Origin: Bacteroidales bacterium
Lineage (GTDB): Bacteria > Bacteroidota > Bacteroidia > Bacteroidales > UBA932
Length of the DNA stretch: 64,000 bases
Direction: 5' to 3'
Assembly (NCBI GenBank): GCA_017546605.1
Contig: JAFYSH010000014.1
Coordinates: 1 to 64,000, forward strand
Shown in pieces: positions 1 to 64,000 of this stretch. Position numbers and translations under genes: made by a program. Each line of letters starts with the position of its first letter. The stretch's first letter is position 1. The notes beneath the pieces were generated by a model that saw only the letters and a list, made by a program, of their open reading frames with translations, was not told the DNA's origin and did no database searches.

Positions 1-137
1 CCGTCACTGATGGGATACTACGAAAAGTATCATTGCAGATAAGGAACCGCCGTATGCGGACCCGCATGTACGGTGGTGTGAGAGGTCGGAAAACAAAAGT
101 AGGAGGAAAACCTACTTTTGTTTTCCTCCTACTCGAT
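1..137 (+). mobile_element. Group II intron, 3' end (domains V and VI)
   Basis: This is the ribozyme tail of a group II intron whose body lies off the left edge. Domain V spans about 45-78. Its stem pairs 46-54 with 69-77, it has a two-base bulge at 67-68, and its distal helix TGCG/CGCA is closed by a GACC tetraloop. A CGC triad sits at 48-50, where the catalytic triad belongs. Domain VI spans about 80-137. GAG (80-82) pairs with CTC (132-134) and leaves A131 bulged as the branch point, six bases before the last intron base. The intron should end in AT at 136-137. Frame 1 is open to a TAA at 40-42 and could be the tail of the intron-encoded maturase, but only 13 codons are visible. The domain VI stem is unusually long (16 perfect pairs). 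The subclass cannot be assigned from this part. Confidence 0.85.
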
Positions 138-345
138 TAAAATAGTCAGCAATCACAGCTGACATTCTTCTTGCGAAAGACAAAAAACTCAGTAGGATAT
201 TTTGGGACTATACCGAAAAACTGCACAAAAAACCTTATCTTTGTACCGGAAACCGTACGGAAATTTAACGAAATTTTTGTACCTCTCTTGTACCTCATAA
301 AAACAAAAGAGCTCTAACTCTTTGATTTTTAATCAGTTAAGAATT
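138..345. other. Non-coding junction, candidate end of an integrated element
   Basis: No gene is visible here. Three copies of TTGTACC (241-247, 278-284, 288-294) and a small palindrome around CCGTACGG lie in AT-rich DNA, as expected of arm-type sites for a tyrosine recombinase. A TATCTTTG (236-243) matches the Bacteroidetes -7 element, but I see no -33 TTG at the right distance. An inverted repeat (about 304-313 with 346-356, CAAAAGAGCT/AGCTCTTTTTG) encloses TTTGATTTTTAATCA. It resembles a bidirectional terminator or a recombination core. Permease homology starts directly to the right, so this is probably an insertion boundary. No integrase gene is in view, so the element type is unknown. 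Confidence 0.45.
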
Positions 346-840
346 AAAGCTCTTTTTGTGCGGGTAAAGCGTCGGTTGTCTCCTGTACAGCCCGACAATT
401 TCGCCATCAACCGGCTGGATTATCTCTTGACGACGGTGGAGGAGTTATTTCGTCAACTTCATCTTTTTGGTTGGGTGATTGGAGGCTTCTCTTTGTTGAT
501 TGGAGGGTTTGGTATCGCGAATATCCTCTTAGTGGCAGTCCGTGACCGCACCCCGGAAATCGGTGTCCGTATGGCATTGGGTGCTACCCCGCGTCACATT
601 GAGTGCCTCTTTTTTATAGAGGCAGCTGCCTTGTCGATCCTAGGAGCTTGTGTAGGTATCGTACTGGCAGCTGCGCTGGTCTATGTGATTCGGGATAACG
701 GTGTTATCCCATTACAAATCAACCTGATTCATGTATTGGAGTGCCTGGAGATTGCCCTTTCAATTGGACTTCTGGCGGGTTGGTTGCCAGCTCGTCAGGC
801 GGCTGCTTTAGATCCAGCCCAGGCGATGGTTCTCAAGTGA
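322..840 (+). pseudogene. MacB/FtsX-type ABC permease, N-terminally truncated
   Basis: This is the C-terminal part of an ABC transporter permease of the MacB family, inner-membrane proteins that act with an ATPase in export or envelope stress. Homology is clear from about residue 12 (the RRL...DNFAIN segment typical of the periplasmic-domain end) to the C-terminus. The last part holds three membrane helices (about residues 48-75, 97-125 and 138-155), and the sequence GVRMALGATPRHI matches the cytoplasmic coupling loop. Intact members have about 400 residues with an N-terminal helix and a large periplasmic domain, all missing here. The first dozen codons (MIFNQLRIKAL) do not look like the family and come from the flanking sequence. 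I infer disruption by insertion at about 345-355. The 3' end overlaps the convergent pspC gene by 33 bp. Confidence 0.7.
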
Positions 841-2223
841 CAGGCGTCTTCCCTCCGCGTTCCTGAATTCGTATCGGATGGGATTTTCCACTACAATGAT
901 GCTGTTTTTAGGCGCTGCAATCTGTAGTTCTGCATCCAGGATTTCCAGGTTGTCCAGTCGCTCAAAGAAATAAGGATGGACATACAGGGTGTCTCCGGAT
1001 CTTTCGGTAAGCATCGATTTGTTAGGTTCTTGCATAGTCTGGTGCTTTTTCAGTCGGGCATATTGATAGATTTCCCGCATTTCAAGATCATCAATACTAT
1101 TTTTGGTGGTAACGCGGATCTCCGGGAAAAGGACCCAGCGGAAGTTTTTAGGAGTTGGATCCAAATAAGCACAATCGTAATAGTTTGTATTTGCTTCCAC
1201 TGCATATTCCCGATCGGCTGGTGAATCTGTAGGAGGATCCAGTAGTACAATGTGCAGGGTGTCGCTTGCCGGTGCTTCCATTCGGATGCAGTCGGGGTGG
1301 TTGCTCGACGTATGTTGGAGTGGAAGAACGATTTGGGAAACTAGGCTGACGGTGGTAGAAATACCCGTTAGGAAGATTAAGATCAGGCACCAGAAACCAG
1401 GTTTCCATTTGGGAACTTTTAAGTTGAATATCAAACGGATGCTCCAGTAGAAGAGCAGTACACCCCACAAAGCAAGGTTGATCAATAGCAATACCTCGGT
1501 TTGTTCTATGCCAAAGCTTAAGCAGAGTTCGTGGATAGGAAGCCCCATGCTGTGCAAACTGATGTAAAGTCCAATTAATAAGATAAATAGGGACAAACCA
1601 CCCATCAACAGTCCAATACCCAGAAGCAATTTTACAATGCGTATTATGCGATGTAAGAAATAGTATGGATCATCTTGGTTGTGAGGAGGATAGAGTTTTC
1701 CTTTCTGTATGTCCCGTTCTATATCAGGAATACTGCCACTGGAACCGTACATTTCACATTTCTGTTCGAAGGTTCTGGCTTCCGGGACAATGATCCACAG
1801 CAAAAAGTAGAGGATGGGGAATAGTAGGAAGATGAGTCGGAAAATGACGACGTCCCAACCGAAAAATACAGAGAGTCCTCCACAGACACCTCCAACGATG
1901 CTTCGTTCGGGGTTTCGGTAGAGTTTCTTCTTGCGAAGTGATTTGGGCTGTCCTTCATTCAGTCCGCTGTCAATGTCTTCGGGTTCGCCCATCAGTTGAA
2001 TGATTTCAACCAAGATCGGACGATCTACGACCTTGTCTTTGTACCCACGGTCCAGCAGCAGTTCCGCCACGTGTTCTTCGATGCTATCGACAATTTCTTT
2101 TCCACTAGGTTGTTGGGTATAATGTTGTTGCAGCTTTTCCAAGTAGGCCTGTAATAGCTTGAAAGCCTCCTCATCCAGTGTGAAAGCATATCGTCCGAGG
2201 CTAATTTTTATAGTTCGTTTCAT
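808..2223 (-). CDS. PspC-domain membrane protein with extracytoplasmic C-terminal domain
   Basis: This 471-residue membrane protein has a PspC domain. The N-terminus (1-95) is a charged cytoplasmic segment rich in helices. The PspC core follows at about 100-150, with the GGVCGGLS motif and one hydrophobic helix. Three further membrane segments are at about 192-222, 243-265 and 278-300. Residues 301-471 form a soluble, mostly beta-type domain that probably faces the periplasm. PspC proteins in other phyla take part in phage-shock-type membrane stress responses. The role in Bacteroidota is not settled. It is the last gene of a three-gene operon with PadR and a shorter PspC. Both PspC proteins share the motif QKCEM just after the PspC helix. 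Confidence 0.85.
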   Translation of the reverse strand: MKRTIKISLGRYAFTLDEEAFKLLQAYLEKLQQHYTQQPSGKEIVDSIEEHVAELLLDRGYKDKVVDRPILVEIIQLMGEPEDIDSGLNEGQPKSLRKKKLYRNPERSIVGGVCGGLSVFFGWDVVIFRLIFLLFPILYFLLWIIVPEARTFEQKCEMYGSSGSIPDIERDIQKGKLYPPHNQDDPYYFLHRIIRIVKLLLGIGLLMGGLSLFILLIGLYISLHSMGLPIHELCLSFGIEQTEVLLLINLALWGVLLFYWSIRLIFNLKVPKWKPGFWCLILIFLTGISTTVSLVSQIVLPLQHTSSNHPDCIRMEAPASDTLHIVLLDPPTDSPADREYAVEANTNYYDCAYLDPTPKNFRWVLFPEIRVTTKNSIDDLEMREIYQYARLKKHQTMQEPNKSMLTERSGDTLYVHPYFFERLDNLEILDAELQIAAPKNSIIVVENPIRYEFRNAEGRRLSLENHRLGWI

Positions 2224-2241
2224 GGTCGTTAGGTTGGCTTA

Positions 2242-2580
2242 CTAGCCATTTTTAATGAGTTTGATACTTTCAACAACTTCGTTCCAAGCCTGGTCCATTT
2301 CCTGCAGAGCAGCTCGTCCCTTATCGGTAATCATGTAGTACTTTCTGGGAGGACCTTGAGGAGATTCTTCCCAACGGTAGGTCAGAAAACCTTGGTTCTT
2401 CTGGCGGATCAACAACGGGTACAAGGTCCCTTCAACCACAATCATCTTGGCTTGTTTGAGTTCCGCAATGAGGGCGGGCGCATAGGAGTCCTTCTTAGCG
2501 AGGATGGAAAGAATGCAATATTCCAGCACCCCTTTTCTCATTTGAGACTTGATATTTTCAATCGGATGGATGATTTCCAT
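2242..2580 (-). CDS. PadR family transcriptional regulator
   Basis: This 112-residue winged-helix repressor is of the short PadR subfamily, which has only a compact C-terminal dimerisation helix. The family signature is clear: an N-terminal LEYCILSIL segment, then the LYPLL and YYMITDKG wing segments. It lies between two PspC genes, 4 bp after the upstream stop and 18 bp before the downstream start, so the three are almost certainly one transcript. The usual reading of this arrangement is that PadR represses its own operon and is released by a membrane or ligand signal. The signal is unknown. No other family fits as well. Confidence 0.9.
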   Translation of the reverse strand: MEIIHPIENIKSQMRKGVLEYCILSILAKKDSYAPALIAELKQAKMIVVEGTLYPLLIRQKNQGFLTYRWEESPQGPPRKYYMITDKGRAALQEMDQAWNEVVESIKLIKNG

Positions 2581-2584
2581 AAGT

Positions 2585-3157
2585 CTATGATTTAGTGTTG
2601 GAGAAGAATCGGCGAAGATTTTCAGCGGTGATTGGAAGGCCTCTCATTTCGCATTTTTGAGAGGGGGTTGTGGCCTGCGGGGCAACAAACCAAAGGATGA
2701 CATAAAGCCAGAAACCAGCACCTCCGACGATTAGGGCGGTTAAGAATAGGACGCGAAGCAAGGTGACATCCACGTCGAAGTATAGCGCGATCCCACTGCA
2801 TACGCCTCCCAGAAGTTTGTTGTCAGAATCACGGTACAGCTTTTTGACCGGCTTCTCAAAGGAGTTCGTTTGGCTTTGGTGAAAGCGATCTCCGTTAGCC
2901 CCCTCCTCATCGGGCAAACCCAATTGGGAGATGACTCGTTCGACCAGTAGGATGTTGACGACTTCTTCGCGACTGGAAAGGGACTCGATGAAGAGTTCTG
3001 CAATGCGCGATTCCAGGTCTTCCATCACTTCGCGTGTAAGGTATCCCATTTGGGTCCGTTGGCGAAAGAGTTCCAGGTATTGATCCAGTCGCATGTAGGC
3101 ATCTTCGTCCAAAATAAAGTTGCGATGCCCAATGCTTACGTTAATGACTCTTTTCAT
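2585..3157 (-). CDS. PspC-domain protein, short form
   Basis: This 190-residue protein has a cytoplasmic N-terminal half (about 1-100) and a PspC domain at about 105-165 with the motif GGVCSGIA and one or two hydrophobic helices. I chose the ATG at 3157 because its N-terminus (MKRVINVSIG) aligns with the paralogue downstream (MKRTIKISLG). An upstream in-frame start would run through the promoter. It is the first gene of the PspC-PadR-PspC operon. It is essentially the N-terminal and PspC portions of the longer paralogue without the extracytoplasmic domain, so the pair probably arose by duplication. A role in membrane-stress sensing is inferred from the family only. Confidence 0.85.
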   Translation of the reverse strand: MKRVINVSIGHRNFILDEDAYMRLDQYLELFRQRTQMGYLTREVMEDLESRIAELFIESLSSREEVVNILLVERVISQLGLPDEEGANGDRFHQSQTNSFEKPVKKLYRDSDNKLLGGVCSGIALYFDVDVTLLRVLFLTALIVGGAGFWLYVILWFVAPQATTPSQKCEMRGLPITAENLRRFFSNTKS

Positions 3158-3186
3158 GATAACACAGTTTTTAGTATTCTTGAATG

Positions 3187-3218
3187 CAAATATATATAAA
3201 TATTTTAATACCTTGCAA
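3187..3218 (-). promoter_or_regulatory. Promoter of the PspC-PadR operon
   Basis: On the minus strand, TTG (plus 3216-3218) and TATATTTG (plus 3187-3194) are separated by 21 bp. This matches the Bacteroidetes housekeeping consensus. The predicted start lies about 25 bases before the ATG at 3157. Confidence 0.65.
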
Positions 3219-3230
3219 TACAAAGTATAT

Positions 3231-3269
3231 AAAAAAGAAAAAACCGATTGAAACAAGCGCCAATCGGTT
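3231..3269 (-). terminator. Rho-independent terminator after secG
   Basis: A 9-bp stem (3242-3250 with 3261-3269) reads AACCGATTG/CAATCGGTT. It has a 10-base loop and is followed on the minus strand by a T-tract (the plus-strand A-run 3231-3241). It separates secG from the PspC operon promoter. Confidence 0.8.
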
Positions 3270-3290
3270 TCTATTCTATTAGAATCTGTA

Positions 3291-3647
3291 TTAGTTGTTT
3301 TCAGGAGTAGCTACCGGATCCGGAGTAGTTGCATCGCCTTGGGGAAGCAGGGTAAAGTCCGGTTGTACTTGCGGAGCTGCTTGTTCCAAACGTTGTTGAA
3401 CTGCAGAGTCAGCCGAGTCAGAACCAGTCGAGATGAAGGCAGTTGCAGCCACACAAAGAACTAAAATTACAATCGCCAAAGTCCAGGTAGTCTTTTCAAG
3501 AAAGTCAGCTGTTTGACGAACGCCAAATGTTTGATTGCCTGAAGCAAAGTTAGCAGCCAATCCGCCGCCTTTGGAATTCTGAACCAAAACAACGAGAGTC
3601 AGCAGGATGCTGGCAATGATGATCAGAATAGAGATAACTGTGTACAT
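3291..3647 (-). CDS. secG: Preprotein translocase subunit SecG
   Basis: This small inner-membrane subunit of the SecYEG translocon has 118 residues. Two membrane helices (about 3-25 and 52-75) flank the conserved cytoplasmic loop VQNSKGGGLA. The C-terminal tail of about 35 residues is rich in Pro, Gln and Asp, as often seen in Bacteroidota. It is the last gene of the envelope operon, 3 bp after the TPR-protein gene, and is followed by a clear terminator. Placement with lptE links Sec export and LPS transport under the same transcript. Confidence 0.93.
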   Translation of the reverse strand: MYTVISILIIIASILLTLVVLVQNSKGGGLAANFASGNQTFGVRQTADFLEKTTWTLAIVILVLCVAATAFISTGSDSADSAVQQRLEQAAPQVQPDFTLLPQGDATTPDPVATPENN

Positions 3648-3650
3648 ATT

Positions 3651-4247
3651 CTATAAATGTTTTTTTATTTCTTCAATAAGGGCCGCAAAGTAAGCATTTT
3701 TTTCCGGATATAACAAAATAAGTTTTTCATAAACCTCAAGCGCTCTTTGAGAAAAGCCTTGTTCGGCATAAATTTTTCCAAGTGTTTCGGTGTAAAAATC
3801 TTCATCAAAAAATCCGGAGTCTTCTGAAGATATGGGGCTGCTTTCTTTTTGAACGGGTTGTCGTGTGACTTTGGGTGCAACCGTTACAGGAGTTTCTGAT
3901 TTGGTTTTTGCAAGTTCCTCAAAATCAGCGGGAGAAAAATAGTCTCCACCAACAACGATGATCTTGGGTGCGTCTTGTTTGTCTTGGGGATCCGGTAGTG
4001 AAAAATCAGTATTCAAGGGAATCGGCGGGTAGGCGGCTTCGCTTGTTGCCGATTGTTTGCGTTGTTTGTCCAGCATCCGGTAGAGTGGAAGTCGGGAGGA
4101 GAGGTAGATGGCGGCTTGGGAAATACCCTCCTCAGTATGTTCGGTTCCCATTTGGCTCATGCGGATAAAATACTCCCGGCGAGCCAGAGCGAACCAGGGG
4201 TATTTTTGGATGAGGTCCTTCAATTCGTTGATGTCCAATGATTCCAT
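3651..4247 (-). CDS. Conserved Bacteroidota protein with C-terminal TPR
   Basis: This is a 198-residue protein of unknown function. It has no signal peptide or membrane helix. The N-terminal helical part (1-60) contains IQKYPWFALARREYF. A low-complexity acidic and proline-rich linker covers about 60-140. The C-terminus (about 150-195) is one TPR-like hairpin (YAEQGFSQRALEVYEKLI). It lies between lptE and secG with tight spacing (14 and 3 bp). That position suggests a cytoplasmic helper in envelope biogenesis, but this is inference from context only. Confidence 0.75.
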   Translation of the reverse strand: MESLDINELKDLIQKYPWFALARREYFIRMSQMGTEHTEEGISQAAIYLSSRLPLYRMLDKQRKQSATSEAAYPPIPLNTDFSLPDPQDKQDAPKIIVVGGDYFSPADFEELAKTKSETPVTVAPKVTRQPVQKESSPISSEDSGFFDEDFYTETLGKIYAEQGFSQRALEVYEKLILLYPEKNAYFAALIEEIKKHL

Positions 4248-4261
4248 GGCGGCGATTGGGG

Positions 4262-4777
4262 TTACCAGTTGGCAACGGTTGCGTTAAAGATATCTTCCAC
4301 CAGGATCTCAATGATGTCATACACCAACGTGCTTTCCACGGCATCAAAGGATTGGTTGGAATCAAAGTCTTGGTAAGCCGAGAAGTTCTTTTCGAAATCT
4401 TCTTCGGGGTGAAGTCGGTTGGTGTAGTACAACTTGATACCAATCGTCAGTCGGGTCTGGCTGGCAACTTCATCCGCTGTTACGGCCATCGGGCGCAGAT
4501 CGTACGTGAGAATTTCTCCATAGACGGTCAGGTCGCCCCCGTCGGTTACCATATCCAGGGTGGTGAGTTTGTTGTATTTGTCAATCAAGGCTTCCGTCAA
4601 GTCGTTGGCCAACGACGGATTGACTTGCATGGCTTTGTTGACAAAGTATTCCACTTCGCAGGTTTTGACGTCTGGTTTGATGGAGGTTCCTGAAAATGAG
4701 TAAATTCCACAAGAGGACACCAGTGCTATCATTGGAACCAGAAGCCAAAGGCAGGTTTTAAATCGACGCATAATCAT
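4262..4777 (-). CDS. lptE: LPS assembly lipoprotein LptE
   Basis: This 171-residue outer-membrane lipoprotein has a short signal peptide ending in LVSSC (lipidated Cys about residue 23). The family is the Bacteroidota version of LptE, which plugs the LptD barrel and helps deliver LPS to the cell surface. The start of the mature protein, GIYSFSGTS, is the family hallmark. ATG occurs at 4777 (overlapping the upstream stop as ATGA) and again at 4771. Either is possible and the first fits translational coupling. It follows the sigma-54 activator gene and precedes the TPR protein. Confidence 0.88.
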   Translation of the reverse strand: MIMRRFKTCLWLLVPMIALVSSCGIYSFSGTSIKPDVKTCEVEYFVNKAMQVNPSLANDLTEALIDKYNKLTTLDMVTDGGDLTVYGEILTYDLRPMAVTADEVASQTRLTIGIKLYYTNRLHPEEDFEKNFSAYQDFDSNQSFDAVESTLVYDIIEILVEDIFNATVANW

Positions 4778-5973
4778 TTTTTTCGTTTCATTTCATCCAA
4801 AAGACCCAAGGAGGTCAGTTTCCGGTACAAGGTCCGTTCCGAGATGCCCAATTCTTCGGCAGCAGCCTTGCGTTTTCCATTGTGTTTTTGCAGGGCGTGC
4901 AGAATCAGTTGTCGGGAGTTTTCTTGAATGTTCAAGTCTTCCTCGCTTTCGGATAGAATGGGTTGTATTTCAACTTCTTCAACAGCAATGTCTTCTTCTT
5001 CTTTGTGCTCTTCCAGCAAGTTGGTTGGCGGCTGAATGGGCTGCGCAGGTGAACTGTTGCCATAAATGCGCGCCTTGAGTTCATTCACTTCCTCCCGTAG
5101 TTGGAAAAGGATCTTGAAAATGATGTCCCGGTCGCTCAAACCATCTGCGCCTGTAGTTTCGCCGTGGAATACGGGTAGTCGCTCAGGACCTTCTTTGGGT
5201 AAGTAGCTTCGCAGGGTGTCCGCGCTGACTTGCCGGTTTTCCTCCAAGATGGAAATTTGTTCGGCAATGTTCTTCAATTCCCGGACGTTGCCAGGCCAGC
5301 GGTATTCGTTCAGCACTTGAACGGCTTCATCGGTCAGCCGGGCAGCCGGCATCCGGTATTTTTCAGCAAAGTCCAAGGCAAATTTCCGGAACAACTGATG
5401 AATATCGCCTTTTCGTTCCCGTAGCGGGGGCAAAAAAATCGGAATGGCGTTGAGCCGGTAGTAGAGGTCTTCACGGAATTTTCCTTGGCTGATGGCGCGG
5501 GCAAAATGAATATTGGTAGCCGCAATGACGCGGACATTGGTGCGTTGGGTTTTGGATGATCCGACACGGATGAACTCCCCAGTTTCGAGAACACGCAACA
5601 GGCGGGTTTGTGTCCCCAGGGGCAGCTCTCCTACCTCATCCAGGAACAGCGTTCCGTTATTTGCTACTTCAAAATATCCTTTCCGAGCGTCATTTGCACC
5701 GGTAAAAGCACCTTTCTCGTGGCCAAACAATTCAGAGTCGATCGTGCCTTCAGGAATGGCACCACAGTTGATGGCAATGTAGGGTCCGTGCTTTCTGGGA
5801 CTGTACGCGTGAATGATTCGGGGAATCACTTCCTTTCCTACCCCACTTTCTCCGGTAATGAGCACAGATAAGTCCGTTGGAGCAATCTGCTGAGCCTTGT
5901 CCAGAGCCGCATTCAGGCGCGGATCGTTACCGATGATACCAAATCGATTCTTTATGTGTTGAATACTGTCCAT
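4774..5973 (-). CDS. Sigma-54-dependent AAA+ transcriptional activator
   Basis: This bacterial enhancer-binding protein of about 399 residues drives RpoN promoters. It contains a full AAA+ domain: Walker A GESGVGKE at about 41-48, the sigma-54 contact loop GAFTGA at 88-93 and Walker B LFLDEVGE at about 109-116. A linker of about 90 acidic residues follows, then a C-terminal Fis-type HTH with the family sequence AAAEELGISERTLYRKL. There is no N-terminal receiver or sensor domain, so control must be by expression or by an unseen partner. I start at the ATG at 5973. An extension to 5982 would need a TTG start. It heads the lptE-TPR-secG operon. The match to activators of this type in Bacteroidota is strong, but the regulon is unknown. 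Confidence 0.9.
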   Translation of the reverse strand: MDSIQHIKNRFGIIGNDPRLNAALDKAQQIAPTDLSVLITGESGVGKEVIPRIIHAYSPRKHGPYIAINCGAIPEGTIDSELFGHEKGAFTGANDARKGYFEVANNGTLFLDEVGELPLGTQTRLLRVLETGEFIRVGSSKTQRTNVRVIAATNIHFARAISQGKFREDLYYRLNAIPIFLPPLRERKGDIHQLFRKFALDFAEKYRMPAARLTDEAVQVLNEYRWPGNVRELKNIAEQISILEENRQVSADTLRSYLPKEGPERLPVFHGETTGADGLSDRDIIFKILFQLREEVNELKARIYGNSSPAQPIQPPTNLLEEHKEEEDIAVEEVEIQPILSESEEDLNIQENSRQLILHALQKHNGKRKAAAEELGISERTLYRKLTSLGLLDEMKRKK

Positions 5974-6000
5974 ATTGTGCAAAGTTATGAAAAGTTTGTT

Positions 6001-6008
6001 TATATTTG
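6001..6008 (+). promoter_or_regulatory. Candidate -7 element for the 6060 lipoprotein
   Basis: TATATTTG matches the Bacteroidetes -7 consensus and lies about 50 bases before the ATG at 6060. The nearest TTG (5975-5977) is 23 bp upstream, slightly longer than usual, so only the -7 part is convincing. Confidence 0.5.
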
Positions 6009-6059
6009 CGCCAAATATGCAATTATAAATAACATCATATTTTTAACAAACTAGCTAAA

Positions 6060-7709
6060 ATGAAAAAATTATTCCAAAAAGTTTTGTCGTTGGCCTTGAT
6101 TGCTACGATCATTCCGGCTTGTGGAAATCCTGCTAAAATGGCGGAACAAGCTGAAAAAATGTCTGTACAATGCAATCCCCAAGTATTGGAAGTGGTTGCT
6201 GGTAAGATCAATGCAGAGGTGTCCGTTACTTTCCCTGCAGACTTCTTCCACCCGAAGGCTATCGTTGAAGTTCAACCCGTAATCGTTTACAACGGTGGTG
6301 AACAATTGGGCGAAATCATCATGTTGCAAGGTGAAGATGTTACTGAAAACTACATCATTGTTGCAGAAAATGGTGGTACTGTGACCCGCAACTTGGTGTT
6401 TGATTATGTTCCGGGTATGGAAAACTGCCAATTGGAACTTCGCATGACTGTTTTGCACAAAGGAAAACGCATTCCTTTCAATGCAGCTGTAAAAGTTGCT
6501 GATGGTGCAAACACTACTTACATGTTGGTAAGCACCAGCGGTTCTTTGGTTTATGCTCCGGATGCATACCAACCGGTTATCAACGAAAAGATGGAAGCTC
6601 AAATTTTGTATTTGATCAACAGTGCAACCGTTCGCAGCTCACAATTGAAATCTGAAGATGTGAAAGCATTCAAAGAATTCTTGGCTGAAATTGAAAAAGA
6701 CGAACGTCGTGCAGTGGTAGGTACCGACATCATCTCTTACGCTTCACCCGATGGTAAAGAAGACCAAAATGCTAAATTGGCTGAAAGACGTTCTGCTTCT
6801 GCTCTCCGCGCTTACGAACGTACTTTGAACAAACAAGCTAAATTGGACGTTCCCGTAAACAGCGAAACAATTGCTGAAGACTGGGATGGCTTCCAAGAAT
6901 TGGTTCGTAACTCAAACATTGAAGACAAAGAACTGATCCTCCGCGTTCTTCAAATGTACAACGATCCTATGGTTCGTGAACGCGAAATCAAAAACATGTC
7001 TCGTGTTTACACTACTTTGGCAAAAGAAATTCTCCCGCAATTGCGTCGCGCTCGTTTTATTGCTAACATCGAATTCCAAAACTACAGCGATGGTGAATTG
7101 TTGGAATTGGTAAGCTCAAACATCGAACAATTGGACGAAGAAGCTTTGTTGCACACTGCATCTTTGGTGAAAGAGTTGGATGTGAAGATCAACATTTACA
7201 ACCAAGCAATTGCTAAATTCAACAGCGACCGTGCTAAAGTAAACAAAGCCGTTGCACTTTTGTTCCAAGACAAAAACGAAGAAGCTGCTCAAGTTTTGGC
7301 AAACGTAGCTGACAAAGATGGTTACTACTACAACACTGTTGGTGTTGTGGCTCTCCGCGCTGGTAAATACGATGTGGCTGCTCAAGAATTTGCAAAATCA
7401 AGCTTGACCGAAGCTCGTTACAACTTGGGTGTTCTCGATATCTTGAACGGAAAATATGCAGCAGCTGCCAAGAACTTGAAAGGTCAAGGTCACCACAACG
7501 AAGCGTTGGCTTACATTTTGAACGGCAACTTGAATGAAGCATTGGCTGTTGCAAATCACGCTTGCCCGAAGATGTCTTACTTGAAAGCAATTGTATATGC
7601 TCGTCAAGGTAAAGTAAGCGAAGCTAAAGCTGAATTGGAAGCTGCAAGCAAGAACGAAGCTTTGGCAGAACGTGCTAAGAACGATATCGAATTTGCAAAA
7701 ATTCGCTAG
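6060..7709 (+). CDS. Abundant TPR-containing lipoprotein
   Basis: This 549-residue lipoprotein has a signal peptide that ends in IIPAC (lipidated Cys about residue 21). Residues 35-180 look like beta-rich domains. About 215-290 contains VGTDIISYASPDGKEDQNAKLAERR, which recalls the OmpA-like peptidoglycan-binding fold. The C-terminal third (about 395-545) consists of TPR-like repeats rich in Ala and Lys. Codon use is sharply biased towards a small set (AAC, GAA, TTG, CGT, GGT), unlike most neighbours, which suggests very high expression. A related family is widespread in Bacteroidales, and I recall no settled function. It is probably periplasmic and anchored to the envelope. The gene is monocistronic, with its own -7 element and a terminator-like hairpin behind it. 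Confidence 0.75.
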   Translation: MKKLFQKVLSLALIATIIPACGNPAKMAEQAEKMSVQCNPQVLEVVAGKINAEVSVTFPADFFHPKAIVEVQPVIVYNGGEQLGEIIMLQGEDVTENYIIVAENGGTVTRNLVFDYVPGMENCQLELRMTVLHKGKRIPFNAAVKVADGANTTYMLVSTSGSLVYAPDAYQPVINEKMEAQILYLINSATVRSSQLKSEDVKAFKEFLAEIEKDERRAVVGTDIISYASPDGKEDQNAKLAERRSASALRAYERTLNKQAKLDVPVNSETIAEDWDGFQELVRNSNIEDKELILRVLQMYNDPMVREREIKNMSRVYTTLAKEILPQLRRARFIANIEFQNYSDGELLELVSSNIEQLDEEALLHTASLVKELDVKINIYNQAIAKFNSDRAKVNKAVALLFQDKNEEAAQVLANVADKDGYYYNTVGVVALRAGKYDVAAQEFAKSSLTEARYNLGVLDILNGKYAAAAKNLKGQGHHNEALAYILNGNLNEALAVANHACPKMSYLKAIVYARQGKVSEAKAELEAASKNEALAERAKNDIEFAKIR

Positions 7710-7739
7710 TGACAGGTAGTCTGTCCGAATAGACTGATG

Positions 7740-7790
7740 CAACGAGGTTGGCTTTCTGATTGGAATCGGGAGTTGACCTCGTTGTCTTTT
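7740..7790 (+). terminator. Terminator-like hairpin after the abundant lipoprotein
   Basis: A 9-bp perfect stem, CAACGAGGT (7740-7748) with ACCTCGTTG (7776-7784), is followed by TCTTTTT. The loop is long (27 bases), but the T-tract and position fit a terminator. Confidence 0.65.
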
Positions 7791-7803
7791 TACTACAAGC
7801 CGT

Positions 7804-9240
7804 ATGAGTGTCCGTAAAAATTTTTCATACAACGCCCTTTTGACGTTATCAACGTACATCGTCATGTTGATAACCTATCCCTATGTGTCTCGCGTACTGG
7901 GGGTAGAGCGTTTGGGGGCTGTGAATTTTGCAGACAGTGCGGTGAATTATTTTCTTTTATTTGCTGCGATGGGCATTCAGGTGCTGGGCGTTCGGGAGGT
8001 GGCTGCTTGCCGGGGAGATCGTGACCGTTTGCAAGCGGTGTATTCGTCTTTGATGTCCCTGTATCTGCTGTGTACGGGTATTGTCCTGGTAGTGTATTGT
8101 TTGTTGGTAGCCTATTTGCCGGCCTTGTCCGGCCACCGTGAATTGCTTTGGATCGGGGCTGGCAAGTTGTTTTTTACGGCTTTTCTTGTGGAGTGGCTTT
8201 TTCGCGGTCTGGAAGATTTCCGATACATTGCCTGGCGTTCGCTCTTGGTCAAGCTCTTGTACCTGGTGGCGGTGTTCCTTTGGATAAAATCTCCGCAGGA
8301 TGATGTTCTCTATTTTGCCCTGACCGTGGGCTCTGTTGCGTTGAATGCTCTTTTAAATGGGGTTTATGCCCGACGTTTCGTGCGTTTTTGTTGGCGGAAG
8401 GTTGCTTGGAAGCCTTACCTCAAATCGTATTTCTCGCTGGGAGCTTATCATTTGTTGACTTCGATGTACACCACTTTCAATGTGTTGTACCTGGGGTTTG
8501 TGAAGGGAGATGTTGAAGTGGGTTATTATACGACGGCATTGAAAATCTACACGCTCATCATGGGTTTTTATACGGCCTATACGACGGTGCTCCTGCCACG
8601 GATGAGTGCGTTGTTTGCTGAGGGGGATCAAGCTCGTTTTGCGGATTGGATTCGCCGGTCGTTGAAAACCTTGTTTACCGTTTGTTTCCCTTTGATGGCC
8701 TTGGGTATGGCGGGAGCTCCCTATTGGATCGCAATCCTGTCCGGACCGGGGTATGAAGGAGCCGTAGTGCCGATGCAGGTTATCTTCCCCTTGTTGTTGG
8801 TCGTAGGTCTTGCTCAAATTCTGTCGGTACAAGTATTGATGCCGCAAAAGAAGGATCGGGCGATTTTGTACGCTTCCATTTTGGGTTGTGTGTCGGGTAT
8901 TTTGTTGAATTATAGCTTGGTTGGCCATTATGGCGCAGTAGGTACTGCTGTAGTTTTGGTGTCGGCTGAGCTGCTGGTTACCTTGTTTTATGCTTGGCGA
9001 GTTAGAGGTTTGGTTGATTGCCATGCGGGTGTGGGTATCTTTTTCTGCAAACAGGCCTTGTGTGCGATTCCGTATGCTTTGGCCGTTCTGCTTTTCAGTC
9101 AATGGTGGGAGCAGCCCTGGTGGATCTTTACCGCTTCAGCTGTGTTTGCTGTGATTTGGTTTTGGATCTCCAATCGTTGGGTTGTACGAAATGAATTAAT
9201 AATCGATCTAACATATGAGTTCGCATCAAAAAGAAAATAG
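7804..9240 (+). CDS. Polysaccharide flippase (Wzx/RfbX-like)
   Basis: This 478-residue inner-membrane protein of the polysaccharide transporter (PST/MATE-like) family has about 12-14 membrane helices across its length. These proteins flip lipid-linked oligosaccharide units across the inner membrane for O-antigen or capsule assembly. The N-terminus (KNFSYNALLTLSTYIVMLI, then YPYVSRVLG) is characteristic of Wzx homologues. The next gene overlaps by 26 bp and encodes a glycosyltransferase, so the two probably act in the same surface glycan pathway. No polymerase or ligase is nearby. The substrate is unknown. Confidence 0.85.
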   Translation: MSVRKNFSYNALLTLSTYIVMLITYPYVSRVLGVERLGAVNFADSAVNYFLLFAAMGIQVLGVREVAACRGDRDRLQAVYSSLMSLYLLCTGIVLVVYCLLVAYLPALSGHRELLWIGAGKLFFTAFLVEWLFRGLEDFRYIAWRSLLVKLLYLVAVFLWIKSPQDDVLYFALTVGSVALNALLNGVYARRFVRFCWRKVAWKPYLKSYFSLGAYHLLTSMYTTFNVLYLGFVKGDVEVGYYTTALKIYTLIMGFYTAYTTVLLPRMSALFAEGDQARFADWIRRSLKTLFTVCFPLMALGMAGAPYWIAILSGPGYEGAVVPMQVIFPLLLVVGLAQILSVQVLMPQKKDRAILYASILGCVSGILLNYSLVGHYGAVGTAVVLVSAELLVTLFYAWRVRGLVDCHAGVGIFFCKQALCAIPYALAVLLFSQWWEQPWWIFTASAVFAVIWFWISNRWVVRNELIIDLTYEFASKRK

Positions 9241-10216
9241 GGGAAAAGTGTCCATTGCGATGGCAACCTACAATGGGGCCCGCTACGTGCGAGAGCAATT
9301 GGACTCGTTGCTGGCTCAAACTGAGCCTCCGGCCGAGATTGTCATATGTGATGATGGCTCTACGGATGGAACTGTTGAATTACTGCAAACCTATGCGCAG
9401 CAAGATGCCCGTATCCGTTTGTTTTGCAACGATGTGTCGTTGGGGGTCAATCGGAATTTCTTGCAGGCGATGGCTCGTTGTTCCGGTGATTGGATCATGC
9501 TTTGTGATCAAGATGATTATTGGTATCCCGAAAAGATTGAACGTTGTTTGGGGGCTGCCATGGATTTGCCGCAGCAATTGCCTTTGTTGGTAACTTCTCG
9601 GGCTATTCCGGTTGATGTGGAAGGAAGGCCTTTAGCGCGATTGCAGGAGCGGGCGGATTACCAAGCGGGGTACTGGACCTTGTTGGGCCATAATTCGCAG
9701 GGATGTACCTTGTTGATGAATCGTTTGCTGGTGCAGCAGGTGCTGGAGTTGCCTGTTCCCAATGAGAGGGAATTGGTGGATCCACAAACAGGCAAGCCAA
9801 TTGTCTATTTTGATTGGGCGATCGGACTGCTGGCGGTGATGTTGGGGGTAAAATTGGACCTGGGTCAGGTGCTGATGGATTACCGGATTCATCCGAAAAA
9901 TGTAACAGCTCACCCTTCTTATTACCGGGGAGGAAGTCTGAGGGCGCGAATTGAGCGTTGGTTGAAGCAGACTTATACGGGGTATGAGGCGTATGTTTTG
10001 TATCAGCCCAAGCGGAAGTTGATTTTGGAGTGGGTCTATGCTTATTGTCGTGAAAAAGTAGCCCCTGAATATGCCAATGTGGTCAATCAGGTATTGCAAA
10101 TACATACCTCTGATTCGTGGCTGTCAAAATTAAAAATCCTCCGGCAGTTGCCGAAGGATTATCCTTTCCGATTGAAACTTCTGGTGAGCTTGAAGTGGCT
10201 TTCCCAATCGCGTTAG
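9215..10216 (+). CDS. Family 2 glycosyltransferase
   Basis: This 333-residue GT2 enzyme shows the N-terminal nucleotide-sugar fold ([20 protein letters not shown], then DDGSTDGT at about residues 47-54) and the metal-binding DQDDYW segment near residue 95. It transfers a sugar from a nucleotide donor, probably to a lipid-linked or surface glycan. Rhamnosyltransferase-type enzymes share the DQDD pattern, but the donor cannot be told from sequence. The gene starts inside the end of the flippase gene, which fits translational coupling. It meets the convergent lepA with a 4-bp overlap at the stops. Confidence 0.85.
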
Positions 10217-12000
10217 TCCAACTTGAGCACGGCCATAAAAGCGGATTGAGGCACCTCTACGTTGCCGACTTGGCGCATCCGTTTCTTTCCTTTCTTTTGT
10301 TTTTCCAAAAGTTTCCGTTTCCGGGAGATGTCACCACCGTAACATTTTGCGGTAACGTCCTTGCGCACAGCTTTGACCGTCTCTCGAGCAATGATCTTGG
10401 CTCCAATGGCAGCTTGAATGGCAATTTCAAATTGTTGACGAGGGATGAGCTCTTTGAGCTTTTCACACATTTTCCGTCCAAAATCATAGGCGCGTTCCCG
10501 GTGGATTAACGATGACAGGGCGTCCACGGGTTCAGAATTCAATAGAATATCCAGTTTGACCAGATCAGCGCGTTTGTATTCAGTCAGGTGGTAGTCAAAG
10601 GAAGCATAGCCGCGGGAGATGGACTTGAGCTTGTCGTAGAAGTCAAATACGATTTCAGCCAAAGGCATGTCATAGGTGAGTTCTACGCGGTCTGCTGTTA
10701 AGAAGTGTTGGTTGATTAACACGCCCCGTTTGTCCAAACAGAGTTTCATGATAGCACCAAAATACTCACTTTTCGAAATGATTTGGGCGCGGATGTACGG
10801 CTCTTCAATGTAATCAATGAGCGTCGGAGCCGGTAGTCCGGACGGGTTGTGTACATCGATCACTTCGCCTTGTGTGGTATATACCTTGTACGAAACGTTG
10901 GGTACCGTGGTAATCACGTCCATGTCAAACTCGCGGTACAAGCGTTCTTGCATGATTTCCAAGTGTAACAATCCCAAGAAACCGCAGCGGAAACCAAAGC
11001 CGAGAGCCAATGATGATTCTGGATCAAATACCAACGAAGCATCGTTGAGCTGGAGCTTTTCCAATGAGGCCCGGAGATCTTCGTATTCATCGGTTTCGAC
11101 AGGATAAACACCGGCAAACAACATCGGTTTTACTTCTTCAAATCCGGCGATGGAGTGCTCGCAAGGGTTGTTCACGTGTGTGATGGTGTCCCCTACCTTT
11201 ACTTCACTGGCAGTTTTGATCCCTGAGATAATGTATCCTACGTCGCCGGTGGTGACTTCGTCGCTTGGACACATTTTCAGTCGCAAGTAGCCCACCTCGT
11301 CGGCGTCGTATTCTTTTCCGGTATTTACAAATTTTACTTTGTCTCCCTTTCGGATTGTTCCGTTCTCAACTTTGAAGTAGGCAATGATGCCGCGGAATGA
11401 GTTGAATACGGAGTCGAAGATCAAGGCTTGCAGGGGAGCTTGCGGATCACCCACCGGTGCCGGGATTTTTTCTACAATGGTTTCCAGGATTTTTTCCACC
11501 CCTTCTCCGGTTTTTCCGCTGGCCAGGAGGATGTCTTCTTGTTTGCAGCCAATCAAGTCAATGATTTGATCGCTGACAACGTCCACCATAGCGGCGTCCA
11601 TATCAATCTTGTTCAAAATCGGGATGATCTCCAAATCATGGGCGATGGCCAAGTAGAGGTTGGAAATGGTTTGGGCCTGGATGCCTTGGGTGGCATCCAC
11701 TACCAACAGGGCCCCTTCGCAAGAAGCGATTGCCCGGGAGACTTCGTAGGAGAAGTCAACGTGGCCGGGAGTGTCGATCAGGTTGAGGGTATAGGTCTGA
11801 CCGTTGTGTTGGTATTCCATACGGATTGCATGGCTCTTGATGGTGATGCCTTTTTCCTTTTCGAGGTCCATAGAGTCCAATACTTGATTCTCCATTTCCC
11901 GATCATTCAGGGTTTTGGTCTTTTCAAGCAATCGGTCGGCCAAGGTGCTTTTTCCGTGGTCAATGTGGGCAATGATGCAGAAGTTCCGTATGTTTTTCAT
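10213..12000 (-). CDS. lepA: Elongation factor 4 (LepA)
   Basis: This 595-residue translational GTPase back-translocates or remodels ribosomes during initiation and stress. The G motifs are all present: AHIDHGKST (about residues 11-19), [17 protein letters not shown] with the catalytic His intact, and NKIDM. The C-terminal domain specific to LepA (about 490-595) ends in [17 protein letters not shown], the family signature. Length is standard. The gene is monocistronic with a good promoter in the divergent region shared with the transketolase genes. Confidence 0.97.
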
Positions 12001-12019
12001 AGATAATTATTAATCGTTG

Positions 12020-12050
12020 CAAATATACAGCACAATTTGATTTTTCTCAA
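12020..12050 (-). promoter_or_regulatory. lepA promoter
   Basis: On the minus strand, TTG (plus 12048-12050), a 20-bp spacer and TATATTTG (plus 12020-12027) match the Bacteroidetes consensus exactly. The lepA ATG is about 20 bases downstream. Confidence 0.7.
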
Positions 12051-12067
12051 ATAACTCGTTATCTTCG
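12037..12067 (+). promoter_or_regulatory. Transketolase operon promoter
   Basis: TTG (12037-12039), a 20-bp spacer and TATCTTCG (12060-12067) match the consensus with one mismatch in the -7 element. It overlaps the divergent lepA promoter. The ATG at 12087 is about 20 bases downstream. Confidence 0.6.
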
Positions 12068-12086
12068 CAGAATTAATACCTTCTTT

Positions 12087-12935
12087 ATGAAAGACACAAA
12101 AGCGCTGATTGAAGTTGCGACCCAGGTACGTCGCGATATCATTCGAATGGTTACCCAAGCTGCCTCTGGTCACCCGGGTGGATCAATGAGTAGCGCAGAT
12201 ATTTTGACTGCGCTGTATTTTAACGTTATGGAACATGATCCCAAGACTTGGACACGCGAGGGTAAGGGACAAGATATGTTCTTCCTGTCCGCAGGTCATA
12301 TTTCTCCTGTTTATTACAGTGTATTGGCTCGGAGTGGTTATTTCCCGGTGCCTGAACTGGCAACATTCCGTAAATTCGGTAGCCGTTTGCAAGGACACCC
12401 CTCTGTTCGCAAAGGTTTGCCGGGTGTTCACGAACCTGCAGGATCCTTGGGACAAGGTTTGTCGGTAGCCATTGGAGCAGCATTGGCCAAACGGATGGAA
12501 AAAGACCCGCACACGGTTTATTGCTTGACCGGTGATGGCGAATGTGAAGAGGGTCAAATTTGGGAAGCAGCGATGTTTGCAGCCCAACACAAGGTGGACA
12601 ACCTCGTAGCGATGACCGACTGGAACGGTCAACAAATTGACGGTCGTGTTGAAGATGTGATGGGTTTGGGTGATCTTCAAGGCAAATGGGAAAAATTCGG
12701 ATGGTCGGTAATTGTTGCGGACGGTCACGATATGGAAGCCGTTTTGGAAGCTTTTGCAGAAGCAAAACGTCGTCAAGGAGCCGGCAAGCCGATAATCATA
12801 CTGTTCCGTACCGATATGGGACACGGCGTGGACTTCATGGCGGGTACTTGCCAATGGCACGGTAAGGCTCCCTCAAAAGATCAATGCGAGGAAGCAATGA
12901 AGCAATTGAAAGAGACAACATTGGGTGATTTTTAA
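12087..12935 (+). CDS. Transketolase, N-terminal subunit
   Basis: This 282-residue protein corresponds to the thiamine-diphosphate (PP) domain of transketolase, which moves two-carbon units in the pentose phosphate pathway. The motif GDGECEEGQIWEAAMFA (from about residue 150) is the ThDP and Mg binding segment, and SGHPGGSMSS near residue 28 is the expected early motif. The Pyr domain is a separate gene 12 bp downstream. Split transketolases are known in Bacteroidota, Firmicutes and archaea. The two chains must associate to work. The first gene of the pair has its own promoter. Confidence 0.93.
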   Translation: MKDTKALIEVATQVRRDIIRMVTQAASGHPGGSMSSADILTALYFNVMEHDPKTWTREGKGQDMFFLSAGHISPVYYSVLARSGYFPVPELATFRKFGSRLQGHPSVRKGLPGVHEPAGSLGQGLSVAIGAALAKRMEKDPHTVYCLTGDGECEEGQIWEAAMFAAQHKVDNLVAMTDWNGQQIDGRVEDVMGLGDLQGKWEKFGWSVIVADGHDMEAVLEAFAEAKRRQGAGKPIIILFRTDMGHGVDFMAGTCQWHGKAPSKDQCEEAMKQLKETTLGDF

Positions 12936-12947
12936 TAGCAGATTCCT

Positions 12948-13901
12948 ATGAGATATACAAATACAGGAAACAAAGATACCCGCTCAGGTTTTGGTGCGGG
13001 TTTGGCAGAAGCAGGAAACCGTAATCCGAACGTAGTGGCCTTGTGTGCTGACTTGATCGGTTCTGTCAAAATGGATGCATTTGCGAAAGAACATCCCGAT
13101 CGTTTTTTCCAATGCGGAATTGCTGAAGCCAATATGATTGGCGTGGGAGCTGGTCTGGCTTTGAGTGGAAAGGTGCCTTTTGTGGGCTCTTTTGCAAACT
13201 TCGTGACGGCTCGTGTATTGGATCAAATCCGTCAAGCTGTTGCTTATGGTCAAACCAATGTGAAGATCTGTGCTTCCCACGCAGGTATTACTTTGGGTGA
13301 GGACGGTGCAACCCACCAAACGATGGAGGATCTCGGTCTGATGCGTATGATGCCGGATATGGTGGTAATCAATCCTTGCGACTACAACCAAACCAAAGCA
13401 GCTACCATTGCTGCTGCGGAATACAATGGTCCCGTTTATTTGCGTTTCGGTCGTCCGTCTGTTCCGAACTTTACTCCCGAAGATCAAGTTTTTGAAATTG
13501 GCAAAGCTTGGGTCGTGGAACCGGGAACGGATGTGACCATCTTTGCAACCGGTCACCTGGTATGGGAAGCATTGCAAGCCGTTGACCAATTGAAAGAATT
13601 GGGAATCAGCGCTGAACTGATCAATATCCACACCATCAAACCTTTGGATGAAGCGGCTGTTTTGGCATCTGTTGCGAAAACTGGTGCAGCTGTTTGCGCT
13701 GAAGAGCACCTGATTGCTGGAGGTATGGGCGAATTGGTGTCTGGTTTGTTGGCACGCAATCAACCGGCTCCTGTTGAGTTTGTGTCTGTTGACGACAAAT
13801 TCGGTCAAAGTGGAAAGCCGGCAGAATTGATGGCAGCCTATGGCTTGGATGCCGCCCACATCGTTGAGGCCGCTCAAAAAGCAGTTTCGCGCAAGCGCTA
13901 A
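12948..13901 (+). CDS. Transketolase, C-terminal subunit
   Basis: This 317-residue protein carries the pyrimidine-binding and C-terminal domains of transketolase. It has the expected Pyr-domain Glu in GIAEANMIGVGAGLA (about residues 59-73) and an ICASHAGITLGEDGATHQ segment that includes substrate-contacting histidines. It pairs with the subunit encoded just upstream. The stop codon overlaps the start of the sigma factor gene by one base (TAATG), an arrangement that suggests co-transcription of metabolism and the ECF cassette. A DXS-like enzyme is less likely because the partner and motifs are of transketolase type. Confidence 0.93.
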   Translation: MRYTNTGNKDTRSGFGAGLAEAGNRNPNVVALCADLIGSVKMDAFAKEHPDRFFQCGIAEANMIGVGAGLALSGKVPFVGSFANFVTARVLDQIRQAVAYGQTNVKICASHAGITLGEDGATHQTMEDLGLMRMMPDMVVINPCDYNQTKAATIAAAEYNGPVYLRFGRPSVPNFTPEDQVFEIGKAWVVEPGTDVTIFATGHLVWEALQAVDQLKELGISAELINIHTIKPLDEAAVLASVAKTGAAVCAEEHLIAGGMGELVSGLLARNQPAPVEFVSVDDKFGQSGKPAELMAAYGLDAAHIVEAAQKAVSRKR

Positions 13902-14446
13902 TGATGACGGATCAGGAATTTCTGGATTTATGGCAGGAGGAGACTAAGAGGGACTATGCCTTCAATCTCCTCCTGCGTCAATATGCCCAACCCTTGTACT
14001 GGCATATACGCAAGATGGTCGGTAGTCACGAGGTTGCCGATGATCTGCTTCAGAATACCTGGATCAAAGTTTGGAGTCATTTGGATGGATTTCAAGGTGC
14101 CTCCAGTTTGCGGACGTGGCTATATGCCATTGCTACTCACGAAACGATTTCTTATCTGCGGAAAGAGCGGTTGCGTACTTGTCTTTCGCTGGCTACACAT
14201 CGGGCATTGGTGGAAAACAGCATTGTAGCCTCGGATAGTCCGGACGGAGAACGTTTGCAGCAAAAGTTGCAGCAAGCAATCTTGCGTTTGCCTCCCAAAC
14301 AGCGTTCGGTGTTTGTACTTCGTTATTTTGAAGGGCTTAAGTATGACCAGATCGCCCAGATTACTCATACGAGCGAGGGTGCGCTGAAGGCATCTTATCA
14401 CCATGCCTATCGAAAAATAGAGGAATTTTTGAAAGCATTGGATTAA
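13901..14446 (+). CDS. ECF-type RNA polymerase sigma factor
   Basis: This 181-residue group 4 sigma-70 protein has region 2 (about 25-95) with the DDLLQNTWIKVWSHL segment and region 4 (about 120-178) with LPPKQRSVFVLRYFEGL and a helix-turn-helix. Such factors redirect RNA polymerase in response to envelope signals. The ATG at 13901 overlaps the transketolase stop, and a second ATG lies at 13904. The next two genes encode a single-pass membrane protein and a small periplasmic protein, which look like the control part of the same unit. Confidence 0.9.
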   Translation: MMTDQEFLDLWQEETKRDYAFNLLLRQYAQPLYWHIRKMVGSHEVADDLLQNTWIKVWSHLDGFQGASSLRTWLYAIATHETISYLRKERLRTCLSLATHRALVENSIVASDSPDGERLQQKLQQAILRLPPKQRSVFVLRYFEGLKYDQIAQITHTSEGALKASYHHAYRKIEEFLKALD

Positions 14447-14460
14447 CTTTTTGCGTTGTT

Positions 14461-14907
14461 ATGCGTCAAAGTAATATGAACCACGAAAAAACAAAGGAAG
14501 TTTATTCATCTCCATTAGAGAATCCTTGTCTGAAAAAACCGTATGGGACAGTTCCAGACGGTTATTGGATGCAATTGGAAGATGCTGTTCATCAGAGGAT
14601 TTATCCCGTTGTTGAACCCAGTCCTTCGTTGTGGGAACGTATGAAGTCTTCTGTTTTCCTGGCTCTTTCTTTCTGCGTGATTCTGGGGTTTGGTTATGGG
14701 GTTATGTGGATGACGGGAACATCCCAAAAATCAGATTATGCAGAGGTGTGGGACTTGTCAGCCCTCGTGGAAGAAGGTTACATTCATCCGCATTGGATCG
14801 ATCATCATTACGAATATTTTCTTTCAGAAGAGGAGGTTTTGTATGATCAAAACACCTTGGATATAAATTTGAATGAACAAGAAATCTTGGAATATTTCTA
14901 TGAATAG
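14461..14907 (+). CDS. Single-pass membrane protein, possible anti-sigma factor
   Basis: This is a 148-residue protein of unknown family. If the second ATG (14476) is used, it has 143 residues. Layout: about 60 cytoplasmic residues, one membrane helix (about 64-88, FLALSFCVILGFGYGVMW), and about 60 acidic residues outside with an ILEYFYE end. Position directly after an ECF sigma gene and before a CpxP-like periplasmic protein is that of an anti-sigma factor. No zinc-binding anti-sigma motif is seen, so this is an inference. It overlaps the next gene by 8 bp. Confidence 0.65.
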   Translation: MRQSNMNHEKTKEVYSSPLENPCLKKPYGTVPDGYWMQLEDAVHQRIYPVVEPSPSLWERMKSSVFLALSFCVILGFGYGVMWMTGTSQKSDYAEVWDLSALVEEGYIHPHWIDHHYEYFLSEEEVLYDQNTLDINLNEQEILEYFYE

Positions 14908-15382
14908 AACAATTACCCTATTGCTGGCAATCTTGCTGAGCGTAGTTTCTGTACAAGGACAGACGCCGGAGAACCGATCCAAAGACGAGCATCACGATCG
15001 GGTGATGAAAGAGAAAATCGCTTTTTTTACCCATGAAATGGATCTTACGGTAGAAGAAGCGCAGGTGTTTTGGCCCATTTACAAAGCCTATTGGGATGAG
15101 TTGCATCAGATTCATCAAAGTTCACGCAAGGCCTTCAGGGCCATTGAGGCATTGGAAGAGTTGGGTGATTATACGGCGGATGAAATGAATCGTCGCCTGG
15201 ACACCTATCTTGCTTGTTTTGATCAGGAGTCCGATGTGCACAAGAATTATCGCAAGCGTTTTTCGGAAGTGTTGTCCGTAGAGAAAGTGGCTCGGATGTT
15301 CATCGCGGAAGAGCAGTTTCGTGAGCAGATGATTCGCAACTGGCAGGATAAAGAACGCAAGGGGCCCCGTCGTCATGAATAA
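14900..15382 (+). CDS. Periplasmic CpxP/Spy-like protein
   Basis: This 160-residue secreted protein has a Sec signal peptide (about residues 1-20, cleaved near VQGQ). The mature part is almost all alpha-helical with many charged residues. It has the layout of Bacteroidota Spy/CpxP-like or heavy-metal sensor proteins ([19 protein letters not shown] at the start). I chose the ATG at 14900 because it gives the signal peptide and overlaps the previous stop. It probably acts as a periplasmic chaperone or stress sensor for the ECF sigma factor unit. Its end overlaps the ABC ATPase start by 8 bp. Confidence 0.7.
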
Positions 15383-16031
15383 GATCGAAGCAACGGGAAT
15401 TGTTAAGTCTTTTGGAGACTTAACTGTTCTTCGCGGGGTGGATTTTTCAGCAAAAGCGGCCGAAGTGGTCTCCATTGTGGGTGCCAGCGGTGCCGGTAAG
15501 TCAACCCTGTTGCAAATTCTGGGGTCTTTGTCACGCCCGGATCAAGGCAAGGTGCTGATTGATGGGATGGATATCTTCTCGCTCACTTCGAATCAACTGT
15601 CGGATTTTAGGAACCTGCACATTGGCTTTGTTTTTCAGTTCCATCATCTTCTACCGGAGTTTACGGCTCTTGAGAATGTGATGATCCCGGGCATGATTGC
15701 AAAAAAATCACCGGAAAAATTGCGTAAACGTGCACTCAGCCTGTTGAAGGATATGGGTTTGTCGGATCGAGCTTCACACAAGCCTTCAGAGCTCTCTGGG
15801 GGAGAACAGCAGCGGGTAGCCATTGCCCGAGCATTGATGAATGAACCTGCGGTCTTGTTTGCAGATGAGCCTTCTGGTAATTTGGATAGCCGTACTAAAG
15901 AAGACATCCACCAACTGTTTTTTGATTTGCGCGACCGTTATGCGCAGACGATCATCTTGGTTACGCACGATCGAGATCTGGCTAAAATGTCGGATCGGAT
16001 GTTGGAAATGAGGGATGGACAATTTATTTAG
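15375..16031 (+). CDS. lolD: ABC transporter ATPase, LolD/FtsE-like
   Basis: This 218-residue ATPase of the MacB/LolD group has Walker [10 protein letters not shown] (about 37-45), the signature [15 protein letters not shown] (about 139-153), Walker B AVLFADEP and the H-loop VTHD. In Bacteroidota a stand-alone gene of this length is usually annotated as the LolD ATPase for lipoprotein release from the inner membrane. No permease gene is adjacent, so it must pair with a LolCE-type permease elsewhere. The truncated MacB-like permease at the left end is one conceivable former partner, but nothing links them. The symbol is a best guess from length and type. It overlaps the methyltransferase gene by 17 bp. 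Confidence 0.8.
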
Positions 16032-16770
16032 ATTCAAGCAATTTTCTGTTCGCAATATCTCATCGGCCATGAAGGTGGGTACCGATGCGGTTCTTTTGGG
16101 TACCTGGATGGAGGTGGCTGGTGCGCAGCGTTTGCTGGATATTGGGACCGGAACCGGCGTCATTGCTTTGTTAGGGGCGCAACGTCGGGCGACCCTGGAC
16201 GCCACAACTCCTTTTCTGATTGAGGCCTTAGACATTGAAGCCAATGCTGCCCGTGAGGCTACCGGAAATTTTGAGAATTCTCCTTGGGCCTCCTCTTTGC
16301 AAGCCGTACATACTTCGTTGCAGGATTGGGTGGCAGATCCGTTGCATCACCACCAATACGATCTGATTTTCTCCAATCCGCCCTATTTTGATCAGGCCTG
16401 GAAACCGGATCAGGAAGAGCGCCGATTGGCCCGGCATTCCGATACCCTTCCTTTCTTGGATTTGCTGACCGGAGCCTTAGCCCTGCTCAAACCCGGTGGA
16501 CGTCTGGCCCTGATTCTTCCCCAACAAGAGGGTCTGCAAATGCTGGAGTTGGCCGAGCGGACACTGTATCAGGTGAGATGGCGGATGGAAATTGTACGTA
16601 AGACGGCCGTCTATACCGTCCGTCGGAAACCGGCAAGGAGACTTCTGCTGGAATTTGTGAAATCCCAGCAACCGCTTCCGTTGCAGACGGATGAATTGAC
16701 CATACACGATAAGAACGGAGATTTCTCAGCCGACTACCGTGCATTGACGGGTGATTTCTACCTGTTTTAA
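16015..16770 (+). CDS. trmN6: tRNA1(Val) adenine-37 N6-methyltransferase
   Basis: This 251-residue SAM-dependent methyltransferase is of the TrmN6 (YfiC) family, which methylates A37 of tRNA1(Val). The SAM-binding loop reads [13 protein letters not shown] (about residues 39-51), and the catalytic NPPY motif is in FSNPPYFDQ (about 121-129). The N-terminus [10 protein letters not shown] is typical. The start lies inside the end of the ABC ATPase gene. Length and motifs fit the family well. Confidence 0.9.
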
Positions 16771-16803
16771 TCGTAATCCTGTTTTTTTCCTAATTTCGTT
16801 GTT

Positions 16804-18462
16804 ATGAATATTACCCGTCTCCTCCTGATTGCGCCCCTTCCGCTCCTGTTGCTTCTAGTACTTTCATGCCAATCCGTTGGAGCCCGGCAGGAGCTGTTGG
16901 CCGTGGAATCATACCTGAATTCGGATCCGGAGCGAGCCCTGGCTGTTCTGGACTCGATGGACCGGCAGGAGCTGACTACGCGAGAGGACCGTGCCCACTA
17001 CGCCCTGCTCAAATCGATGGCCCTGGATAAGAACTACATTGACCTGACTTCCGATTCGGTCATTGCCCCTGCCGTAGCCTATTACAGCAAGCACGGCACA
17101 GCAGACCAGAAGATGAAGGCATATTTTTATCAGGGTGTTGTTTACTTTAATGGTCGATATTTGTCCCAGGCATTACTGTCTTTCTATCAAGCGCAAGAGT
17201 GTATGGAGTCTTCCGAAGATGCACGACTAAAAGGAATTATTTATATGGCCTTGAGCGATCTGTATGAGCTTCTTTACGATAGTCCTATGGTCAAAAAGTA
17301 TCTTGACAAAGGGATTGAACAGTTTATGATTGCAAAAGATACTACCCAATATAGGATAGCATTACTGCAGAAAGCAGTCTATTGTCAATCTGTAAATGAA
17401 GTTGCTGTAGCAGATTCTTTGTATAGCGAGTTATTGGAGGAGATTGAGACGCTTCCCTCGTACTCTGCCCAAATGCTACTTACCAATTATGCGAAATTAT
17501 GCATGATAAATCCAGTCCCCAAAGCCCAGGAAGCAATACAGTTGTACGAGAAACTGTTTAACGAATATGGTTATAGATTGCGAGAATCGCATGCGGGCCC
17601 GTTGGCATATGCGTACGAATTAGTAGGGGATTCATGCACCGCAAACTACATTTTCCAGCGTTTTGAGAACGACGAGAACCATCCTTTGGCTTATTGGAAA
17701 TATCTATCTGAAAAACATAGAGGGAATCTTGATAAAGCTCTGATAGAGTTGGAACATGTTAATCAAACTCAGAGTCATTTGTTTCAGAGAAAAATGTCCA
17801 TAGGAGAAGATAGGCTACTTATTCAATATCTGGAGGAAATGAACGTAGCAGAAAAGCAAGAGAAATTTATTTTAGTATTATTGTTGCTGTTGCTTCTAAT
17901 GTTTGTCACTTTTATTGCATTCTATATTAATGCAAATCTAAAGCTGAGAAACAGAAAAGCCAATCAAAAGTTACAATCCATGTTGCTCGCCGCGAATGAG
18001 GTAAATGAGTTGATGAGAACGCAACTTGACTCAGTGCGGAAGGAAGACATCGCTAGTTATCTTCAAAAGGAGTTTTTCAGAAAATATAAGGCTCAGTTAG
18101 CCATACTGGCAGACCTCTATACGGCTTATTATGCTTCAGGTGATTTCTATGATAGGAGGGCGACAGTCTATGGCTACGTAGATAAATTGGTTCAAAATAT
18201 GCGGGATAGCGATCGGTTAACAACTGCGATTATACAACAAATCAAACATAACACTCCTTATGGGGAAGCCATAGATTCTTTGAAACTAAATACAAAGGAG
18301 CAAGAGATCTTTTGCTATTATTTTATGGGATTGAAACCCCAACTAATCTCTGTGTTGATGGATATAGATCTCCAAAATGTCTACAAGATACGATCCCGGA
18401 TGAAACGCAAGATTGGATTGTTGGACCAGGGTGCTCGTGATTTCCTGCTCACGCATTTTTGA
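16804..18462 (+). CDS. Membrane-tethered TPR regulator with C-terminal HTH
   Basis: This 552-residue protein has a lipoprotein-type signal (lipobox LVLSC, Cys about residue 22). TPR-like helical hairpins run to about residue 350. One strong membrane helix (about 358-380, LLLLLLLMFVTFIAFYI) is followed by a coiled coil. The C-terminal part of about 60 residues (LKLNTKEQEIFCYYFMGL then KIRSRMKRKIG) resembles a degenerate LuxR-type HTH. The layout suggests a periplasmic sensor that directly binds DNA from the membrane, with no kinase or receiver. It precedes DUF3244, lipoprotein and hydrolase genes that it may control. The first 300 bp and last 80 bp are GC-rich and the middle is AT-rich, which suggests recombination. 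A second protein of this layout is encoded at 41558. Confidence 0.75.
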   Translation: MNITRLLLIAPLPLLLLLVLSCQSVGARQELLAVESYLNSDPERALAVLDSMDRQELTTREDRAHYALLKSMALDKNYIDLTSDSVIAPAVAYYSKHGTADQKMKAYFYQGVVYFNGRYLSQALLSFYQAQECMESSEDARLKGIIYMALSDLYELLYDSPMVKKYLDKGIEQFMIAKDTTQYRIALLQKAVYCQSVNEVAVADSLYSELLEEIETLPSYSAQMLLTNYAKLCMINPVPKAQEAIQLYEKLFNEYGYRLRESHAGPLAYAYELVGDSCTANYIFQRFENDENHPLAYWKYLSEKHRGNLDKALIELEHVNQTQSHLFQRKMSIGEDRLLIQYLEEMNVAEKQEKFILVLLLLLLLMFVTFIAFYINANLKLRNRKANQKLQSMLLAANEVNELMRTQLDSVRKEDIASYLQKEFFRKYKAQLAILADLYTAYYASGDFYDRRATVYGYVDKLVQNMRDSDRLTTAIIQQIKHNTPYGEAIDSLKLNTKEQEIFCYYFMGLKPQLISVLMDIDLQNVYKIRSRMKRKIGLLDQGARDFLLTHF

Positions 18463-18533
18463 TGAGTATTCTTATCCTTTTGCGGTAAAAATATCCGATG
18501 TCAGAAAATGGCTCATAAAAAACTCTAATCAAG

Positions 18534-18566
18534 CTTGTAGTTTGTTGGTATTCAACAAATTGCAAG
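18534..18566. repeat. Imperfect 14-bp inverted repeat before the DUF3244 gene
   Basis: CTTGTAGTTTGTTG (18534-18547) and CAACAAATTGCAAG (18553-18566) pair with two mismatches around a 5-base loop. There is no T-tract, so it may be an operator or an RNA hairpin rather than a terminator. The 186-bp gap around it shows no other clear signal. Confidence 0.4.
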
Positions 18567-18648
18567 TTTAGTAAAATTTCATTTGTCAGATGTTTTTTCA
18601 GTTCTTCTTCGTAACTTGCGAGAGAATTAACTAAAAAACCAAGATAAA

Positions 18649-19041
18649 ATGAAACGACTTTCTCTCTTTCTTATTGCCTTTATAGGTGTCATGTTGTTGT
18701 TTTCCTCTAAAGCTTTCTCGCAGGGAGGAAATGTCATTGATATTCCCATCACAGAAAAAGGGGATACTTTACAGCGACCTAATCGGTCAGCCCCGATTTT
18801 AATACTTGAAGGAACGTATGATCCTTTACAGAATGAAGTTTTGCTAAGTTCATATGGGAACACCTTGGGTTTACTGGAGGTTTGCCTAAGGAATGAAAGT
18901 ACATGTGAGTATAAATTTGCTTATATGGAAACTTCCGACCAAACGTCTATCCCTATCTCCGGTTCTCCCGGCTATTACACCATCACCATCTACACCGAAG
19001 ATGATCGGGTATTCTGGGGAGAATTCTGGATAAATATATAA
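18649..19041 (+). CDS. Secreted DUF3244-type protein
   Basis: This small secreted protein of 130 residues has a Sec signal peptide (about 1-24, ending AFSQ). The mature part is beta-rich. It ends with GYYTITIYTEDDRVFWGEFW, matching the C-terminal strand pattern of DUF3244 proteins, which occur widely in Bacteroidales without known function. The first three quarters are AT-rich, while the last 80 bp are GC-rich like the genome at large. That fits recombination with paralogues elsewhere. It is the first gene after the TPR-HTH regulator. Confidence 0.75.
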   Translation: MKRLSLFLIAFIGVMLLFSSKAFSQGGNVIDIPITEKGDTLQRPNRSAPILILEGTYDPLQNEVLLSSYGNTLGLLEVCLRNESTCEYKFAYMETSDQTSIPISGSPGYYTITIYTEDDRVFWGEFWINI

Positions 19042-19079
19042 CAGATTCAAATTAATAATTTAAACAACATTCTTTTATT

Positions 19080-20126
19080 ATGAAACATATAATTGTATTT
19101 ATTGCACTCTCCTGCTTGTTTCTATTTTCATGTACTCGCAATGAGTTGCACAAAAGCATTGATGACCAAAGGAATGATTCAGATTCAGAAGAACTCACTC
19201 TTTTTATGACAACTGAACAAGTCTTTACTTCCGTTGAAATGAAAGAGACCTTTAATTCAAGCAAACATTCTATTTTCTCCTCTTCAGCCATAGAACAACT
19301 ATTGGCACAGCGAATGAATGGGATTGTTCCTGTAGAACCGTCTGATCCGCCTATTATTGATTCGGAAGAAATACCCATATGGACTTTTAATTCTATAATT
19401 GATACGATATATACAAATGGTGAAATGGTCTATGATGCGACATTTGAGATTATTAATGATTCAGATGCCAATCCAATACTTGACGTTATTGAGTCATCTG
19501 TCAATCGCGTCAATGTTCCTGCTCATATGGCATATCGTAACGGTATATTGAGTATTAGTAATTCTGACAGAGATGAACTCTATTCAAAATCTCATACGGA
19601 ACCTAATATGACACAGTATGTTGATTCTTTGAGTCATTATTGGCAGCTCTATGAAGACTATCTTTATAGTCAAGGAAGTGCTGTTCCAGGACAATCAAGT
19701 GCCTCAGTATCCAATAATTTGGTTGAAAAATCAGGATATAATCAAGTTGGGGTATTAGCCAGTGGTGATTTGATTTTAGAGAAAGAATATGACGCTACTG
19801 ATATTCCATTGAGCAAGAGCATTCAATTGTCATCTACTCGTATGAAGAGCACCATCATCTGTTCTCCAGATTATACTAAAATCCGTCAAGAATCGCTCAG
19901 TTGTGGGGATCAATTACTGTCGCGAACAACAACAACATATGTGCTCAACCACGATAATTACAAAACATATCTTTCTGCCACAGCACTGGATGCTCCGATT
20001 AAGGTTGTTAGTCAGAGTTTGATTATTGAATCAGGAATACCTAAGATTTTCACAAAAATAGAAGGATATTCAAAAAATATTACGAAAGTCCATAATTATA
20101 TAAATCACGAGTCCTATGAAAAATAA
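19080..20126 (+). CDS. Unknown lipoprotein paired with hydrolase
   Basis: I do not recognise the family of this 348-residue lipoprotein. A short signal peptide ends in LFLFSC (lipidated Cys about residue 18). The mature protein begins with a Ser/Asp-rich stretch (about 20-45) that may act as a surface-export signal, as on many surface-exposed Bacteroidota lipoproteins. No known domain can be named. The stop overlaps the start of the secreted hydrolase gene by 11 bp, so the two are probably translated together. It could be a partner, substrate receptor or inhibitor of the hydrolase. The gene is AT-rich compared with the rest of the window. Confidence 0.65.
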   Translation: MKHIIVFIALSCLFLFSCTRNELHKSIDDQRNDSDSEELTLFMTTEQVFTSVEMKETFNSSKHSIFSSSAIEQLLAQRMNGIVPVEPSDPPIIDSEEIPIWTFNSIIDTIYTNGEMVYDATFEIINDSDANPILDVIESSVNRVNVPAHMAYRNGILSISNSDRDELYSKSHTEPNMTQYVDSLSHYWQLYEDYLYSQGSAVPGQSSASVSNNLVEKSGYNQVGVLASGDLILEKEYDATDIPLSKSIQLSSTRMKSTIICSPDYTKIRQESLSCGDQLLSRTTTTYVLNHDNYKTYLSATALDAPIKVVSQSLIIESGIPKIFTKIEGYSKNITKVHNYINHESYEK

Positions 20127-21504
20127 AATATTGTTTATTCTTTATTTCTGTATGCTTTTCTCTATATCAGAGATTAGTGCTCAAAGTACCCAGAATCGTC
20201 TGGTATATTGGATTCATGGACTAAATGAAGATGCTTCATTTTGGGAGGGAATGTGTGAAGAACTGACTCCAGATAATGGTATATGTCTGGAATATGATTC
20301 AGACCATACTGGAGGGATCAACGGCATAGCCGCTGATTTGAATGCTCAGATCCCCTCTGATCGGTATGTCATATTAGTCGGTCACAGTGCAGGAGGGCTT
20401 GTCGCCCGCTCCATTCAGCAACTTAATTCAAAAGTCATTGGAGTTATCACCGTCGGAACACCTAATTATGGTGCTCCAATTGTTAATTCTATGCAAACAT
20501 CATCTTACGAGAATATCGTAGAACGGTTGGCAGATCAGATAGAAAATACTATCATGACAGCATACTACGACCTGTTGGGCGTATACGATGATTTTTGGTT
20601 TCTCTTTAATTATAGAGATAAAATATTGGAACTTGCTACAACAATAAGGGCATCTGGTTTTTTTGTGGATATTCTCGAGACAGAGGCAATGTATTATTTG
20701 GACGAATGGAAAGATGGATTATTGAATCAGCCTATGGTGTTGGATATGCATCCTGAGAGTTCATACATTCAATCCATGATGGCAGATAGTACCAACCTGA
20801 GGTCTGTATCTTCAATTCATGGAGAAGAAAGTGAAGGACAACTATATCGTTTGATTAGCTCTGCTATCTCTAATAGTCAAACGGGGATTCCAAATGACAG
20901 TTTATTTGAAGAAGAACAAAATGCCCTTTTTGAATTAGAGGGATTGGTTTTATGGAGTATGAATTTGGCAAATCGAACTAAGAATGTAACGAAATGGTTG
21001 AGATTTGTTTACCCTGTTCCTTTGTTCATAATGAATTCATTATTGAACCACCTCTCTTCTACTCTCGCCTCTCTTGCTTCTTTATTGCGCTACATTAATG
21101 TTGATATACACACTGATTGGGCTGAAGAAATTGGTGCCTATCATTTTGAGGAACGGACTATACGCATTCCAATCTACGATAATGGCGGAATCCATATTGG
21201 AGGAGGAGGGATCGACGGTCCCATTATTGATATTCCAGGAGAAGAAGTAGGTGACTTTGGTCAGATTATTGGCTATGTAGAAGAAGTCAGAACAGTATTG
21301 GTCAATGAGTCTCACGATGGATTAATTCCCTCCTCTTCAGCTCTAATTCGCACAACTGGGAGTACCTATCACGAATTTACGGTATCAGGGGCGAACCACC
21401 TTGAAATGAAGAATCATGCCGGTATAAAGGTTTGTATAGAAGACGAAATAGATCGATACATGTCGGCACAAACTATTATTGGCCCCGTATTTCCGATTTT
21501 GTAA
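20116..21504 (+). CDS. Secreted alpha/beta hydrolase, lipase-like
   Basis: This 462-residue secreted protein has a Sec signal (about 1-22, ending ISAQ). The alpha/beta-hydrolase fold is clear in the first 120 residues: oxyanion-region sequence YWIHGLNEDASFWEG and the nucleophile elbow GHSAGG with Ser91. The closing motifs are near the end: SHDGLIPSSSA for the acid and ANHLEMKNH for the histidine. Between them lie about 270 extra residues with a hydrophobic helix (about 300-325), which could be a lid. It resembles PGAP1-like or triacylglycerol lipases, but the substrate is unknown. It is coupled to the preceding lipoprotein gene. Confidence 0.75.
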   Translation: MKNKILFILYFCMLFSISEISAQSTQNRLVYWIHGLNEDASFWEGMCEELTPDNGICLEYDSDHTGGINGIAADLNAQIPSDRYVILVGHSAGGLVARSIQQLNSKVIGVITVGTPNYGAPIVNSMQTSSYENIVERLADQIENTIMTAYYDLLGVYDDFWFLFNYRDKILELATTIRASGFFVDILETEAMYYLDEWKDGLLNQPMVLDMHPESSYIQSMMADSTNLRSVSSIHGEESEGQLYRLISSAISNSQTGIPNDSLFEEEQNALFELEGLVLWSMNLANRTKNVTKWLRFVYPVPLFIMNSLLNHLSSTLASLASLLRYINVDIHTDWAEEIGAYHFEERTIRIPIYDNGGIHIGGGGIDGPIIDIPGEEVGDFGQIIGYVEEVRTVLVNESHDGLIPSSSALIRTTGSTYHEFTVSGANHLEMKNHAGIKVCIEDEIDRYMSAQTIIGPVFPIL

Positions 21505-21577
21505 TTTATTTTACATTTAGTAGCTTTACAACTTAGGTATGCAATTATCCATTTTTTATATCAATATAGTACTTATT

Positions 21578-22672
21578 ATGAATAAAAGATTTACCAACCT
21601 ATTCCTACTTTTACTGATCTCTGCTTTGTTGTTGCCGGTTGCCTGCTGTGAAAAGGAAACTCCGACGCCTCCACCCCCTATTCCTGAAGAAGATTTGTCG
21701 CAATTGACCTTAAGTGGAGAACAACTGACAGCAGATAACACTTCTGTCTGGATGTTATTCAAAGGAGGGGCTACGACAAAATCTGTAGAGTATGTGTTCG
21801 TTCCCTTTCTGGAAACGATGCAGGAAGGTTTTGTTTTTGATATGGACAGCTATGACTCCGCCAAAGTTGTACCTATTAGCGATTTGATCATGCAACTGAA
21901 ATGCTCTAATCTTGGCACCTATATGTTATATGCTCGTCCTGTTTCAGAACATGGAAGAAGGGGAGAATCAATAGCCATACCGGTAATTTGCGGATATGGT
22001 GGGATAGAAATTCTTTCCTATAATTGTGTTTATCTGGAGTACCGGGTTCGTATATTCAATCCGAGCAAATGTGACAAGGTGTCGGTTATATGGATGAAAC
22101 CCGACGAGTCTGATCCAGGAAGTGCGATGGAAGATATGGTAAAACGGTACTTGTTCAGAGGGACTCCACAATCTGACGGTGAAACCGGGAAAATGCTGTT
22201 GTATAGACTTGCAGCAGATACGAAGTATATAGTAGGTGTCGCGATGCTCGACAAAAACCAGGAGTATCAAAGCAGTTATATCTTCGAGCTGGAAACCCCA
22301 GAATACGACAGTCTCGAATTGCCCGGTCCGTTATCGGTTAGTATAGATACGGTCAAAACAGATGGTTTTACTTTTACTATGGAATGGGGAGATAATACAG
22401 AGATAGTAGCAATGGCGACTGCGTCTAGGTCTGAATCAGATGAAGAGTATAGTGTGTCGGATCTGGAAGAGATGGTGTGGTTTTACTTAACAAACCCGTT
22501 GGGTTTCAGTATTGTAGATTATTCTCCTTTTATGGCAGAAGGAACCTATACTGAGGATGTTCGGTTTGAGAAAGGCTGGAACCGCTATTTCATCTTTGTG
22601 CCGATGAATGCAAATGGATTTGTTGGTCGAGGCCAGTTTGTATACTATGTCTTAACCCGTCCTAATCAATAG
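21578..22672 (+). CDS. Lipoprotein with repeated beta domains
   Basis: This lipoprotein is about 364 residues long if translation starts at the ATG at 21578. The earlier ATG at 21539 gives a poor signal sequence. The signal peptide ends LLPVACC (lipidated Cys about residue 24). A proline-rich stretch (PTPPPPIPEE) follows, then two or three beta-sandwich-like domains with patterns such as LAADTKYIVGVAML and FTFTMEW. They resemble fibronectin type III modules and the repeats of the lipoprotein at 45768. It is probably exposed on the outer surface. Function is unknown. It belongs to the accessory block downstream of the 16804 regulator. Confidence 0.6.
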   Translation: MNKRFTNLFLLLLISALLLPVACCEKETPTPPPPIPEEDLSQLTLSGEQLTADNTSVWMLFKGGATTKSVEYVFVPFLETMQEGFVFDMDSYDSAKVVPISDLIMQLKCSNLGTYMLYARPVSEHGRRGESIAIPVICGYGGIEILSYNCVYLEYRVRIFNPSKCDKVSVIWMKPDESDPGSAMEDMVKRYLFRGTPQSDGETGKMLLYRLAADTKYIVGVAMLDKNQEYQSSYIFELETPEYDSLELPGPLSVSIDTVKTDGFTFTMEWGDNTEIVAMATASRSESDEEYSVSDLEEMVWFYLTNPLGFSIVDYSPFMAEGTYTEDVRFEKGWNRYFIFVPMNANGFVGRGQFVYYVLTRPNQ

Positions 22673-22758
22673 TATATTTATGTTAAAAAAGATACCTCTA
22701 ATGCAACGAATTGCCAAGAAAATGCATCTATATAGATAAACTATAAAATTATTCGCCT

Positions 22759-23592
22759 ATGAAAGCTTTACTCAGAACGTTTATCGTAAGCCTCTTGTTG
22801 GTTGTTGGTTCTACCACCCAAGGATGGGCTCAGTTTCGGACTACCTATCCGGTATCGGATCCTGCTTATACGGCTCATTCACTAGAACTCCCGGCGATGA
22901 CTCCCTCGCAGCAGACACTTCCGTATGCCGGGAATCATCTGATGGATGCCGGCAAGTCAATGACATTTGTGGGGGCAGCTTCCTTATTCAGTACAGTGTG
23001 GTTGTGGTCTACCCTGGCTACTGATGAGCTCTTAGGGATATTTTTTGGAGATTTTGATTTAAGCTCCATGGAAACTATTGAAGCATATGCTGGTGGTGTG
23101 GCCATTGCAAGCGGTATCGCACTGTTGACGGGTATTCCGATGTGGATTATTGGTAGGTCCCGCCAGAGCGAGCCTGACGGGTATCAGTATTTGGGTACGC
23201 CGAAAGGCTTTGGAATGCGCGTAGATGTGACGGGCTCCCTGGCACCCGTAATGGGGGTTGATTTTGTAGCCGGCTACCATTATAATCCGCATTTCTTTTT
23301 AGGGCTGGGAGTCGGTCAACGCTTTTTGAACGGCTACATTGTTCCTGTCTATGCTGATTTTCGGATGACGCTAGTGGACAAGCGGGTTTCTCCATATGTT
23401 GGAGTTGATCTTGGGGGAGCCTACTACCAGAATACGGATCAGATTGGTCCCTTCTTCGGACTAAATGCGGGAGTCCGTATTCGCAACAAGGAGAAAGATC
23501 AGAGTCGTGGAGACTGGTGGATTGCTGCTGTTTATGAACTCTCCGATGTCTATGGTCGTAATGCAGGACTGCGGGTAGGGTACTCGTTTTAG
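22759..23592 (+). CDS. Outer-membrane or envelope beta-barrel-like protein
   Basis: This 277-residue exported protein has a Sec signal (about 1-25, ending GWAQ). Residues 65-130 contain two hydrophobic helices, unusual for an outer-membrane protein. From residue 155 on, alternating beta strands with aromatic ends (YHYNPHFFLGLGVGQ, ending in LRVGYSF) look like a small barrel. The last residue Phe fits the C-terminal signal for barrel assembly. It may combine an inner-membrane hairpin with a barrel, or the helices may lie within the periplasm. The function is unknown. Confidence 0.55.
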   Translation: MKALLRTFIVSLLLVVGSTTQGWAQFRTTYPVSDPAYTAHSLELPAMTPSQQTLPYAGNHLMDAGKSMTFVGAASLFSTVWLWSTLATDELLGIFFGDFDLSSMETIEAYAGGVAIASGIALLTGIPMWIIGRSRQSEPDGYQYLGTPKGFGMRVDVTGSLAPVMGVDFVAGYHYNPHFFLGLGVGQRFLNGYIVPVYADFRMTLVDKRVSPYVGVDLGGAYYQNTDQIGPFFGLNAGVRIRNKEKDQSRGDWWIAAVYELSDVYGRNAGLRVGYSF

Positions 23593-23604
23593 GGAATCCC
23601 GATT

Positions 23605-24426
23605 CTAGTTATTTTCTTCCAGGCTGCGGGTCAGCAATAGGAAATCTTCAACGGACAGCTGTTCCGGACGAAGGCGCATCATCTGCTGGATATTTTCTGG
23701 CAGATGATCTGTTTTATAGCCCTTTTCTTCCAGCAAGGGACTCAACGAGTTGCTGAGGACCTTGCGCCGTTGGTTGAAAGCGGCTTTAACAATTGCTTTG
23801 AACAGATTCGCGTCACAACCCAAGTCCGTGCGTCCGTTGCGGCGCAGGCGGATGACGGCTGATTTTACTTTCGGCGGCGGGGAGAAGACGTGTTCGCCGA
23901 CGGTGAAGAGGTATTCGATGTCGTACCAGGCTTGCAGCAGGACAGACAGGATGCCGTAAGACTTTTTGCCAGGACCGGAAGCCAGGCGTTCACCCACCTC
24001 TTTTTGGACCATGCCGACTACTTGGGGAATCTGGTCTTTGTGGTCCAGGACCTTGAAGAAGATTTGGGAGGAGATGTTGTACGGGAAGTTGCCGATGATC
24101 CAAAAGGGTTCATTTCCGAAAATTCGGGAGAAGTCCAAGTACAAAAAGTCTTCGCGGTGGAGCAGGGGACGGATTTCCGGGTAGTTGAGGGTGAGGTAGG
24201 TCACGGATTCACCGTCCAATTCCACAAACTGTGGACGGATGTCGGTTCGTTTGAGCAGGTATTTGGTCAAGACCCCCATACCGGGTCCTACTTCCAATAC
24301 GTGGGGAAGTACTTGGTTTTCATCGGTCTTGGGGTTGGGATCCTGCAGGCTGTCCACAATTCGCCACGCAACGTCTTCATCACGCAGAAAGTGTTGTCCC
24401 AGGTTTTTTTTGGCTCTTACGCGCAT
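23605..24426 (-). CDS. rsmA: 16S rRNA dimethyladenosine transferase RsmA
   Basis: This 273-residue enzyme (KsgA) dimethylates A1518 and A1519 in helix 45 of 16S rRNA. The family start is KKNLGQHFLRD, the SAM motif is VLEVGPGMGVLT and the catalytic motif is NFPYNIS. I start at the ATG at 24426. The longer version adds 16 residues (MIFRFFFCYL...) that do not match the family. The gene stands alone on the minus strand, divergent from aspS. Confidence 0.95.
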   Translation of the reverse strand: MRVRAKKNLGQHFLRDEDVAWRIVDSLQDPNPKTDENQVLPHVLEVGPGMGVLTKYLLKRTDIRPQFVELDGESVTYLTLNYPEIRPLLHREDFLYLDFSRIFGNEPFWIIGNFPYNISSQIFFKVLDHKDQIPQVVGMVQKEVGERLASGPGKKSYGILSVLLQAWYDIEYLFTVGEHVFSPPPKVKSAVIRLRRNGRTDLGCDANLFKAIVKAAFNQRRKVLSNSLSPLLEEKGYKTDHLPENIQQMMRLRPEQLSVEDFLLLTRSLEENN

Positions 24427-24519
24427 CTTCTCTATTTTTTCGCGAAGATAGCAAAAAAAGAATCGAAAAATCATTAATTTCGCAGGTTCATAACAACGAA
24501 TAAATTTAAATTATCAGAT

Positions 24520-26295
24520 ATGTATAGATCACATACTTGCGGCGAGTTGCGTTTAGCAGATGCCGGTCGTGAAGTGACGCTGGCCGGATGGGTACAACGT
24601 ACCCGAAAAATGGGGGGTATGACCTTCATTGATTTGAGAGACCGTTATGGAATCACCCAGTTGGTGGTGGATGAATCGGCTTCCCCTGCCTTGAACGAAG
24701 AAGCGGGCAAATTGGGTCGTGAATACGTCGTTCAAGTAAAAGGTCAAGTGGCAGAACGTTCCAGCAAGAACAACCGCATACCGACCGGAGAAATCGAAGT
24801 GCAATTGTACAGCATTCAAGTGCTGAATGCCTCGGTTGTACCTCCGTTTACCATTGAGGATGAGTCAGATGGCGGTGAAGAAATTCGTGCTCGTTTCCGC
24901 TATTTGGACCTGCGTCGGAATCCTTTGAAAAAGGCTTTGGAATTGCGTCATAAAATGGCACACGAGGTGAGAAATTACTTGGATGCCCAACACTTCATGG
25001 AAATTGAAACACCTTACCTGATTAAATCCACTCCCGAAGGAGCCCGCGACTTTGTGGTTCCTTCCCGAATGAACCCGGGTCAGTTCTATGCGTTGCCGCA
25101 AAGCCCGCAAACTTTCAAACAATTGTTGATGGTGGCAGGTTACGACCGTTATTTCCAAATCGTACGTTGCTTCCGTGACGAAGATTTGCGTGCAGACCGC
25201 CAACCTGAGTTTACCCAAATCGACTGCGAAATGTCTTTCGTAGAACGCGAAGACATCCTCAATACTTTCGAAGGAATGTGCAAGGCCTTGTTCAAGAATG
25301 TACTGGGCCGCGAATTGGAAGGACAATTCCCGCGCATTTCCTACGCCGATGCGATGAACTACTACGGTTCCGACAAACCGGATATCCGTTTTGGTATGAA
25401 AATCGGTGAATTGACCGACCTGGTGAAAGGTCATGGTTTCGGTGTGTTTGACGATGCACCGTACATCGGTGGTATTTGTGTATCCGGCGCTGCCGAATAC
25501 ACCCGCAAACAAGTGGATGAACTGACCGAGTGGGTAAAACGTCCTCAAGTGGGAGCCAAAGGCATGGTTTACGTGCGTTGCAATGCGGACGGCAGCTTCA
25601 AATCTTCGGTGGATAAATTCTACGGTCCGGAACAGTTGGCGGCCATTGCCACTGCGATGCAAGCTCAGCCAGGTGACTTGATCCTCATCCTATGCGGTGC
25701 CCGCAAGAAGACCCAGGAAGCTTTGGGTACGTTGCGTATCGAAATGGGTAACCGTTTGGGCCTCCGCAATCCGGAAGAATACGCTCCCCTGTGGGTATGC
25801 GACTTCCCGTTGTTGGAATGGGACGATGAAACTCAACGTTTCTACGCGATGCACCACCCGTTCACAGCTCCGAAACCGGAAGACATGGACAAATTCTTCA
25901 GCGATAAGAAAGAAGACCTTGAACAAGTTTGTGCCAATGCATACGACTTCGTGTTGAACGGAACCGAAGTGGGTGGTGGTTCCATCCGGATCCACGATGC
26001 ACAAGTACAAAAACGCATGTTCGAAGTGTTGGGCTTCTCGGAAGCGGATGCCGAAGAACGTTTCGGATTCATCATCAACGCCTTCCGTTACGGAGCACCT
26101 CCGCACGGGGGTATTGCCTTCGGTTTCGACCGTTTCTGTGCGTTGTTCGGTGGTCAGGAAACCATCCGCGACTACATCGCCTTCCCGAAAAACAACCAAG
26201 GTCGCGATGTGATGTTGGATGCACCTGCTGGCATTGACCAGGTACAGATGGACGAACTCTTCCTGGAAAGCAAAGCGCCTGTGGTAGAACAATAA
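24520..26295 (+). CDS. aspS: Aspartyl-tRNA synthetase
   Basis: This is a class IIb synthetase of 591 residues, the usual length for the bacterial type with a GAD insertion domain (about 285-420). The anticodon-binding OB domain comes first (about 1-110, [20 protein letters not shown]). Motif 2 lies in [14 protein letters not shown], and motif 3 is [14 protein letters not shown] near the C-terminus. It charges tRNA-Asp. The yqeY gene follows after 24 bp. Confidence 0.97.
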
Positions 26296-26319
26296 TTCAA
26301 CGATTCAGCAGAAACCAAT

Positions 26320-26763
26320 ATGGAACAAAAGATACAAGCAGAAATCAAGGCAGCAATGCTGGCCAAAAATTCGGTTCGTTTGGCTGCCTTGCGCGGTGTG
26401 AAAGCCGCCATTTTGTTGGCAAAAACGGCCGAAGGCGCTTCCGGTGAACTTTCGGATGGAGACATTTTGAAGATCATCCAAAAGTTGGTGAAACAACGCA
26501 AGGAAAGTGCTGCCATTTATACCGAACAAAACCGTCCCGACTTGGCTGAAGCCGAATTGGCCGAAGTTCAAGAATTGGAAGGTTTCTTGCCGAAAGCCTT
26601 GACCGAGGAAGAAATCGAAGCCAAGGTACGCGAAGTCATTGCACAAGTGGGTGCCTCATCCATGGCCGATATGGGCAAGGTAATGGGGGTTGCCACCAAG
26701 CAATTGGCAGGTCAGGCAGATGGCCGTGCAATCTCGGCTGCCGTGAAGAAGTGTTTGTCATAA
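26320..26763 (+). CDS. YqeY-family protein (GatB/YqeY domain)
   Basis: This 147-residue helical protein of the GatB/YqeY family has a domain also found at the C-terminus of the amidotransferase subunit GatB, where it contacts tRNA. The pattern LAALRGVKAAILL, then LEGFLPKALTEEEI, and the final GxMGKVMGxxxK...AxGRxxS-like end are typical. Stand-alone members are common next to aminoacyl-tRNA synthetase or primase genes. The exact function is not established. Probably co-transcribed with aspS. Confidence 0.88.
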   Translation: MEQKIQAEIKAAMLAKNSVRLAALRGVKAAILLAKTAEGASGELSDGDILKIIQKLVKQRKESAAIYTEQNRPDLAEAELAEVQELEGFLPKALTEEEIEAKVREVIAQVGASSMADMGKVMGVATKQLAGQADGRAISAAVKKCLS

Positions 26764-26816
26764 ACATTTCTTTTTTTTGGAAATTTTGATTATTTTTGTC
26801 CGAATATTTACGAAAA

Positions 26817-26931
26817 TTTCTTCAGGGCAGGGTGAAATTCCCTACCGGCGGTGATAGTCCGCGACTCCCCCTTGGGGACTGAATCGGTGCAATTCCGATA
26901 CCGACGGTCAGAGTCCGGATGGAAGAAGAAA
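26817..26931 (+). promoter_or_regulatory. FMN riboswitch (RFN element)
   Basis: The conserved RFN core is present: AGGGCAGGGTGAAATTCCC, TACCGGCGGTGATAGTCCG and GGTCAGAGTCCGGATGG. The closing stem pairs TTTCTTC (26817-26823) with GAAGAAA (26925-26931). It should bind FMN and turn off the rib operon when flavin is plentiful. A TATTTTTG (26791-26798) lies just upstream as the -7 element, without a clear -33. Confidence 0.95.
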
Positions 26932-26970
26932 GGTTCGCGGGCCCTGGTCCGCGGTAAACTGTGTTATAGA

Positions 26971-27000
26971 GCCCTGATGAATTTTCATCGGGGTTTTTTT
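26971..27000 (+). terminator. Riboswitch expression-platform terminator
   Basis: A stem of about 8-10 pairs (26972-26981 with 26984-26993, tight loop) is followed by seven Ts. It lies 40 bases after the FMN riboswitch core and just before ribD, as expected of a transcriptional off-switch. Confidence 0.85.
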
Positions 27001-27024
27001 ATTGAACGAAGTAGCGCCAAGGAG

Positions 27025-28125
27025 ATGACAACACAAGATCGGGAATACATGATGCGCGCCATGGCTTTGGCCGCACGCGGAAGCGGATGGGTCAACCCCA
27101 ATCCGATGGTGGGTGCGGTGATTGTCCGGGATGGACGCATTCTGGGCGAGGGATGGCACAAGCGTTGCGGGGATTGGCACGCGGAACGCAATGCCTTGCT
27201 GGCTTGTACGGAAGATCCGGCTGGGGCAACGATGTACGTGACCCTGGAACCTTGTTGTCATACGGGCAAGACGCCTCCGTGTACCGATGCAATCCTGGAA
27301 AGTGGAATCGCCCGCGTCGTGGTGGGGTTGAGGGATCCGAATCCGAAGGTGGCAGGCAAGGGGATCCGGATTCTGGAAGAAGCCGGTGTGACCGTTGAGA
27401 TGGCGGGCATGGAGGATCTGCTGGAAGAGCAGAACCGCGTGTTCCTGCATTACATCACCACCGGTTTGCCTTGGGTGGTCTTCAAGACAGCCACTACCTT
27501 GGACGGCAAGATCGCGACCAGGACGGGCAACTCCCGCTGGATTACGGGCGAGTCAGCCCGTGCTCAGGTGCACCGCATGCGGGCAACCTATCCCGCGATT
27601 CTGGTTGGCATAGGAACGGTGTTGGCCGACGATCCGATGTTGGACTGCCGCCTGGAAGGGAATCCCCGTCAGCCTGTGCGGTTGGTGGCCGATTCTGCGG
27701 CGCGCATTCCGTTGGAAAGCCGCCTGGTGCAGACCGCCACACAATTCCGGACCGTTGTGATACACGGGACTGCCGCACCGCAGGATCGTCTGGAAGCCTT
27801 GCGTGAACGAGGGGTGGAGACCTGGGGACTATCGACCGAACGTGTGGAAGCTTTGGCCTTGGCACAAAAGGTGGCCGCAGCCGGCTTGGATGCCATTTTG
27901 TTGGAAGGCGGTGGAACTTTGGCTGCGTCTTTCCTGCAGGCCGACCTGGTGCGGGAATATTGTTTGTTTCTTGCGCCCAAAGTGGTGGGAGGCAAACAGG
28001 CACCGACCTCGGTGGAAGGGTTGGGTTTGGCCCATATGGCCGATGCCTGGCAGTTGGAACAAATTACGGTGGATCGTTTCGGAGAGGATCTTTGTATCCG
28101 CGGACGATTGCCGATGAAGAAATAG
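27025..28125 (+). CDS. ribD: Bifunctional riboflavin deaminase/reductase RibD
   Basis: This 366-residue enzyme carries out the second and third steps of riboflavin synthesis: deamination of the pyrimidine intermediate and reduction of the ribosyl side chain. Deaminase motifs are HAERNALL (zinc His and catalytic Glu, about residues 53-60) and the two-cysteine PCCHTGKTPPCTDAI (about 78-92). The reductase domain starts near residue 150 (VVFKTATTLDGKIATRTG). I chose the ATG at 27025. The frame is open back into the riboswitch, but that part cannot be coding. It is the first gene of the rib operon. Confidence 0.95.
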   Translation: MTTQDREYMMRAMALAARGSGWVNPNPMVGAVIVRDGRILGEGWHKRCGDWHAERNALLACTEDPAGATMYVTLEPCCHTGKTPPCTDAILESGIARVVVGLRDPNPKVAGKGIRILEEAGVTVEMAGMEDLLEEQNRVFLHYITTGLPWVVFKTATTLDGKIATRTGNSRWITGESARAQVHRMRATYPAILVGIGTVLADDPMLDCRLEGNPRQPVRLVADSAARIPLESRLVQTATQFRTVVIHGTAAPQDRLEALRERGVETWGLSTERVEALALAQKVAAAGLDAILLEGGGTLAASFLQADLVREYCLFLAPKVVGGKQAPTSVEGLGLAHMADAWQLEQITVDRFGEDLCIRGRLPMKK

Positions 28126-28133
28126 AATAGACG

Positions 28134-28772
28134 ATGTTTACAGGAATCGTAGAAGAGATCGGAAAGATCCGGAGCATTCAGCCCGGCAGCAAAAGCGTGC
28201 GCATTGCGATTGAGGCCGATGTGGTGCTGGACGGGACGAAACTTGGGGATAGCATTGCCACCAACGGGGTTTGTTTGACCGTAACCCAGTTGGATGCCCG
28301 TTGTTTTTGGGCGGATGTGATGCCCGAGACCCTCAACCGTTCGGGCCTGGGCGAGCTGCGCACCGGCAGTCCCGTAAATTTGGAACGGGCCCTGCGGTGG
28401 GACGGGCGTCTGGGGGGGCATCTGGTCTCCGGCCATATTGACGGGACCGGTCGTCTGGTGGCCATGGATCGGGACGACAATGCTGTTTGGTACACGATTT
28501 CGGCGGATGAGGCCCTGCTGCGTTACGTGGTTGAGAAAGGTTCCATCACGCTGGATGGGGTCAGTTTGACCGTGGCCGAGGTTGGTTGTTCCCACTTTCG
28601 CGTTTCTTTGATTCCGCACACTCGCCAGATCACGGCGCTGGGCAGCAAACGGATCGGTGATTGCTTGAACATCGAGGTGGATATCATCGCCAAATACGTG
28701 GAGAAATTGCTGGGTTCCCGTGTAGAAAAGCCGGGAATCAGTTTGGAATATTTACAACAGAACGGTTTTTAA
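28134..28772 (+). CDS. ribE: Riboflavin synthase alpha chain
   Basis: This 212-residue enzyme makes riboflavin from two molecules of the lumazine precursor. It shows the family's twofold internal repeat: [12 protein letters not shown] at the start, then NGVCLTV (first domain) and LDGVSLTV (second domain). SGHIDGTG and other substrate-site residues are present. The gene lies 8 bp after ribD. Some nomenclatures call it ribC. Confidence 0.95.
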
Positions 28773-28794
28773 TCGTGTAAAAACAATTAATAAT

Positions 28795-30033
28795 ATGGAA
28801 GACAATTTTAAATTCAATACCATTGAGGAAGCAATTGAAGATTTGAGAGCTGGAAAGATGATTGTGGCGGTAGATGACCCGGATCGGGAGAATGAGGGAG
28901 ATTTGATTTGTGCTGCAGAATTTGCAACCCTGGAGAATGTCAATTTTATGGCCTCACAAGCAAAAGGCTTGATTTGTATGCCGATGAGTCGTGCCTTGAC
29001 ACAGAAATTAGGCCTGGAACAGATGGTATCGCATAATACAGACAATCACGCGACTGCTTTTACGGTGTCCATCGATCACGTATCAACGACCACTGGGATC
29101 TCAGCCTTGGAGCGTTCTATTACTGCGATGAAAGCGGTCCAAGAGGAGGCCCGTCCCGAGGATTTTCGTCGTCCGGGACACATGTTTCCCTTGGAAGCCA
29201 AGCCGGCTGGAGTACTGGAACGTATGGGGCATACTGAGGCTACTGTGGATTTGATGCGCATTGCAGGGCTCAAAGAGTGTGGTCTTTGCTGCGAGATTAT
29301 GCGGGAAGACGGAACCATGATGCGGACCTCCGAGCTGCAGGAGTTTGCCCGTCGTTATGGTCTGAAAATGATCACCGTTGCCGACTTGATTCTCTATCGC
29401 CGAAAAACAGAGATGTTGGTGGAACGGATTACAGAAGCTCAGATGCCGACACGGTTCGGTACTTTCCGGGCTTATGGTTATGTCAATAAAATCAACGGTG
29501 AACACCACGTAGCTTTGGTGAAGGGGGATGTAGCCGATGGGGAACCGGTTTTGTGCCGCGTGCACTCCGAATGCTTGACAGGGGATGCTTTCGGTTCGTT
29601 GCGTTGCGACTGCGGGGAACAATTGGCGGAGGCATTGCGTCGTATTGAAAAAGCCGGCCGGGGTGTTTTGTTGTATATGCGTCAGGAAGGTCGTGGCATT
29701 GGTCTGATTAATAAACTGCGTGCCTACAACCTGCAAGATCAGGGTATGGATACGGTAGAGGCAAATTTGGCTTTGGGTTTCAAGTCAGACCTTCGGGAGT
29801 ACGGTACCGGTGCGGAAATTTTGGCTGACCTGGGTGTGAAAAAAATGATTTTGATGACCAACAATCCACTGAAAATAAAAGGTTTGGATGGATTTGGTCT
29901 GGAGATTGTGGATCGTCAGCCGATTGAAATGACTTGCAATGAGAAGAATGAGTTTTATCTTTATACCAAATATAAGAAGATGGGACACATTCTCCATGTG
30001 CGCAATGACTGGAAAAAAGAAGAAAATAATTAA
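28795..30033 (+). CDS. ribBA: Bifunctional DHBP synthase / GTP cyclohydrolase II (RibBA)
   Basis: This 412-residue enzyme makes both riboflavin precursors. The N-terminal half (about 10-210) is 3,4-dihydroxy-2-butanone-4-phosphate synthase with [11 protein letters not shown] and [12 protein letters not shown]. The C-terminal half (about 215-405) is GTP cyclohydrolase II with the zinc cysteines in [18 protein letters not shown] and the catalytic RQEGRGIGL segment. Both halves appear complete. It is the third gene of the FMN-riboswitch operon. Confidence 0.96.
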
Positions 30034-30046
30034 TAAAAGTACGATT

Positions 30047-30532
30047 ATGAATGTATTGGAAGGAAATCTGATTGTCAACAATCATCGGATTGGCATTGTT
30101 GCCGCCCGGTTCAATGAATTTATTACCTCCAAACTTTTGGGAGGAGCCGTAGATGCATTTGTGCGTCACGGTGGTGATGAAGATGACCTGGATGTAGCCT
30201 GGGTGCCGGGAGCCTTTGAGATTCCCTTGGTAGCCAAGAAGATGGCTCGTAGTGGAAAGTACGATGCGGTGATTTGCTTGGGGGCTGTAATTCGTGGGGC
30301 AACGCCTCATTTCGATATGGTTGCCAACGAAGCAACCAAGGGAGTAGCGCACGTGGGTCTGGAATGTGAGATCCCGGTGATTTTCGGAATTCTGACGACT
30401 GATTCCATAGAACAAGCTGTAGAGCGCGCTGGTACCAAGGCGGGCAACAAGGGTTTCGAAGCCATGACGACTGCTATCGAAATGGTCAATCTATTGGAAG
30501 ACATTGCAGATTACGATCGCGAGGAATGTTAG
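30047..30532 (+). CDS. ribH: 6,7-dimethyl-8-ribityllumazine synthase
   Basis: This 161-residue enzyme condenses the two precursors into lumazine for RibE. Typical sequences are [11 protein letters not shown] near the start, [27 protein letters not shown] and GVAHVGLE. I chose the ATG at 30047, 13 bp after the ribBA stop. An earlier start would run back into ribBA. A glutaminase gene follows after 4 bp. Confidence 0.95.
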
Positions 30533-30536
30533 TGTC

Positions 30537-31454
30537 ATGATGGATTACGGAAAGATAATTGATGCGATCTATCGGGATCTGAATACCTGGGAGAGAACCG
30601 GGAAGGTGGCTGATTACATTCCTGCCTTGGCTCAGGTGGATCCCCAACATTTCGGTATATCGGTCCAACTACTTACCGGGGAGAGTTTTCACATTGGAGA
30701 TACTTTGAAGCCCTTCTCTATTCAAAGTATCTCGAAGGTGTTTACCTTGGCAATGGTGTTTCATCATTTGGGGGAGGATCTGTGGAAAAGTGTTGGAAGA
30801 GAGCCTTCGGGTACGCCGTTCAACTCTTTGATTCAGTTGGAACAAGAAGCAGGTATTCCCCGAAATCCGATGATCAATGCGGGAGCCTTGGTTGTAACTG
30901 ACCGATTGTTGGATGATTGGAAAAATCCCAAGGAAGAGTTGCTCTCTTTTGTGCGTTGTGTGAGTGGAAATCCTTCCTTGAGTTATGACTTTGGCGTGGC
31001 GAATTCGGAATTGGCGAATTCAGACCGCAATCGGGCATTGGCCCATTTTATGAAAAGTTATGGCAACATCCACAATGATGTCAATGATTTGATGGATGTT
31101 TATTGTCACCAATGCAGTTTACAGATGAATACGCGGGATTTGGCCAAGTCGTTCCAGTTCCTGGTGAATCGTGGTGTGAATCCGTGGACAGGCAACGAAC
31201 TCTTGACATTGAGCCAAGCCAAGCGTTTGGGTGCCGTTTTGATGACATGCGGTTTTTACGATGAATCTGGAGATTTTGCCTTCCGCGTGGGAATGCCGGG
31301 CAAGAGTGGTGTTGGAGGAGGAGTCGTTGCCTACATTCCAAATGTATTATCTATCGCGGTCTGGAGCCCGGCCTTGAATCCTCACGGAAACTCGACTTTA
31401 GGCATTGAGGCCTTGGAGCGCTTTACTACTTTGATTGGAAATTCTGTTTTTTAG
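30537..31454 (+). CDS. glsA: Glutaminase A
   Basis: This glutaminase of about 305 residues hydrolyses glutamine to glutamate and ammonia. The serine-lysine catalytic pair is in FSIQSISKVFTLA (about residues 53-65), and the rest of the beta-lactamase-like fold follows (NPMINAGALVVTD; PGKSGVGGGVVAYIP). Two adjacent ATGs (30537, 30540) can start it. It lies directly behind ribH and may be co-transcribed under the FMN riboswitch, which would be an unusual link. Its end overlaps the convergent mutY by 29 bp. Confidence 0.93.
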   Translation: MMDYGKIIDAIYRDLNTWERTGKVADYIPALAQVDPQHFGISVQLLTGESFHIGDTLKPFSIQSISKVFTLAMVFHHLGEDLWKSVGREPSGTPFNSLIQLEQEAGIPRNPMINAGALVVTDRLLDDWKNPKEELLSFVRCVSGNPSLSYDFGVANSELANSDRNRALAHFMKSYGNIHNDVNDLMDVYCHQCSLQMNTRDLAKSFQFLVNRGVNPWTGNELLTLSQAKRLGAVLMTCGFYDESGDFAFRVGMPGKSGVGGGVVAYIPNVLSIAVWSPALNPHGNSTLGIEALERFTTLIGNSVF

Positions 31455-32520
31455 CGAGGTAAGTTTCCATCAATCGGCTGATGGGGTACTGAATCGGTCC
31501 GTTTTCCGGAACAGCTACCCAAGAATTCCCTTCAGAAGTCCATTCTGAGGGGATTTTTTCAATCTTCCATTCAAAGAAAGTAGCGTGGATGTGTTGATGG
31601 GATAATTGGTGGCGCGGCATGGCGGTGTGTTGAATCGGTTGAATTTTTCCGGCCGATTGCAGCCATTTGCGGACAAGCGGGTGTTCCAGCATTTCTTGTT
31701 CAGAAAGTAGGGTGTCGGACTCGATGACCGGAAACTCATAAAGATGTCGCCAGATGTCGTCCTGTATCCGTTTGTAGAGCAAGCTTACTCCTTCTGCGCG
31801 CAGGTGCAAGTAGTGAAAATATCGGATCTTTACCGTTGTTTTTTTTGTTTTGACGGGCAGGTCATCTACCTGATTGAGGGCAAGAGCCTGACACCGCTCT
31901 GCAAAAGGGCAAAGCGTCCGTTGGTTTTGGCAGACCGGCTTCTGAGGTGTGCAGGCCGTGGCTCCAAAATCCATAATGGCTTGGTTGTAGTCGCCCGGTC
32001 GTTGCTGGGATATGAGGGAATTGGCCAATTGGGCAAATTTCTTTTTTCCAGCGGTGGAGTCGATGGGTGTGTCAACCCCAAAAAGCCGTCCCAGGACGCG
32101 ATACACATTGCCGTCCACTACGGCAGTGGGCTGACCGTAGGCAAACGAACAAATGGCCGAGGCAGTATATTCTCCGATACCCGGTAAAGCTCGCACCGCT
32201 TCCCACTGGGTGGGAAAGTGTCCCTGGTGTTGTGTGCAAATGATCCGAGCTGCTGCGTGCAGGTTTCGTGCCCGACTGTAATAGCCCAGGCCTTGCCAGA
32301 GTAACAGAACCTCGTCTTCTTGTGCCAGGGCCAAGGTTTGCAAGTCTGGAAACCGCTCGATAAACCGTAGAAAATAAGCCCAACCCTGGGCAACACGGGT
32401 CTGCTGCAGGATGATTTCAGAGATCCAGATGCGGTAGGGGTCCTGTGTTTGTCGCCAAGGCAATTCCCGTTTGTTTTGGTCGTACCAGCGAAGCAGGGTT
32501 GGGGCAAAGAATTCTTTCAT
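31426..32520 (-). CDS. mutY: A/G-specific adenine glycosylase MutY
   Basis: This 364-residue base-excision enzyme removes adenine opposite 8-oxoguanine. The HhH-GPD core holds WISEIILQQTRV with the catalytic Glu, and VVDGNVYRVLGRL with the catalytic Asp. The C-terminal NUDIX-like domain (about 230-360) recognises 8-oxoG. The four cysteines of the iron-sulphur cluster are present, but spaced C-x6-C-x6-C-x5-C (plus strand 31891-31953) instead of the usual C-x6-C-x2-C-x5-C. Its start overlaps the stop of mrp by one base. Confidence 0.93.
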   Translation of the reverse strand: MKEFFAPTLLRWYDQNKRELPWRQTQDPYRIWISEIILQQTRVAQGWAYFLRFIERFPDLQTLALAQEDEVLLLWQGLGYYSRARNLHAAARIICTQHQGHFPTQWEAVRALPGIGEYTASAICSFAYGQPTAVVDGNVYRVLGRLFGVDTPIDSTAGKKKFAQLANSLISQQRPGDYNQAIMDFGATACTPQKPVCQNQRTLCPFAERCQALALNQVDDLPVKTKKTTVKIRYFHYLHLRAEGVSLLYKRIQDDIWRHLYEFPVIESDTLLSEQEMLEHPLVRKWLQSAGKIQPIQHTAMPRHQLSHQHIHATFFEWKIEKIPSEWTSEGNSWVAVPENGPIQYPISRLMETYLAKKQNFQSK

Positions 32521-33599
32521 TAAAATTTTGCTTGACGGGCAAGATTTTCAGCGATTTCCAAAAAGGCTTCCCCTTGTGGTGTTTGTTGTAGGGCCGCCGG
32601 GGTGCCAGCGTCTCCTCCTTCGCGGATTCCCATATAGATGGGAATTTGACCGATGAGGTTCAAGCCGTAACGGTCAGCCATTGCTTTTCCACCGTCTTTT
32701 CCGAAGATGTAATAGCGGTTGTTGGGCAATTCTTCCGGTGTAAACCAAGCCATGTTTTCAACCAGACCGTAGATGGGCGTGTTGATTTTGGGATTGCGGA
32801 ACAGGTTGATTCCTTTTTCTACGTCTGCCAAGGCTACATCTTGCGGGGTCGTTACAATCACCGCTCCGCTTAGCGGAATGTCGTGAACCAGGGTGATGTG
32901 GATATCGCCCGTTCCGGGAGGCAGGTCGATCAACAGAAAATCCAACTCGCCCCATTTGGTTTGCAGGATGAGTTGTTTCAAGGCATTGCAGGCCATCGGT
33001 CCACGCCAGATCAAACTTTGTTCAGGAGCCACAAAATAGCCGATGGACATCCATTTGATGCCATATATTTCCAACGGAATGAAGCACTCTTTACCATCGA
33101 TCAATTCTGCTCCAGGTTGTTGGTCTTCGGTGCCTGTCATTTTGGGAATGGACGGACCGTAAACGTCAGCATCCACGACACCGACTTTGTAACCCAGGCG
33201 GGAAAGGGCTACGGCCAGATTGACGGTAACGGTTGATTTACCCACACCGCCTTTTCCGGATGCAATGGCCACAATGTTTCCAATGGATTTGATTTGGCTA
33301 TCATCCAGTGAATTGATGTTGGTGACTTTGTTTTTCTTTTCACGAACGATCTCAACAATTGAAATGCGCGTGTTCGGGAAAGCCGCTTTCAATTTCTCGT
33401 TGCAGGCCGCTTTGATGGAGCCAGCCAACGGATCGCGGGAGGGGAAGACTAAGCGGAAACGGATCTGATAAGGTTGGTTATCAGCATTGGTTTCAATTTT
33501 GATGTCTTCGATGTAGCCCAGCGAGAGCAAGTCGCCCTCTTTGGCAGGGTGTTCAATGGAGCGAAGAATCGCCTCTACTTGTTGTATCAGTTCTTGCAT
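32520..33599 (-). CDS. Mrp/ApbC-type iron-sulphur carrier ATPase
   Basis: This 359-residue P-loop ATPase of the Mrp/NBP35 family carries Fe-S clusters to target proteins. An N-terminal MIP18-like (DUF59) domain (about 1-90) precedes the ATPase with GKGGVGKST (about 115-123) and DLPPGTGD. The C-terminal CxxC that usually bridges the cluster is not present. The matching segment reads ENMAWFTPEELPNNRYYIFG, which I recall as common in Bacteroidota. It sits between mutY and the S46 peptidase. Confidence 0.88.
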   Translation of the reverse strand: MQELIQQVEAILRSIEHPAKEGDLLSLGYIEDIKIETNADNQPYQIRFRLVFPSRDPLAGSIKAACNEKLKAAFPNTRISIVEIVREKKNKVTNINSLDDSQIKSIGNIVAIASGKGGVGKSTVTVNLAVALSRLGYKVGVVDADVYGPSIPKMTGTEDQQPGAELIDGKECFIPLEIYGIKWMSIGYFVAPEQSLIWRGPMACNALKQLILQTKWGELDFLLIDLPPGTGDIHITLVHDIPLSGAVIVTTPQDVALADVEKGINLFRNPKINTPIYGLVENMAWFTPEELPNNRYYIFGKDGGKAMADRYGLNLIGQIPIYMGIREGGDAGTPAALQQTPQGEAFLEIAENLARQAKF

Positions 33600-33602
33600 A
33601 AC

Positions 33603-35765
33603 TTATCGGATAATGTCCATTTCATCAAGTAAGTAACCGGCACCGCCAAATTTGTCAATCACAAAGAGCACATAGCGGACGTCCACATTGATAGTGCGTT
33701 GGAGGTTGGGTTCAAAAATAATGTCTCCACTCATTGCTTCCCAGTTGCCGTCAAAAGCAAGGCCAATGAGTTCTCCGTTTCCGTTGAGGATCGGGCTGCC
33801 GGAGTTGCCACCGGTGATGTCGTTTGTTGACAGGAAGGCTACCGGTAATTCTCCATTGGGGAGGGTATAGGGTCCAAAATCTTTGGTTTTGATCAGTTCT
33901 TTTAGACGATCCGGTACTTCGAATTCCCAGTTGTTGGGATCTTCTTTCTCGAGAATACCCCGGCTGGTAGTGTAGTAGTTGTAAACAACGGCATCGCGAG
34001 GAGAATAGGGTTGAACGGTTCCGTAGGTAAGTCGCATGGTGAAGTTTGCATCCGGGTAGATGGGTTGTTGTTTGCGCATTTCCAATGTAGCCGCAATGTA
34101 TTCTTTTTTGCCTTCGTTGAGTTGTTGTTCCGGGGCCAAGTAAGCCTCCTTCAAGGGTTGATAGAGGAGGTTGTGCTCTTGTCCGATGCAGCTTGCCGGG
34201 TCTTGTGCCAGGAGATTTTTGCCTTGCTCAAGCGCTGCTTGTATTTGGCTCAAGACCTGTTCCGGGCTGGTAAAACAGCTGTTGGCAAAGAGTTCGTCCA
34301 AGAATGCACCAGTATTGCCTTGGAACTGTTCATCGATCTGTTGGAAATAGGCGGGGTGGTATTCTGCGGCAACCTCTTGTCGGTACAAGTCAATCATTGC
34401 TTCAGCGATTTTTCGGTCGGTCGGTGTGCTGTAGTCTGTGTAAAAAGCGGTCAGGTAGTCCGGAAGCCATTCCAAAAATGAATCGGTCTCTTTTTGATCG
34501 GCTTTGGCGAGTACTTTTTCCAGCATACTCGACAATCTGGCGGCCAATTGGGTAATCTCAATTTTGTTCAAGCTTTCTGAAAGGTAGAGATAAGGCACGA
34601 TAACTGCGTTTTGGGCTTCAATGGCCGATTGGATCTTGGTCAAGGTATTGCCGTATTTTTCCACACGTTTGGCATCTTCCTGCATCCATTTTTGGAACTC
34701 GTGTTCCTCTTGGGCACGGCGGTTTTCTACGTCCAGTTTGGCAAAGGTTTCGTTCATGCCAATCCATTTTTTCCAACCGTTTGAAGAACCCGAATATTTG
34801 GAAGCATATTGGATCATGATTTTTGCATCCGCCTCCATATCGGCCATCATCACGTCTTGACGAACACCGCGCGCGTGAATGCGGATTGCATTCTTGTAGT
34901 CGCGGGTTTGGGCCAATTCAAAGCTGGTCATGAAACGGTTGGTGGAGCCGGGATGGCCCATGATGAAGGTGGGATCGCCTTGCTCGTAGCCTTTCAGTGA
35001 AATCTTCAGGTGATTTTTGGGTTGGTAGGGTACGTTGTCCTCGGAATATTCGGCCGGCTTGTTGTCGGGGCCTGCATAAACCCGGAATACCGAGAAGTCA
35101 CCGGTGTGGCGCGGCCACATCCAGTTGTCGGTATCAGCTCCAAATTTGCCGATGGAAGACGGGGGGGCACCTACAAAGCGGATATCTTTAAAGGTTTGGT
35201 AAACAATCAAATAATATTGGTTTCCTCCATAGAATGAAGTGAGTTGGGCGTGGAGATGAGGGGTGTCCTGTACTGCTTTTTGAGTAAGTTGTTGGCGAAC
35301 AATGGCGAAGAGGGAGTCGCGTTCGGCTTGATTTTGTGCTTTGCTCAAGCTCTTTTCTACCTTCTTGGTGACGTCGGTCATGCTTTCCAGGAAGGTAACT
35401 GTCAGGCCTTTTGCCGGGAGTTCCTCACTGCGGTTCATCGCCCAGTATCCATCCCGCAGGTGGTTGTGTTCCACAGAACTCAGTTCGCGGATGTTGTCGT
35501 ATCCGCAGTGGTGATTGGTGAACAACAAACCATCCTCGGAAACAATTTCTCCGGTGCAACCTCTTCCAAACATGACAATAGCATCTTTCAAGGAGGGGTG
35601 GTTGAGGTTGTAGATCTGTTCGGGAGTAATGGTGAAACCCATTTCCTGCATGGTTTTTCCATTCATTTTTTCCAGCAGGGGTAGCATCCACATTCCTTCG
35701 TCCGCGCGTACCGGCGCGAAGAAAAGGGTCAGTGATGTCAGGAATAAGTATGCTCTTTTGCTCAT
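33603..35765 (-). CDS. S46 dipeptidyl-peptidase, DPP7-like
   Basis: This secreted serine peptidase of 720 residues has a signal peptide (1-21, ending VRA). It removes dipeptides from the N-terminus of peptides in the periplasm. The chymotrypsin-like double barrel shows the His in TNHHCGYD (85-86), the Asp in DTDNWMWPRHTGD and Ser655 in GGNSGSP. The residue 18 after the serine, which selects substrates, is Gly673 (FDGNW). That is the DPP7 form for hydrophobic P1; DPP11 has Arg there, as I recall. It supports an amino-acid-fermenting or peptide-using lifestyle. It is 3 bp upstream of mrp. Confidence 0.93.
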   Translation of the reverse strand: MSKRAYLFLTSLTLFFAPVRADEGMWMLPLLEKMNGKTMQEMGFTITPEQIYNLNHPSLKDAIVMFGRGCTGEIVSEDGLLFTNHHCGYDNIRELSSVEHNHLRDGYWAMNRSEELPAKGLTVTFLESMTDVTKKVEKSLSKAQNQAERDSLFAIVRQQLTQKAVQDTPHLHAQLTSFYGGNQYYLIVYQTFKDIRFVGAPPSSIGKFGADTDNWMWPRHTGDFSVFRVYAGPDNKPAEYSEDNVPYQPKNHLKISLKGYEQGDPTFIMGHPGSTNRFMTSFELAQTRDYKNAIRIHARGVRQDVMMADMEADAKIMIQYASKYSGSSNGWKKWIGMNETFAKLDVENRRAQEEHEFQKWMQEDAKRVEKYGNTLTKIQSAIEAQNAVIVPYLYLSESLNKIEITQLAARLSSMLEKVLAKADQKETDSFLEWLPDYLTAFYTDYSTPTDRKIAEAMIDLYRQEVAAEYHPAYFQQIDEQFQGNTGAFLDELFANSCFTSPEQVLSQIQAALEQGKNLLAQDPASCIGQEHNLLYQPLKEAYLAPEQQLNEGKKEYIAATLEMRKQQPIYPDANFTMRLTYGTVQPYSPRDAVVYNYYTTSRGILEKEDPNNWEFEVPDRLKELIKTKDFGPYTLPNGELPVAFLSTNDITGGNSGSPILNGNGELIGLAFDGNWEAMSGDIIFEPNLQRTINVDVRYVLFVIDKFGGAGYLLDEMDIIR

Positions 35766-35843
35766 AATGGTTAAAGTGCAATTTGTGTTTGTTATTTTAC
35801 TAAATTTGTACTCCTTTCGGTAACTCGCAAATATAATAAAACT

Positions 35844-36992
35844 ATGAAGATTTTGGTTGTTTCAGACAAGTTCAAGGGCTCGTTGACTTCGCAACAGGCA
35901 GGCGAGGCAATTGCGAAGGGCATTCGGGCTGCCGCCTGTCAACAGGGAAGGAGCGTAGAAGTAGAGGTGCTTCCCGTGGCAGATGGTGGGGACGGTTTGT
36001 TGGAAGCAATCGCTGCGCAAGTTCCGGTGCGGCGCTTTCAGGTGGAAAGTCTGGACCCGTTGGAGCGGCCGATGATGGCGGATTTGCTGATGGCGGAAGA
36101 TGGTTCTTGTGCTTATATTGAAATGGCACGGACCTGTGGTTTGTGGTTGTTGGATTCTCAGCAGCGCAATCCCCGGCATACTACTACCTGGGGGTTGGGA
36201 GAGTTGTTGAAGTTCGCTGTGAGTAAGTTGCGTGTGCCTCGGATCCTCATTGGCTTAGGGGGAAGTGCAACCAATGATGGTGGGGTCGGTTTGCTGGCTG
36301 CTTTAGGATATCGTTTTGAGGCAGATGGGGAACTGTCCGATGATGTTGCGGCCTACCTGTCTTCAATACGAAAAGTGGACGATGCAGCAGTATCCCGTGT
36401 TTTGCCGGATTTGGGTCGGGTTAAGATCGATGTGGCTACCGATGTGGAAAACCCGCTGCTGGGATCACAGGGGGCTACTTTTGTGTTCGGGCAACAGAAA
36501 GGTGGCAGTCGTCAGGATTTGGAAGCATTGGAAAAAGGAATGGCCCATTGGGCATCGGTGGCTGCGGACTTTCTAGGAGAAGATTATTCGACAACTCCGG
36601 GAGCTGGGGCAGCCGGTGGTGTCGGTTTTGCTTTGTCTGCATTTTTGAAGGGGCGTCTGTGTCGTGGCTGGGAGATGGTTGCTTCTATTTCAGATTTGGA
36701 GAGCAAAATCCAACAGGCCGACTGGATCATTACAGGAGAAGGCTGTTTTGATGCGCAGAGCCTTCAAGGGAAATTGCCCTATGGAGTAGCTCAGCTTTGT
36801 GCCCGTTATCAAAAGCCCCTGTCTTTGTTTTGTGGACGAAGCAAGGTCTCCCCGATGGAATCTCTCCAAGCAGGCATACAAGATGTTTTCTCCCTACATG
36901 ATATCGAGAAACGAAGGGATCTTTGTCTGAAATTTGGAGCCCAATTATTGACTTTTCTGGCACAGTCCGTGGCGGTGCAGAAGTTTCAGTAG
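35844..36992 (+). CDS. Glycerate kinase
   Basis: This 382-residue kinase of the GarK/GlxK family makes 2-phosphoglycerate (or 3-phosphoglycerate) from glycerate. The N-terminus VVSDKFKGSLTSQQAGEAI and the segment LPVADGGDGLLEA are typical, as are GLGGSATNDGGVGLLAALG and TPGAGAAGGVGFAL. It has its own promoter region, divergent from the S46 peptidase, with a TAAATTTG at 35801-35808. Its end is 6 bp from the end of the convergent RNase HII gene. Confidence 0.95.
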   Translation: MKILVVSDKFKGSLTSQQAGEAIAKGIRAAACQQGRSVEVEVLPVADGGDGLLEAIAAQVPVRRFQVESLDPLERPMMADLLMAEDGSCAYIEMARTCGLWLLDSQQRNPRHTTTWGLGELLKFAVSKLRVPRILIGLGGSATNDGGVGLLAALGYRFEADGELSDDVAAYLSSIRKVDDAAVSRVLPDLGRVKIDVATDVENPLLGSQGATFVFGQQKGGSRQDLEALEKGMAHWASVAADFLGEDYSTTPGAGAAGGVGFALSAFLKGRLCRGWEMVASISDLESKIQQADWIITGEGCFDAQSLQGKLPYGVAQLCARYQKPLSLFCGRSKVSPMESLQAGIQDVFSLHDIEKRRDLCLKFGAQLLTFLAQSVAVQKFQ

Positions 36993-36998
36993 TTTGTC

Positions 36999-37619
36999 TT
37001 AAAACAGTGTCGCTTCCGGGAGCAGTTGGAAGCTGAGACGGTGGTGTGGACTAGTGCCGTGCTGTGCGATGGCTAAGCGGTGCTCCTGGGTGGGGTAACC
37101 TTTATTTTTCTCCCAATGATAGTGGGGCCATTCTTGCGACAGTATTCGCATACGTTCGTCCCGATAGGTTTTGGCCAATACGGAAGCTGCTGCGATGCTG
37201 GCAAAACGCGCATCTCCTTTTACAAAGCAGGTATGCGGTATGTGTCGGCCATCCTTGATGTAGGGGCGGAAACGGTTTCCATCGATCAGTAAGTGTTCGG
37301 GATATATGGGCAGACCATCAACGGCCCGATGCATGGCGGTGATGGATGCTTGTAGGATGTTGATGGTATCAATTTCTTCCGGGCTGACTTCAGCTATGCA
37401 CCAGGCGATGGCTTCTTGTTCTATGATAGGACGGAGTTGGTCGCGCCTTTTTTCGGAAATTTGTTTTGAGTCGTTCAGCCAGGGGTGATAAAAATCAGGC
37501 GGCAGGATGACAGCAGCGGCAAAGACAGGTCCGGCCAGGCAACCACGGCCAGCTTCGTCACAACCGGCTTCCAGGCGACCTGCTTCGGCAAAAGATTGTA
37601 ACAGGGTATTCTCTTTCAT
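36999..37619 (-). CDS. rnhB: Ribonuclease HII
   Basis: This 206-residue enzyme nicks RNA in RNA-DNA hybrids and removes single ribonucleotides. The first catalytic segment [19 protein letters not shown] (Asp-Glu pair, about residues 19-37) and the later Asp residues in LIDGNRF and [12 protein letters not shown] fit the family. Length is normal. Divergent from the HELTH membrane protein. Confidence 0.96.
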
Positions 37620-37632
37620 TTAGTGATTTCTT

Positions 37633-37664
37633 TTGGGCGAATATACGTTATTTTGTTATATTTG
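37633..37664 (+). promoter_or_regulatory. Promoter of the HELTH membrane protein gene
   Basis: TTG (37633-37635), a 21-bp spacer and TATATTTG (37657-37664) match the Bacteroidetes consensus. The ATG lies 25 bases downstream at 37689. Confidence 0.65.
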
Positions 37665-37688
37665 TCCTGCTGACCCAAAATATTCATT

Positions 37689-38378
37689 ATGAAAACATTA
37701 TTTCGAGTACTAGGCTATTTGGTTTATTTTCCCCTACTGGCGTTGTTTCTGTATGAATTCATTCGCATTTGTGGCTTTGTTTACGCAAACTATACCTCTT
37801 ATTACTGGTTTTTAATCGGTATTGGGGCCTATCTTGTTTTGGGGTTGTTTTTTAGAAAAAATAGAAAATGGCTGCAAACTTTCTCCCATGAGTTGACGCA
37901 TACCTTGGTGGGAATGTTGTATTTTCGTAAAATACACTCATTCACTGCAGAACGTGGAGAGGGCGTGATGTCCTATACACCCAGTCGTTATAATATCGGT
38001 GCGGTCATGATTTCGTTGTCGCCTTATTTCTTGCCGATTTTTACCATCTTTTTGCTCTTGATCCGTCACATGATTGCTGGGGATAGCGTCTATATCTTCG
38101 ATATTCTCATTGGATTTACTTTTGCTTTTCACTTGGGTTGCTTTATTGCTCAGACAGGGTCGTACCAAACTGACTTGCAAAAGCACGGCCTTTTCTTTTC
38201 TTATTTGGTGATTGCAACATGGTTGACGTTGAATGTGTCCTTGGTGGTACTGAGTATCTATTCAAATCTTTTCCCGGTGCTGGTGGGCTACTTCAAGGCA
38301 GCCTGGGTGGATTTGGTTCAGTGCGCAACCTACCTGTGGGCTTATGCATCGGAACTGATTGCTGCGTGGATGGCCTAA
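37689..38378 (+). CDS. Membrane protein with HELTH zinc-protease-like motif
   Basis: This 229-residue inner-membrane protein has about five or six membrane helices. After helix two comes SHELTHTLVG (about residues 66-75), an HExxH-like zinc site, as in the M50 site-2 protease group. A further ligand could be in QTDLQ. Proteolysis is not certain, because some relatives are inactive. The gene has its own promoter and meets the convergent XRE regulator with a 4-bp overlap. The substrate is unknown. Confidence 0.6.
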   Translation: MKTLFRVLGYLVYFPLLALFLYEFIRICGFVYANYTSYYWFLIGIGAYLVLGLFFRKNRKWLQTFSHELTHTLVGMLYFRKIHSFTAERGEGVMSYTPSRYNIGAVMISLSPYFLPIFTIFLLLIRHMIAGDSVYIFDILIGFTFAFHLGCFIAQTGSYQTDLQKHGLFFSYLVIATWLTLNVSLVVLSIYSNLFPVLVGYFKAAWVDLVQCATYLWAYASELIAAWMA

Positions 38379-38755
38379 TGTCCCAACAGGCGGATGATTT
38401 CCGCTTTGTCTGCAACAGCGTGTTCCAGTAATTGGATTTGTTTTTCCTTTTCTTCGAGCAGGTGCTTCAAGTGATTGATTTCAAGGGTCAGTCGCTGGTT
38501 TTCTTGTTGCGAAACTTTGACTTCTTGTTGTAGCTGTCGATGATTGAAGGTGTTGCCTAAGAGAAGTTCGTCTTCAGTGATCCCCAATGCTGCGGCTAGT
38601 TGGCTGATACGGTCGCTAATCAAGGTTGTTGTTCCCTTTTCGATCTTTCGGTACGAGGTCAGCGAGATGTCCATCAGGTTGGCCACCTCTTCCTGCGAAA
38701 GACCTTTGTCTCGGCGCAGTTTGTAGATATTGTGCTTTATCGACCGGTTATCCAT
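38375..38755 (-). CDS. XRE-family regulator with C-terminal coiled coil
   Basis: This 126-residue protein has an N-terminal HTH_3 domain (about 5-65, LRRDKGLSQEEVANLMDIS) and a leucine-rich coiled coil (about 75-120) that should dimerise it. I start at the ATG at 38755, because the longer frame adds an unlikely N-terminus. A perfect palindrome at 38805-38821 in its upstream region could be its own operator. It is convergent with the HELTH membrane protein gene, so it does not share its promoter. Confidence 0.8.
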   Translation of the reverse strand: MDNRSIKHNIYKLRRDKGLSQEEVANLMDISLTSYRKIEKGTTTLISDRISQLAAALGITEDELLLGNTFNHRQLQQEVKVSQQENQRLTLEINHLKHLLEEKEKQIQLLEHAVADKAEIIRLLGH

Positions 38756-38804
38756 TCTGATGGCAAAATTACGGGATATTGCGGTGCTGTGTAAACAACC
38801 AAAA

Positions 38805-38821
38805 GTTATCAAAATGATAAC
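38805..38821. promoter_or_regulatory. Candidate operator palindrome
   Basis: GTTATCA-AAA-TGATAAC is a perfect 7-bp inverted repeat with a 3-base centre. It lies 50 bases upstream of the XRE gene and 110 upstream of the small AraC-like gene. Typical size and symmetry for an HTH_3 dimer site. Confidence 0.45.
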
Positions 38822-38932
38822 CAAAGATTTTTAAAAATAGATTTATTTTTAAAATCAATTAAAATTTAAGGACTTGTTGTTCAGAAAAATAAAATGTCAT
38901 TCCTTTGTCGCTAGTTCTAATCAAAAGTTTTT

Positions 38933-39259
38933 ATGTGTACAAAGAAGTATGGATCGCTGGGAATGGCTTTGCTTGATTACTGTGAATTGTGGCAACCCTT
39001 CCGAAGTCCGAGTTGGTCGCTTTCTGATTTGTCATTTGCCCTTGACTGTCCAGTAGAGGTGGTGGAGGCTGTTCTGATGAATGAACTGGAGACTGATTTT
39101 GTAACTCTGTCGGCAGTTTTTCGTCTTTCTTACTTGGATCAGATGCCTCCAGAAACAAGGCTTGATTTCGCAAAAAGATTGCAAATGGCTGGCTTTCATT
39201 CCTTGGAGGACTATGAAATATCCCGAAAAATGCTTGTGTTTTCAAAGGGATTTTTTTAA
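38933..39259 (+). CDS. Small AraC-like HTH protein, hypothetical
   Basis: This 108-residue protein has no signal or membrane segment. The sequence SLSDLSFALDCPVEVVEAVL followed by a second segment with MAGFHSLEDYEISRK resembles the two HTH units of AraC family DNA-binding domains. In the second unit GFHS stands where GFxS is conserved. The recognition parts are poorly conserved, so the assignment is weak. It precedes EF-G2 by 66 bp and may regulate it or nothing near. No family can be named with certainty. Confidence 0.45.
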   Translation: MCTKKYGSLGMALLDYCELWQPFRSPSWSLSDLSFALDCPVEVVEAVLMNELETDFVTLSAVFRLSYLDQMPPETRLDFAKRLQMAGFHSLEDYEISRKMLVFSKGFF

Positions 39260-39325
39260 TTTTGTGGGCTACCCGTTTTAAACGGGGGTAAAAAAGTAAT
39301 ACTAATCATTAATAAGTATATCATC

Positions 39326-41479
39326 ATGAAAACTTATCAGACCAGTCACATTCGGAACATTGTCCTTATGGGTAGTTCCAAATCCGGTAAAACTACCCTA
39401 GCAGAAACCATGCTTTATGAAGGAAAGGTAATTGATCGCCGCGGAACTGTCGAAGCAAAGACTACTGTAAGTGACAATACCGAAGTTGAGCAAATGTACC
39501 AACGCTCCATCTACTCTACCCCTCTTTATACAGAATTTATGGACCACAAATTGAACTTTGTGGATACTCCCGGTTCTGACGACTTTGTGGGTGGTATGAT
39601 TTCAGCGTTCCGTGTTGCCTCAACTTGTGTGATGTTGGTGAATGCACAACACGGTGTAGAAGTAGGTACTGAGATCTTTGGTCGTCACGCAGCTGACTAC
39701 AAACGACCGATGATTTTTGGTGTGAACCAATTGGATGCTGAAAAAGCCAACTGGGAAAATACCATCGATACCTTGCGTCAATCATTTGGAAAACGAGTTG
39801 CTTTGGTGCAATTCCCCGTGAATCCTGGCGTTGGCTTTGATTCATTCGTGGACGTGTTGATGATGAAGATGTACAAATTCGTGGATGAAAATGGAACTCG
39901 TGAGGAACATGAAATTCCGGCAGAATTGATGGATCAGGCCCTCGAATTGCAAGCATCTTTGATGGAAGTAGCTGCAGAAAGCGAAGAAGCTTTGATGGAA
40001 AAATTCTTCGATGTAGGCGAATTGACCCGCGAAGAAATGATCAGAGGTCTGTACTTGGGATTCCAACAAGGTATCTTGAACCCGGTCTTCTGTCTCTCTG
40101 CTAAGAAAGATATTGGTGTAAAACGTTTGATGGAATTTGTTATCAACGTGGCTCCTGCTCCCTCAGCTCGTGTAGAAACGTTGCCGGATGGCTCAACCCT
40201 CGAATGTAATTCAGATGGTCCCACTGTTCTCTTCGTTTACAAGACAGCTTTGGAACAACACTTGGGAGAAGTTTCTTACTTCAAGGTAATGAGTGGTAAA
40301 TTGACCGAAGGTCAAGATTTGGTAAACCCGGAAACTGGTGCAAAAGAACGTATTTCAGCGATCTATGCTGTGGCTGGTAAGAAACGTGAAAAAGTAACCG
40401 AAATGATGGCCGGAGACATTGGATGTACCGTGAAATTGAAAACCGTCAAGACCAACCAAACTCTTTGCGCTCCTGGTCACGAATATGTACTCGATCCGAT
40501 CGTATTCCCCCAAGCAAAATTCCGTACTGCAATCAAAGCTGTCAGCGAGAAAGATGAAGAAAAATTGGGTGATGCATTGAATAAATACAGTGCTGAAGAT
40601 CCGACCATTACTGTTCAATATGCAAAAGAATTGAAACAAACCATTGTATGCGGACAAGGTGAACACCACATCAACATCCTCAAATGGCACTTGAACAATG
40701 TTCATAAGATTGACGTGGAATTGTATGCTCCTCGTATTTCTTACCGTGAAACCATTACCAAAGTAGCTTGTGCAGACTACCGTCACAAGAAACAATCTGG
40801 TGGAGCTGGCCAATTTGGTGAAGTTCACTTGTTGATTGAACCTTTCGTGGAAGGTGCTCCTCAAAACAACCGCTTTAAAGTGGATGGCAAAGAAATGGTG
40901 TTGAATATCAAAGGTAAGGAAGAATACACCATGGATTGGGGTGGAAAACTTGAGTTCTACAACTGTATCGTAGGTGGTTCTATTGATGCTCGTTTCATGC
41001 CTGCTATTCTGAAAGGTATCATGGAAAAGATGGAAGAAGGTCCTCTGACTGGTTCTTATGCCCGTGATATCCGCGTATATGTTTACGATGGTAAAATGCA
41101 CCCGGTTGACTCAAACGAAATTTCTTTCAAACTGGCATCCCGTAATGCTTTCAAGGAAGCCTTCCGCAATGCTGGTCCGAAGATTATGGAGCCCGTTTAC
41201 AGCGTAGAAATCATGGTTCCCAGCGACAGCATGGGTGATGTGATGTCTGACTTGCAAAACCGTCGTGCTATGATTGAAGGTATGAGCAGCCAAAAAGGTT
41301 TCGAAGTGTTGAAAGCTCGCGTTCCGCTTGCTGAGTTGTACAAATACTCAACCACTTTGAGCTCTTTGACCTCAGGTCGTGCAACCTTCACCATGGAGTT
41401 CTTGGAATACGCACAAGTTCCTTCAGATGTACAAGACAAACTCTTGAAGGCTTACCAAGAAGAAGAAAAAGAAGACTAA
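39326..41479 (+). CDS. EF-G paralogue (EF-G2 type) with altered GTPase site
   Basis: This 717-residue protein has the full five-domain EF-G layout and a standard length. The P-loop GSSKSGKT (16-23) is intact, but the switch I motif is degenerate. The switch II DTPG is followed by Ser84 (DTPGSDD) instead of the catalytic His found in canonical EF-G. The NKxD motif reads NQLD (134-137). Work on the Bacteroides thetaiotaomicron paralogue EF-G2, as I recall it, found translation without GTP hydrolysis and a need for it in gut colonisation. This gene is probably its equivalent. It is followed by a terminator. The true fusA must be elsewhere. Confidence 0.88.
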   Translation: MKTYQTSHIRNIVLMGSSKSGKTTLAETMLYEGKVIDRRGTVEAKTTVSDNTEVEQMYQRSIYSTPLYTEFMDHKLNFVDTPGSDDFVGGMISAFRVASTCVMLVNAQHGVEVGTEIFGRHAADYKRPMIFGVNQLDAEKANWENTIDTLRQSFGKRVALVQFPVNPGVGFDSFVDVLMMKMYKFVDENGTREEHEIPAELMDQALELQASLMEVAAESEEALMEKFFDVGELTREEMIRGLYLGFQQGILNPVFCLSAKKDIGVKRLMEFVINVAPAPSARVETLPDGSTLECNSDGPTVLFVYKTALEQHLGEVSYFKVMSGKLTEGQDLVNPETGAKERISAIYAVAGKKREKVTEMMAGDIGCTVKLKTVKTNQTLCAPGHEYVLDPIVFPQAKFRTAIKAVSEKDEEKLGDALNKYSAEDPTITVQYAKELKQTIVCGQGEHHINILKWHLNNVHKIDVELYAPRISYRETITKVACADYRHKKQSGGAGQFGEVHLLIEPFVEGAPQNNRFKVDGKEMVLNIKGKEEYTMDWGGKLEFYNCIVGGSIDARFMPAILKGIMEKMEEGPLTGSYARDIRVYVYDGKMHPVDSNEISFKLASRNAFKEAFRNAGPKIMEPVYSVEIMVPSDSMGDVMSDLQNRRAMIEGMSSQKGFEVLKARVPLAELYKYSTTLSSLTSGRATFTMEFLEYAQVPSDVQDKLLKAYQEEEKED

Positions 41480-41513
41480 TCCTTTACCGAGAATATTCTC
41501 GCAAACAAATGCG

Positions 41514-41552
41514 AAGGTGGTGGCTAAATTCCTTAGTCACCACCTTTTTTTG
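41514..41552 (+). terminator. Terminator after EF-G2
   Basis: A 9-bp stem, AAGGTGGTG (41514-41522) with CACCACCTT (41538-41546), is followed by TTTTT. It also separates the convergent regulator gene. Confidence 0.85.
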
Positions 41553-41557
41553 TACGG

Positions 41558-43462
41558 CTAATGATCGCTCAAAATTTTAGTGATAAAATCTTCCAGCGAA
41601 TGCTCGGTGGTCATGCCGATTTTTTGCCGGAGGCGATGGCGGAGCATTAGAACGCTGCGTGGTGCGATGGCAAATAGCTCGGCAATCTCTTTGTTGCCTT
41701 GTTTAAGAACGATGAGCATCGAGAGAAGTTCTTCGCGACGGGTGATGGTGGGAACCTTTTCCCGGAGACGCGGAAGGAAAAGCGGGTGCAGTAATTCGAA
41801 ACATTGACGGAATTTGGTTTCGCCACTAGTTTGAAGGATGCTGGGTGTGAGTGTCTCCAGTTCTTGTCGATTTTCTTTGTCATTCAGGAAGTTCTTAATC
41901 TCTTGGGCACGGATTTCTTTTTCAGATCCCAATTGATTGAGTATTTTGGTCAGCGAGTTGAGCTTTTCATCCGCTTGTTTCAATTCGATTTTATGTTGTT
42001 TCTTTTGGTAGAAAAGAAGTGTGACGATTGCGGCCATGAAGAGTATGGCAACAAATGTAAATACAAGGAACTTGAGGCGTTGATTATTTTGTCTGAGTTG
42101 TGCTATCTTGACTTGTTGTCGGTCTTGCTCCGTTTGCTGGTCAATGATGGTCTCAATGATGTTGAATTTTAGTTTCTTTTCATTGAATGTCTCTTGTTCC
42201 TGATGCATTCTCTTGACAAATTGTTCCACCCGATGGTAGTCTTTCTTTGCCAGGTAATGATTCAGGATAGGTTCGTAATTCAAGCGGATGTAGATGGGTG
42301 AATCGCTTTGATTCAGTATATGGTAGAGGCTGTCCAACATCTTTTCACCCAGTAGTGCTTTCTGTTGCATCAAATAGGTTTGTGCAAGTTGGTGATAGGC
42401 TTTTGCCCGGTTCAGCACCGTTCCTTGTTGGGCAACCCTAAGCAGTTTTTGGATACCAGCTTGCAAGGAGTCGCTGGATATGGCCGTTAAGAGCGTTCCG
42501 GAGAGGAGGTCTACATCCACCATACCGCTATTGTAGGGTAATGTTTGACAAAGATTGCGTGCCTTTTCCACGTAATATCCGACGGAATCCAATACTCCCA
42601 GTTGGAGCAGGGCGCGGCCTTTGTTGATGTAACTTTGCGTTGTAATCATGGGGTTTTCTGCATGCATTTGTTCTTCCAAGCGAACGGCTTGCGATGCGTA
42701 ATGGTTGGCATATTCGGGAATATCCCAATATAAGAGGAAGTCTGTAATGGTGTTCAGACTATTGAGTTCGCTCAATTCGTCGTTTCTCTCCTTTGCTTCC
42801 TCGTTACTTTGTTTAAATAGTTCCAAGGCTTTGTTGAATTGTCCGCTGCGTTTGTACAACGAACCCAACATGGCCATCACCCATTGCTTTCCAGAGGTAT
42901 TCTTGCACAACTGGGCTTGCAATATAGCTTCTTCGCACCAATTGATGACTTCCTTCTGATAATAGGGATTGCTATAAAATACGGCTGCCGCGTAGGCGTA
43001 GTCCCGGAAATAGCGTTCGGGGGTGCCTTGATAAAGCGGCAGGGTGAGTGCCTTCATGGTGGTTTCTTCGGCCTCCTGCATTCTTTCAGTGCGCGACAAA
43101 GCATATCCCAATACCGCGTAGTAGTCTCTCAAGCATTGTTTTTGCAGGACCGGATTGATTTTGAATACACTTTGCAGTGTTGCGATGCATTCGTCCGGTT
43201 TGCCCAAACTTTGATAGGAGTTCATCAATTGTATCAGGGATTCAACATAAGTGAACAATTCTTGGCTGTTTGGATCTTTTCCTTCAATGGGTTGTAGGAG
43301 GCATTTTTTGTAAACTTCGATTGCTTCGTAGTGTTGCCCACTGCGTTGTAATGTTTTTGCGTGTTGGAGGGTGTTTTCGTGGGCTATACAAGAGAGATTG
43401 AACAATGTTAGAGCAATAATAGGTAGTATATATTGGCTCCAGGAATGTAGGCTTCTGTTCAT
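41558..43462 (-). CDS. Second membrane-tethered TPR regulator with HTH
   Basis: This 634-residue protein is laid out like the one at 16804: signal peptide with a lipobox-like LFNLSC, TPR-type helices to about residue 430, one membrane helix (about 495-515, FLVFTFVAILFMAAIVTLLF), a coiled coil, and a C-terminal LuxR-like HTH (REELLSMLIVLKQGNKEIAELF then RHRLRQKIG). I start at the ATG at 43462. An upstream start adds a charged stretch that would spoil the signal. It is divergent from a lipoprotein gene it may control. On the minus strand, TAAATTTG at plus 43505-43512 could be its -7 element. Confidence 0.75.
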   Translation of the reverse strand: MNRSLHSWSQYILPIIALTLFNLSCIAHENTLQHAKTLQRSGQHYEAIEVYKKCLLQPIEGKDPNSQELFTYVESLIQLMNSYQSLGKPDECIATLQSVFKINPVLQKQCLRDYYAVLGYALSRTERMQEAEETTMKALTLPLYQGTPERYFRDYAYAAAVFYSNPYYQKEVINWCEEAILQAQLCKNTSGKQWVMAMLGSLYKRSGQFNKALELFKQSNEEAKERNDELSELNSLNTITDFLLYWDIPEYANHYASQAVRLEEQMHAENPMITTQSYINKGRALLQLGVLDSVGYYVEKARNLCQTLPYNSGMVDVDLLSGTLLTAISSDSLQAGIQKLLRVAQQGTVLNRAKAYHQLAQTYLMQQKALLGEKMLDSLYHILNQSDSPIYIRLNYEPILNHYLAKKDYHRVEQFVKRMHQEQETFNEKKLKFNIIETIIDQQTEQDRQQVKIAQLRQNNQRLKFLVFTFVAILFMAAIVTLLFYQKKQHKIELKQADEKLNSLTKILNQLGSEKEIRAQEIKNFLNDKENRQELETLTPSILQTSGETKFRQCFELLHPLFLPRLREKVPTITRREELLSMLIVLKQGNKEIAELFAIAPRSVLMLRHRLRQKIGMTTEHSLEDFITKILSDH

Positions 43463-43620
43463 TTTGGTATGTTTACAAAGGTGGCTCTGTTTCTGTCTTG
43501 TGTGCAAATTTAAGGGATTTCTTTGAATGTCGTTCCATTGGCCATGTTTACATTTGTGTTTACGCAGATTATTTTTTGATAAATATCGAGAATGTGGGTT
43601 AAAATGTAGGATGTGGCTTT

Positions 43621-43651
43621 TTGGTCGTTCGTGGGGCTTGGTCTAACTTTG
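43621..43651 (+). promoter_or_regulatory. Promoter of the lipoprotein at 43694
   Basis: TTG (43621-43623), a 20-bp spacer and TAACTTTG (43644-43651) fit the Bacteroidetes consensus. The ATG is 42 bases downstream. Confidence 0.65.
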
Positions 43652-43693
43652 TTTTTGTAATAAACTGTATAGAAGAAATTAATTTTAATTACC

Positions 43694-44929
43694 ATGAAAA
43701 CCATTAAAGTGTTAGCAATTGCCTTTGCGGCAATTTTGGGATTCACCAGTTGTGAAAGTCATGACTGTGAATTTATCGAAGTAGATTACAGCAATGAGCT
43801 GGTCGGAACTTGGACTTGTTTGGAGGCAGGCTATGCGTCAGCTTATATCATCAAGAAGGATGGTGCGGTTGTGTCCACTGGATTGGAGGGAGCTGAATAT
43901 TGGGAAGAAGTTGTCGGCTCTCTTTCAATTAAAAACAATAAGATCTCGATCGCATTTGAAAGTGGTCATAAGGTGGAAGGTCGTTTTGACTTGATCCCTG
44001 GTGAAAGTTTGTCCATTGTGAACGAAGAGGGTATTCGTCACACGTATCACTATTGCAAGGAGGATCTCTCCAAGGCCATTCTTGGAATGTGGGTTTATAA
44101 TGATGCCTCCGAACGGGGATTTTATTTCATTGAACGATTTATGGAGGAAGATGGAGATCTTGAGTTGCAATATACAGCAGAACATGGTGGTCATGCATTC
44201 TATGGCAAGAATGCCTATCGTGTGGTGGGAGACTTGTTGTTTCACAAGGTTTCTGAAGAAGGTGCTGGTGAATATCCTTTCCCGTACTTTGCTAAGCGAA
44301 TGGTTTACTCTCCGAATGGTACTTCGTTGGGAGATGTTATGACCTTCTACTACTATCCGTCAGTCAGAAGCGCGGGCCAAGAATCTTATACAACACTTTA
44401 CGTTGAGTCGTCCCTCGAGCTGCAGAATAAGAGCTATGATTATGTTTCTTGCTACGTTATCAATTCGGAAGGTATTGATAAGGATATTGAGTTCATGAAC
44501 ACCACCTTCAATTTTGCCAAGATGGACGGTGCGCTTCTTGACAAGTTCTTGAAATCAGTTCTTTTCAATGTTCATTTTCCGGATGCTAATCTGCTCGAAT
44601 ATAACTGTTTTTTGGATGGAGAAAAGGTATCCGCTACATTTCCCATTGAATTGGATGATTTCCTGATGACCATCAAGACGAGTACGCGCAAACCTGTTTA
44701 CCGGGATGTGACTGTTTATGCTTTTCAAGATGTAGATGGTTGTCGTTTTCACATTCTTATCGATACCCCGGCTTTTGTTGACTTCTTCGGAAATTTGTCA
44801 GTTTCTATCCTTGCTGCTTCAGGTCAATTGGATTTGAACGATGTTGACGCAGTGAATGCTATTTTTGATAGCATTGAAGGCGCAATCACTACCTTCCAAG
44901 TTGGCCTTGTACTGAAAGCTAAAAAATAA
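43694..44929 (+). CDS. Lipoprotein with lipocalin-like N-terminal domains
   Basis: This is a 411-residue lipoprotein with a signal peptide ending in LGFTSC (lipidated Cys about residue 20). Two successive segments begin LVGTWTCLEAG (about 36) and ILGMWVYNDAS (about 129), the G-x-W strand start of small lipocalin-like domains. A third part from about 230 is beta-rich and unassigned. The acidic stretch after the cysteine (ESHDCEF) may direct surface exposure. It is divergent from a TPR-HTH regulator, followed by a GNAT-like gene. Ligand and role are unknown. Confidence 0.6.
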   Translation: MKTIKVLAIAFAAILGFTSCESHDCEFIEVDYSNELVGTWTCLEAGYASAYIIKKDGAVVSTGLEGAEYWEEVVGSLSIKNNKISIAFESGHKVEGRFDLIPGESLSIVNEEGIRHTYHYCKEDLSKAILGMWVYNDASERGFYFIERFMEEDGDLELQYTAEHGGHAFYGKNAYRVVGDLLFHKVSEEGAGEYPFPYFAKRMVYSPNGTSLGDVMTFYYYPSVRSAGQESYTTLYVESSLELQNKSYDYVSCYVINSEGIDKDIEFMNTTFNFAKMDGALLDKFLKSVLFNVHFPDANLLEYNCFLDGEKVSATFPIELDDFLMTIKTSTRKPVYRDVTVYAFQDVDGCRFHILIDTPAFVDFFGNLSVSILAASGQLDLNDVDAVNAIFDSIEGAITTFQVGLVLKAKK

Positions 44930-44978
44930 TTTGGTGGAGCAATCAAATCATATTTTTATATCCTCGGGCTGCTATTGT

Positions 44979-45593
44979 ATGCAACCTGAGGATATCTTAC
45001 AATTCGCTGATACCTTGGCCAGTGGATTTAGTCGTTACAGCTTGTTCCAGTGGGTTTGCGGTAAGCAATACGATGCAGCAAAAATGCGTCTTTTTTGGAA
45101 GGTGCTCATTGCATCGTTTGCTGATCGGGCAATTTGTATTGCCGATAGTAAAGAGGTGAATTCTGTGCTTGTTTATATACGTCCTAAAACGAAGGAACCC
45201 AGTGTTGTGGAATACCTAAAAGTGGGAGGATTAACAATGTTATGGAAACTGGGTATTCGCAGCATCTTTCGGCTGCTTCGAATTGAGTATAGAGTGCAGC
45301 AGGTTGCAAAACGTTACAGAGGCGAAAACGATGGTTATATTCAAGCTTTTGCAACTCGGTTGGATAAGCAAGGACAAAATTATGGGAAACCGTTGATCAA
45401 GGCTCTGTTGCATTACCTGGATCTTACAGGAGAGGGTTGTTACCTTGAAACCTTTAAGCTGGAAAATGTGGGCTTATACGAGCACTTTTCGTTCCAGTTG
45501 AAAGGGCGGGACGCAATATCGTCGGGTAATTTAACCCTTTATGCAATGAGTTTGGTACGGGAATTGCGAAAGAATAATCAAACTCATGAGTGA
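44979..45593 (+). CDS. GNAT-like acetyltransferase
   Basis: This protein of about 204 residues from the ATG at 44979 could start further upstream at a TTG at 44931. The order of elements fits a GNAT fold: an N-terminal helix (DILQFADTLASGF), a central region, the CoA-loop-like RLDKQGQNYGKPLIKALLHYL and the late strand CYLETFKLENVGLYEHFSF. The Q/R-x-x-G-x-A loop is degenerate (KQGQNYG). Substrate is unknown. It follows the lipoprotein gene closely and is ended by a terminator. Confidence 0.55.
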   Translation: MQPEDILQFADTLASGFSRYSLFQWVCGKQYDAAKMRLFWKVLIASFADRAICIADSKEVNSVLVYIRPKTKEPSVVEYLKVGGLTMLWKLGIRSIFRLLRIEYRVQQVAKRYRGENDGYIQAFATRLDKQGQNYGKPLIKALLHYLDLTGEGCYLETFKLENVGLYEHFSFQLKGRDAISSGNLTLYAMSLVRELRKNNQTHE

Positions 45594-45610
45594 ATGAGTT
45601 TGATTGGTTT
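45576..45610 (+). terminator. Terminator at the end of the GNAT-like gene
   Basis: AATCAAACTCA (45576-45586) and TGAGTTTGATT (45595-45605) form a perfect 11-bp stem. The gene's stop codon is in the loop, and GGTTTTT follows. Confidence 0.75.
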
Positions 45611-45649
45611 TTCATAATAAATGATTTTGGTTAATAATTGTTTGATCTG

Positions 45650-45688
45650 CAAGGGAAGTCGCTGAGAAGCTCCTTCCCTTGTTTTTTT
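45650..45688 (+). terminator. Second terminator before the BACON lipoprotein
   Basis: CAAGGGAAG (45650-45658) pairs with CTTCCCTTG (45673-45681), followed by seven Ts. It lies just upstream of the next promoter. Confidence 0.85.
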
Positions 45689-45711
45689 GTAGACTAGGCC
45701 GTTCGGATAAT

Positions 45712-45741
45712 TTGCAGGTATAGTGAAATTGATTAAATTTG
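45712..45741 (+). promoter_or_regulatory. Promoter of the BACON lipoprotein gene
   Basis: TTG (45712-45714), a 19-bp spacer and TAAATTTG (45734-45741) match the consensus. The ATG follows 26 bases downstream. Confidence 0.7.
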
Positions 45742-45767
45742 TCGGATTATCACTAAATTAAAAGACG

Positions 45768-47663
45768 ATGTTTAGAAGAAATTATTTGTTTCAATCACTG
45801 TTTATAATGTTGTTGGTCATCCTTTTGGTGGCTTGTCAGCAGGAGAATGAACCGGTTTCCCAACAGCCGGTAATTGTTGTGGAGTCTGCTCGGGTAGATG
45901 TCTCAGCGCAAGGAGGGGCTTATTCTTTCACCTATGCCGTTGAACACCCGCAGGATGGTGCTGTTGTGGGCATAGAACTCGCTGACGAAGGATGGATCTT
46001 AGTGGAGCAGGGGGCTCAGGAAGGCCGTGTGGATTTTGTTGTCGCAGTTAATCGGAAGGGAGTGCCCCGTGAGGCCACCTTTACCTTGACTTACCCGGAG
46101 GCGGATCCGGTGGTGGTGACGGTGCATCAGGCGGCGGCAGAAATTTCGAATGCTTCGTTTGAGATTCGGGTTACTGATAAGACAGAAATCTCGTACGTGT
46201 TTGATATTTATCCGAAAGACAAGGAACAGTTGTATGTGTATTATACGACTTCCTTGCAGTTTATGGAGAAGCATCAACTGGTAAGTGATCAGGATGTGTT
46301 GGATTATATGATGGAATTGTTTCTCAGTGATGCGGATTATTTTGGAACGACGGTGGAGGATGTGGTGATGTCTTACTATGCGTTGTCCGGAGATCAAGTG
46401 GGAATCGAGGTCAAAGGTGTGGTTCCAGGTAAGGACTTTGTGATTTTTGTCTATGGATTTGAGTTTGAACAAGGGCAGATGCGTGTGGTGACAGAGTTGG
46501 CTCAGTGTGTGGATACGGCAGTAGAGGCTCCGAGGGAGGAGATCCCGATGGAAATTTCTGTGAAGGTGGATGCTGCGACCGTGGATGTGACGATTGATCC
46601 GGGTAATTACACCGGACGTTATTTTTATTTGCAAGAAGCTGTTAGCTCCTTTTTTACCGACCCTGATGTTACGCAGCAGGAGATTGCTGTCCTGGCGGAG
46701 CAACTGTGGTATGAATACTTGACCGTCTATTTGCAATTTGGTTTTACGGTAAATGTGGTCATGGATCAGTTGACGGTTGCGGGCGATTTTCAGGATCACC
46801 TCAACCTTTTGGCTGAAACGGATTATTTTGTGGCGGTTGTTCCGGTGGCGGAGGCTGGATATGCTTGTGGTTATCCGATCGCTGAGTGTTTTGCAACAGA
46901 ATCAGTCGTGCCTTCCGACAATCAGTTGACGATCCGGGTTTCGGATATCCGGGCCCGTTCGGTGACTATTTCGGTGGAGACGGCGAACCAGGATCCGTAC
47001 GTGTTCGGTGTTTTTTCTCAAGCATTCTTTGAGGGAAAGACAGACCAGCAGGTGATTGCCTATTTTATGGAGAACTATTACGATTACCTGGTGCCGATCT
47101 ATGGGGATTTTGTTTATGAGATGACCGGATTGGAGCCGAATACACCTTACTTTGTGGCAGCTTTTGGATTTGATGGAGGGGTTGCCAATACGGGTTTGTT
47201 CCGAGAGAATTTTGAGACGGCGGAGGAAGTGTATGCGGATATTCAGATTTCACTCAATGTGGTAGGAGCCTTTGATACGAAGGAGGTAGCCGCATTGGAT
47301 GCAAATTATGCGGATTTGCAAGTTTATGACGTATTGTATGTAGTGGAATATGAAACTACACCGCAAGCTTCTGCGATGTATTATGGCATCTATCGGGCAT
47401 CGTCATTGGTGGGAGTGAGTGAGCAAGGTATGAAAGATAACTTGTTGGACAAGGGTAAGAAAGAAAATTTCTCGGTAGTTTCGCTGTTAAGTTACGATGT
47501 GGAATATATTGTAATTGCGATGGCAGAAGATGCTGCCGGGGCATTGTCTCCTTTGTTCGTGAGCAATCCGTTTACCTTGCGTTATGAAGAGCGGAATGAT
47601 CCTCAGGAGTTCTTGAATTATCGTCCTTCGAAAGCCCCCGTGGTGTCTTACTCGTTGCCATAA
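45768..47663 (+). CDS. BACON-type lipoprotein with four internal repeats
   Basis: This lipoprotein of 631 residues has a signal peptide ending LLVAC (Cys about residue 23). A BACON-like domain follows (about 30-120, with the closing VVVTVHQAAA), then four repeats of about 120-130 residues. Each repeat has a beta-sandwich pattern and an inserted amphipathic helical piece, for instance SDQDVLDYMMELF, TQQEIAVLAEQLW and TDQQVIAYFMENY. Strand motifs such as LEPNTPYFVAAFGF recall fibronectin type III. BACON domains are associated with carbohydrate or mucin binding in Bacteroidetes. It is probably on the surface. A partial relative is at 21578. Confidence 0.7.
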   Translation: MFRRNYLFQSLFIMLLVILLVACQQENEPVSQQPVIVVESARVDVSAQGGAYSFTYAVEHPQDGAVVGIELADEGWILVEQGAQEGRVDFVVAVNRKGVPREATFTLTYPEADPVVVTVHQAAAEISNASFEIRVTDKTEISYVFDIYPKDKEQLYVYYTTSLQFMEKHQLVSDQDVLDYMMELFLSDADYFGTTVEDVVMSYYALSGDQVGIEVKGVVPGKDFVIFVYGFEFEQGQMRVVTELAQCVDTAVEAPREEIPMEISVKVDAATVDVTIDPGNYTGRYFYLQEAVSSFFTDPDVTQQEIAVLAEQLWYEYLTVYLQFGFTVNVVMDQLTVAGDFQDHLNLLAETDYFVAVVPVAEAGYACGYPIAECFATESVVPSDNQLTIRVSDIRARSVTISVETANQDPYVFGVFSQAFFEGKTDQQVIAYFMENYYDYLVPIYGDFVYEMTGLEPNTPYFVAAFGFDGGVANTGLFRENFETAEEVYADIQISLNVVGAFDTKEVAALDANYADLQVYDVLYVVEYETTPQASAMYYGIYRASSLVGVSEQGMKDNLLDKGKKENFSVVSLLSYDVEYIVIAMAEDAAGALSPLFVSNPFTLRYEERNDPQEFLNYRPSKAPVVSYSLP

Positions 47664-47724
47664 CATGCTTGTAATTGTCAAAACTCTTAATGCGTTTTAT
47701 CTTTTTCCGAAATAATCATTCTGT

Positions 47725-47761
47725 TTCATTGCTGTCCACATTTTTAGTGGACAGCAATGAA
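47725..47761. repeat. Perfect 15-bp inverted repeat
   Basis: TTCATTGCTGTCCAC and GTGGACAGCAATGAA flank a 7-base loop (ATTTTTA). There is no T-tract on either strand, so it is not a typical terminator. It could be the end of an old insertion sequence or a MITE. Confidence 0.55.
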
Positions 47762-47830
47762 TAATTTACAAAAATTACCCTCAGTTGTAGTGTGATGCGG
47801 TGACCAAAAGTGACCAAATTTGAGGTTTTG

Positions 47831-47880
47831 GCAAAAAGAAAAATCCTGTAAGCATTGAAAATCAATTACTTACAGGATTT
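47831..47880 (-). terminator. Terminator of tRNA-Leu
   Basis: On the minus strand a 12-bp stem, AAATCCTGTAAG with CTTACAGGATTT (plus 47841-47852 and 47869-47880), is followed by TTTTTCTTTTT. The loop holds a nested ATTGA/TCAAT repeat. Confidence 0.8.
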
Positions 47881-47885
47881 TGTCG

Positions 47886-47969
47886 TACCCAGAGCCGGGG
47901 TCGAACCGGCACAGGTGTTACCCCACTGGTGTTTGAGACCAGCGCGTCTACCGATTCCGCCATCTGGGC
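47886..47969 (-). tRNA. tRNA-Leu (anticodon CAA)
   Basis: A complete cloverleaf of 84 nt with a long variable arm lies on the minus strand. The acceptor stem pairs GCCCAGA with TCTGGGT, and the T-arm carries GGTTCGACCCC. The anticodon stem CTGGT/ACCAG closes the loop CTCAAAC, giving anticodon CAA, which reads UUG. CCA is not encoded. This class II tRNA is consistent with Leu. Confidence 0.93.
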
Positions 47970-48000
47970 AACTGGCTTTGTTTGGTAAACATTGCGGGTG

Positions 48001-48030
48001 CAAAGGTAATGGTTTTTTCGTAGCTTCCAA
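48001..48030 (-). promoter_or_regulatory. tRNA-Leu promoter
   Basis: On the minus strand, TTG (plus 48028-48030), a 19-bp spacer and TACCTTTG (plus 48001-48008) match the consensus. They lie 31 bases before the tRNA 5' end. Confidence 0.65.
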
Positions 48031-48042
48031 AAAAAGTTTTAT

Positions 48043-48050
48043 TAAATTTG
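48043..48050 (+). promoter_or_regulatory. Candidate -7 element for the aro operon
   Basis: TAAATTTG matches the -7 consensus, but no TTG lies 19-21 bp upstream. Because it is only 4 bases before the first ATG (48055), it supports the second ATG (48073) as the aroB start. Confidence 0.45.
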
Positions 48051-48072
48051 CAAGATGCTTGACTTTTCTGTG

Positions 48073-49089
48073 ATGAAAGATTCGGAAAAACGCCTTGTCT
48101 TACTTGTGGATGAGGTGGTTTATCGCTTGTATCCCAGTCTCTTCGAGGGAGAGACCTGTTTGCGAATCACAGCATCCGAACAAGAAAAAAATTGGAGTAC
48201 GGTTGCGAAGTTAATAGACCAATTGTTGGCGATGGAGGTTGATCGGAATACCTTCCTACTCGGTGTAGGGGGGGGTGTAACGACGGATCTATGTGGATTT
48301 GTGGCTTCAATTTATAAACGAGGCATTTCTTTTGGTTTTGTTCCGACCACCTTATTGGCGATGGTGGATGCTTCAATTGGAGGAAAGAACGGCATCAATT
48401 GGGGACTTTGCAAGAATGAGGTGGGGTTGATTCGGATGCCAGAACAAATACTCTTGGATTTGGATTTCTTGCGGACCTTGCCGGTGAAGGAGTTTTACAG
48501 TGGTGTTGCTGAATTGCTCAAGGTATTTTTATTGGCAGACCGGGATAGTTATGCAGTGGCGATGGATTTGTTCAAGCGGGTTCCGGATCCGTCCGTTTTG
48601 TTGGATGGAACTGATCGACAACGTTTTGAGGAACTGGTACAGGAGGCAATTCGGATCAAAGAACGGATCGTGGGACAAGATACATACGAGGCCGGGCCCC
48701 GAAGGTTGTTGAATTTTGGTCATACCTTGGGACATGCTTTGGAACTGATCTTGGAGGAGGAAGGACTTGGCTGTACACATGGCCAGGCAGTAGCTTGGGG
48801 TATGGTGCAGATGGTTCGTTGGTCGGTTCGCCGGGTAGGCCTTGCACAAACGACGGCCATGCAGCTTGTTTCCGATTTTCGATCGGTGGGATTGCCGGTT
48901 GATTGGCAAGATCTGGGATTGGATATGCCGGCATTGCTGCGGGTAAAAAAGAAGATGGCATCGGTCTTGTGTCAGGATAAAAAGCGGGAGGGAGATGCGT
49001 TGCATATGGTGCTCTTGAAAGAGATGGGCATTCCCGTTGTACTCCGCATTCCTTTGACCGAAGTGGAAGAATTATTGGATCGCTTATAA
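48073..49089 (+). CDS. aroB: 3-dehydroquinate synthase
   Basis: This 338-residue NAD- and zinc-dependent enzyme makes the carbocyclic ring of the shikimate pathway. Characteristic sequences are GVGGGVTTDLCGFVASIYKRG (NAD site), TTLLAMVDASIGGKNGIN (near residues 95-112), and the metal ligands in FGHTLGHALE with His later in THGQAVAWGM. The ATG at 48073 leaves room for a 5' leader after the -7 element. The upstream ATG at 48055 would add six residues. The N-terminus is shorter than in many homologues (usually about 350-370). First gene of aroB-aroDA-aroC. Confidence 0.94.
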   Translation: MKDSEKRLVLLVDEVVYRLYPSLFEGETCLRITASEQEKNWSTVAKLIDQLLAMEVDRNTFLLGVGGGVTTDLCGFVASIYKRGISFGFVPTTLLAMVDASIGGKNGINWGLCKNEVGLIRMPEQILLDLDFLRTLPVKEFYSGVAELLKVFLLADRDSYAVAMDLFKRVPDPSVLLDGTDRQRFEELVQEAIRIKERIVGQDTYEAGPRRLLNFGHTLGHALELILEEEGLGCTHGQAVAWGMVQMVRWSVRRVGLAQTTAMQLVSDFRSVGLPVDWQDLGLDMPALLRVKKKMASVLCQDKKREGDALHMVLLKEMGIPVVLRIPLTEVEELLDRL

Positions 49090-49103
49090 ATGGAGGTCAT
49101 ACT

Positions 49104-51146
49104 ATGATTTGTATCAGTTTGGGCAATAAGGGGATGGATGCTATCATGGCATCACTTCGCCTTTGTGAAGAGTTCGAGGAAGAAGTGCGTTTGCGTTATG
49201 GCGTGGCACTGGCCGTGGAAATCCGGATCGATATGTCGGAGTTGGAGGATGAAGAGGTCCAGACCGTTTTTCAGTCCACCCATCTTCCGTTGGTGGCTAC
49301 TTGTCGTACGACTTCCCGCTACGATGAGCAAGCCAAACGTCGTTTGCTGATCAAAGCAATGGATGCTGGCGCCTCGTTCATCGATATGGATATGGATGCT
49401 GCCCAACACATTTTTGCCGAAGTGCAACGTTATGCTCGGCGAAAAGGAGTCAAGGTGATCGCTTCTTACCACAATTTCCGTGAGACACCGACTCGAGAGG
49501 AGTTGATGGCAGCCGTGAAACGGGCTGTGAAAATGAAGGCTGATATCGCCAAGGTGGTGGCCAAGGAAGAGACGGTAGCGGATTGTGAGCGGGTTCTTTC
49601 CCTTTATGAAGAGAATGAGTTTTTGGAAAAAGCAAGGATCAAACTCATCGCCTTCTCGATCGGACGCTTGGGAAGTTATACCCGCATGGAGGCGCATCGG
49701 CACGGGGCTCCCTTGATGTATTTGAGCTTGGATGAGACCTCCCGAACAGCAGAAGGACAGCTGCATTTTTCACAGTTTAAAACCTTGACTCCGTCCAAAC
49801 ACGTGGCAGGATCGGTTCAGATCCCGACCTCCAAGAGTGTGATGCAGCGGGCGATTTTATCAGCTGCCATGGCTCGGGGTAAGAGTGTGTTTGAGAATTT
49901 CTGTACCTGTGACGATGTCAATGCTGCACTGGGAATTGCCAAACAATTCGGGGCAACGGTAGAGGTAGAAGGCAGCCGTTTGCAAATTACTGGGATCCGT
50001 TTTCCAAAGGACGTACAGTTGCTATCCCCGCATTTGAGTTGTCAGGGCATCCCAGGAATGACTCCAGGAGCCATTATTGCCCCCCAGACGCTGAATCTTT
50101 TTGTGGGAGAATCGGGTCTTTTGTCAAGAATTTCCATTCCCATTGCTGCTCAGATAGGGCAAGGGGTGACCATTACCGGAGAGGGAAGCTTGTTGCGCCG
50201 GGAGATGTACGGATGCAAGGAGGCTCTGGAAACCTTTGGAGCCAAGTGCTTGTTGTCGAATACGGAAACCTTGCCGGCCTTGGTGAGTGGTCCCTTGTCA
50301 GGCGGGAACTATACGCTTTCTGGAAGGAAAGGTTCGCAATTGATTTCTGGGCTGTTGATGGCCTTGCCGCTTTCCAAGAAAGATAGCACGTTGATCGTAG
50401 AGGAAGCTACCAGTGTTCCTTATATTCTGTTGACTCTGTATACCATTCGCAAGTTTGGAATCAATATCTCATTCAAGCGCGTTGAGGATCGTTTGATCTT
50501 TAAGATACCGGGTAAGCAACAATACAAGCCTTGTGCTATGAGTCTGGAAGGAGACTGGAGTTCCGCCTCAAATTTCTTTGTAGCTGCCGCTATTTTTGGG
50601 GATATTTTGGTAAAGGGCTTGGATACGAAGTCCTACCAGGCCGATCGGGTAATCCTGGATATCTTGAAAACTTGCGGTGCTCGCATTTCAAAGAGCCGTT
50701 TTGGTGTACGTGTGCGTTATGGTCGTCTTCGTGCCTTTGAGTATGATGCCACCCATTCCCCCGACCTGTTCCCGATTTTAACTGTCTTGGCTGCGTTTTG
50801 TGAGGGTCGGAGCGTCTTGTATGGGGTGAATCGTCTGATCAATAAAGAAAGCAATCGCGCCGATGCCATTTATCACGAGTTTCGGAAGATGGGTATGGAG
50901 ATCTCGATTGATGGGGACCGGATGGAGATCCAGGGAATGTCACTGGTGCGTCGGATCATGAGTGGAAACTTGTTGGTAGGCGGTAGTTTCTCGACACGAT
51001 CGGATCATCGGATAGCCATGGCTTTGCAAGTAGCAGCCTTGGGTTGCAGTGGTTTGGTAGAGTTGGATGATACCAAGTGCATTGCAAAATCGTTTCCCCG
51101 TTTTGAAGAACTCTTTACTCCGTTAATTGGATTTTTAGGCAAATAA
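49104..51146 (+). CDS. Fused 3-dehydroquinate dehydratase / EPSP synthase (AroD-AroA)
   Basis: This 680-residue fusion covers shikimate steps three and six. Residues 1-225 are a type I dehydroquinase with His123 (SYHNF) and the Schiff-base Lys150 (ADIAK). Residues 227-680 are EPSP synthase with Lys244-Ser245 (PTSKS), Arg342, Arg366, Asp554 (HSPDLFP), Glu582 and Arg585 (KESNR), Asp634-His635-Arg636 (SDHR) and Lys662 (AKSFP). The phosphoenolpyruvate loop reads GESGLLSRI instead of GNAGTAMRP. About 25-30 extra residues appear before it (about 298-330). No frameshift is seen, so this is one reading frame. Overlap of one base with aroC. Confidence 0.9.
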   Translation: MICISLGNKGMDAIMASLRLCEEFEEEVRLRYGVALAVEIRIDMSELEDEEVQTVFQSTHLPLVATCRTTSRYDEQAKRRLLIKAMDAGASFIDMDMDAAQHIFAEVQRYARRKGVKVIASYHNFRETPTREELMAAVKRAVKMKADIAKVVAKEETVADCERVLSLYEENEFLEKARIKLIAFSIGRLGSYTRMEAHRHGAPLMYLSLDETSRTAEGQLHFSQFKTLTPSKHVAGSVQIPTSKSVMQRAILSAAMARGKSVFENFCTCDDVNAALGIAKQFGATVEVEGSRLQITGIRFPKDVQLLSPHLSCQGIPGMTPGAIIAPQTLNLFVGESGLLSRISIPIAAQIGQGVTITGEGSLLRREMYGCKEALETFGAKCLLSNTETLPALVSGPLSGGNYTLSGRKGSQLISGLLMALPLSKKDSTLIVEEATSVPYILLTLYTIRKFGINISFKRVEDRLIFKIPGKQQYKPCAMSLEGDWSSASNFFVAAAIFGDILVKGLDTKSYQADRVILDILKTCGARISKSRFGVRVRYGRLRAFEYDATHSPDLFPILTVLAAFCEGRSVLYGVNRLINKESNRADAIYHEFRKMGMEISIDGDRMEIQGMSLVRRIMSGNLLVGGSFSTRSDHRIAMALQVAALGCSGLVELDDTKCIAKSFPRFEELFTPLIGFLGK

Positions 51147-52162
51147 TGAATCAGTTTGGACGTCTCTTTCGTGTACATTGTTTTGGCTCATCACACGGCC
51201 CGTTCATTGGGGTAATGATCGATGCTCCGAAGCCGGGCATGGATCTTTGTGTGGCAGATTTCGATCAGGCATTGCTTCGGCGTCGTGGGGGTGTTCTGGG
51301 GACGACCTCCCGAGTAGAATCGGATCAGCCGAACTTGATTTCAGGTTGGGCGGATGGCAGGACAACCGGTGCTCCGTTGACCCTTCTTTTTGAAAATCAG
51401 CATCAACGTTCGGGGGATTATCAACCCCTGGAGGCTTTCTATCGTCCGGGTCACGCCGATTGGACAGCCCAGGTAAAGTATCAGGGCTATCAAGAAAAAG
51501 CTGGAGGTGGAATATTCTCAGGCCGGATGACCTTGGCCTTGGTTGCGGCAGGGGTTGTTGCGAAAAAGCAATTGCTTCCGCAAATCCGAATTCATGCCCG
51601 TCTGGTGGAGGTGGGAGGAGTGTCGGTAGAAAATGAGCACGATCCTCAAATTGAAGCGATCATGTTAACTTGCCGCGAAGCGGGTGATGCTGTAGGTGGC
51701 ATCGTGGAGTGTTGTTGTGAAGGCGTTCCTGCGGGTTGGGGCGAGCCCTTTTTTGATTCCGTTGAGTCGCTGATCGCGCATGCTGTCTTTTCCATCCCGG
51801 GTGTTCGTGGGATTGAATTTGGAGATGGTTTTAGCGCAGCCAGGATGAAGGCATCGCAACACAATGACCGCTATGTGGGACCCAATGGACAGACCGATAA
51901 GAATGGGGCTGGAGGAATCAATGGAGGCATTACCAATGGAAATCCCCTCGTTTTTCGGGTTGCTTTCAAGCCGACCAACAGCATTGAAATGATTCAATCC
52001 ACTTGGAACCATGAGACTCAAGAGATGGCTCCGCTACAAATAAAAGGACGGCACGATACGTGTTTCGCTTTGCGTACCCCGGTCGTTGTGGAAAGCGTCG
52101 CTGCGATGGTGTTAGCGGATTTGCAATTGCTTAGCGGGTGCGGTAACACATGTAGTCGGTAA
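51146..52162 (+). CDS. aroC: Chorismate synthase
   Basis: This FMN-dependent enzyme of 338 residues makes chorismate from EPSP, the last common step to aromatic amino acids. The start (NQFGRLFRVHCFGSSHG), RRRGGVLGTTSRVESDQP, the HADWTAQVKYQG segment and GGIFSGRMTLA are family signatures. Its stop-side overlaps the convergent polyprenyl synthase by 32 bp. It follows the AroD-AroA gene with a shared TAATG, which suggests translational coupling. Confidence 0.95.
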   Translation: MNQFGRLFRVHCFGSSHGPFIGVMIDAPKPGMDLCVADFDQALLRRRGGVLGTTSRVESDQPNLISGWADGRTTGAPLTLLFENQHQRSGDYQPLEAFYRPGHADWTAQVKYQGYQEKAGGGIFSGRMTLALVAAGVVAKKQLLPQIRIHARLVEVGGVSVENEHDPQIEAIMLTCREAGDAVGGIVECCCEGVPAGWGEPFFDSVESLIAHAVFSIPGVRGIEFGDGFSAARMKASQHNDRYVGPNGQTDKNGAGGINGGITNGNPLVFRVAFKPTNSIEMIQSTWNHETQEMAPLQIKGRHDTCFALRTPVVVESVAAMVLADLQLLSGCGNTCSR

Positions 52163-53165
52163 GTTCCAGTAGGACTTGCCGGTAGTCGGAGTCCGGTAAG
52201 ATGGCCAGGGCTTCTTTGGCTTGGGCTACGCAACGGTTGAGCGCTTCTTCTGCATACGAAATTCCATCGTATTGTTGTACAAATTCCAGGGCTTGTTTCT
52301 GGGTAATCTGGTCATCCGGACAGGGAGTTGTCGGATCAATTCTTCGGATCGCTTGCAGCAAGGTGTCCTTGGCTTTTTTGCCTTCGGTTGTTTGCTCCGC
52401 ATGGTGGAATGCACCTAATAACGGCAGGGTGATTTTTCGTTCTAAAATGTCGCTACCACCCAGTTTGCCCGTATCCATCGCCGGGCTGTAATCGAAGATG
52501 TCATCTCGGATCTGGAAGGAAAGTCCCAATAGTTCGGCAAATTCACAAATGCGTTCGCAGATTGCTGGCGAGGCGTTCATCTCTATAGCCGTACTATGAA
52601 GGGTCGCAACAAATAAACTGGAAGTCTTGAGTGAGATGATTTTGAAGTAATCTTCTTCGGTGGTTTGAATGTCCTCTGCACGTTCCATCTGTAGCATTTC
52701 ACCGCTGGAGAGTTTATCGATGGCCAGAGCAAAACTTTCCAAAACACCGTAATCACAACGGTTTTTAATCAGTAGTTTGAGTCCTCTGGATAACCAGAAA
52801 TCTCCCATCAACACCGAGGCAGCTGGAGAAAACAATGCCTTGACCGTCGCATGGCCACGCCGAACATCGCTGTCATCAGCAACGTCATCGTGCAATAGGG
52901 TAGCTGTGTGAATGAGTTCTGCAACAGCGGCACATGATTGAGCGCGGGACAGATCGATGGTTGAGTCTGTTTTCCCACAGATCGCGCGTGCTGTCAACAG
53001 TGCCAACATGGGCCGGATCTGTTTTCCTCCGTGTTCAAATAAGTATTGGTTGATTTGGTTCAAAAGCGGATTGTCAGATGCCAATACTTCGATCAAGAGT
53101 GCTCGATAGCCGCCCCAATCAGGCTCGAGCAATTGCATGGCTTGCGTAACGGGTGAGGACTTCAT
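52131..53165 (-). CDS. ispB: Polyprenyl diphosphate synthase (octaprenyl type)
   Basis: This 344-residue trans-prenyltransferase extends isoprenoid chains for menaquinone. The two aspartate-rich motifs are present: DDVADD (about residue 92) and DDIFD (about 224). The region before the first motif decides product length, but the residues do not allow a firm chain length. The gene symbol is therefore tentative. It is convergent with aroC and separate from the barrel and thioredoxin genes upstream on the same strand, with a terminator between. Confidence 0.9.
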   Translation of the reverse strand: MKSSPVTQAMQLLEPDWGGYRALLIEVLASDNPLLNQINQYLFEHGGKQIRPMLALLTARAICGKTDSTIDLSRAQSCAAVAELIHTATLLHDDVADDSDVRRGHATVKALFSPAASVLMGDFWLSRGLKLLIKNRCDYGVLESFALAIDKLSSGEMLQMERAEDIQTTEEDYFKIISLKTSSLFVATLHSTAIEMNASPAICERICEFAELLGLSFQIRDDIFDYSPAMDTGKLGGSDILERKITLPLLGAFHHAEQTTEGKKAKDTLLQAIRRIDPTTPCPDDQITQKQALEFVQQYDGISYAEEALNRCVAQAKEALAILPDSDYRQVLLELTDYMCYRTR

Positions 53166-53185
53166 TGCTGAAACCGGAGTTTGTT

Positions 53186-53218
53186 TAAAAAAGAGGCCGA
53201 CTTTTATGGTCAGCCTCT
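53186..53218 (-). terminator. Terminator after the barrel gene
   Basis: The stem pairs AGAGGCTGAC with GTCGGCCTCT (one GT wobble; plus 53192-53201 and 53209-53218). A T-run follows on the minus strand. Confidence 0.8.
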
Positions 53219-53241
53219 AAGATGAGAAAAAGATTATTGGT

Positions 53242-53895
53242 TTAGAAGAAGAAGGCAAGTGAGAGTTCTACTCCACTCATCTTCGATTCATCTTTCATCG
53301 TGGAAAGGGCTTCGCTAGCAACATCTCCGAATGATTTACCATCGAAGTTCATGATGTTGCCCAAATCCCATTTGTAGCGGCAAGAGAGTTGGAATTTCCA
53401 AACATCCAAACCAAAACCCACACCGATACCACCGTTGATGTCACTCCAAAAGTCGGAGTTCTTTTCAACTTTCATTTTTTGGGAATTCAGTTTTACAGCA
53501 TTGGACAAAGTAAAGTTGAGGTACGGAACGCATTGTACAAAGGGGCGAACCGGGCCGAGTTGAATACCCCATTGCAGACCTACCGGTACTTCGAGGCATC
53601 CCAAATCAACGTCCAAGGTTTGTTTTCCGATAAGCGGAAGATCCATTTCCATCTTGCTTCCGGTTTTGGAATAGGTTACTTCCGGTTGGATGGCAAAACC
53701 TAAAGGAAGGTCAATGCGCAAAGCCAACCCCACATTATAGCCAGATTTGCTGTCAATAAGTTGGTTGAGATTGGTGTTTCCCAATTCCAAGGAGGTGTAG
53801 TTAAAAGAACCCTTTACCCCCAAATCCACTTGTGCTTTTGCCGGAAAGATCGAAAGACTGAAAACGGCAAGACATAAAACAAGAATCTTTTTCAT
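53242..53895 (-). CDS. Outer-membrane beta-barrel protein
   Basis: This 217-residue protein has a Sec signal (1-22, ending PAKAQ). The mature part has about eight to ten beta strands with an aromatic last residue (SLAFFF). It resembles PorT-like or OmpW-type small barrels of Bacteroidota. Sequence patches such as VDLGVKGSFNY, IQPEVTYSKTG, VPVGLQWGIQL and LDVWKFQLSCRYKWD match the shorter protein at 54273. It is 22 bp from trxA in the same direction. The function is not known. Confidence 0.75.
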   Translation of the reverse strand: MKKILVLCLAVFSLSIFPAKAQVDLGVKGSFNYTSLELGNTNLNQLIDSKSGYNVGLALRIDLPLGFAIQPEVTYSKTGSKMEMDLPLIGKQTLDVDLGCLEVPVGLQWGIQLGPVRPFVQCVPYLNFTLSNAVKLNSQKMKVEKNSDFWSDINGGIGVGFGLDVWKFQLSCRYKWDLGNIMNFDGKSFGDVASEALSTMKDESKMSGVELSLAFFF

Positions 53896-53917
53896 ACGAT
53901 AAATTTGTTAGAGGTTA

Positions 53918-54232
53918 TTACTGTAGCGATTCCATCTTGGCAACAATCGCAGCTTTGGTAGTGCTACCCACCATCTTTTCAACCATTTCTCCGTTTTTGA
54001 AGAACAACAAGGTGGGGATATTGCGAATACCATATTTCAAAGGAACTTGAGAAGCTTCATCCACGTTGCATTTAGCGATGAACCATTTTCCTTCGAATTC
54101 GGCTGCCAATTCTTCTACGATGGGGGTAATCATTTTGCAGGGACCGCACCAGGGAGCCCAGAAATCCAATACTACAGGGATTTCAGATTTGATTACCAAT
54201 TCTTCAAAGTTTGCGTCATTAATGTTTGTCAT
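53918..54232 (-). CDS. trxA: Thioredoxin
   Basis: This 104-residue thioredoxin has the active site WCGPC (about residues 28-32) and the rest of the fold, including the cis-Pro in RNIPTLLFF. No signal peptide, so it is cytoplasmic. It lies between two paralogous barrel genes, an unusual setting. Confidence 0.97.
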   Translation of the reverse strand: MTNINDANFEELVIKSEIPVVLDFWAPWCGPCKMITPIVEELAAEFEGKWFIAKCNVDEASQVPLKYGIRNIPTLLFFKNGEMVEKMVGSTTKAAIVAKMESLQ

Positions 54233-54272
54233 ATCTCTAAAATTTAAAAGGTTATAGCTTGGTTTTTAGTGG

Positions 54273-54761
54273 CTAGAAAAAGAACGCTGCCGAGATCTGC
54301 AAGCCTCGGTAGTGTTGTTGGTTGATTTGGGCGTTCAAATCCCATTGGTACAGTAGTTGGACCTGCATCCGCCAGATATCCAGACCACCTCCGACGCCAA
54401 TTCCGTATTCCAGGGGCGTTTTCGATGAGCCGTTCTCCGTTCGGTTGTCGAGGTTGATTCCGGCATAAGGACTTACTATCAAGTAAGGACGCAGGAGAAT
54501 GAGATCCAGTCCCCATTGCAGGTGTACCGGAACTTCCAGGTAATTTGCCTGGTCTTTGTTGGTGTATAACAACTCAGGTTGAATTTTTACCCCAATAAGG
54601 GGAATACCGCATTGGAGGGCGAGCCCTGCATGATAGCCCGTTGTTTCATCAGCGGTATTGACACCCCCCTTAAGACCAAAACGCAATTGAGCAGATGCGG
54701 TTTCTCCCAGTAGGAAGAACAGCAATAGGCCAATTAGCAGGTATCGGGGTAGCTTTGTCAT
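54273..54761 (-). CDS. Short outer-membrane beta-barrel protein
   Basis: This 162-residue protein has a signal peptide (about 1-24, ending TASAQ) and ends in SAAFFF. It is related to the barrel at 53242: FGLKGGVN, VKIQPELLYTN, VPVHLQWGLDL and GLDIWRMQVQLLYQWD line up with patches there, but about 50 residues are missing. It may have fewer strands or be degenerate. The function is unknown. Confidence 0.7.
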   Translation of the reverse strand: MTKLPRYLLIGLLLFFLLGETASAQLRFGLKGGVNTADETTGYHAGLALQCGIPLIGVKIQPELLYTNKDQANYLEVPVHLQWGLDLILLRPYLIVSPYAGINLDNRTENGSSKTPLEYGIGVGGGLDIWRMQVQLLYQWDLNAQINQQHYRGLQISAAFFF

Positions 54762-54792
54762 TGTTGATGATTCAATGGAGCGAAGTTACGTA

Positions 54793-56010
54793 TTATTTTT
54801 TACCTAGCAAAACGGCCAGGCCACCCGCAGCGGTCTCTTTATAGAGTGAGGGAAGGTCGTGTCCGGTTTGTTTCATGGCTTCGATGACGGTATCGAACGG
54901 AACAATGTGCGTGCCATCCGACATCAACGCATATTGGGTTGCATCCACTGAACGAGCCACAGCAAAGGCATTTCGTTCGATGCAAGGAACTTGTACCAGT
55001 CCACAGATGGGGTCGCAGGTCAGGCCCAAGCAGTGTTCCATCGCAGTGGCTGCTGCGTATTCGATTTGGGCAATGGAGCCGCCAAACAATTGGGTAGCAG
55101 CCGATGAGGCCATCGAGCAGGCCGTTCCGATTTCTCCTTGACACCCAACTTCTGCACCGGAGATGGAGGCATTTGTTTTGATCAGTGTTCCGACAAGCCC
55201 GGCAGTTGCCAAGGCTTTGAAGATCTTCTTATCGGAGAAATCGTAGCTCTTCTTGAGGTGATACAAGGTACCCGGCATGACTCCGCAAGAGCCACAAGTA
55301 GGAGCGGTCACGATAACTCCACCACTTGCATTCTCTTCTGCAACAGCCAGTGCGTAGGCAAATTTGAACCCGCGTCGTTGCATGGAGCCCTGGTAGCTTC
55401 GTGAGTGTTGGTAGTAGGCTGAAGCTCTCCGAATTACTTTGAGACCGCCGGGGAGTACCCCTTCGTTATCCAATCCACGCAAGACGGCTTCTTGCATTAC
55501 ACGCCAGACTTCAGCCAGATAGTCTTCCAGGTCGCTGCCCTCCCGGTCGTAAACGTATTCCCAGAAGGAATAACCATGGGCCTTACAGTAGGCCATGATG
55601 TCAGCCATCGTGGAGTGTTCGTACAGGTGCTCAGCTTCTTCCCGTTTGCCGCTCAAGCTGATGTCTCCGCCTCCAATGCTGAAGATGGTTTGTTCGCCCA
55701 GCAATTGTTTTTGGGCATCGAATGCTTGAAACAGCATCCCGTTCGGATGTTGGGGAAGGAAGACTTCCGGTTTCCAGATGATTTCTACCCGGTTACTCAG
55801 TTGTGGATCTCCACCCGTTAGGACGTCCATCACGGCCACGTCGGTCATGTGTCCCTTGCCGGTAGCAGCTAGACTACCATATAAGGTAACAGCGAAAGCA
55901 GATGCTTCCGGATATTGCTCCCGAAACATCTGCGCTGCTTTTTGAGGGCCCATGGTATGGCTACTGGATGGGCCCCGTCCTATTTTGTAAATTGTTTTAA
56001 TGCTTTCCAT
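54793..56010 (-). CDS. sdaA: L-serine ammonia-lyase (single chain)
   Basis: This 405-residue iron-sulphur enzyme converts L-serine to pyruvate and ammonia. The beta domain is first (MESIKTIYKIGRGPSSSHTMGP, then LYGSLAATGKGHMTD). The alpha domain follows, with the cluster cysteines in PTCGSCGVMPG and later in CDPICGLVQVPCIERNA. Fused single-chain forms are standard in Gram-negatives. Clustered with the efflux genes, 9 bp after the PII-like gene, perhaps only by position. Confidence 0.94.
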   Translation of the reverse strand: MESIKTIYKIGRGPSSSHTMGPQKAAQMFREQYPEASAFAVTLYGSLAATGKGHMTDVAVMDVLTGGDPQLSNRVEIIWKPEVFLPQHPNGMLFQAFDAQKQLLGEQTIFSIGGGDISLSGKREEAEHLYEHSTMADIMAYCKAHGYSFWEYVYDREGSDLEDYLAEVWRVMQEAVLRGLDNEGVLPGGLKVIRRASAYYQHSRSYQGSMQRRGFKFAYALAVAEENASGGVIVTAPTCGSCGVMPGTLYHLKKSYDFSDKKIFKALATAGLVGTLIKTNASISGAEVGCQGEIGTACSMASSAATQLFGGSIAQIEYAAATAMEHCLGLTCDPICGLVQVPCIERNAFAVARSVDATQYALMSDGTHIVPFDTVIEAMKQTGHDLPSLYKETAAGGLAVLLGKK

Positions 56011-56019
56011 GCATCAAAG

Positions 56020-56313
56020 TTACACGGTTTGTTCAATATTCCAAACGAAAGCACGTACACCTACTTCTTTGTTCCGGTTGTCGAGCTTCTTGATGGTTTG
56101 GAGCAGATCGTGTACTTGCTCGTCTTCAACCACGGTGATGACGGCAGAGTTCATTTCCGGCCAGGTGTGAGTGCCTCGACGAGGTTCTCCGTCCCGGGTA
56201 CCACGGCCTTGTACGTCTTCAAAGAAGGTAAATCCGCGGATGCTCAATTGATCGAGCAAGTATTCGACCCGTTCGGTGTTGGCCTGATTGAATACAATAA
56301 ATACAGCTTTCAT
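56020..56313 (-). CDS. PII-like signalling protein linked to RND efflux
   Basis: This 97-residue protein has the length and strand pattern of PII-like (GlnB-related) proteins: MKAVFIVFNQANTERVEYLL, then a T-loop-like charged stretch (RGTRDGEPRRGTHTWPEM) and VRAFVWNIEQTV at the end. Similar genes follow RND efflux pumps in Bacteroidota. It may sense a ligand for the pump. It lacks the standard T-loop tyrosine context. It is 13 bp after the RND gene. Confidence 0.7.
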   Translation of the reverse strand: MKAVFIVFNQANTERVEYLLDQLSIRGFTFFEDVQGRGTRDGEPRRGTHTWPEMNSAVITVVEDEQVHDLLQTIKKLDNRNKEVGVRAFVWNIEQTV

Positions 56314-56326
56314 AATTTGCTACGTA

Positions 56327-59300
56327 TTATTCTTGTTGGGTTGATGTTTCTGCTTCATCAGCAGCCAATTGCATGAAAATAAATTGTTTGCGGTTCATCG
56401 CTTCTTTATCACGTTCTCCGTGACGGGACAGGAGTGCGTAGAAGATCGGAACGATGATCAAGGTAACGAGGGTTGAAATCAACAGACCTCCGATTACCAC
56501 AATACCGAGGGGTTGCCACATTTCAGAACCTTCACCTTGACTGATGGCCATCGGGACCATACCGAGGATGGTGGTGAATGCAGTCATCAATACCGGACGA
56601 AGACGGGATTGACCAGAAAGTGCAATCGCTTCGTTGAGTTCATAGCCACGGTCACGCATCAAGTTGATGTAGTCCACCAATACGATACCGTTCTTCACAA
56701 CAATACCTACCAGCATGACAATACCCAATGCACCAATCATATCCAATGAAGTACCGGTCAACCACAAGGCCAGGACGGTACCTGAGAAGGCAAACGGCAC
56801 TGACATCATGATGATGGCAGGTTTGGAGAAGGATTCAAACTGAGAAGCCATTACCACATAAACCAACAACACGATCAAGGCCAGGAGGATACCGATGTCT
56901 CCGAAACTTTCTTGTTGGTCTTCGTAGCTACCAGAGATGCGGTAAGTAACACCGGTGGGCATGTTCATTTGGTCCAATTCCTTTTCAATTTGTTGAGCCA
57001 TTTCACCCAATGAAACTTGGTAAGGAGTTACCTTGATGGTTACGACACGTTGACGGGATTTGCGTTCGATGGTCGGAGGAGCCCAGTACTCTTCAACTTG
57101 AGACACTTCGGACAACTTGATTTGTTTTCCTGTTGGTGTCGGAATCGTCATATCTTCAATGTCTGTGATGGAGTTCCGGTTTTCTTCTTTCAGGCGAACG
57201 ATGATGTCATACTCATCGCCATCTTCTTTCAAGTAACCAGCCAATGATCCGTTGATCCGGTTGCGGACGTAGGTGGAAATTGTAGCGGAATTCAATCCAT
57301 GCAAAGAGGCTTTCTCTTTGTCAATGGTCAATTTCAATTCTGCACGGTCTTCGTCGCGGCTAACTTTGATGTCCCGTGCGCCAGCGATCTTGTTGCGGAT
57401 CATTTGACGGATTTCTTGGGTCATCATGTTGGTTTGGTCAAAGTTGTGTCCGTAGACTTCAATATCAACCGTCGCTGAACCACCCATCATACCACCGCCG
57501 GTAGAACATTGGTAGGTAATGATTTCAGGATATTGAGCGAGCTCTTGTCGCAAAACTTCAGCAATGTTGAAAATTGTACGTTCCCGTTGGTATTTCTTGG
57601 TACAAACCACGGTCATTGAAATCTTGTTGTTGGTAGTTTGTGAAAACAAGGCACCAATACCCGCGTTGTCATTGCTACCTGCAGAGGAGGAAATCATTCG
57701 GATCTCGGGAACCAACTCACGGAAGCGGGCTTCCAGGCGACGAGCAGTTTTGATGGTTTCCTCAATACGGGTACCGCGTTGGAGTTCTACAGTTACGGTC
57801 AGACGGCCGTTGTCGGTTTGTTGCATAAAGTCAGAACCAATCTTGCCCATGATCATTGGAAGCAGGGTGATCGCAAAAATCACAAAAGCGGCAAGTAGGG
57901 TCTTTTTCTTATTTTTCAAGCAGACGCGGAGAACGTTTGCATAGATGGAGTCCACTTTGTTGAGGAAACCCACCACGTATTTTTCGTACCAGCTGGCATG
58001 TTCTTGAAGGTTGATCAGATGGCCGTGTTCATCCACTTGTACTTTCTTAGCTTTGAGCAATTTCGAGCAAAGCATCGGGGTAAGCGTAATTGCGCAAACG
58101 GTTGATGTACAAACGACAATGGTTACCAACCAACCCAATTCTTTGAAGAGGATACCAGCCATACCAGATAGCATGGTCAGCGGAACGAATACCACGACGA
58201 TAACGAGTGTTGTCGCAATGACGGAAACCCATACCTCGTTGGTTGCGTAGATGGAGGCTTCGCGCGGGTTGGCACCCCGTTCGATGTGCTTGGTGATGTT
58301 TTCCAAAACCACGATCGCATCGTCCACCACCATACCGATGGCAACGGTCAAAGAACAGAGCGAGATGATGTTGATGGAACTGTCAACGAGCATCAAATAG
58401 ATGAAGGAAACGATCAAGGCAATCGGAATGGTGATACCGATGATGAACGTAGCACGCCAGCGTCCCAGGAAGAACAATACAACCAACACCACGAAAAGAA
58501 GGGCATAGAAGATGGATTCTTCCAAGGAGTTGATGGAGTTCTTGATTTCGTCGGATGAATCGTAGATGATTTCGATGTTGATATCACTGGGCAGACGTTT
58601 CTCGATCTTGGCCAGCTCTTCATTCAGCTCCTTACAAATTTGAACAGTATTACCTCCCGTTTGTTTGGTAACCATCATCCGGACCCCTTCCTGGCTGTTG
58701 ATCTTTTCATCCAAGGAGAGGTCTTTCAACGTATCCCGGATGATTGCCAAGTCTTTAACAAACACTTGGCGTCCTGTTGGAGTCGTTGAAACGACAATGT
58801 GTTTGATGTCTTCACTTTCCAGGTATTCGCTGCGCACTTGCATCGCATACTGTTCCTTGTTGATTTTGATGGTACCCGAAGACAGGTTCAAGTTGTTGGA
58901 AGATACGGCTGAAGAAACTTGTTCCAGGCTCAAACCGTAGGCATCCAATTTGGCTTGGTCTAAGTCCAGATAGATGTAGCGTTCGGGACTTCCTGACAAC
59001 GAGATGTTACCGATACCGTCCACCATGTTCAGCTGGGGAATGACATCGTCATTGAGGATCTTGTCCAAGCCCGGGTAGCTTTCTTTTGCGGTGATTGCAT
59101 ACTGGGCAATGGGCATAGAGCTGGAGCTGAACTTGAGGATCATCGGATTGGAGCAACCATCCGGGAGTCGGTCGCGGACGATGTCCAGGAATGATCGGAT
59201 GTCGTTGATGACTTCGTCCAAGTTTTGCCCCCATTCCATTTCCAGCAATACCATGGACATGTTATCTTTGGAAGTGGATGTCATTTCTTTCAGACCGTCA

Positions 59301-59521
59301 ACCGAACTCAAGGAGTTCTCGATCATTTTGGTGACGTTGGTCTCGATTTCCGAAGCATTGGCTCCGGCGTAGGTCGTCATTACGGTAACATAGGGCGGTT
59401 CCATTTCCGGGAACTGGTCGATGGGCAGCCGCGAGAGGGAGAACAATCCCAGGATCGCTACCGCAACAAAGATCAGAATCGTTGTTACCGGCTTATTAAT
59501 CGCAGTTTTATAAATACTCAT
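56327..59521 (-). CDS. RND efflux transporter, HAE1/AcrB type
   Basis: This inner-membrane proton-driven pump has 1064 residues, the normal length. It has twelve membrane helices and two large periplasmic loops. The proton-relay aspartates are in GMVVDDAIVVLENI (helix 4). N-terminal FSLSRLPIDQFPEMEPP and the helix-1 region are standard for HAE1 multidrug pumps. The GxxxD/E-type residues of metal pumps (CusA) are not evident, so a drug or lipid substrate is more likely. Operon: tolC, adaptor, RND, PII-like. Confidence 0.93.
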   Translation of the reverse strand: MSIYKTAINKPVTTILIFVAVAILGLFSLSRLPIDQFPEMEPPYVTVMTTYAGANASEIETNVTKMIENSLSSVDGLKEMTSTSKDNMSMVLLEMEWGQNLDEVINDIRSFLDIVRDRLPDGCSNPMILKFSSSSMPIAQYAITAKESYPGLDKILNDDVIPQLNMVDGIGNISLSGSPERYIYLDLDQAKLDAYGLSLEQVSSAVSSNNLNLSSGTIKINKEQYAMQVRSEYLESEDIKHIVVSTTPTGRQVFVKDLAIIRDTLKDLSLDEKINSQEGVRMMVTKQTGGNTVQICKELNEELAKIEKRLPSDINIEIIYDSSDEIKNSINSLEESIFYALLFVVLVVLFFLGRWRATFIIGITIPIALIVSFIYLMLVDSSINIISLCSLTVAIGMVVDDAIVVLENITKHIERGANPREASIYATNEVWVSVIATTLVIVVVFVPLTMLSGMAGILFKELGWLVTIVVCTSTVCAITLTPMLCSKLLKAKKVQVDEHGHLINLQEHASWYEKYVVGFLNKVDSIYANVLRVCLKNKKKTLLAAFVIFAITLLPMIMGKIGSDFMQQTDNGRLTVTVELQRGTRIEETIKTARRLEARFRELVPEIRMISSSAGSNDNAGIGALFSQTTNNKISMTVVCTKKYQRERTIFNIAEVLRQELAQYPEIITYQCSTGGGMMGGSATVDIEVYGHNFDQTNMMTQEIRQMIRNKIAGARDIKVSRDEDRAELKLTIDKEKASLHGLNSATISTYVRNRINGSLAGYLKEDGDEYDIIVRLKEENRNSITDIEDMTIPTPTGKQIKLSEVSQVEEYWAPPTIERKSRQRVVTIKVTPYQVSLGEMAQQIEKELDQMNMPTGVTYRISGSYEDQQESFGDIGILLALIVLLVYVVMASQFESFSKPAIIMMSVPFAFSGTVLALWLTGTSLDMIGALGIVMLVGIVVKNGIVLVDYINLMRDRGYELNEAIALSGQSRLRPVLMTAFTTILGMVPMAISQGEGSEMWQPLGIVVIGGLLISTLVTLIIVPIFYALLSRHGERDKEAMNRKQFIFMQLAADEAETSTQQE

Positions 59522-60549
59522 TATTCAACAACTTTTACAACGTTTAATTTGATACCATCTACCAAGCGGGCTTGACCGGTCACTACCAAGTGGTCGCCTG
59601 CTTGCAACTCGTCGCTGATGACTTCGATGCGATCGTCGTAGCGGTCACCCAGTTTGACGAAGATACGCTCAGCTGCGCCATTTCGTTCTATGAAAATGTA
59701 GCGTTCGTTAGAACCCAGCAATTTCAAAACACTTTGGTAGGGTACTACGATCGTGGTTGTTTTTCCGATTGCCATCGCGGTTCTGACAAACATACCCGGA
59801 CGCAGAAGCTTTTCCTGGTTGTTCATCACGATGCGAACTTGGAAAGTGTGGGTTGCTGCATCGATGATCGGGAAGATGGTTTCCACTTTCGCTTCAAAGG
59901 TACGGCCCGGATAGATATCAGAGGTCAGGGTCAAAGACATCCCTTCTTTAATCATCGGGAAGTAGGTTTCGGGAATATTGATCAACGCTTTCAAGCGGGC
60001 GATGTCAATCAAGGTGAGGATGGGTTGACCTGCATACAATTCACCATCTTCGTAGTTTTTGGCAGCAATGACACCCGCAAAGGGAGCTTTCACAAAGGTG
60101 TTGGTTTCCAGGAAGGCCAATGATTTTTGAGTTTGGTCGTAACTCAATTTTACTTGGTCGTAAGTTTGTTGTGACAAAGCACCACTTTCGTAAAGGGCTT
60201 CGGTCCGTTGAATTTCAGTTTGCAGGTTGGCAAAAGTCAGTTGGGTGGTGGTGTATTGGTTTTGATCCATCCGAACCAGCATATCACCGGCTTTGACCTG
60301 ATCGCCAACTTCCACGTAGATGTGTTCGATCGGTCCAGTCAGGGACGGAGCGATGTTGACGGTTTCGTAAGCCTGCAAGGTGGTTGACAACTCCAATTGA
60401 CGGGCGATTTCTGTTTCTTTCAATACGGTCACTTCAACTTGTTCGATGCGTTCAGTCTTTTCTTCTACAACTTCCGCATTTGACTGCCCTTTGCAGCCGA
60501 TGGTCAGTGCCGCTGCGGCAGCCAGACCCAAGAAAACAATTTTATTCAT
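59521..60549 (-). CDS. Periplasmic adaptor (membrane fusion protein)
   Basis: This 342-residue lipoprotein (lipobox LTIGC, Cys about residue 19) joins the RND pump to the outer-membrane channel. It shows a lipoyl/barrel-sandwich split around a helical hairpin: IEHIYVEVGDQVKAGDMLV, helices with LQTEIQRTEALYESGAL, then VKAPFAGVIAAKNYEDGE. The beta-barrel domain follows. Its stop overlaps the RND start by one base. Confidence 0.93.
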   Translation of the reverse strand: MNKIVFLGLAAAAALTIGCKGQSNAEVVEEKTERIEQVEVTVLKETEIARQLELSTTLQAYETVNIAPSLTGPIEHIYVEVGDQVKAGDMLVRMDQNQYTTTQLTFANLQTEIQRTEALYESGALSQQTYDQVKLSYDQTQKSLAFLETNTFVKAPFAGVIAAKNYEDGELYAGQPILTLIDIARLKALINIPETYFPMIKEGMSLTLTSDIYPGRTFEAKVETIFPIIDAATHTFQVRIVMNNQEKLLRPGMFVRTAMAIGKTTTIVVPYQSVLKLLGSNERYIFIERNGAAERIFVKLGDRYDDRIEVISDELQAGDHLVVTGQARLVDGIKLNVVKVVE

Positions 60550-60560
60550 AGATGATAACT

Positions 60561-61856
60561 TTATAAATTCAACAATTTTTCCAATTCGATCGTCGCTTTC
60601 ACATATTCCAGCAAGCTTTGTACATAGCTGCTTTGAGCATTGATCAAGTTGGTTCCTGAGGTTGTTACATCCAGGCTGGATGCGTGACCGTATTCGTATT
60701 TCTTAGAAATGTTGTCAAAAACGCGTTGGGTAACGGTTACGTTTTTGGCTTGTGTTGCAAAGTTTTCTTTGGCAGATACCAAGTTGAAACACAATTGGCG
60801 GTGTTGGATTTGCATGGCATCTTGCGTGTCTGCCAAAACGTTCAATTGTTTTTCGTAACTACGTTTGGCGGATTGGACTGCGCTGTAGCGGTTTCCGCTG
60901 GAGAAGATGGGAACGGATAGTGAAATGCCAAATAAATTGGGAGGGGTCATGTTCATGGTCCGTTCGTCGCTGAAATATTTTCGAGTGTTGTATTGGTGGA
61001 AAATACGGATGGAAGGAGCATATGCCCATTGTGCCATACGCACTTGTTTTTTGGAAATAAGGGTGCTTTCTTCCATCAATTGTAAGGTGTAATTTTTCTC
61101 CGGAACGAAGACTTCTGACAAAAGACGATTGGACTCTTCTTCGTTGAGCAGGTCTTCAATGCTTTGTGTCAATACAATTTCCGTGGTTACGGGAATACAC
61201 AATTGCAGGCGAAGGCTGTTCAACACCATTTCGTGATTACGTTTGGCTGAGTTCAGACCTGTTTCCATCGTGGCTACTTGTACCAGCAGCTGGTCAGCAT
61301 CAATTTGTTCAGCGGCCCCTACATCCACGGCTTTTTGGGAGTAATTGTAGAGTTGGCGCAGGTTTTCCAAATTGGCGGTCAACAGATCAATCGTTTTTTC
61401 GGTCACCAGGGCAGAATAATACATGATTTTCACTTGGCTGGTGATGTCTTGCTCTGTCAGCTTTTGATTAATGTCTGACATTTTTGCTGAAATGTTGCTC
61501 AGTTGTATGCCAATGATCTGTGCTGCGCTTACACCAATGGCGGAGGTGAGGCCAAATGAACCATAGGAAGGCATGGCAATGGACATACCTCCCAGGTCGA
61601 TTTTATAATCGAAGAAGTTTTGGTAGTCCAAGCTGGCACTTACTTGCGGAAGGAGGGTGGTAATGTTTTTCCAACGTTCTGCTTCAGCAAGGCGGATGTC
61701 CAAAGCTGCATTTTTAAGCGTTCGATTGTGCTCTAACGCATAATTCTGAGCATCATCCAATGAAAGATGGATGGTTTCAATCCCTGCCTGACCAAAGAGA
61801 GCGGTTAGCCCAGCAATGGACAAAAGGCAAGTGAGAAAAATTGATTTCATTTTCAT
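60561..61856 (-). CDS. TolC-family outer-membrane efflux channel
   Basis: This 431-residue outer-membrane channel has a Sec signal (MKMKSIFLTCLLSIAGL, cleaved near FGQA). Two OEP repeats (about 50-230 and 240-425) make the barrel and the helical tunnel. I prefer the ATG at 61856 or the one two codons later, since the longer frame lacks a signal at its N-terminus. It heads the efflux operon and is 11 bp from the adaptor gene. Confidence 0.9.
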   Translation of the reverse strand: MKMKSIFLTCLLSIAGLTALFGQAGIETIHLSLDDAQNYALEHNRTLKNAALDIRLAEAERWKNITTLLPQVSASLDYQNFFDYKIDLGGMSIAMPSYGSFGLTSAIGVSAAQIIGIQLSNISAKMSDINQKLTEQDITSQVKIMYYSALVTEKTIDLLTANLENLRQLYNYSQKAVDVGAAEQIDADQLLVQVATMETGLNSAKRNHEMVLNSLRLQLCIPVTTEIVLTQSIEDLLNEEESNRLLSEVFVPEKNYTLQLMEESTLISKKQVRMAQWAYAPSIRIFHQYNTRKYFSDERTMNMTPPNLFGISLSVPIFSSGNRYSAVQSAKRSYEKQLNVLADTQDAMQIQHRQLCFNLVSAKENFATQAKNVTVTQRVFDNISKKYEYGHASSLDVTTSGTNLINAQSSYVQSLLEYVKATIELEKLLNL

Positions 61857-61932
61857 ATTTAGTTGTGCATTAATTTCGACATGTAAAGATTGCTTTTCCA
61901 CTCAATTTCTATGCCAATTCTGTCCAAATTTG

Positions 61933-61940
61933 TACATTTG
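61933..61940 (+). promoter_or_regulatory. -7 element for the UDG-like gene
   Basis: TACATTTG matches the -7 consensus, 26 bases before the ATG at 61967. No clear -33 TTG. Confidence 0.45.
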
Positions 61941-61966
61941 TAGGGCTTGATAAATCGCATGAAACG

Positions 61967-62725
61967 ATGGAAACAAACACCTCCTATCCATATTTGTTTC
62001 AACAATTGCTTGCCGCTACCCAGGAGTACTACATTGGCGAGGGAAATCCACACGCACGGATTCTCGTGCTGACAGCCCAGCCACTCGTTCCCTGGGATGC
62101 AGAACGGGTTTGCAACAATCGCTCTGCTTGGTTGTCTGGCTCCATGCCGACAGAATTTCCAGGTCCCCTTTTGATCCAAGAGCAAGGGCATTCCTCGCGT
62201 CTGCTTTTGCACCTTCAGAAACTGGGGCAACGGATCTTTGTATCAGATAACTCGTTTCTGCAGACCTGTTTCTGTACTGCATTGGGTTGTCCGCTCAAGC
62301 AGGGGAATACATCTTCCACTATGGATGCTTGGCTGGAGAGCGTCCAGCAGCGCTGTGGAGCTGGCAACCGCTTCCTTTCTCATCCTTATTTCCAACAATT
62401 CCCCATCGTTCTTTTAGTAGCCGGTGATGCGGTCTCAGAGTTGAGGAGTGCTACTTTTAATCCATTTGAACTATTTGGATTTCAGGATGTTCTGCAATAT
62501 TGGATCTGTCGAAGTTGTGGACATGTTCATTCGCAAGGCCGCCTACTTCACGTCTGTCCACAGTGTCGGGGGAAGTGGAACCGGCTACTAGTTTACGAAC
62601 AACAGGATCCTCCCAAACTCCTGTTGCATACACGCCATTTTTCGTCGGTGCAGACGGATCGTTATTTGGATCTGATTGCCGATCGGGTAAAAGGTTTTAT
62701 GCGGCAACAAGGGCCTTCCTTTTAA
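61967..62725 (+). CDS. UDG-like protein with zinc ribbon
   Basis: This 252-residue protein is not firmly assigned. The N-terminus IGEGNPHARILVLTAQP (about 23-39) resembles the first motif of uracil-DNA-glycosylase superfamily proteins, and HTRHFSS near 221-227 could match the second motif region. Residues 181-200 carry two CxxC pairs (C181, C184, C197, C200), a zinc ribbon inserted late in the fold. Classic UDG catalytic residues are not clear. It may act on damaged DNA or be a non-enzymatic relative. Divergent from the efflux operon. Confidence 0.5.
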   Translation: METNTSYPYLFQQLLAATQEYYIGEGNPHARILVLTAQPLVPWDAERVCNNRSAWLSGSMPTEFPGPLLIQEQGHSSRLLLHLQKLGQRIFVSDNSFLQTCFCTALGCPLKQGNTSSTMDAWLESVQQRCGAGNRFLSHPYFQQFPIVLLVAGDAVSELRSATFNPFELFGFQDVLQYWICRSCGHVHSQGRLLHVCPQCRGKWNRLLVYEQQDPPKLLLHTRHFSSVQTDRYLDLIADRVKGFMRQQGPSF

Positions 62726-62731
62726 TAGGCA

Positions 62732-62765
62732 AAGAGACGAAAGCCGTTTCGGCCATTCGTCTCTT
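62732..62765. terminator. Bidirectional terminator-like hairpin
   Basis: AAGAGACGAA (62732-62741) pairs with TTCGTCTCTT (62756-62765). An inner GCCG/CGGC hairpin sits between. The genes on both sides are convergent. T-tracts are weak. Confidence 0.6.
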
Positions 62766-62791
62766 GTTGATTGGTTGGAAATCCTCGTCAA

Positions 62792-63982
62792 CTATTGGAT
62801 TACGCCGAGTTCTTTACCGATTTTGGTAAAGGCTGCAATACATTTGTCGAGGTGTTCTTTTTCGTGGCCGGCTGAAATTTGTACGCGGATACGAGCCTGA
62901 TCTTTCGGTACAACCGGGTAGTAGAAGCCTACTACATAGATGCCTTCTTCCAGCATTCGTTGTGCCATGACTTGTGACAACTTGGCATCGTAGAGCATGA
63001 CTGCGCAGATTGCTGATTGGGTCGGTTTGATATCGAATCCAGCAGCTTTCATTTTTTCAACAAAGTATGCCGTGTTATCGTGAAGTTTGTCTTGCAATTC
63101 ATTGGTGCGAGCCATCATATCAAACATGCGGATACCGGCTGCAGCAACCATCGGAGGGATGGAGTTGGAGAACAAGTACGGGCGTGAGCGTTGACGCAAC
63201 ATCGCAATGATTTCTTTTTTACCGGTTGTGAATCCACCAATTGCCCCACCAAAGGCTTTACCAAGGGTACCGGTGATGATTTCAATTTTTCCGCGGAGGT
63301 TGAATTCTTCGGTAGTACCACGACCTGTGCGTCCTACAACGCCGGCAGAGTGAGATTCGTCTACCATTACCATGGCATCGTATTTTTCAGCCAATGCGTA
63401 GATTTGATCCAGTGGAGCGACATTACCGTCCATTGAGAATACACCGTCGGTAACGATGATGCGGTGACGTTGTGCTTGTGCCAATTTCAAGCAGTTTTCC
63501 AATTCTTCCATGTTGGCATTGGCATAACGGTAACGTTTTGCTTTGCAGAGACGGACACCGTCAATGATGGAGGCGTGGTTGAGTGCATCAGAAATGATTG
63601 CATCTTCTTCGCCCAAAAGCGGTTCAAATACACCACCATTTGCATCGAAACAAGCTGCATACAGAATGGTGTCTTCGGTACCGAAGAATTCTGCAATTTT
63701 AGCTTCCAGTTGTTTGTGGAGGTCTTGAGTTCCGCAGATGAAACGCACGCTGGACATACCGTAACCATGGGTATCCAACGCTTCTTTAGCTGCTTCGATC
63801 AATTCTTTGTTGTCAGAAAGACCGAGGTAGTTGTTTGCACAGAAATTCAATACATCAGCTCCGGTATTTACCTTGATAGCTGCACGCTGGGGAGAGGTAA
63901 TGATCCGTTCGTTTTTATACAGACCTGCATTTTCGATCTCTTGGAGTTCGTTTTGCAAAAAGGCTTGGAATTTAGTGTACAT
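62792..63982 (-). CDS. kbl: Glycine C-acetyltransferase (2-amino-3-ketobutyrate CoA ligase)
   Basis: This PLP enzyme of 396 residues cleaves 2-amino-3-ketobutyrate with CoA into glycine and acetyl-CoA, in threonine breakdown. The PLP lysine is in GTLGKAFGGAIGG (about residue 243), and MVDESHSAGVVGRTGRG gives the Asp and His of the cofactor site. The length equals that of other Kbl proteins. A threonine dehydrogenase gene is not in the window and could be off the right edge. 8-amino-7-oxononanoate synthase is related, but the sequence fits Kbl better. Confidence 0.93.
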   Translation of the reverse strand: MYTKFQAFLQNELQEIENAGLYKNERIITSPQRAAIKVNTGADVLNFCANNYLGLSDNKELIEAAKEALDTHGYGMSSVRFICGTQDLHKQLEAKIAEFFGTEDTILYAACFDANGGVFEPLLGEEDAIISDALNHASIIDGVRLCKAKRYRYANANMEELENCLKLAQAQRHRIIVTDGVFSMDGNVAPLDQIYALAEKYDAMVMVDESHSAGVVGRTGRGTTEEFNLRGKIEIITGTLGKAFGGAIGGFTTGKKEIIAMLRQRSRPYLFSNSIPPMVAAAGIRMFDMMARTNELQDKLHDNTAYFVEKMKAAGFDIKPTQSAICAVMLYDAKLSQVMAQRMLEEGIYVVGFYYPVVPKDQARIRVQISAGHEKEHLDKCIAAFTKIGKELGVIQ

Positions 63983-64000
63983 ATCGTGTGTGATTTATTT

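Follow-up and report, generated by a model that had tools for sequence, protein, structure and literature searches.

A lineage-specific, apparently undescribed fusion of type I dehydroquinase and EPSP synthase in a family of Bacteroidales

Why should a single protein carry the third and sixth steps of the shikimate pathway? Fused enzymes mostly catalyse successive steps, and channelling is the usual explanation. In the window, by which we mean the whole stretch of 64,000 nucleotides of Bacteroidales contig JAFYSH010000014.1 that was analysed, a first-pass annotation had read the enzymes of steps 3 and 6 as a single protein encoded between aroB and aroC, and this reading stands: the forward-strand gene at 49104..51146 is a single ORF of 680 residues with no internal stops that matches two Pfam families. 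A type I 3-dehydroquinase domain (AroD) occupies about residues 1-226 (49104..49781; DHquinase_I, 3.6e-35) and an EPSP synthase domain (AroA, or EPSPS) about residues 227-680 (49782..51143; EPSP_synthase, 3.7e-77). On the same strand, aroB (48055..49089; 344 aa; DHQ_synthase 9e-40, DHQS_C 4.1e-28), which encodes 3-dehydroquinate synthase of step 2, ends 14 bases upstream, and aroC (51146..52162; Chorismate_synt 5.8e-103), encoding chorismate synthase of step 7, begins at the final base of the stop codon of the fusion, a one-base overlap (TAATG). Because of this spacing and overlap, aroB, the fusion and aroC very probably form one operon. The reading would be refuted if the chain were split in the cell, but the sequence around the junction gives no sign of this: a GGAGG motif lies upstream of the fusion start at 49104, whereas the junction has no in-frame ATG, and its two TTG and GTG codons lack a Shine-Dalgarno-like motif. 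The exception is one genus, g18, in which the gene itself is cut.

A fused frame in a fragmented assembly that is 87% complete might be thought an assembly or frameshift artefact. However, a same-genus relative carries a fusion 80% identical to the window protein and 44 further genomes of the family also hold it as one ORF, with single-contig genomes (G004, G011 and G077) among the 46, and the chance of an artefact is therefore negligible. Searching for the two-domain architecture across Bacteroidales, as the first-pass annotation had proposed, reveals a family-level trait and not a single oddity: within a sample of 100 genomes of the family, dehydroquinase and EPSP synthase share one chain in 46 genomes and 14 of the 26 sampled genera. 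Fusions were counted from our own ORF calls only, not from the open-frame lengths given by the search tool, and one of the 46 fused ORFs is truncated by a contig end. Two candidates from the open-frame column (G043, 697; G884, 677) proved to be separate genes in our own calls. A fifteenth genus, g18, has the fused gene interrupted by an insertion, and the remaining genera of the family keep aroD and aroA separate. Across the order, a type I dehydroquinase match was found in 64 of 247 sampled genomes, mostly as a stand-alone protein of about 210-240 aa, and the only AroD-EPSPS fusion found outside the family is in a genome of another Bacteroidales family (G539). Type I dehydroquinase is rare in a phylum sample of 296 genomes, where the fusions examined were AroD-AroE or AroB-AroD-AroE. 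In a sample of the class, matched at a strict threshold, the AroA proteins from outside the order were of ordinary length, the single exception in the open-frame column being G884, whose genes are separate. A scan of named genomes gave one relative, a Bacteroidales MAG from yak rectum, and a plasmid search gave no match spanning most of the AroD-AroA protein. A described family found throughout Bacteroidota would have refuted the first-pass annotation, but this is not what we see: the fusion is restricted, no report of it was found in the open-licence papers searched, and the family libraries searched contain no model for the two-enzyme architecture. We conclude that the AroD-AroA fusion is real, lineage-specific and apparently undescribed; such proteins are probably filed in sequence databases under the name of only one of the two enzymes.

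The trees bear on how often the fusion arose. In the EPSPS tree 49 family sequences (46 fused, 3 split) fall in one clade with SH-aLRT 100, so that a single origin within the family is well supported on this phylogeny. The dehydroquinase tree, which is shorter and weaker, agrees; it needs two changes, and one clade is not rejected (p-AU 0.855). G539 may have fused independently, though placing its sequence in one clade with the family fusions is not rejected (p-AU 0.344).

Are both halves of the protein equipped for catalysis? The dehydroquinase half matches PF01487 over residues 37-226 with 122.6 bits against a gathering score of 22.2. Its 96.3 bits on the NCBIfam aroD model (TIGR01093) lie under the cut-off of 139.3, so it is not an NCBI aroD equivalog and we class it, by these scores, as a divergent member of the Pfam type I family. 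Catalytic His123 (codon at 49470), Schiff-base Lys150 (codon at 49551) and substrate-binding Arg194 are the equivalents of E. coli H143, K170 and R213, and all three are invariant in the 32 of 32 aligned fusions. The window protein additionally keeps the equivalents of E46, R48, R82 and Q236 (E. coli numbering); that of S232 is Thr, and that of E86 is not conserved across the lineage. In genera g7 and g3 some side residues are gone (R82 and Q236 equivalents), and the dehydroquinase half may be weakened there, for which Candida Aro1 offers a parallel, with only four of five domains active (PMC9074039). The window genome has one type I dehydroquinase, its only known source of the activity, and no type II enzyme was found in this 87% complete assembly. 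Elsewhere in the family, one fusion (G010, L062:4166-6601) has an insert of about 75 residues in the dehydroquinase half, for a total of 811 aa.

EPSP synthase is the target of glyphosate, and the half of the fusion that bears it matches PF00275 and exceeds the NCBIfam aroA cut-off (TIGR01356; 297.1 bits versus 287.25, over residues 236-672). Its active-site residues are Lys244 (codon at 49833), Asp554, Glu582, Arg585, Arg636 and Lys662. In E. coli EPSPS numbering, all the S3P- and PEP-binding residues (K22, S23, R27, R100, R124, D313, E341, R344, R386 and K411) are present, and S170, Q171, S197, Y200, K340 and H385 are kept as well. S169 is Gly in the window protein, and N94E, T97L and N336R are common to most aligned Bacteroidales copies. 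The fold agrees, with E. coli EPSPS 3fk0 as the top Foldseek match (E 3.7e-38; TM 0.90 by target length). Against the same-genus copy, pN/pS is 0.215 and 0.16 for the two halves with synonymous sites saturated, and by this measure purifying selection acts on both.

AlphaFold2, run on the fusions' alignment, returns a mean pLDDT of 92 and a pTM of 0.90 with a confident junction, which predicts a rigid placement of the two domains relative to each other. The junction in the window protein is 23 residues long, reaching from the Gln of the dehydroquinase lid to the Ser-Lys-Ser motif of EPSPS and including EPSPS strand 1; in relatives its length ranges between about 21 and more than 50 residues. 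Since EPSP synthase is monomeric whereas type I dehydroquinases form dimers, the fusion would be expected to dimerise, probably via its dehydroquinase halves.

Taking together what can be read directly from the DNA (the fusion, its active sites, its distribution, the gene orders and the places of aroE and aroK), we put a probability of roughly 0.8 on the following explanation as a whole: that the aroB-aroDA-aroC operon encodes a bifunctional enzyme which originated by the exit of aroE and aroK from the cluster and a subsequent fusion. The N-terminal type I dehydroquinase would convert dehydroquinate to dehydroshikimate, separate AroE and AroK encoded elsewhere would make shikimate 3-phosphate, and the C-terminal domain would then make EPSP for AroC. 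We infer that both activities are present and that the two active sites work independently. Neither domain's product is the other's substrate, so direct channelling between them is impossible and AroE and AroK must act in between. The covalent link would give equal amounts of both enzymes and probably a fixed dimer via the dehydroquinase half.

A natural replacement offers indirect support for two real activities. Type II dehydroquinase (PF01220, aroQ) was found in 3 of 45 family genomes tested, 39 of which carry a fused or split gene. The fusions in these three genomes (G034, G051 and G091) have lost EPSPS residues, e.g. K411R, a changed S197 and Y200H, and no longer adjoin aroB and aroC; a separate aroB-aroC-aroQ-aroA cluster is present, with aroQ beside a stand-alone aroA. 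Another genome of the same genus (G066) has a similar cluster and a mere trace match to the type I dehydroquinase. Where the fusion is in decay, other genes thus provide both a dehydroquinase and an EPSP synthase; this correlation, which is not proof, is what one would expect if the fusion normally supplies both enzymes.

Two other views of the protein's function deserve consideration. One half, most likely the dehydroquinase, could be dead or weak, leaving what is in effect a long EPSP synthase, as the low aroD score, the unconserved E86 equivalent and the lost side residues of g7 and g3 might suggest. But the invariance of the catalytic His, Lys and Arg, and the lack of any second dehydroquinase found in the window genome at its 87% completeness, make this quite improbable. 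It is also conceivable that the fused chain acts as a scaffold, with AroE and AroK docking between the domains in a non-covalent, AROM-like assembly that passes intermediates along. The rigid arrangement predicted with pTM 0.90, the retention of the fusion in 14 genera and the repeated fusion of shikimate enzymes in relatives all fit such a scaffold, yet aroE and aroK lie outside the operon, the variable junction speaks against strict geometry, and g18 tolerates a cut within EPSPS; we consider docking improbable. In its strongest form, in which AroD-AroA is the core of the assembly, free AroE and AroK bind between its domains and this covalent joining of steps 3 and 6 orders the whole middle of the pathway, the proposal seems to us a long shot. 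We therefore retain the bifunctional enzyme with independent sites as the preferred reading.

If the two sites do not cooperate, how did steps 3 and 6 come to be joined? The first-pass annotation was right that the enzymes are not consecutive, but no special biochemical reason is needed for the skipped steps, since relatives have aroE, with or without aroK, between aroD and aroA, and the middle genes lie elsewhere in fused genomes. In unfused relatives, aroE stands between aroD and aroA (G039, G007, G559, G568, G520 and G604) or a fused aroE-aroK does (G001, G009, G047, G076, G025, G029, G398 and G531). Writing each aro gene by its letter, the relatives' orders include B-D-EK-A, D-E-A-C, B-D-E-A-C (complete and in pathway order in G568 and G604) and an unfused B-D-A-C, which occurs in G043 of the same family and in G408 and G421 of other families and is, judged by gene order, a natural intermediate. 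The positions of aroE and aroK were checked in 28 fused genomes of the family, and in every one these genes either occupy a different contig from the fusion or are separated from it by 80 kb or more. In the window genome they share contig C22, where aroK precedes aroE by about 6 kb and lysS and spoU lie in the interval. The same arrangement recurs in other fused genomes; spoU-aroE is also present in genus g26, which has the unfused B-D-A-C. The most likely route, whose order of steps is inferred, starts from an ancestral B-D-E-(K)-A-C cluster arranged as in the pathway: aroE and aroK left for other sites, aroD thereby came to adjoin aroA, and the two then fused, probably once in the family. 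The direction could also have been the opposite, with aroA, instead of the middle genes, on the move: coming in beside aroD from a B-D-C cluster, with fusion afterwards. Among the 20 unfused loci read across the order Bacteroidales, B-D-C without aroA is the commonest arrangement (8 of 20, versus 6 with aroE between aroD and aroA), and the tree does not fix the direction; we nevertheless think this second route unlikely, as aroE or aroE-aroK intervenes in most of the family's unfused genera in which aroD and aroA have stayed together.

The locus has taken other turns in related genomes. In g18 an ORF of about 300 aa, encoding an EamA-family transporter, interrupts the AroD-AroA gene within EPSPS, about 60 residues into that domain (L048:2961-5835 in G053, L049:773-5355 in G036 and L050:4525-7766 in G017). 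The first half keeps KSxxxR and the second PDL, GKESDR, DHR and the Lys; pN/pS of the halves is about 0.29-0.43 with synonymous sites near saturation, and they look to be under purifying selection. Neither G053 nor G036 was reported to have another EPSPS, and we regard g18 as a candidate case of an EPSP synthase made naturally as two chains. Second, diverged pairs of aroB and an AroD-AroA-like gene occur in G015, G079 and G016 (L092:2847-5826, L093:2596-5564 and L127:4573-7496). Their frames are open and their EPSPS active-site residues lost; the dehydroquinase His, Lys and Arg are kept in L092 and L093, and the His and Lys are not kept in L127. These second copies have possibly been repurposed. 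An apparent three-enzyme AroD-AroA-AroC ORF of 973 aa (G067, L126:1863-4784) is likely a sequencing or assembly slip: there are six consecutive A at its junction, where one extra A would create a stop immediately ahead of aroC, similar to the situation in the sister locus L029. Locus L122 offers no proof of such a fusion, its bases between A and C being unknown.

What does such a protein tell us about enzyme fusions? It is a stable, old fusion that skips two steps, and, judging from gene orders in relatives, it seems to have come about as a side effect while a pathway-ordered cluster shrank, which makes AroD-AroA a useful counter-example to the channelling view. Across relatives, one locus displays the unfused cluster, aroD and aroA as neighbours, their fusion, decay of the fused gene accompanied by replacement, and EPSPS split secondarily. 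With all these stages visible, how a fusion is born and lost is open to direct study.

The cluster's other fusions in relatives comprise AroD-AroE, AroE-AroK, AroD-AroE-AroK, AroB-AroD and AroB-AroD-AroE. Among them are an AroD-AroE-AroK chain of 665 aa with steps 3-5 in pathway order (L051:4942-6939, G008) and AroB-AroD fusions of 553 and 569 aa in genus g22 (L168:2888-4549 and L169:2132-3841), all in the same family, and an AroB-AroD-AroE chain of 878 aa from the same phylum (L038:676-3312, G382). AroD-AroE and AroE-AroK fusions have been described in prokaryotes, and the AroD-AroE bifunctional enzyme is found in plants as well as in Planctomycetes, Acidobacteria and some archaea (PMC11237513); multi-domain EPSPS has been termed rare in bacteria (PMC9394408). 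Like AroD-AroE, the window protein is a two-enzyme shikimate fusion with an N-terminal type I dehydroquinase, but AroD-AroE pairs it with the enzyme that follows, of step 4, and here the partner acts at step 6. The window protein is not itself an AroD-AroE fusion, as it lacks a Shikimate_dh_N match and aroE lies on contig C22. TyrA-AroA (NF011381) and AroA-Cmk (NF008816) are likewise bacterial two-enzyme chains with AroA, but with other partners, and the window protein falls far short of their cut-offs (142.7 versus 902 and 184.4 versus 943). The fungal pentafunctional AROM, or Aro1, has the domain order DHQS-EPSPS-SK-DHQase-SDH and so also holds EPSPS and type I dehydroquinase in one chain, but it has five domains with EPSPS ahead of the dehydroquinase. 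The fusion described here has only two, in the reverse order and with no kinase between, and thus, as first proposed, its build differs from both the plant AroD-AroE enzyme and fungal AROM.
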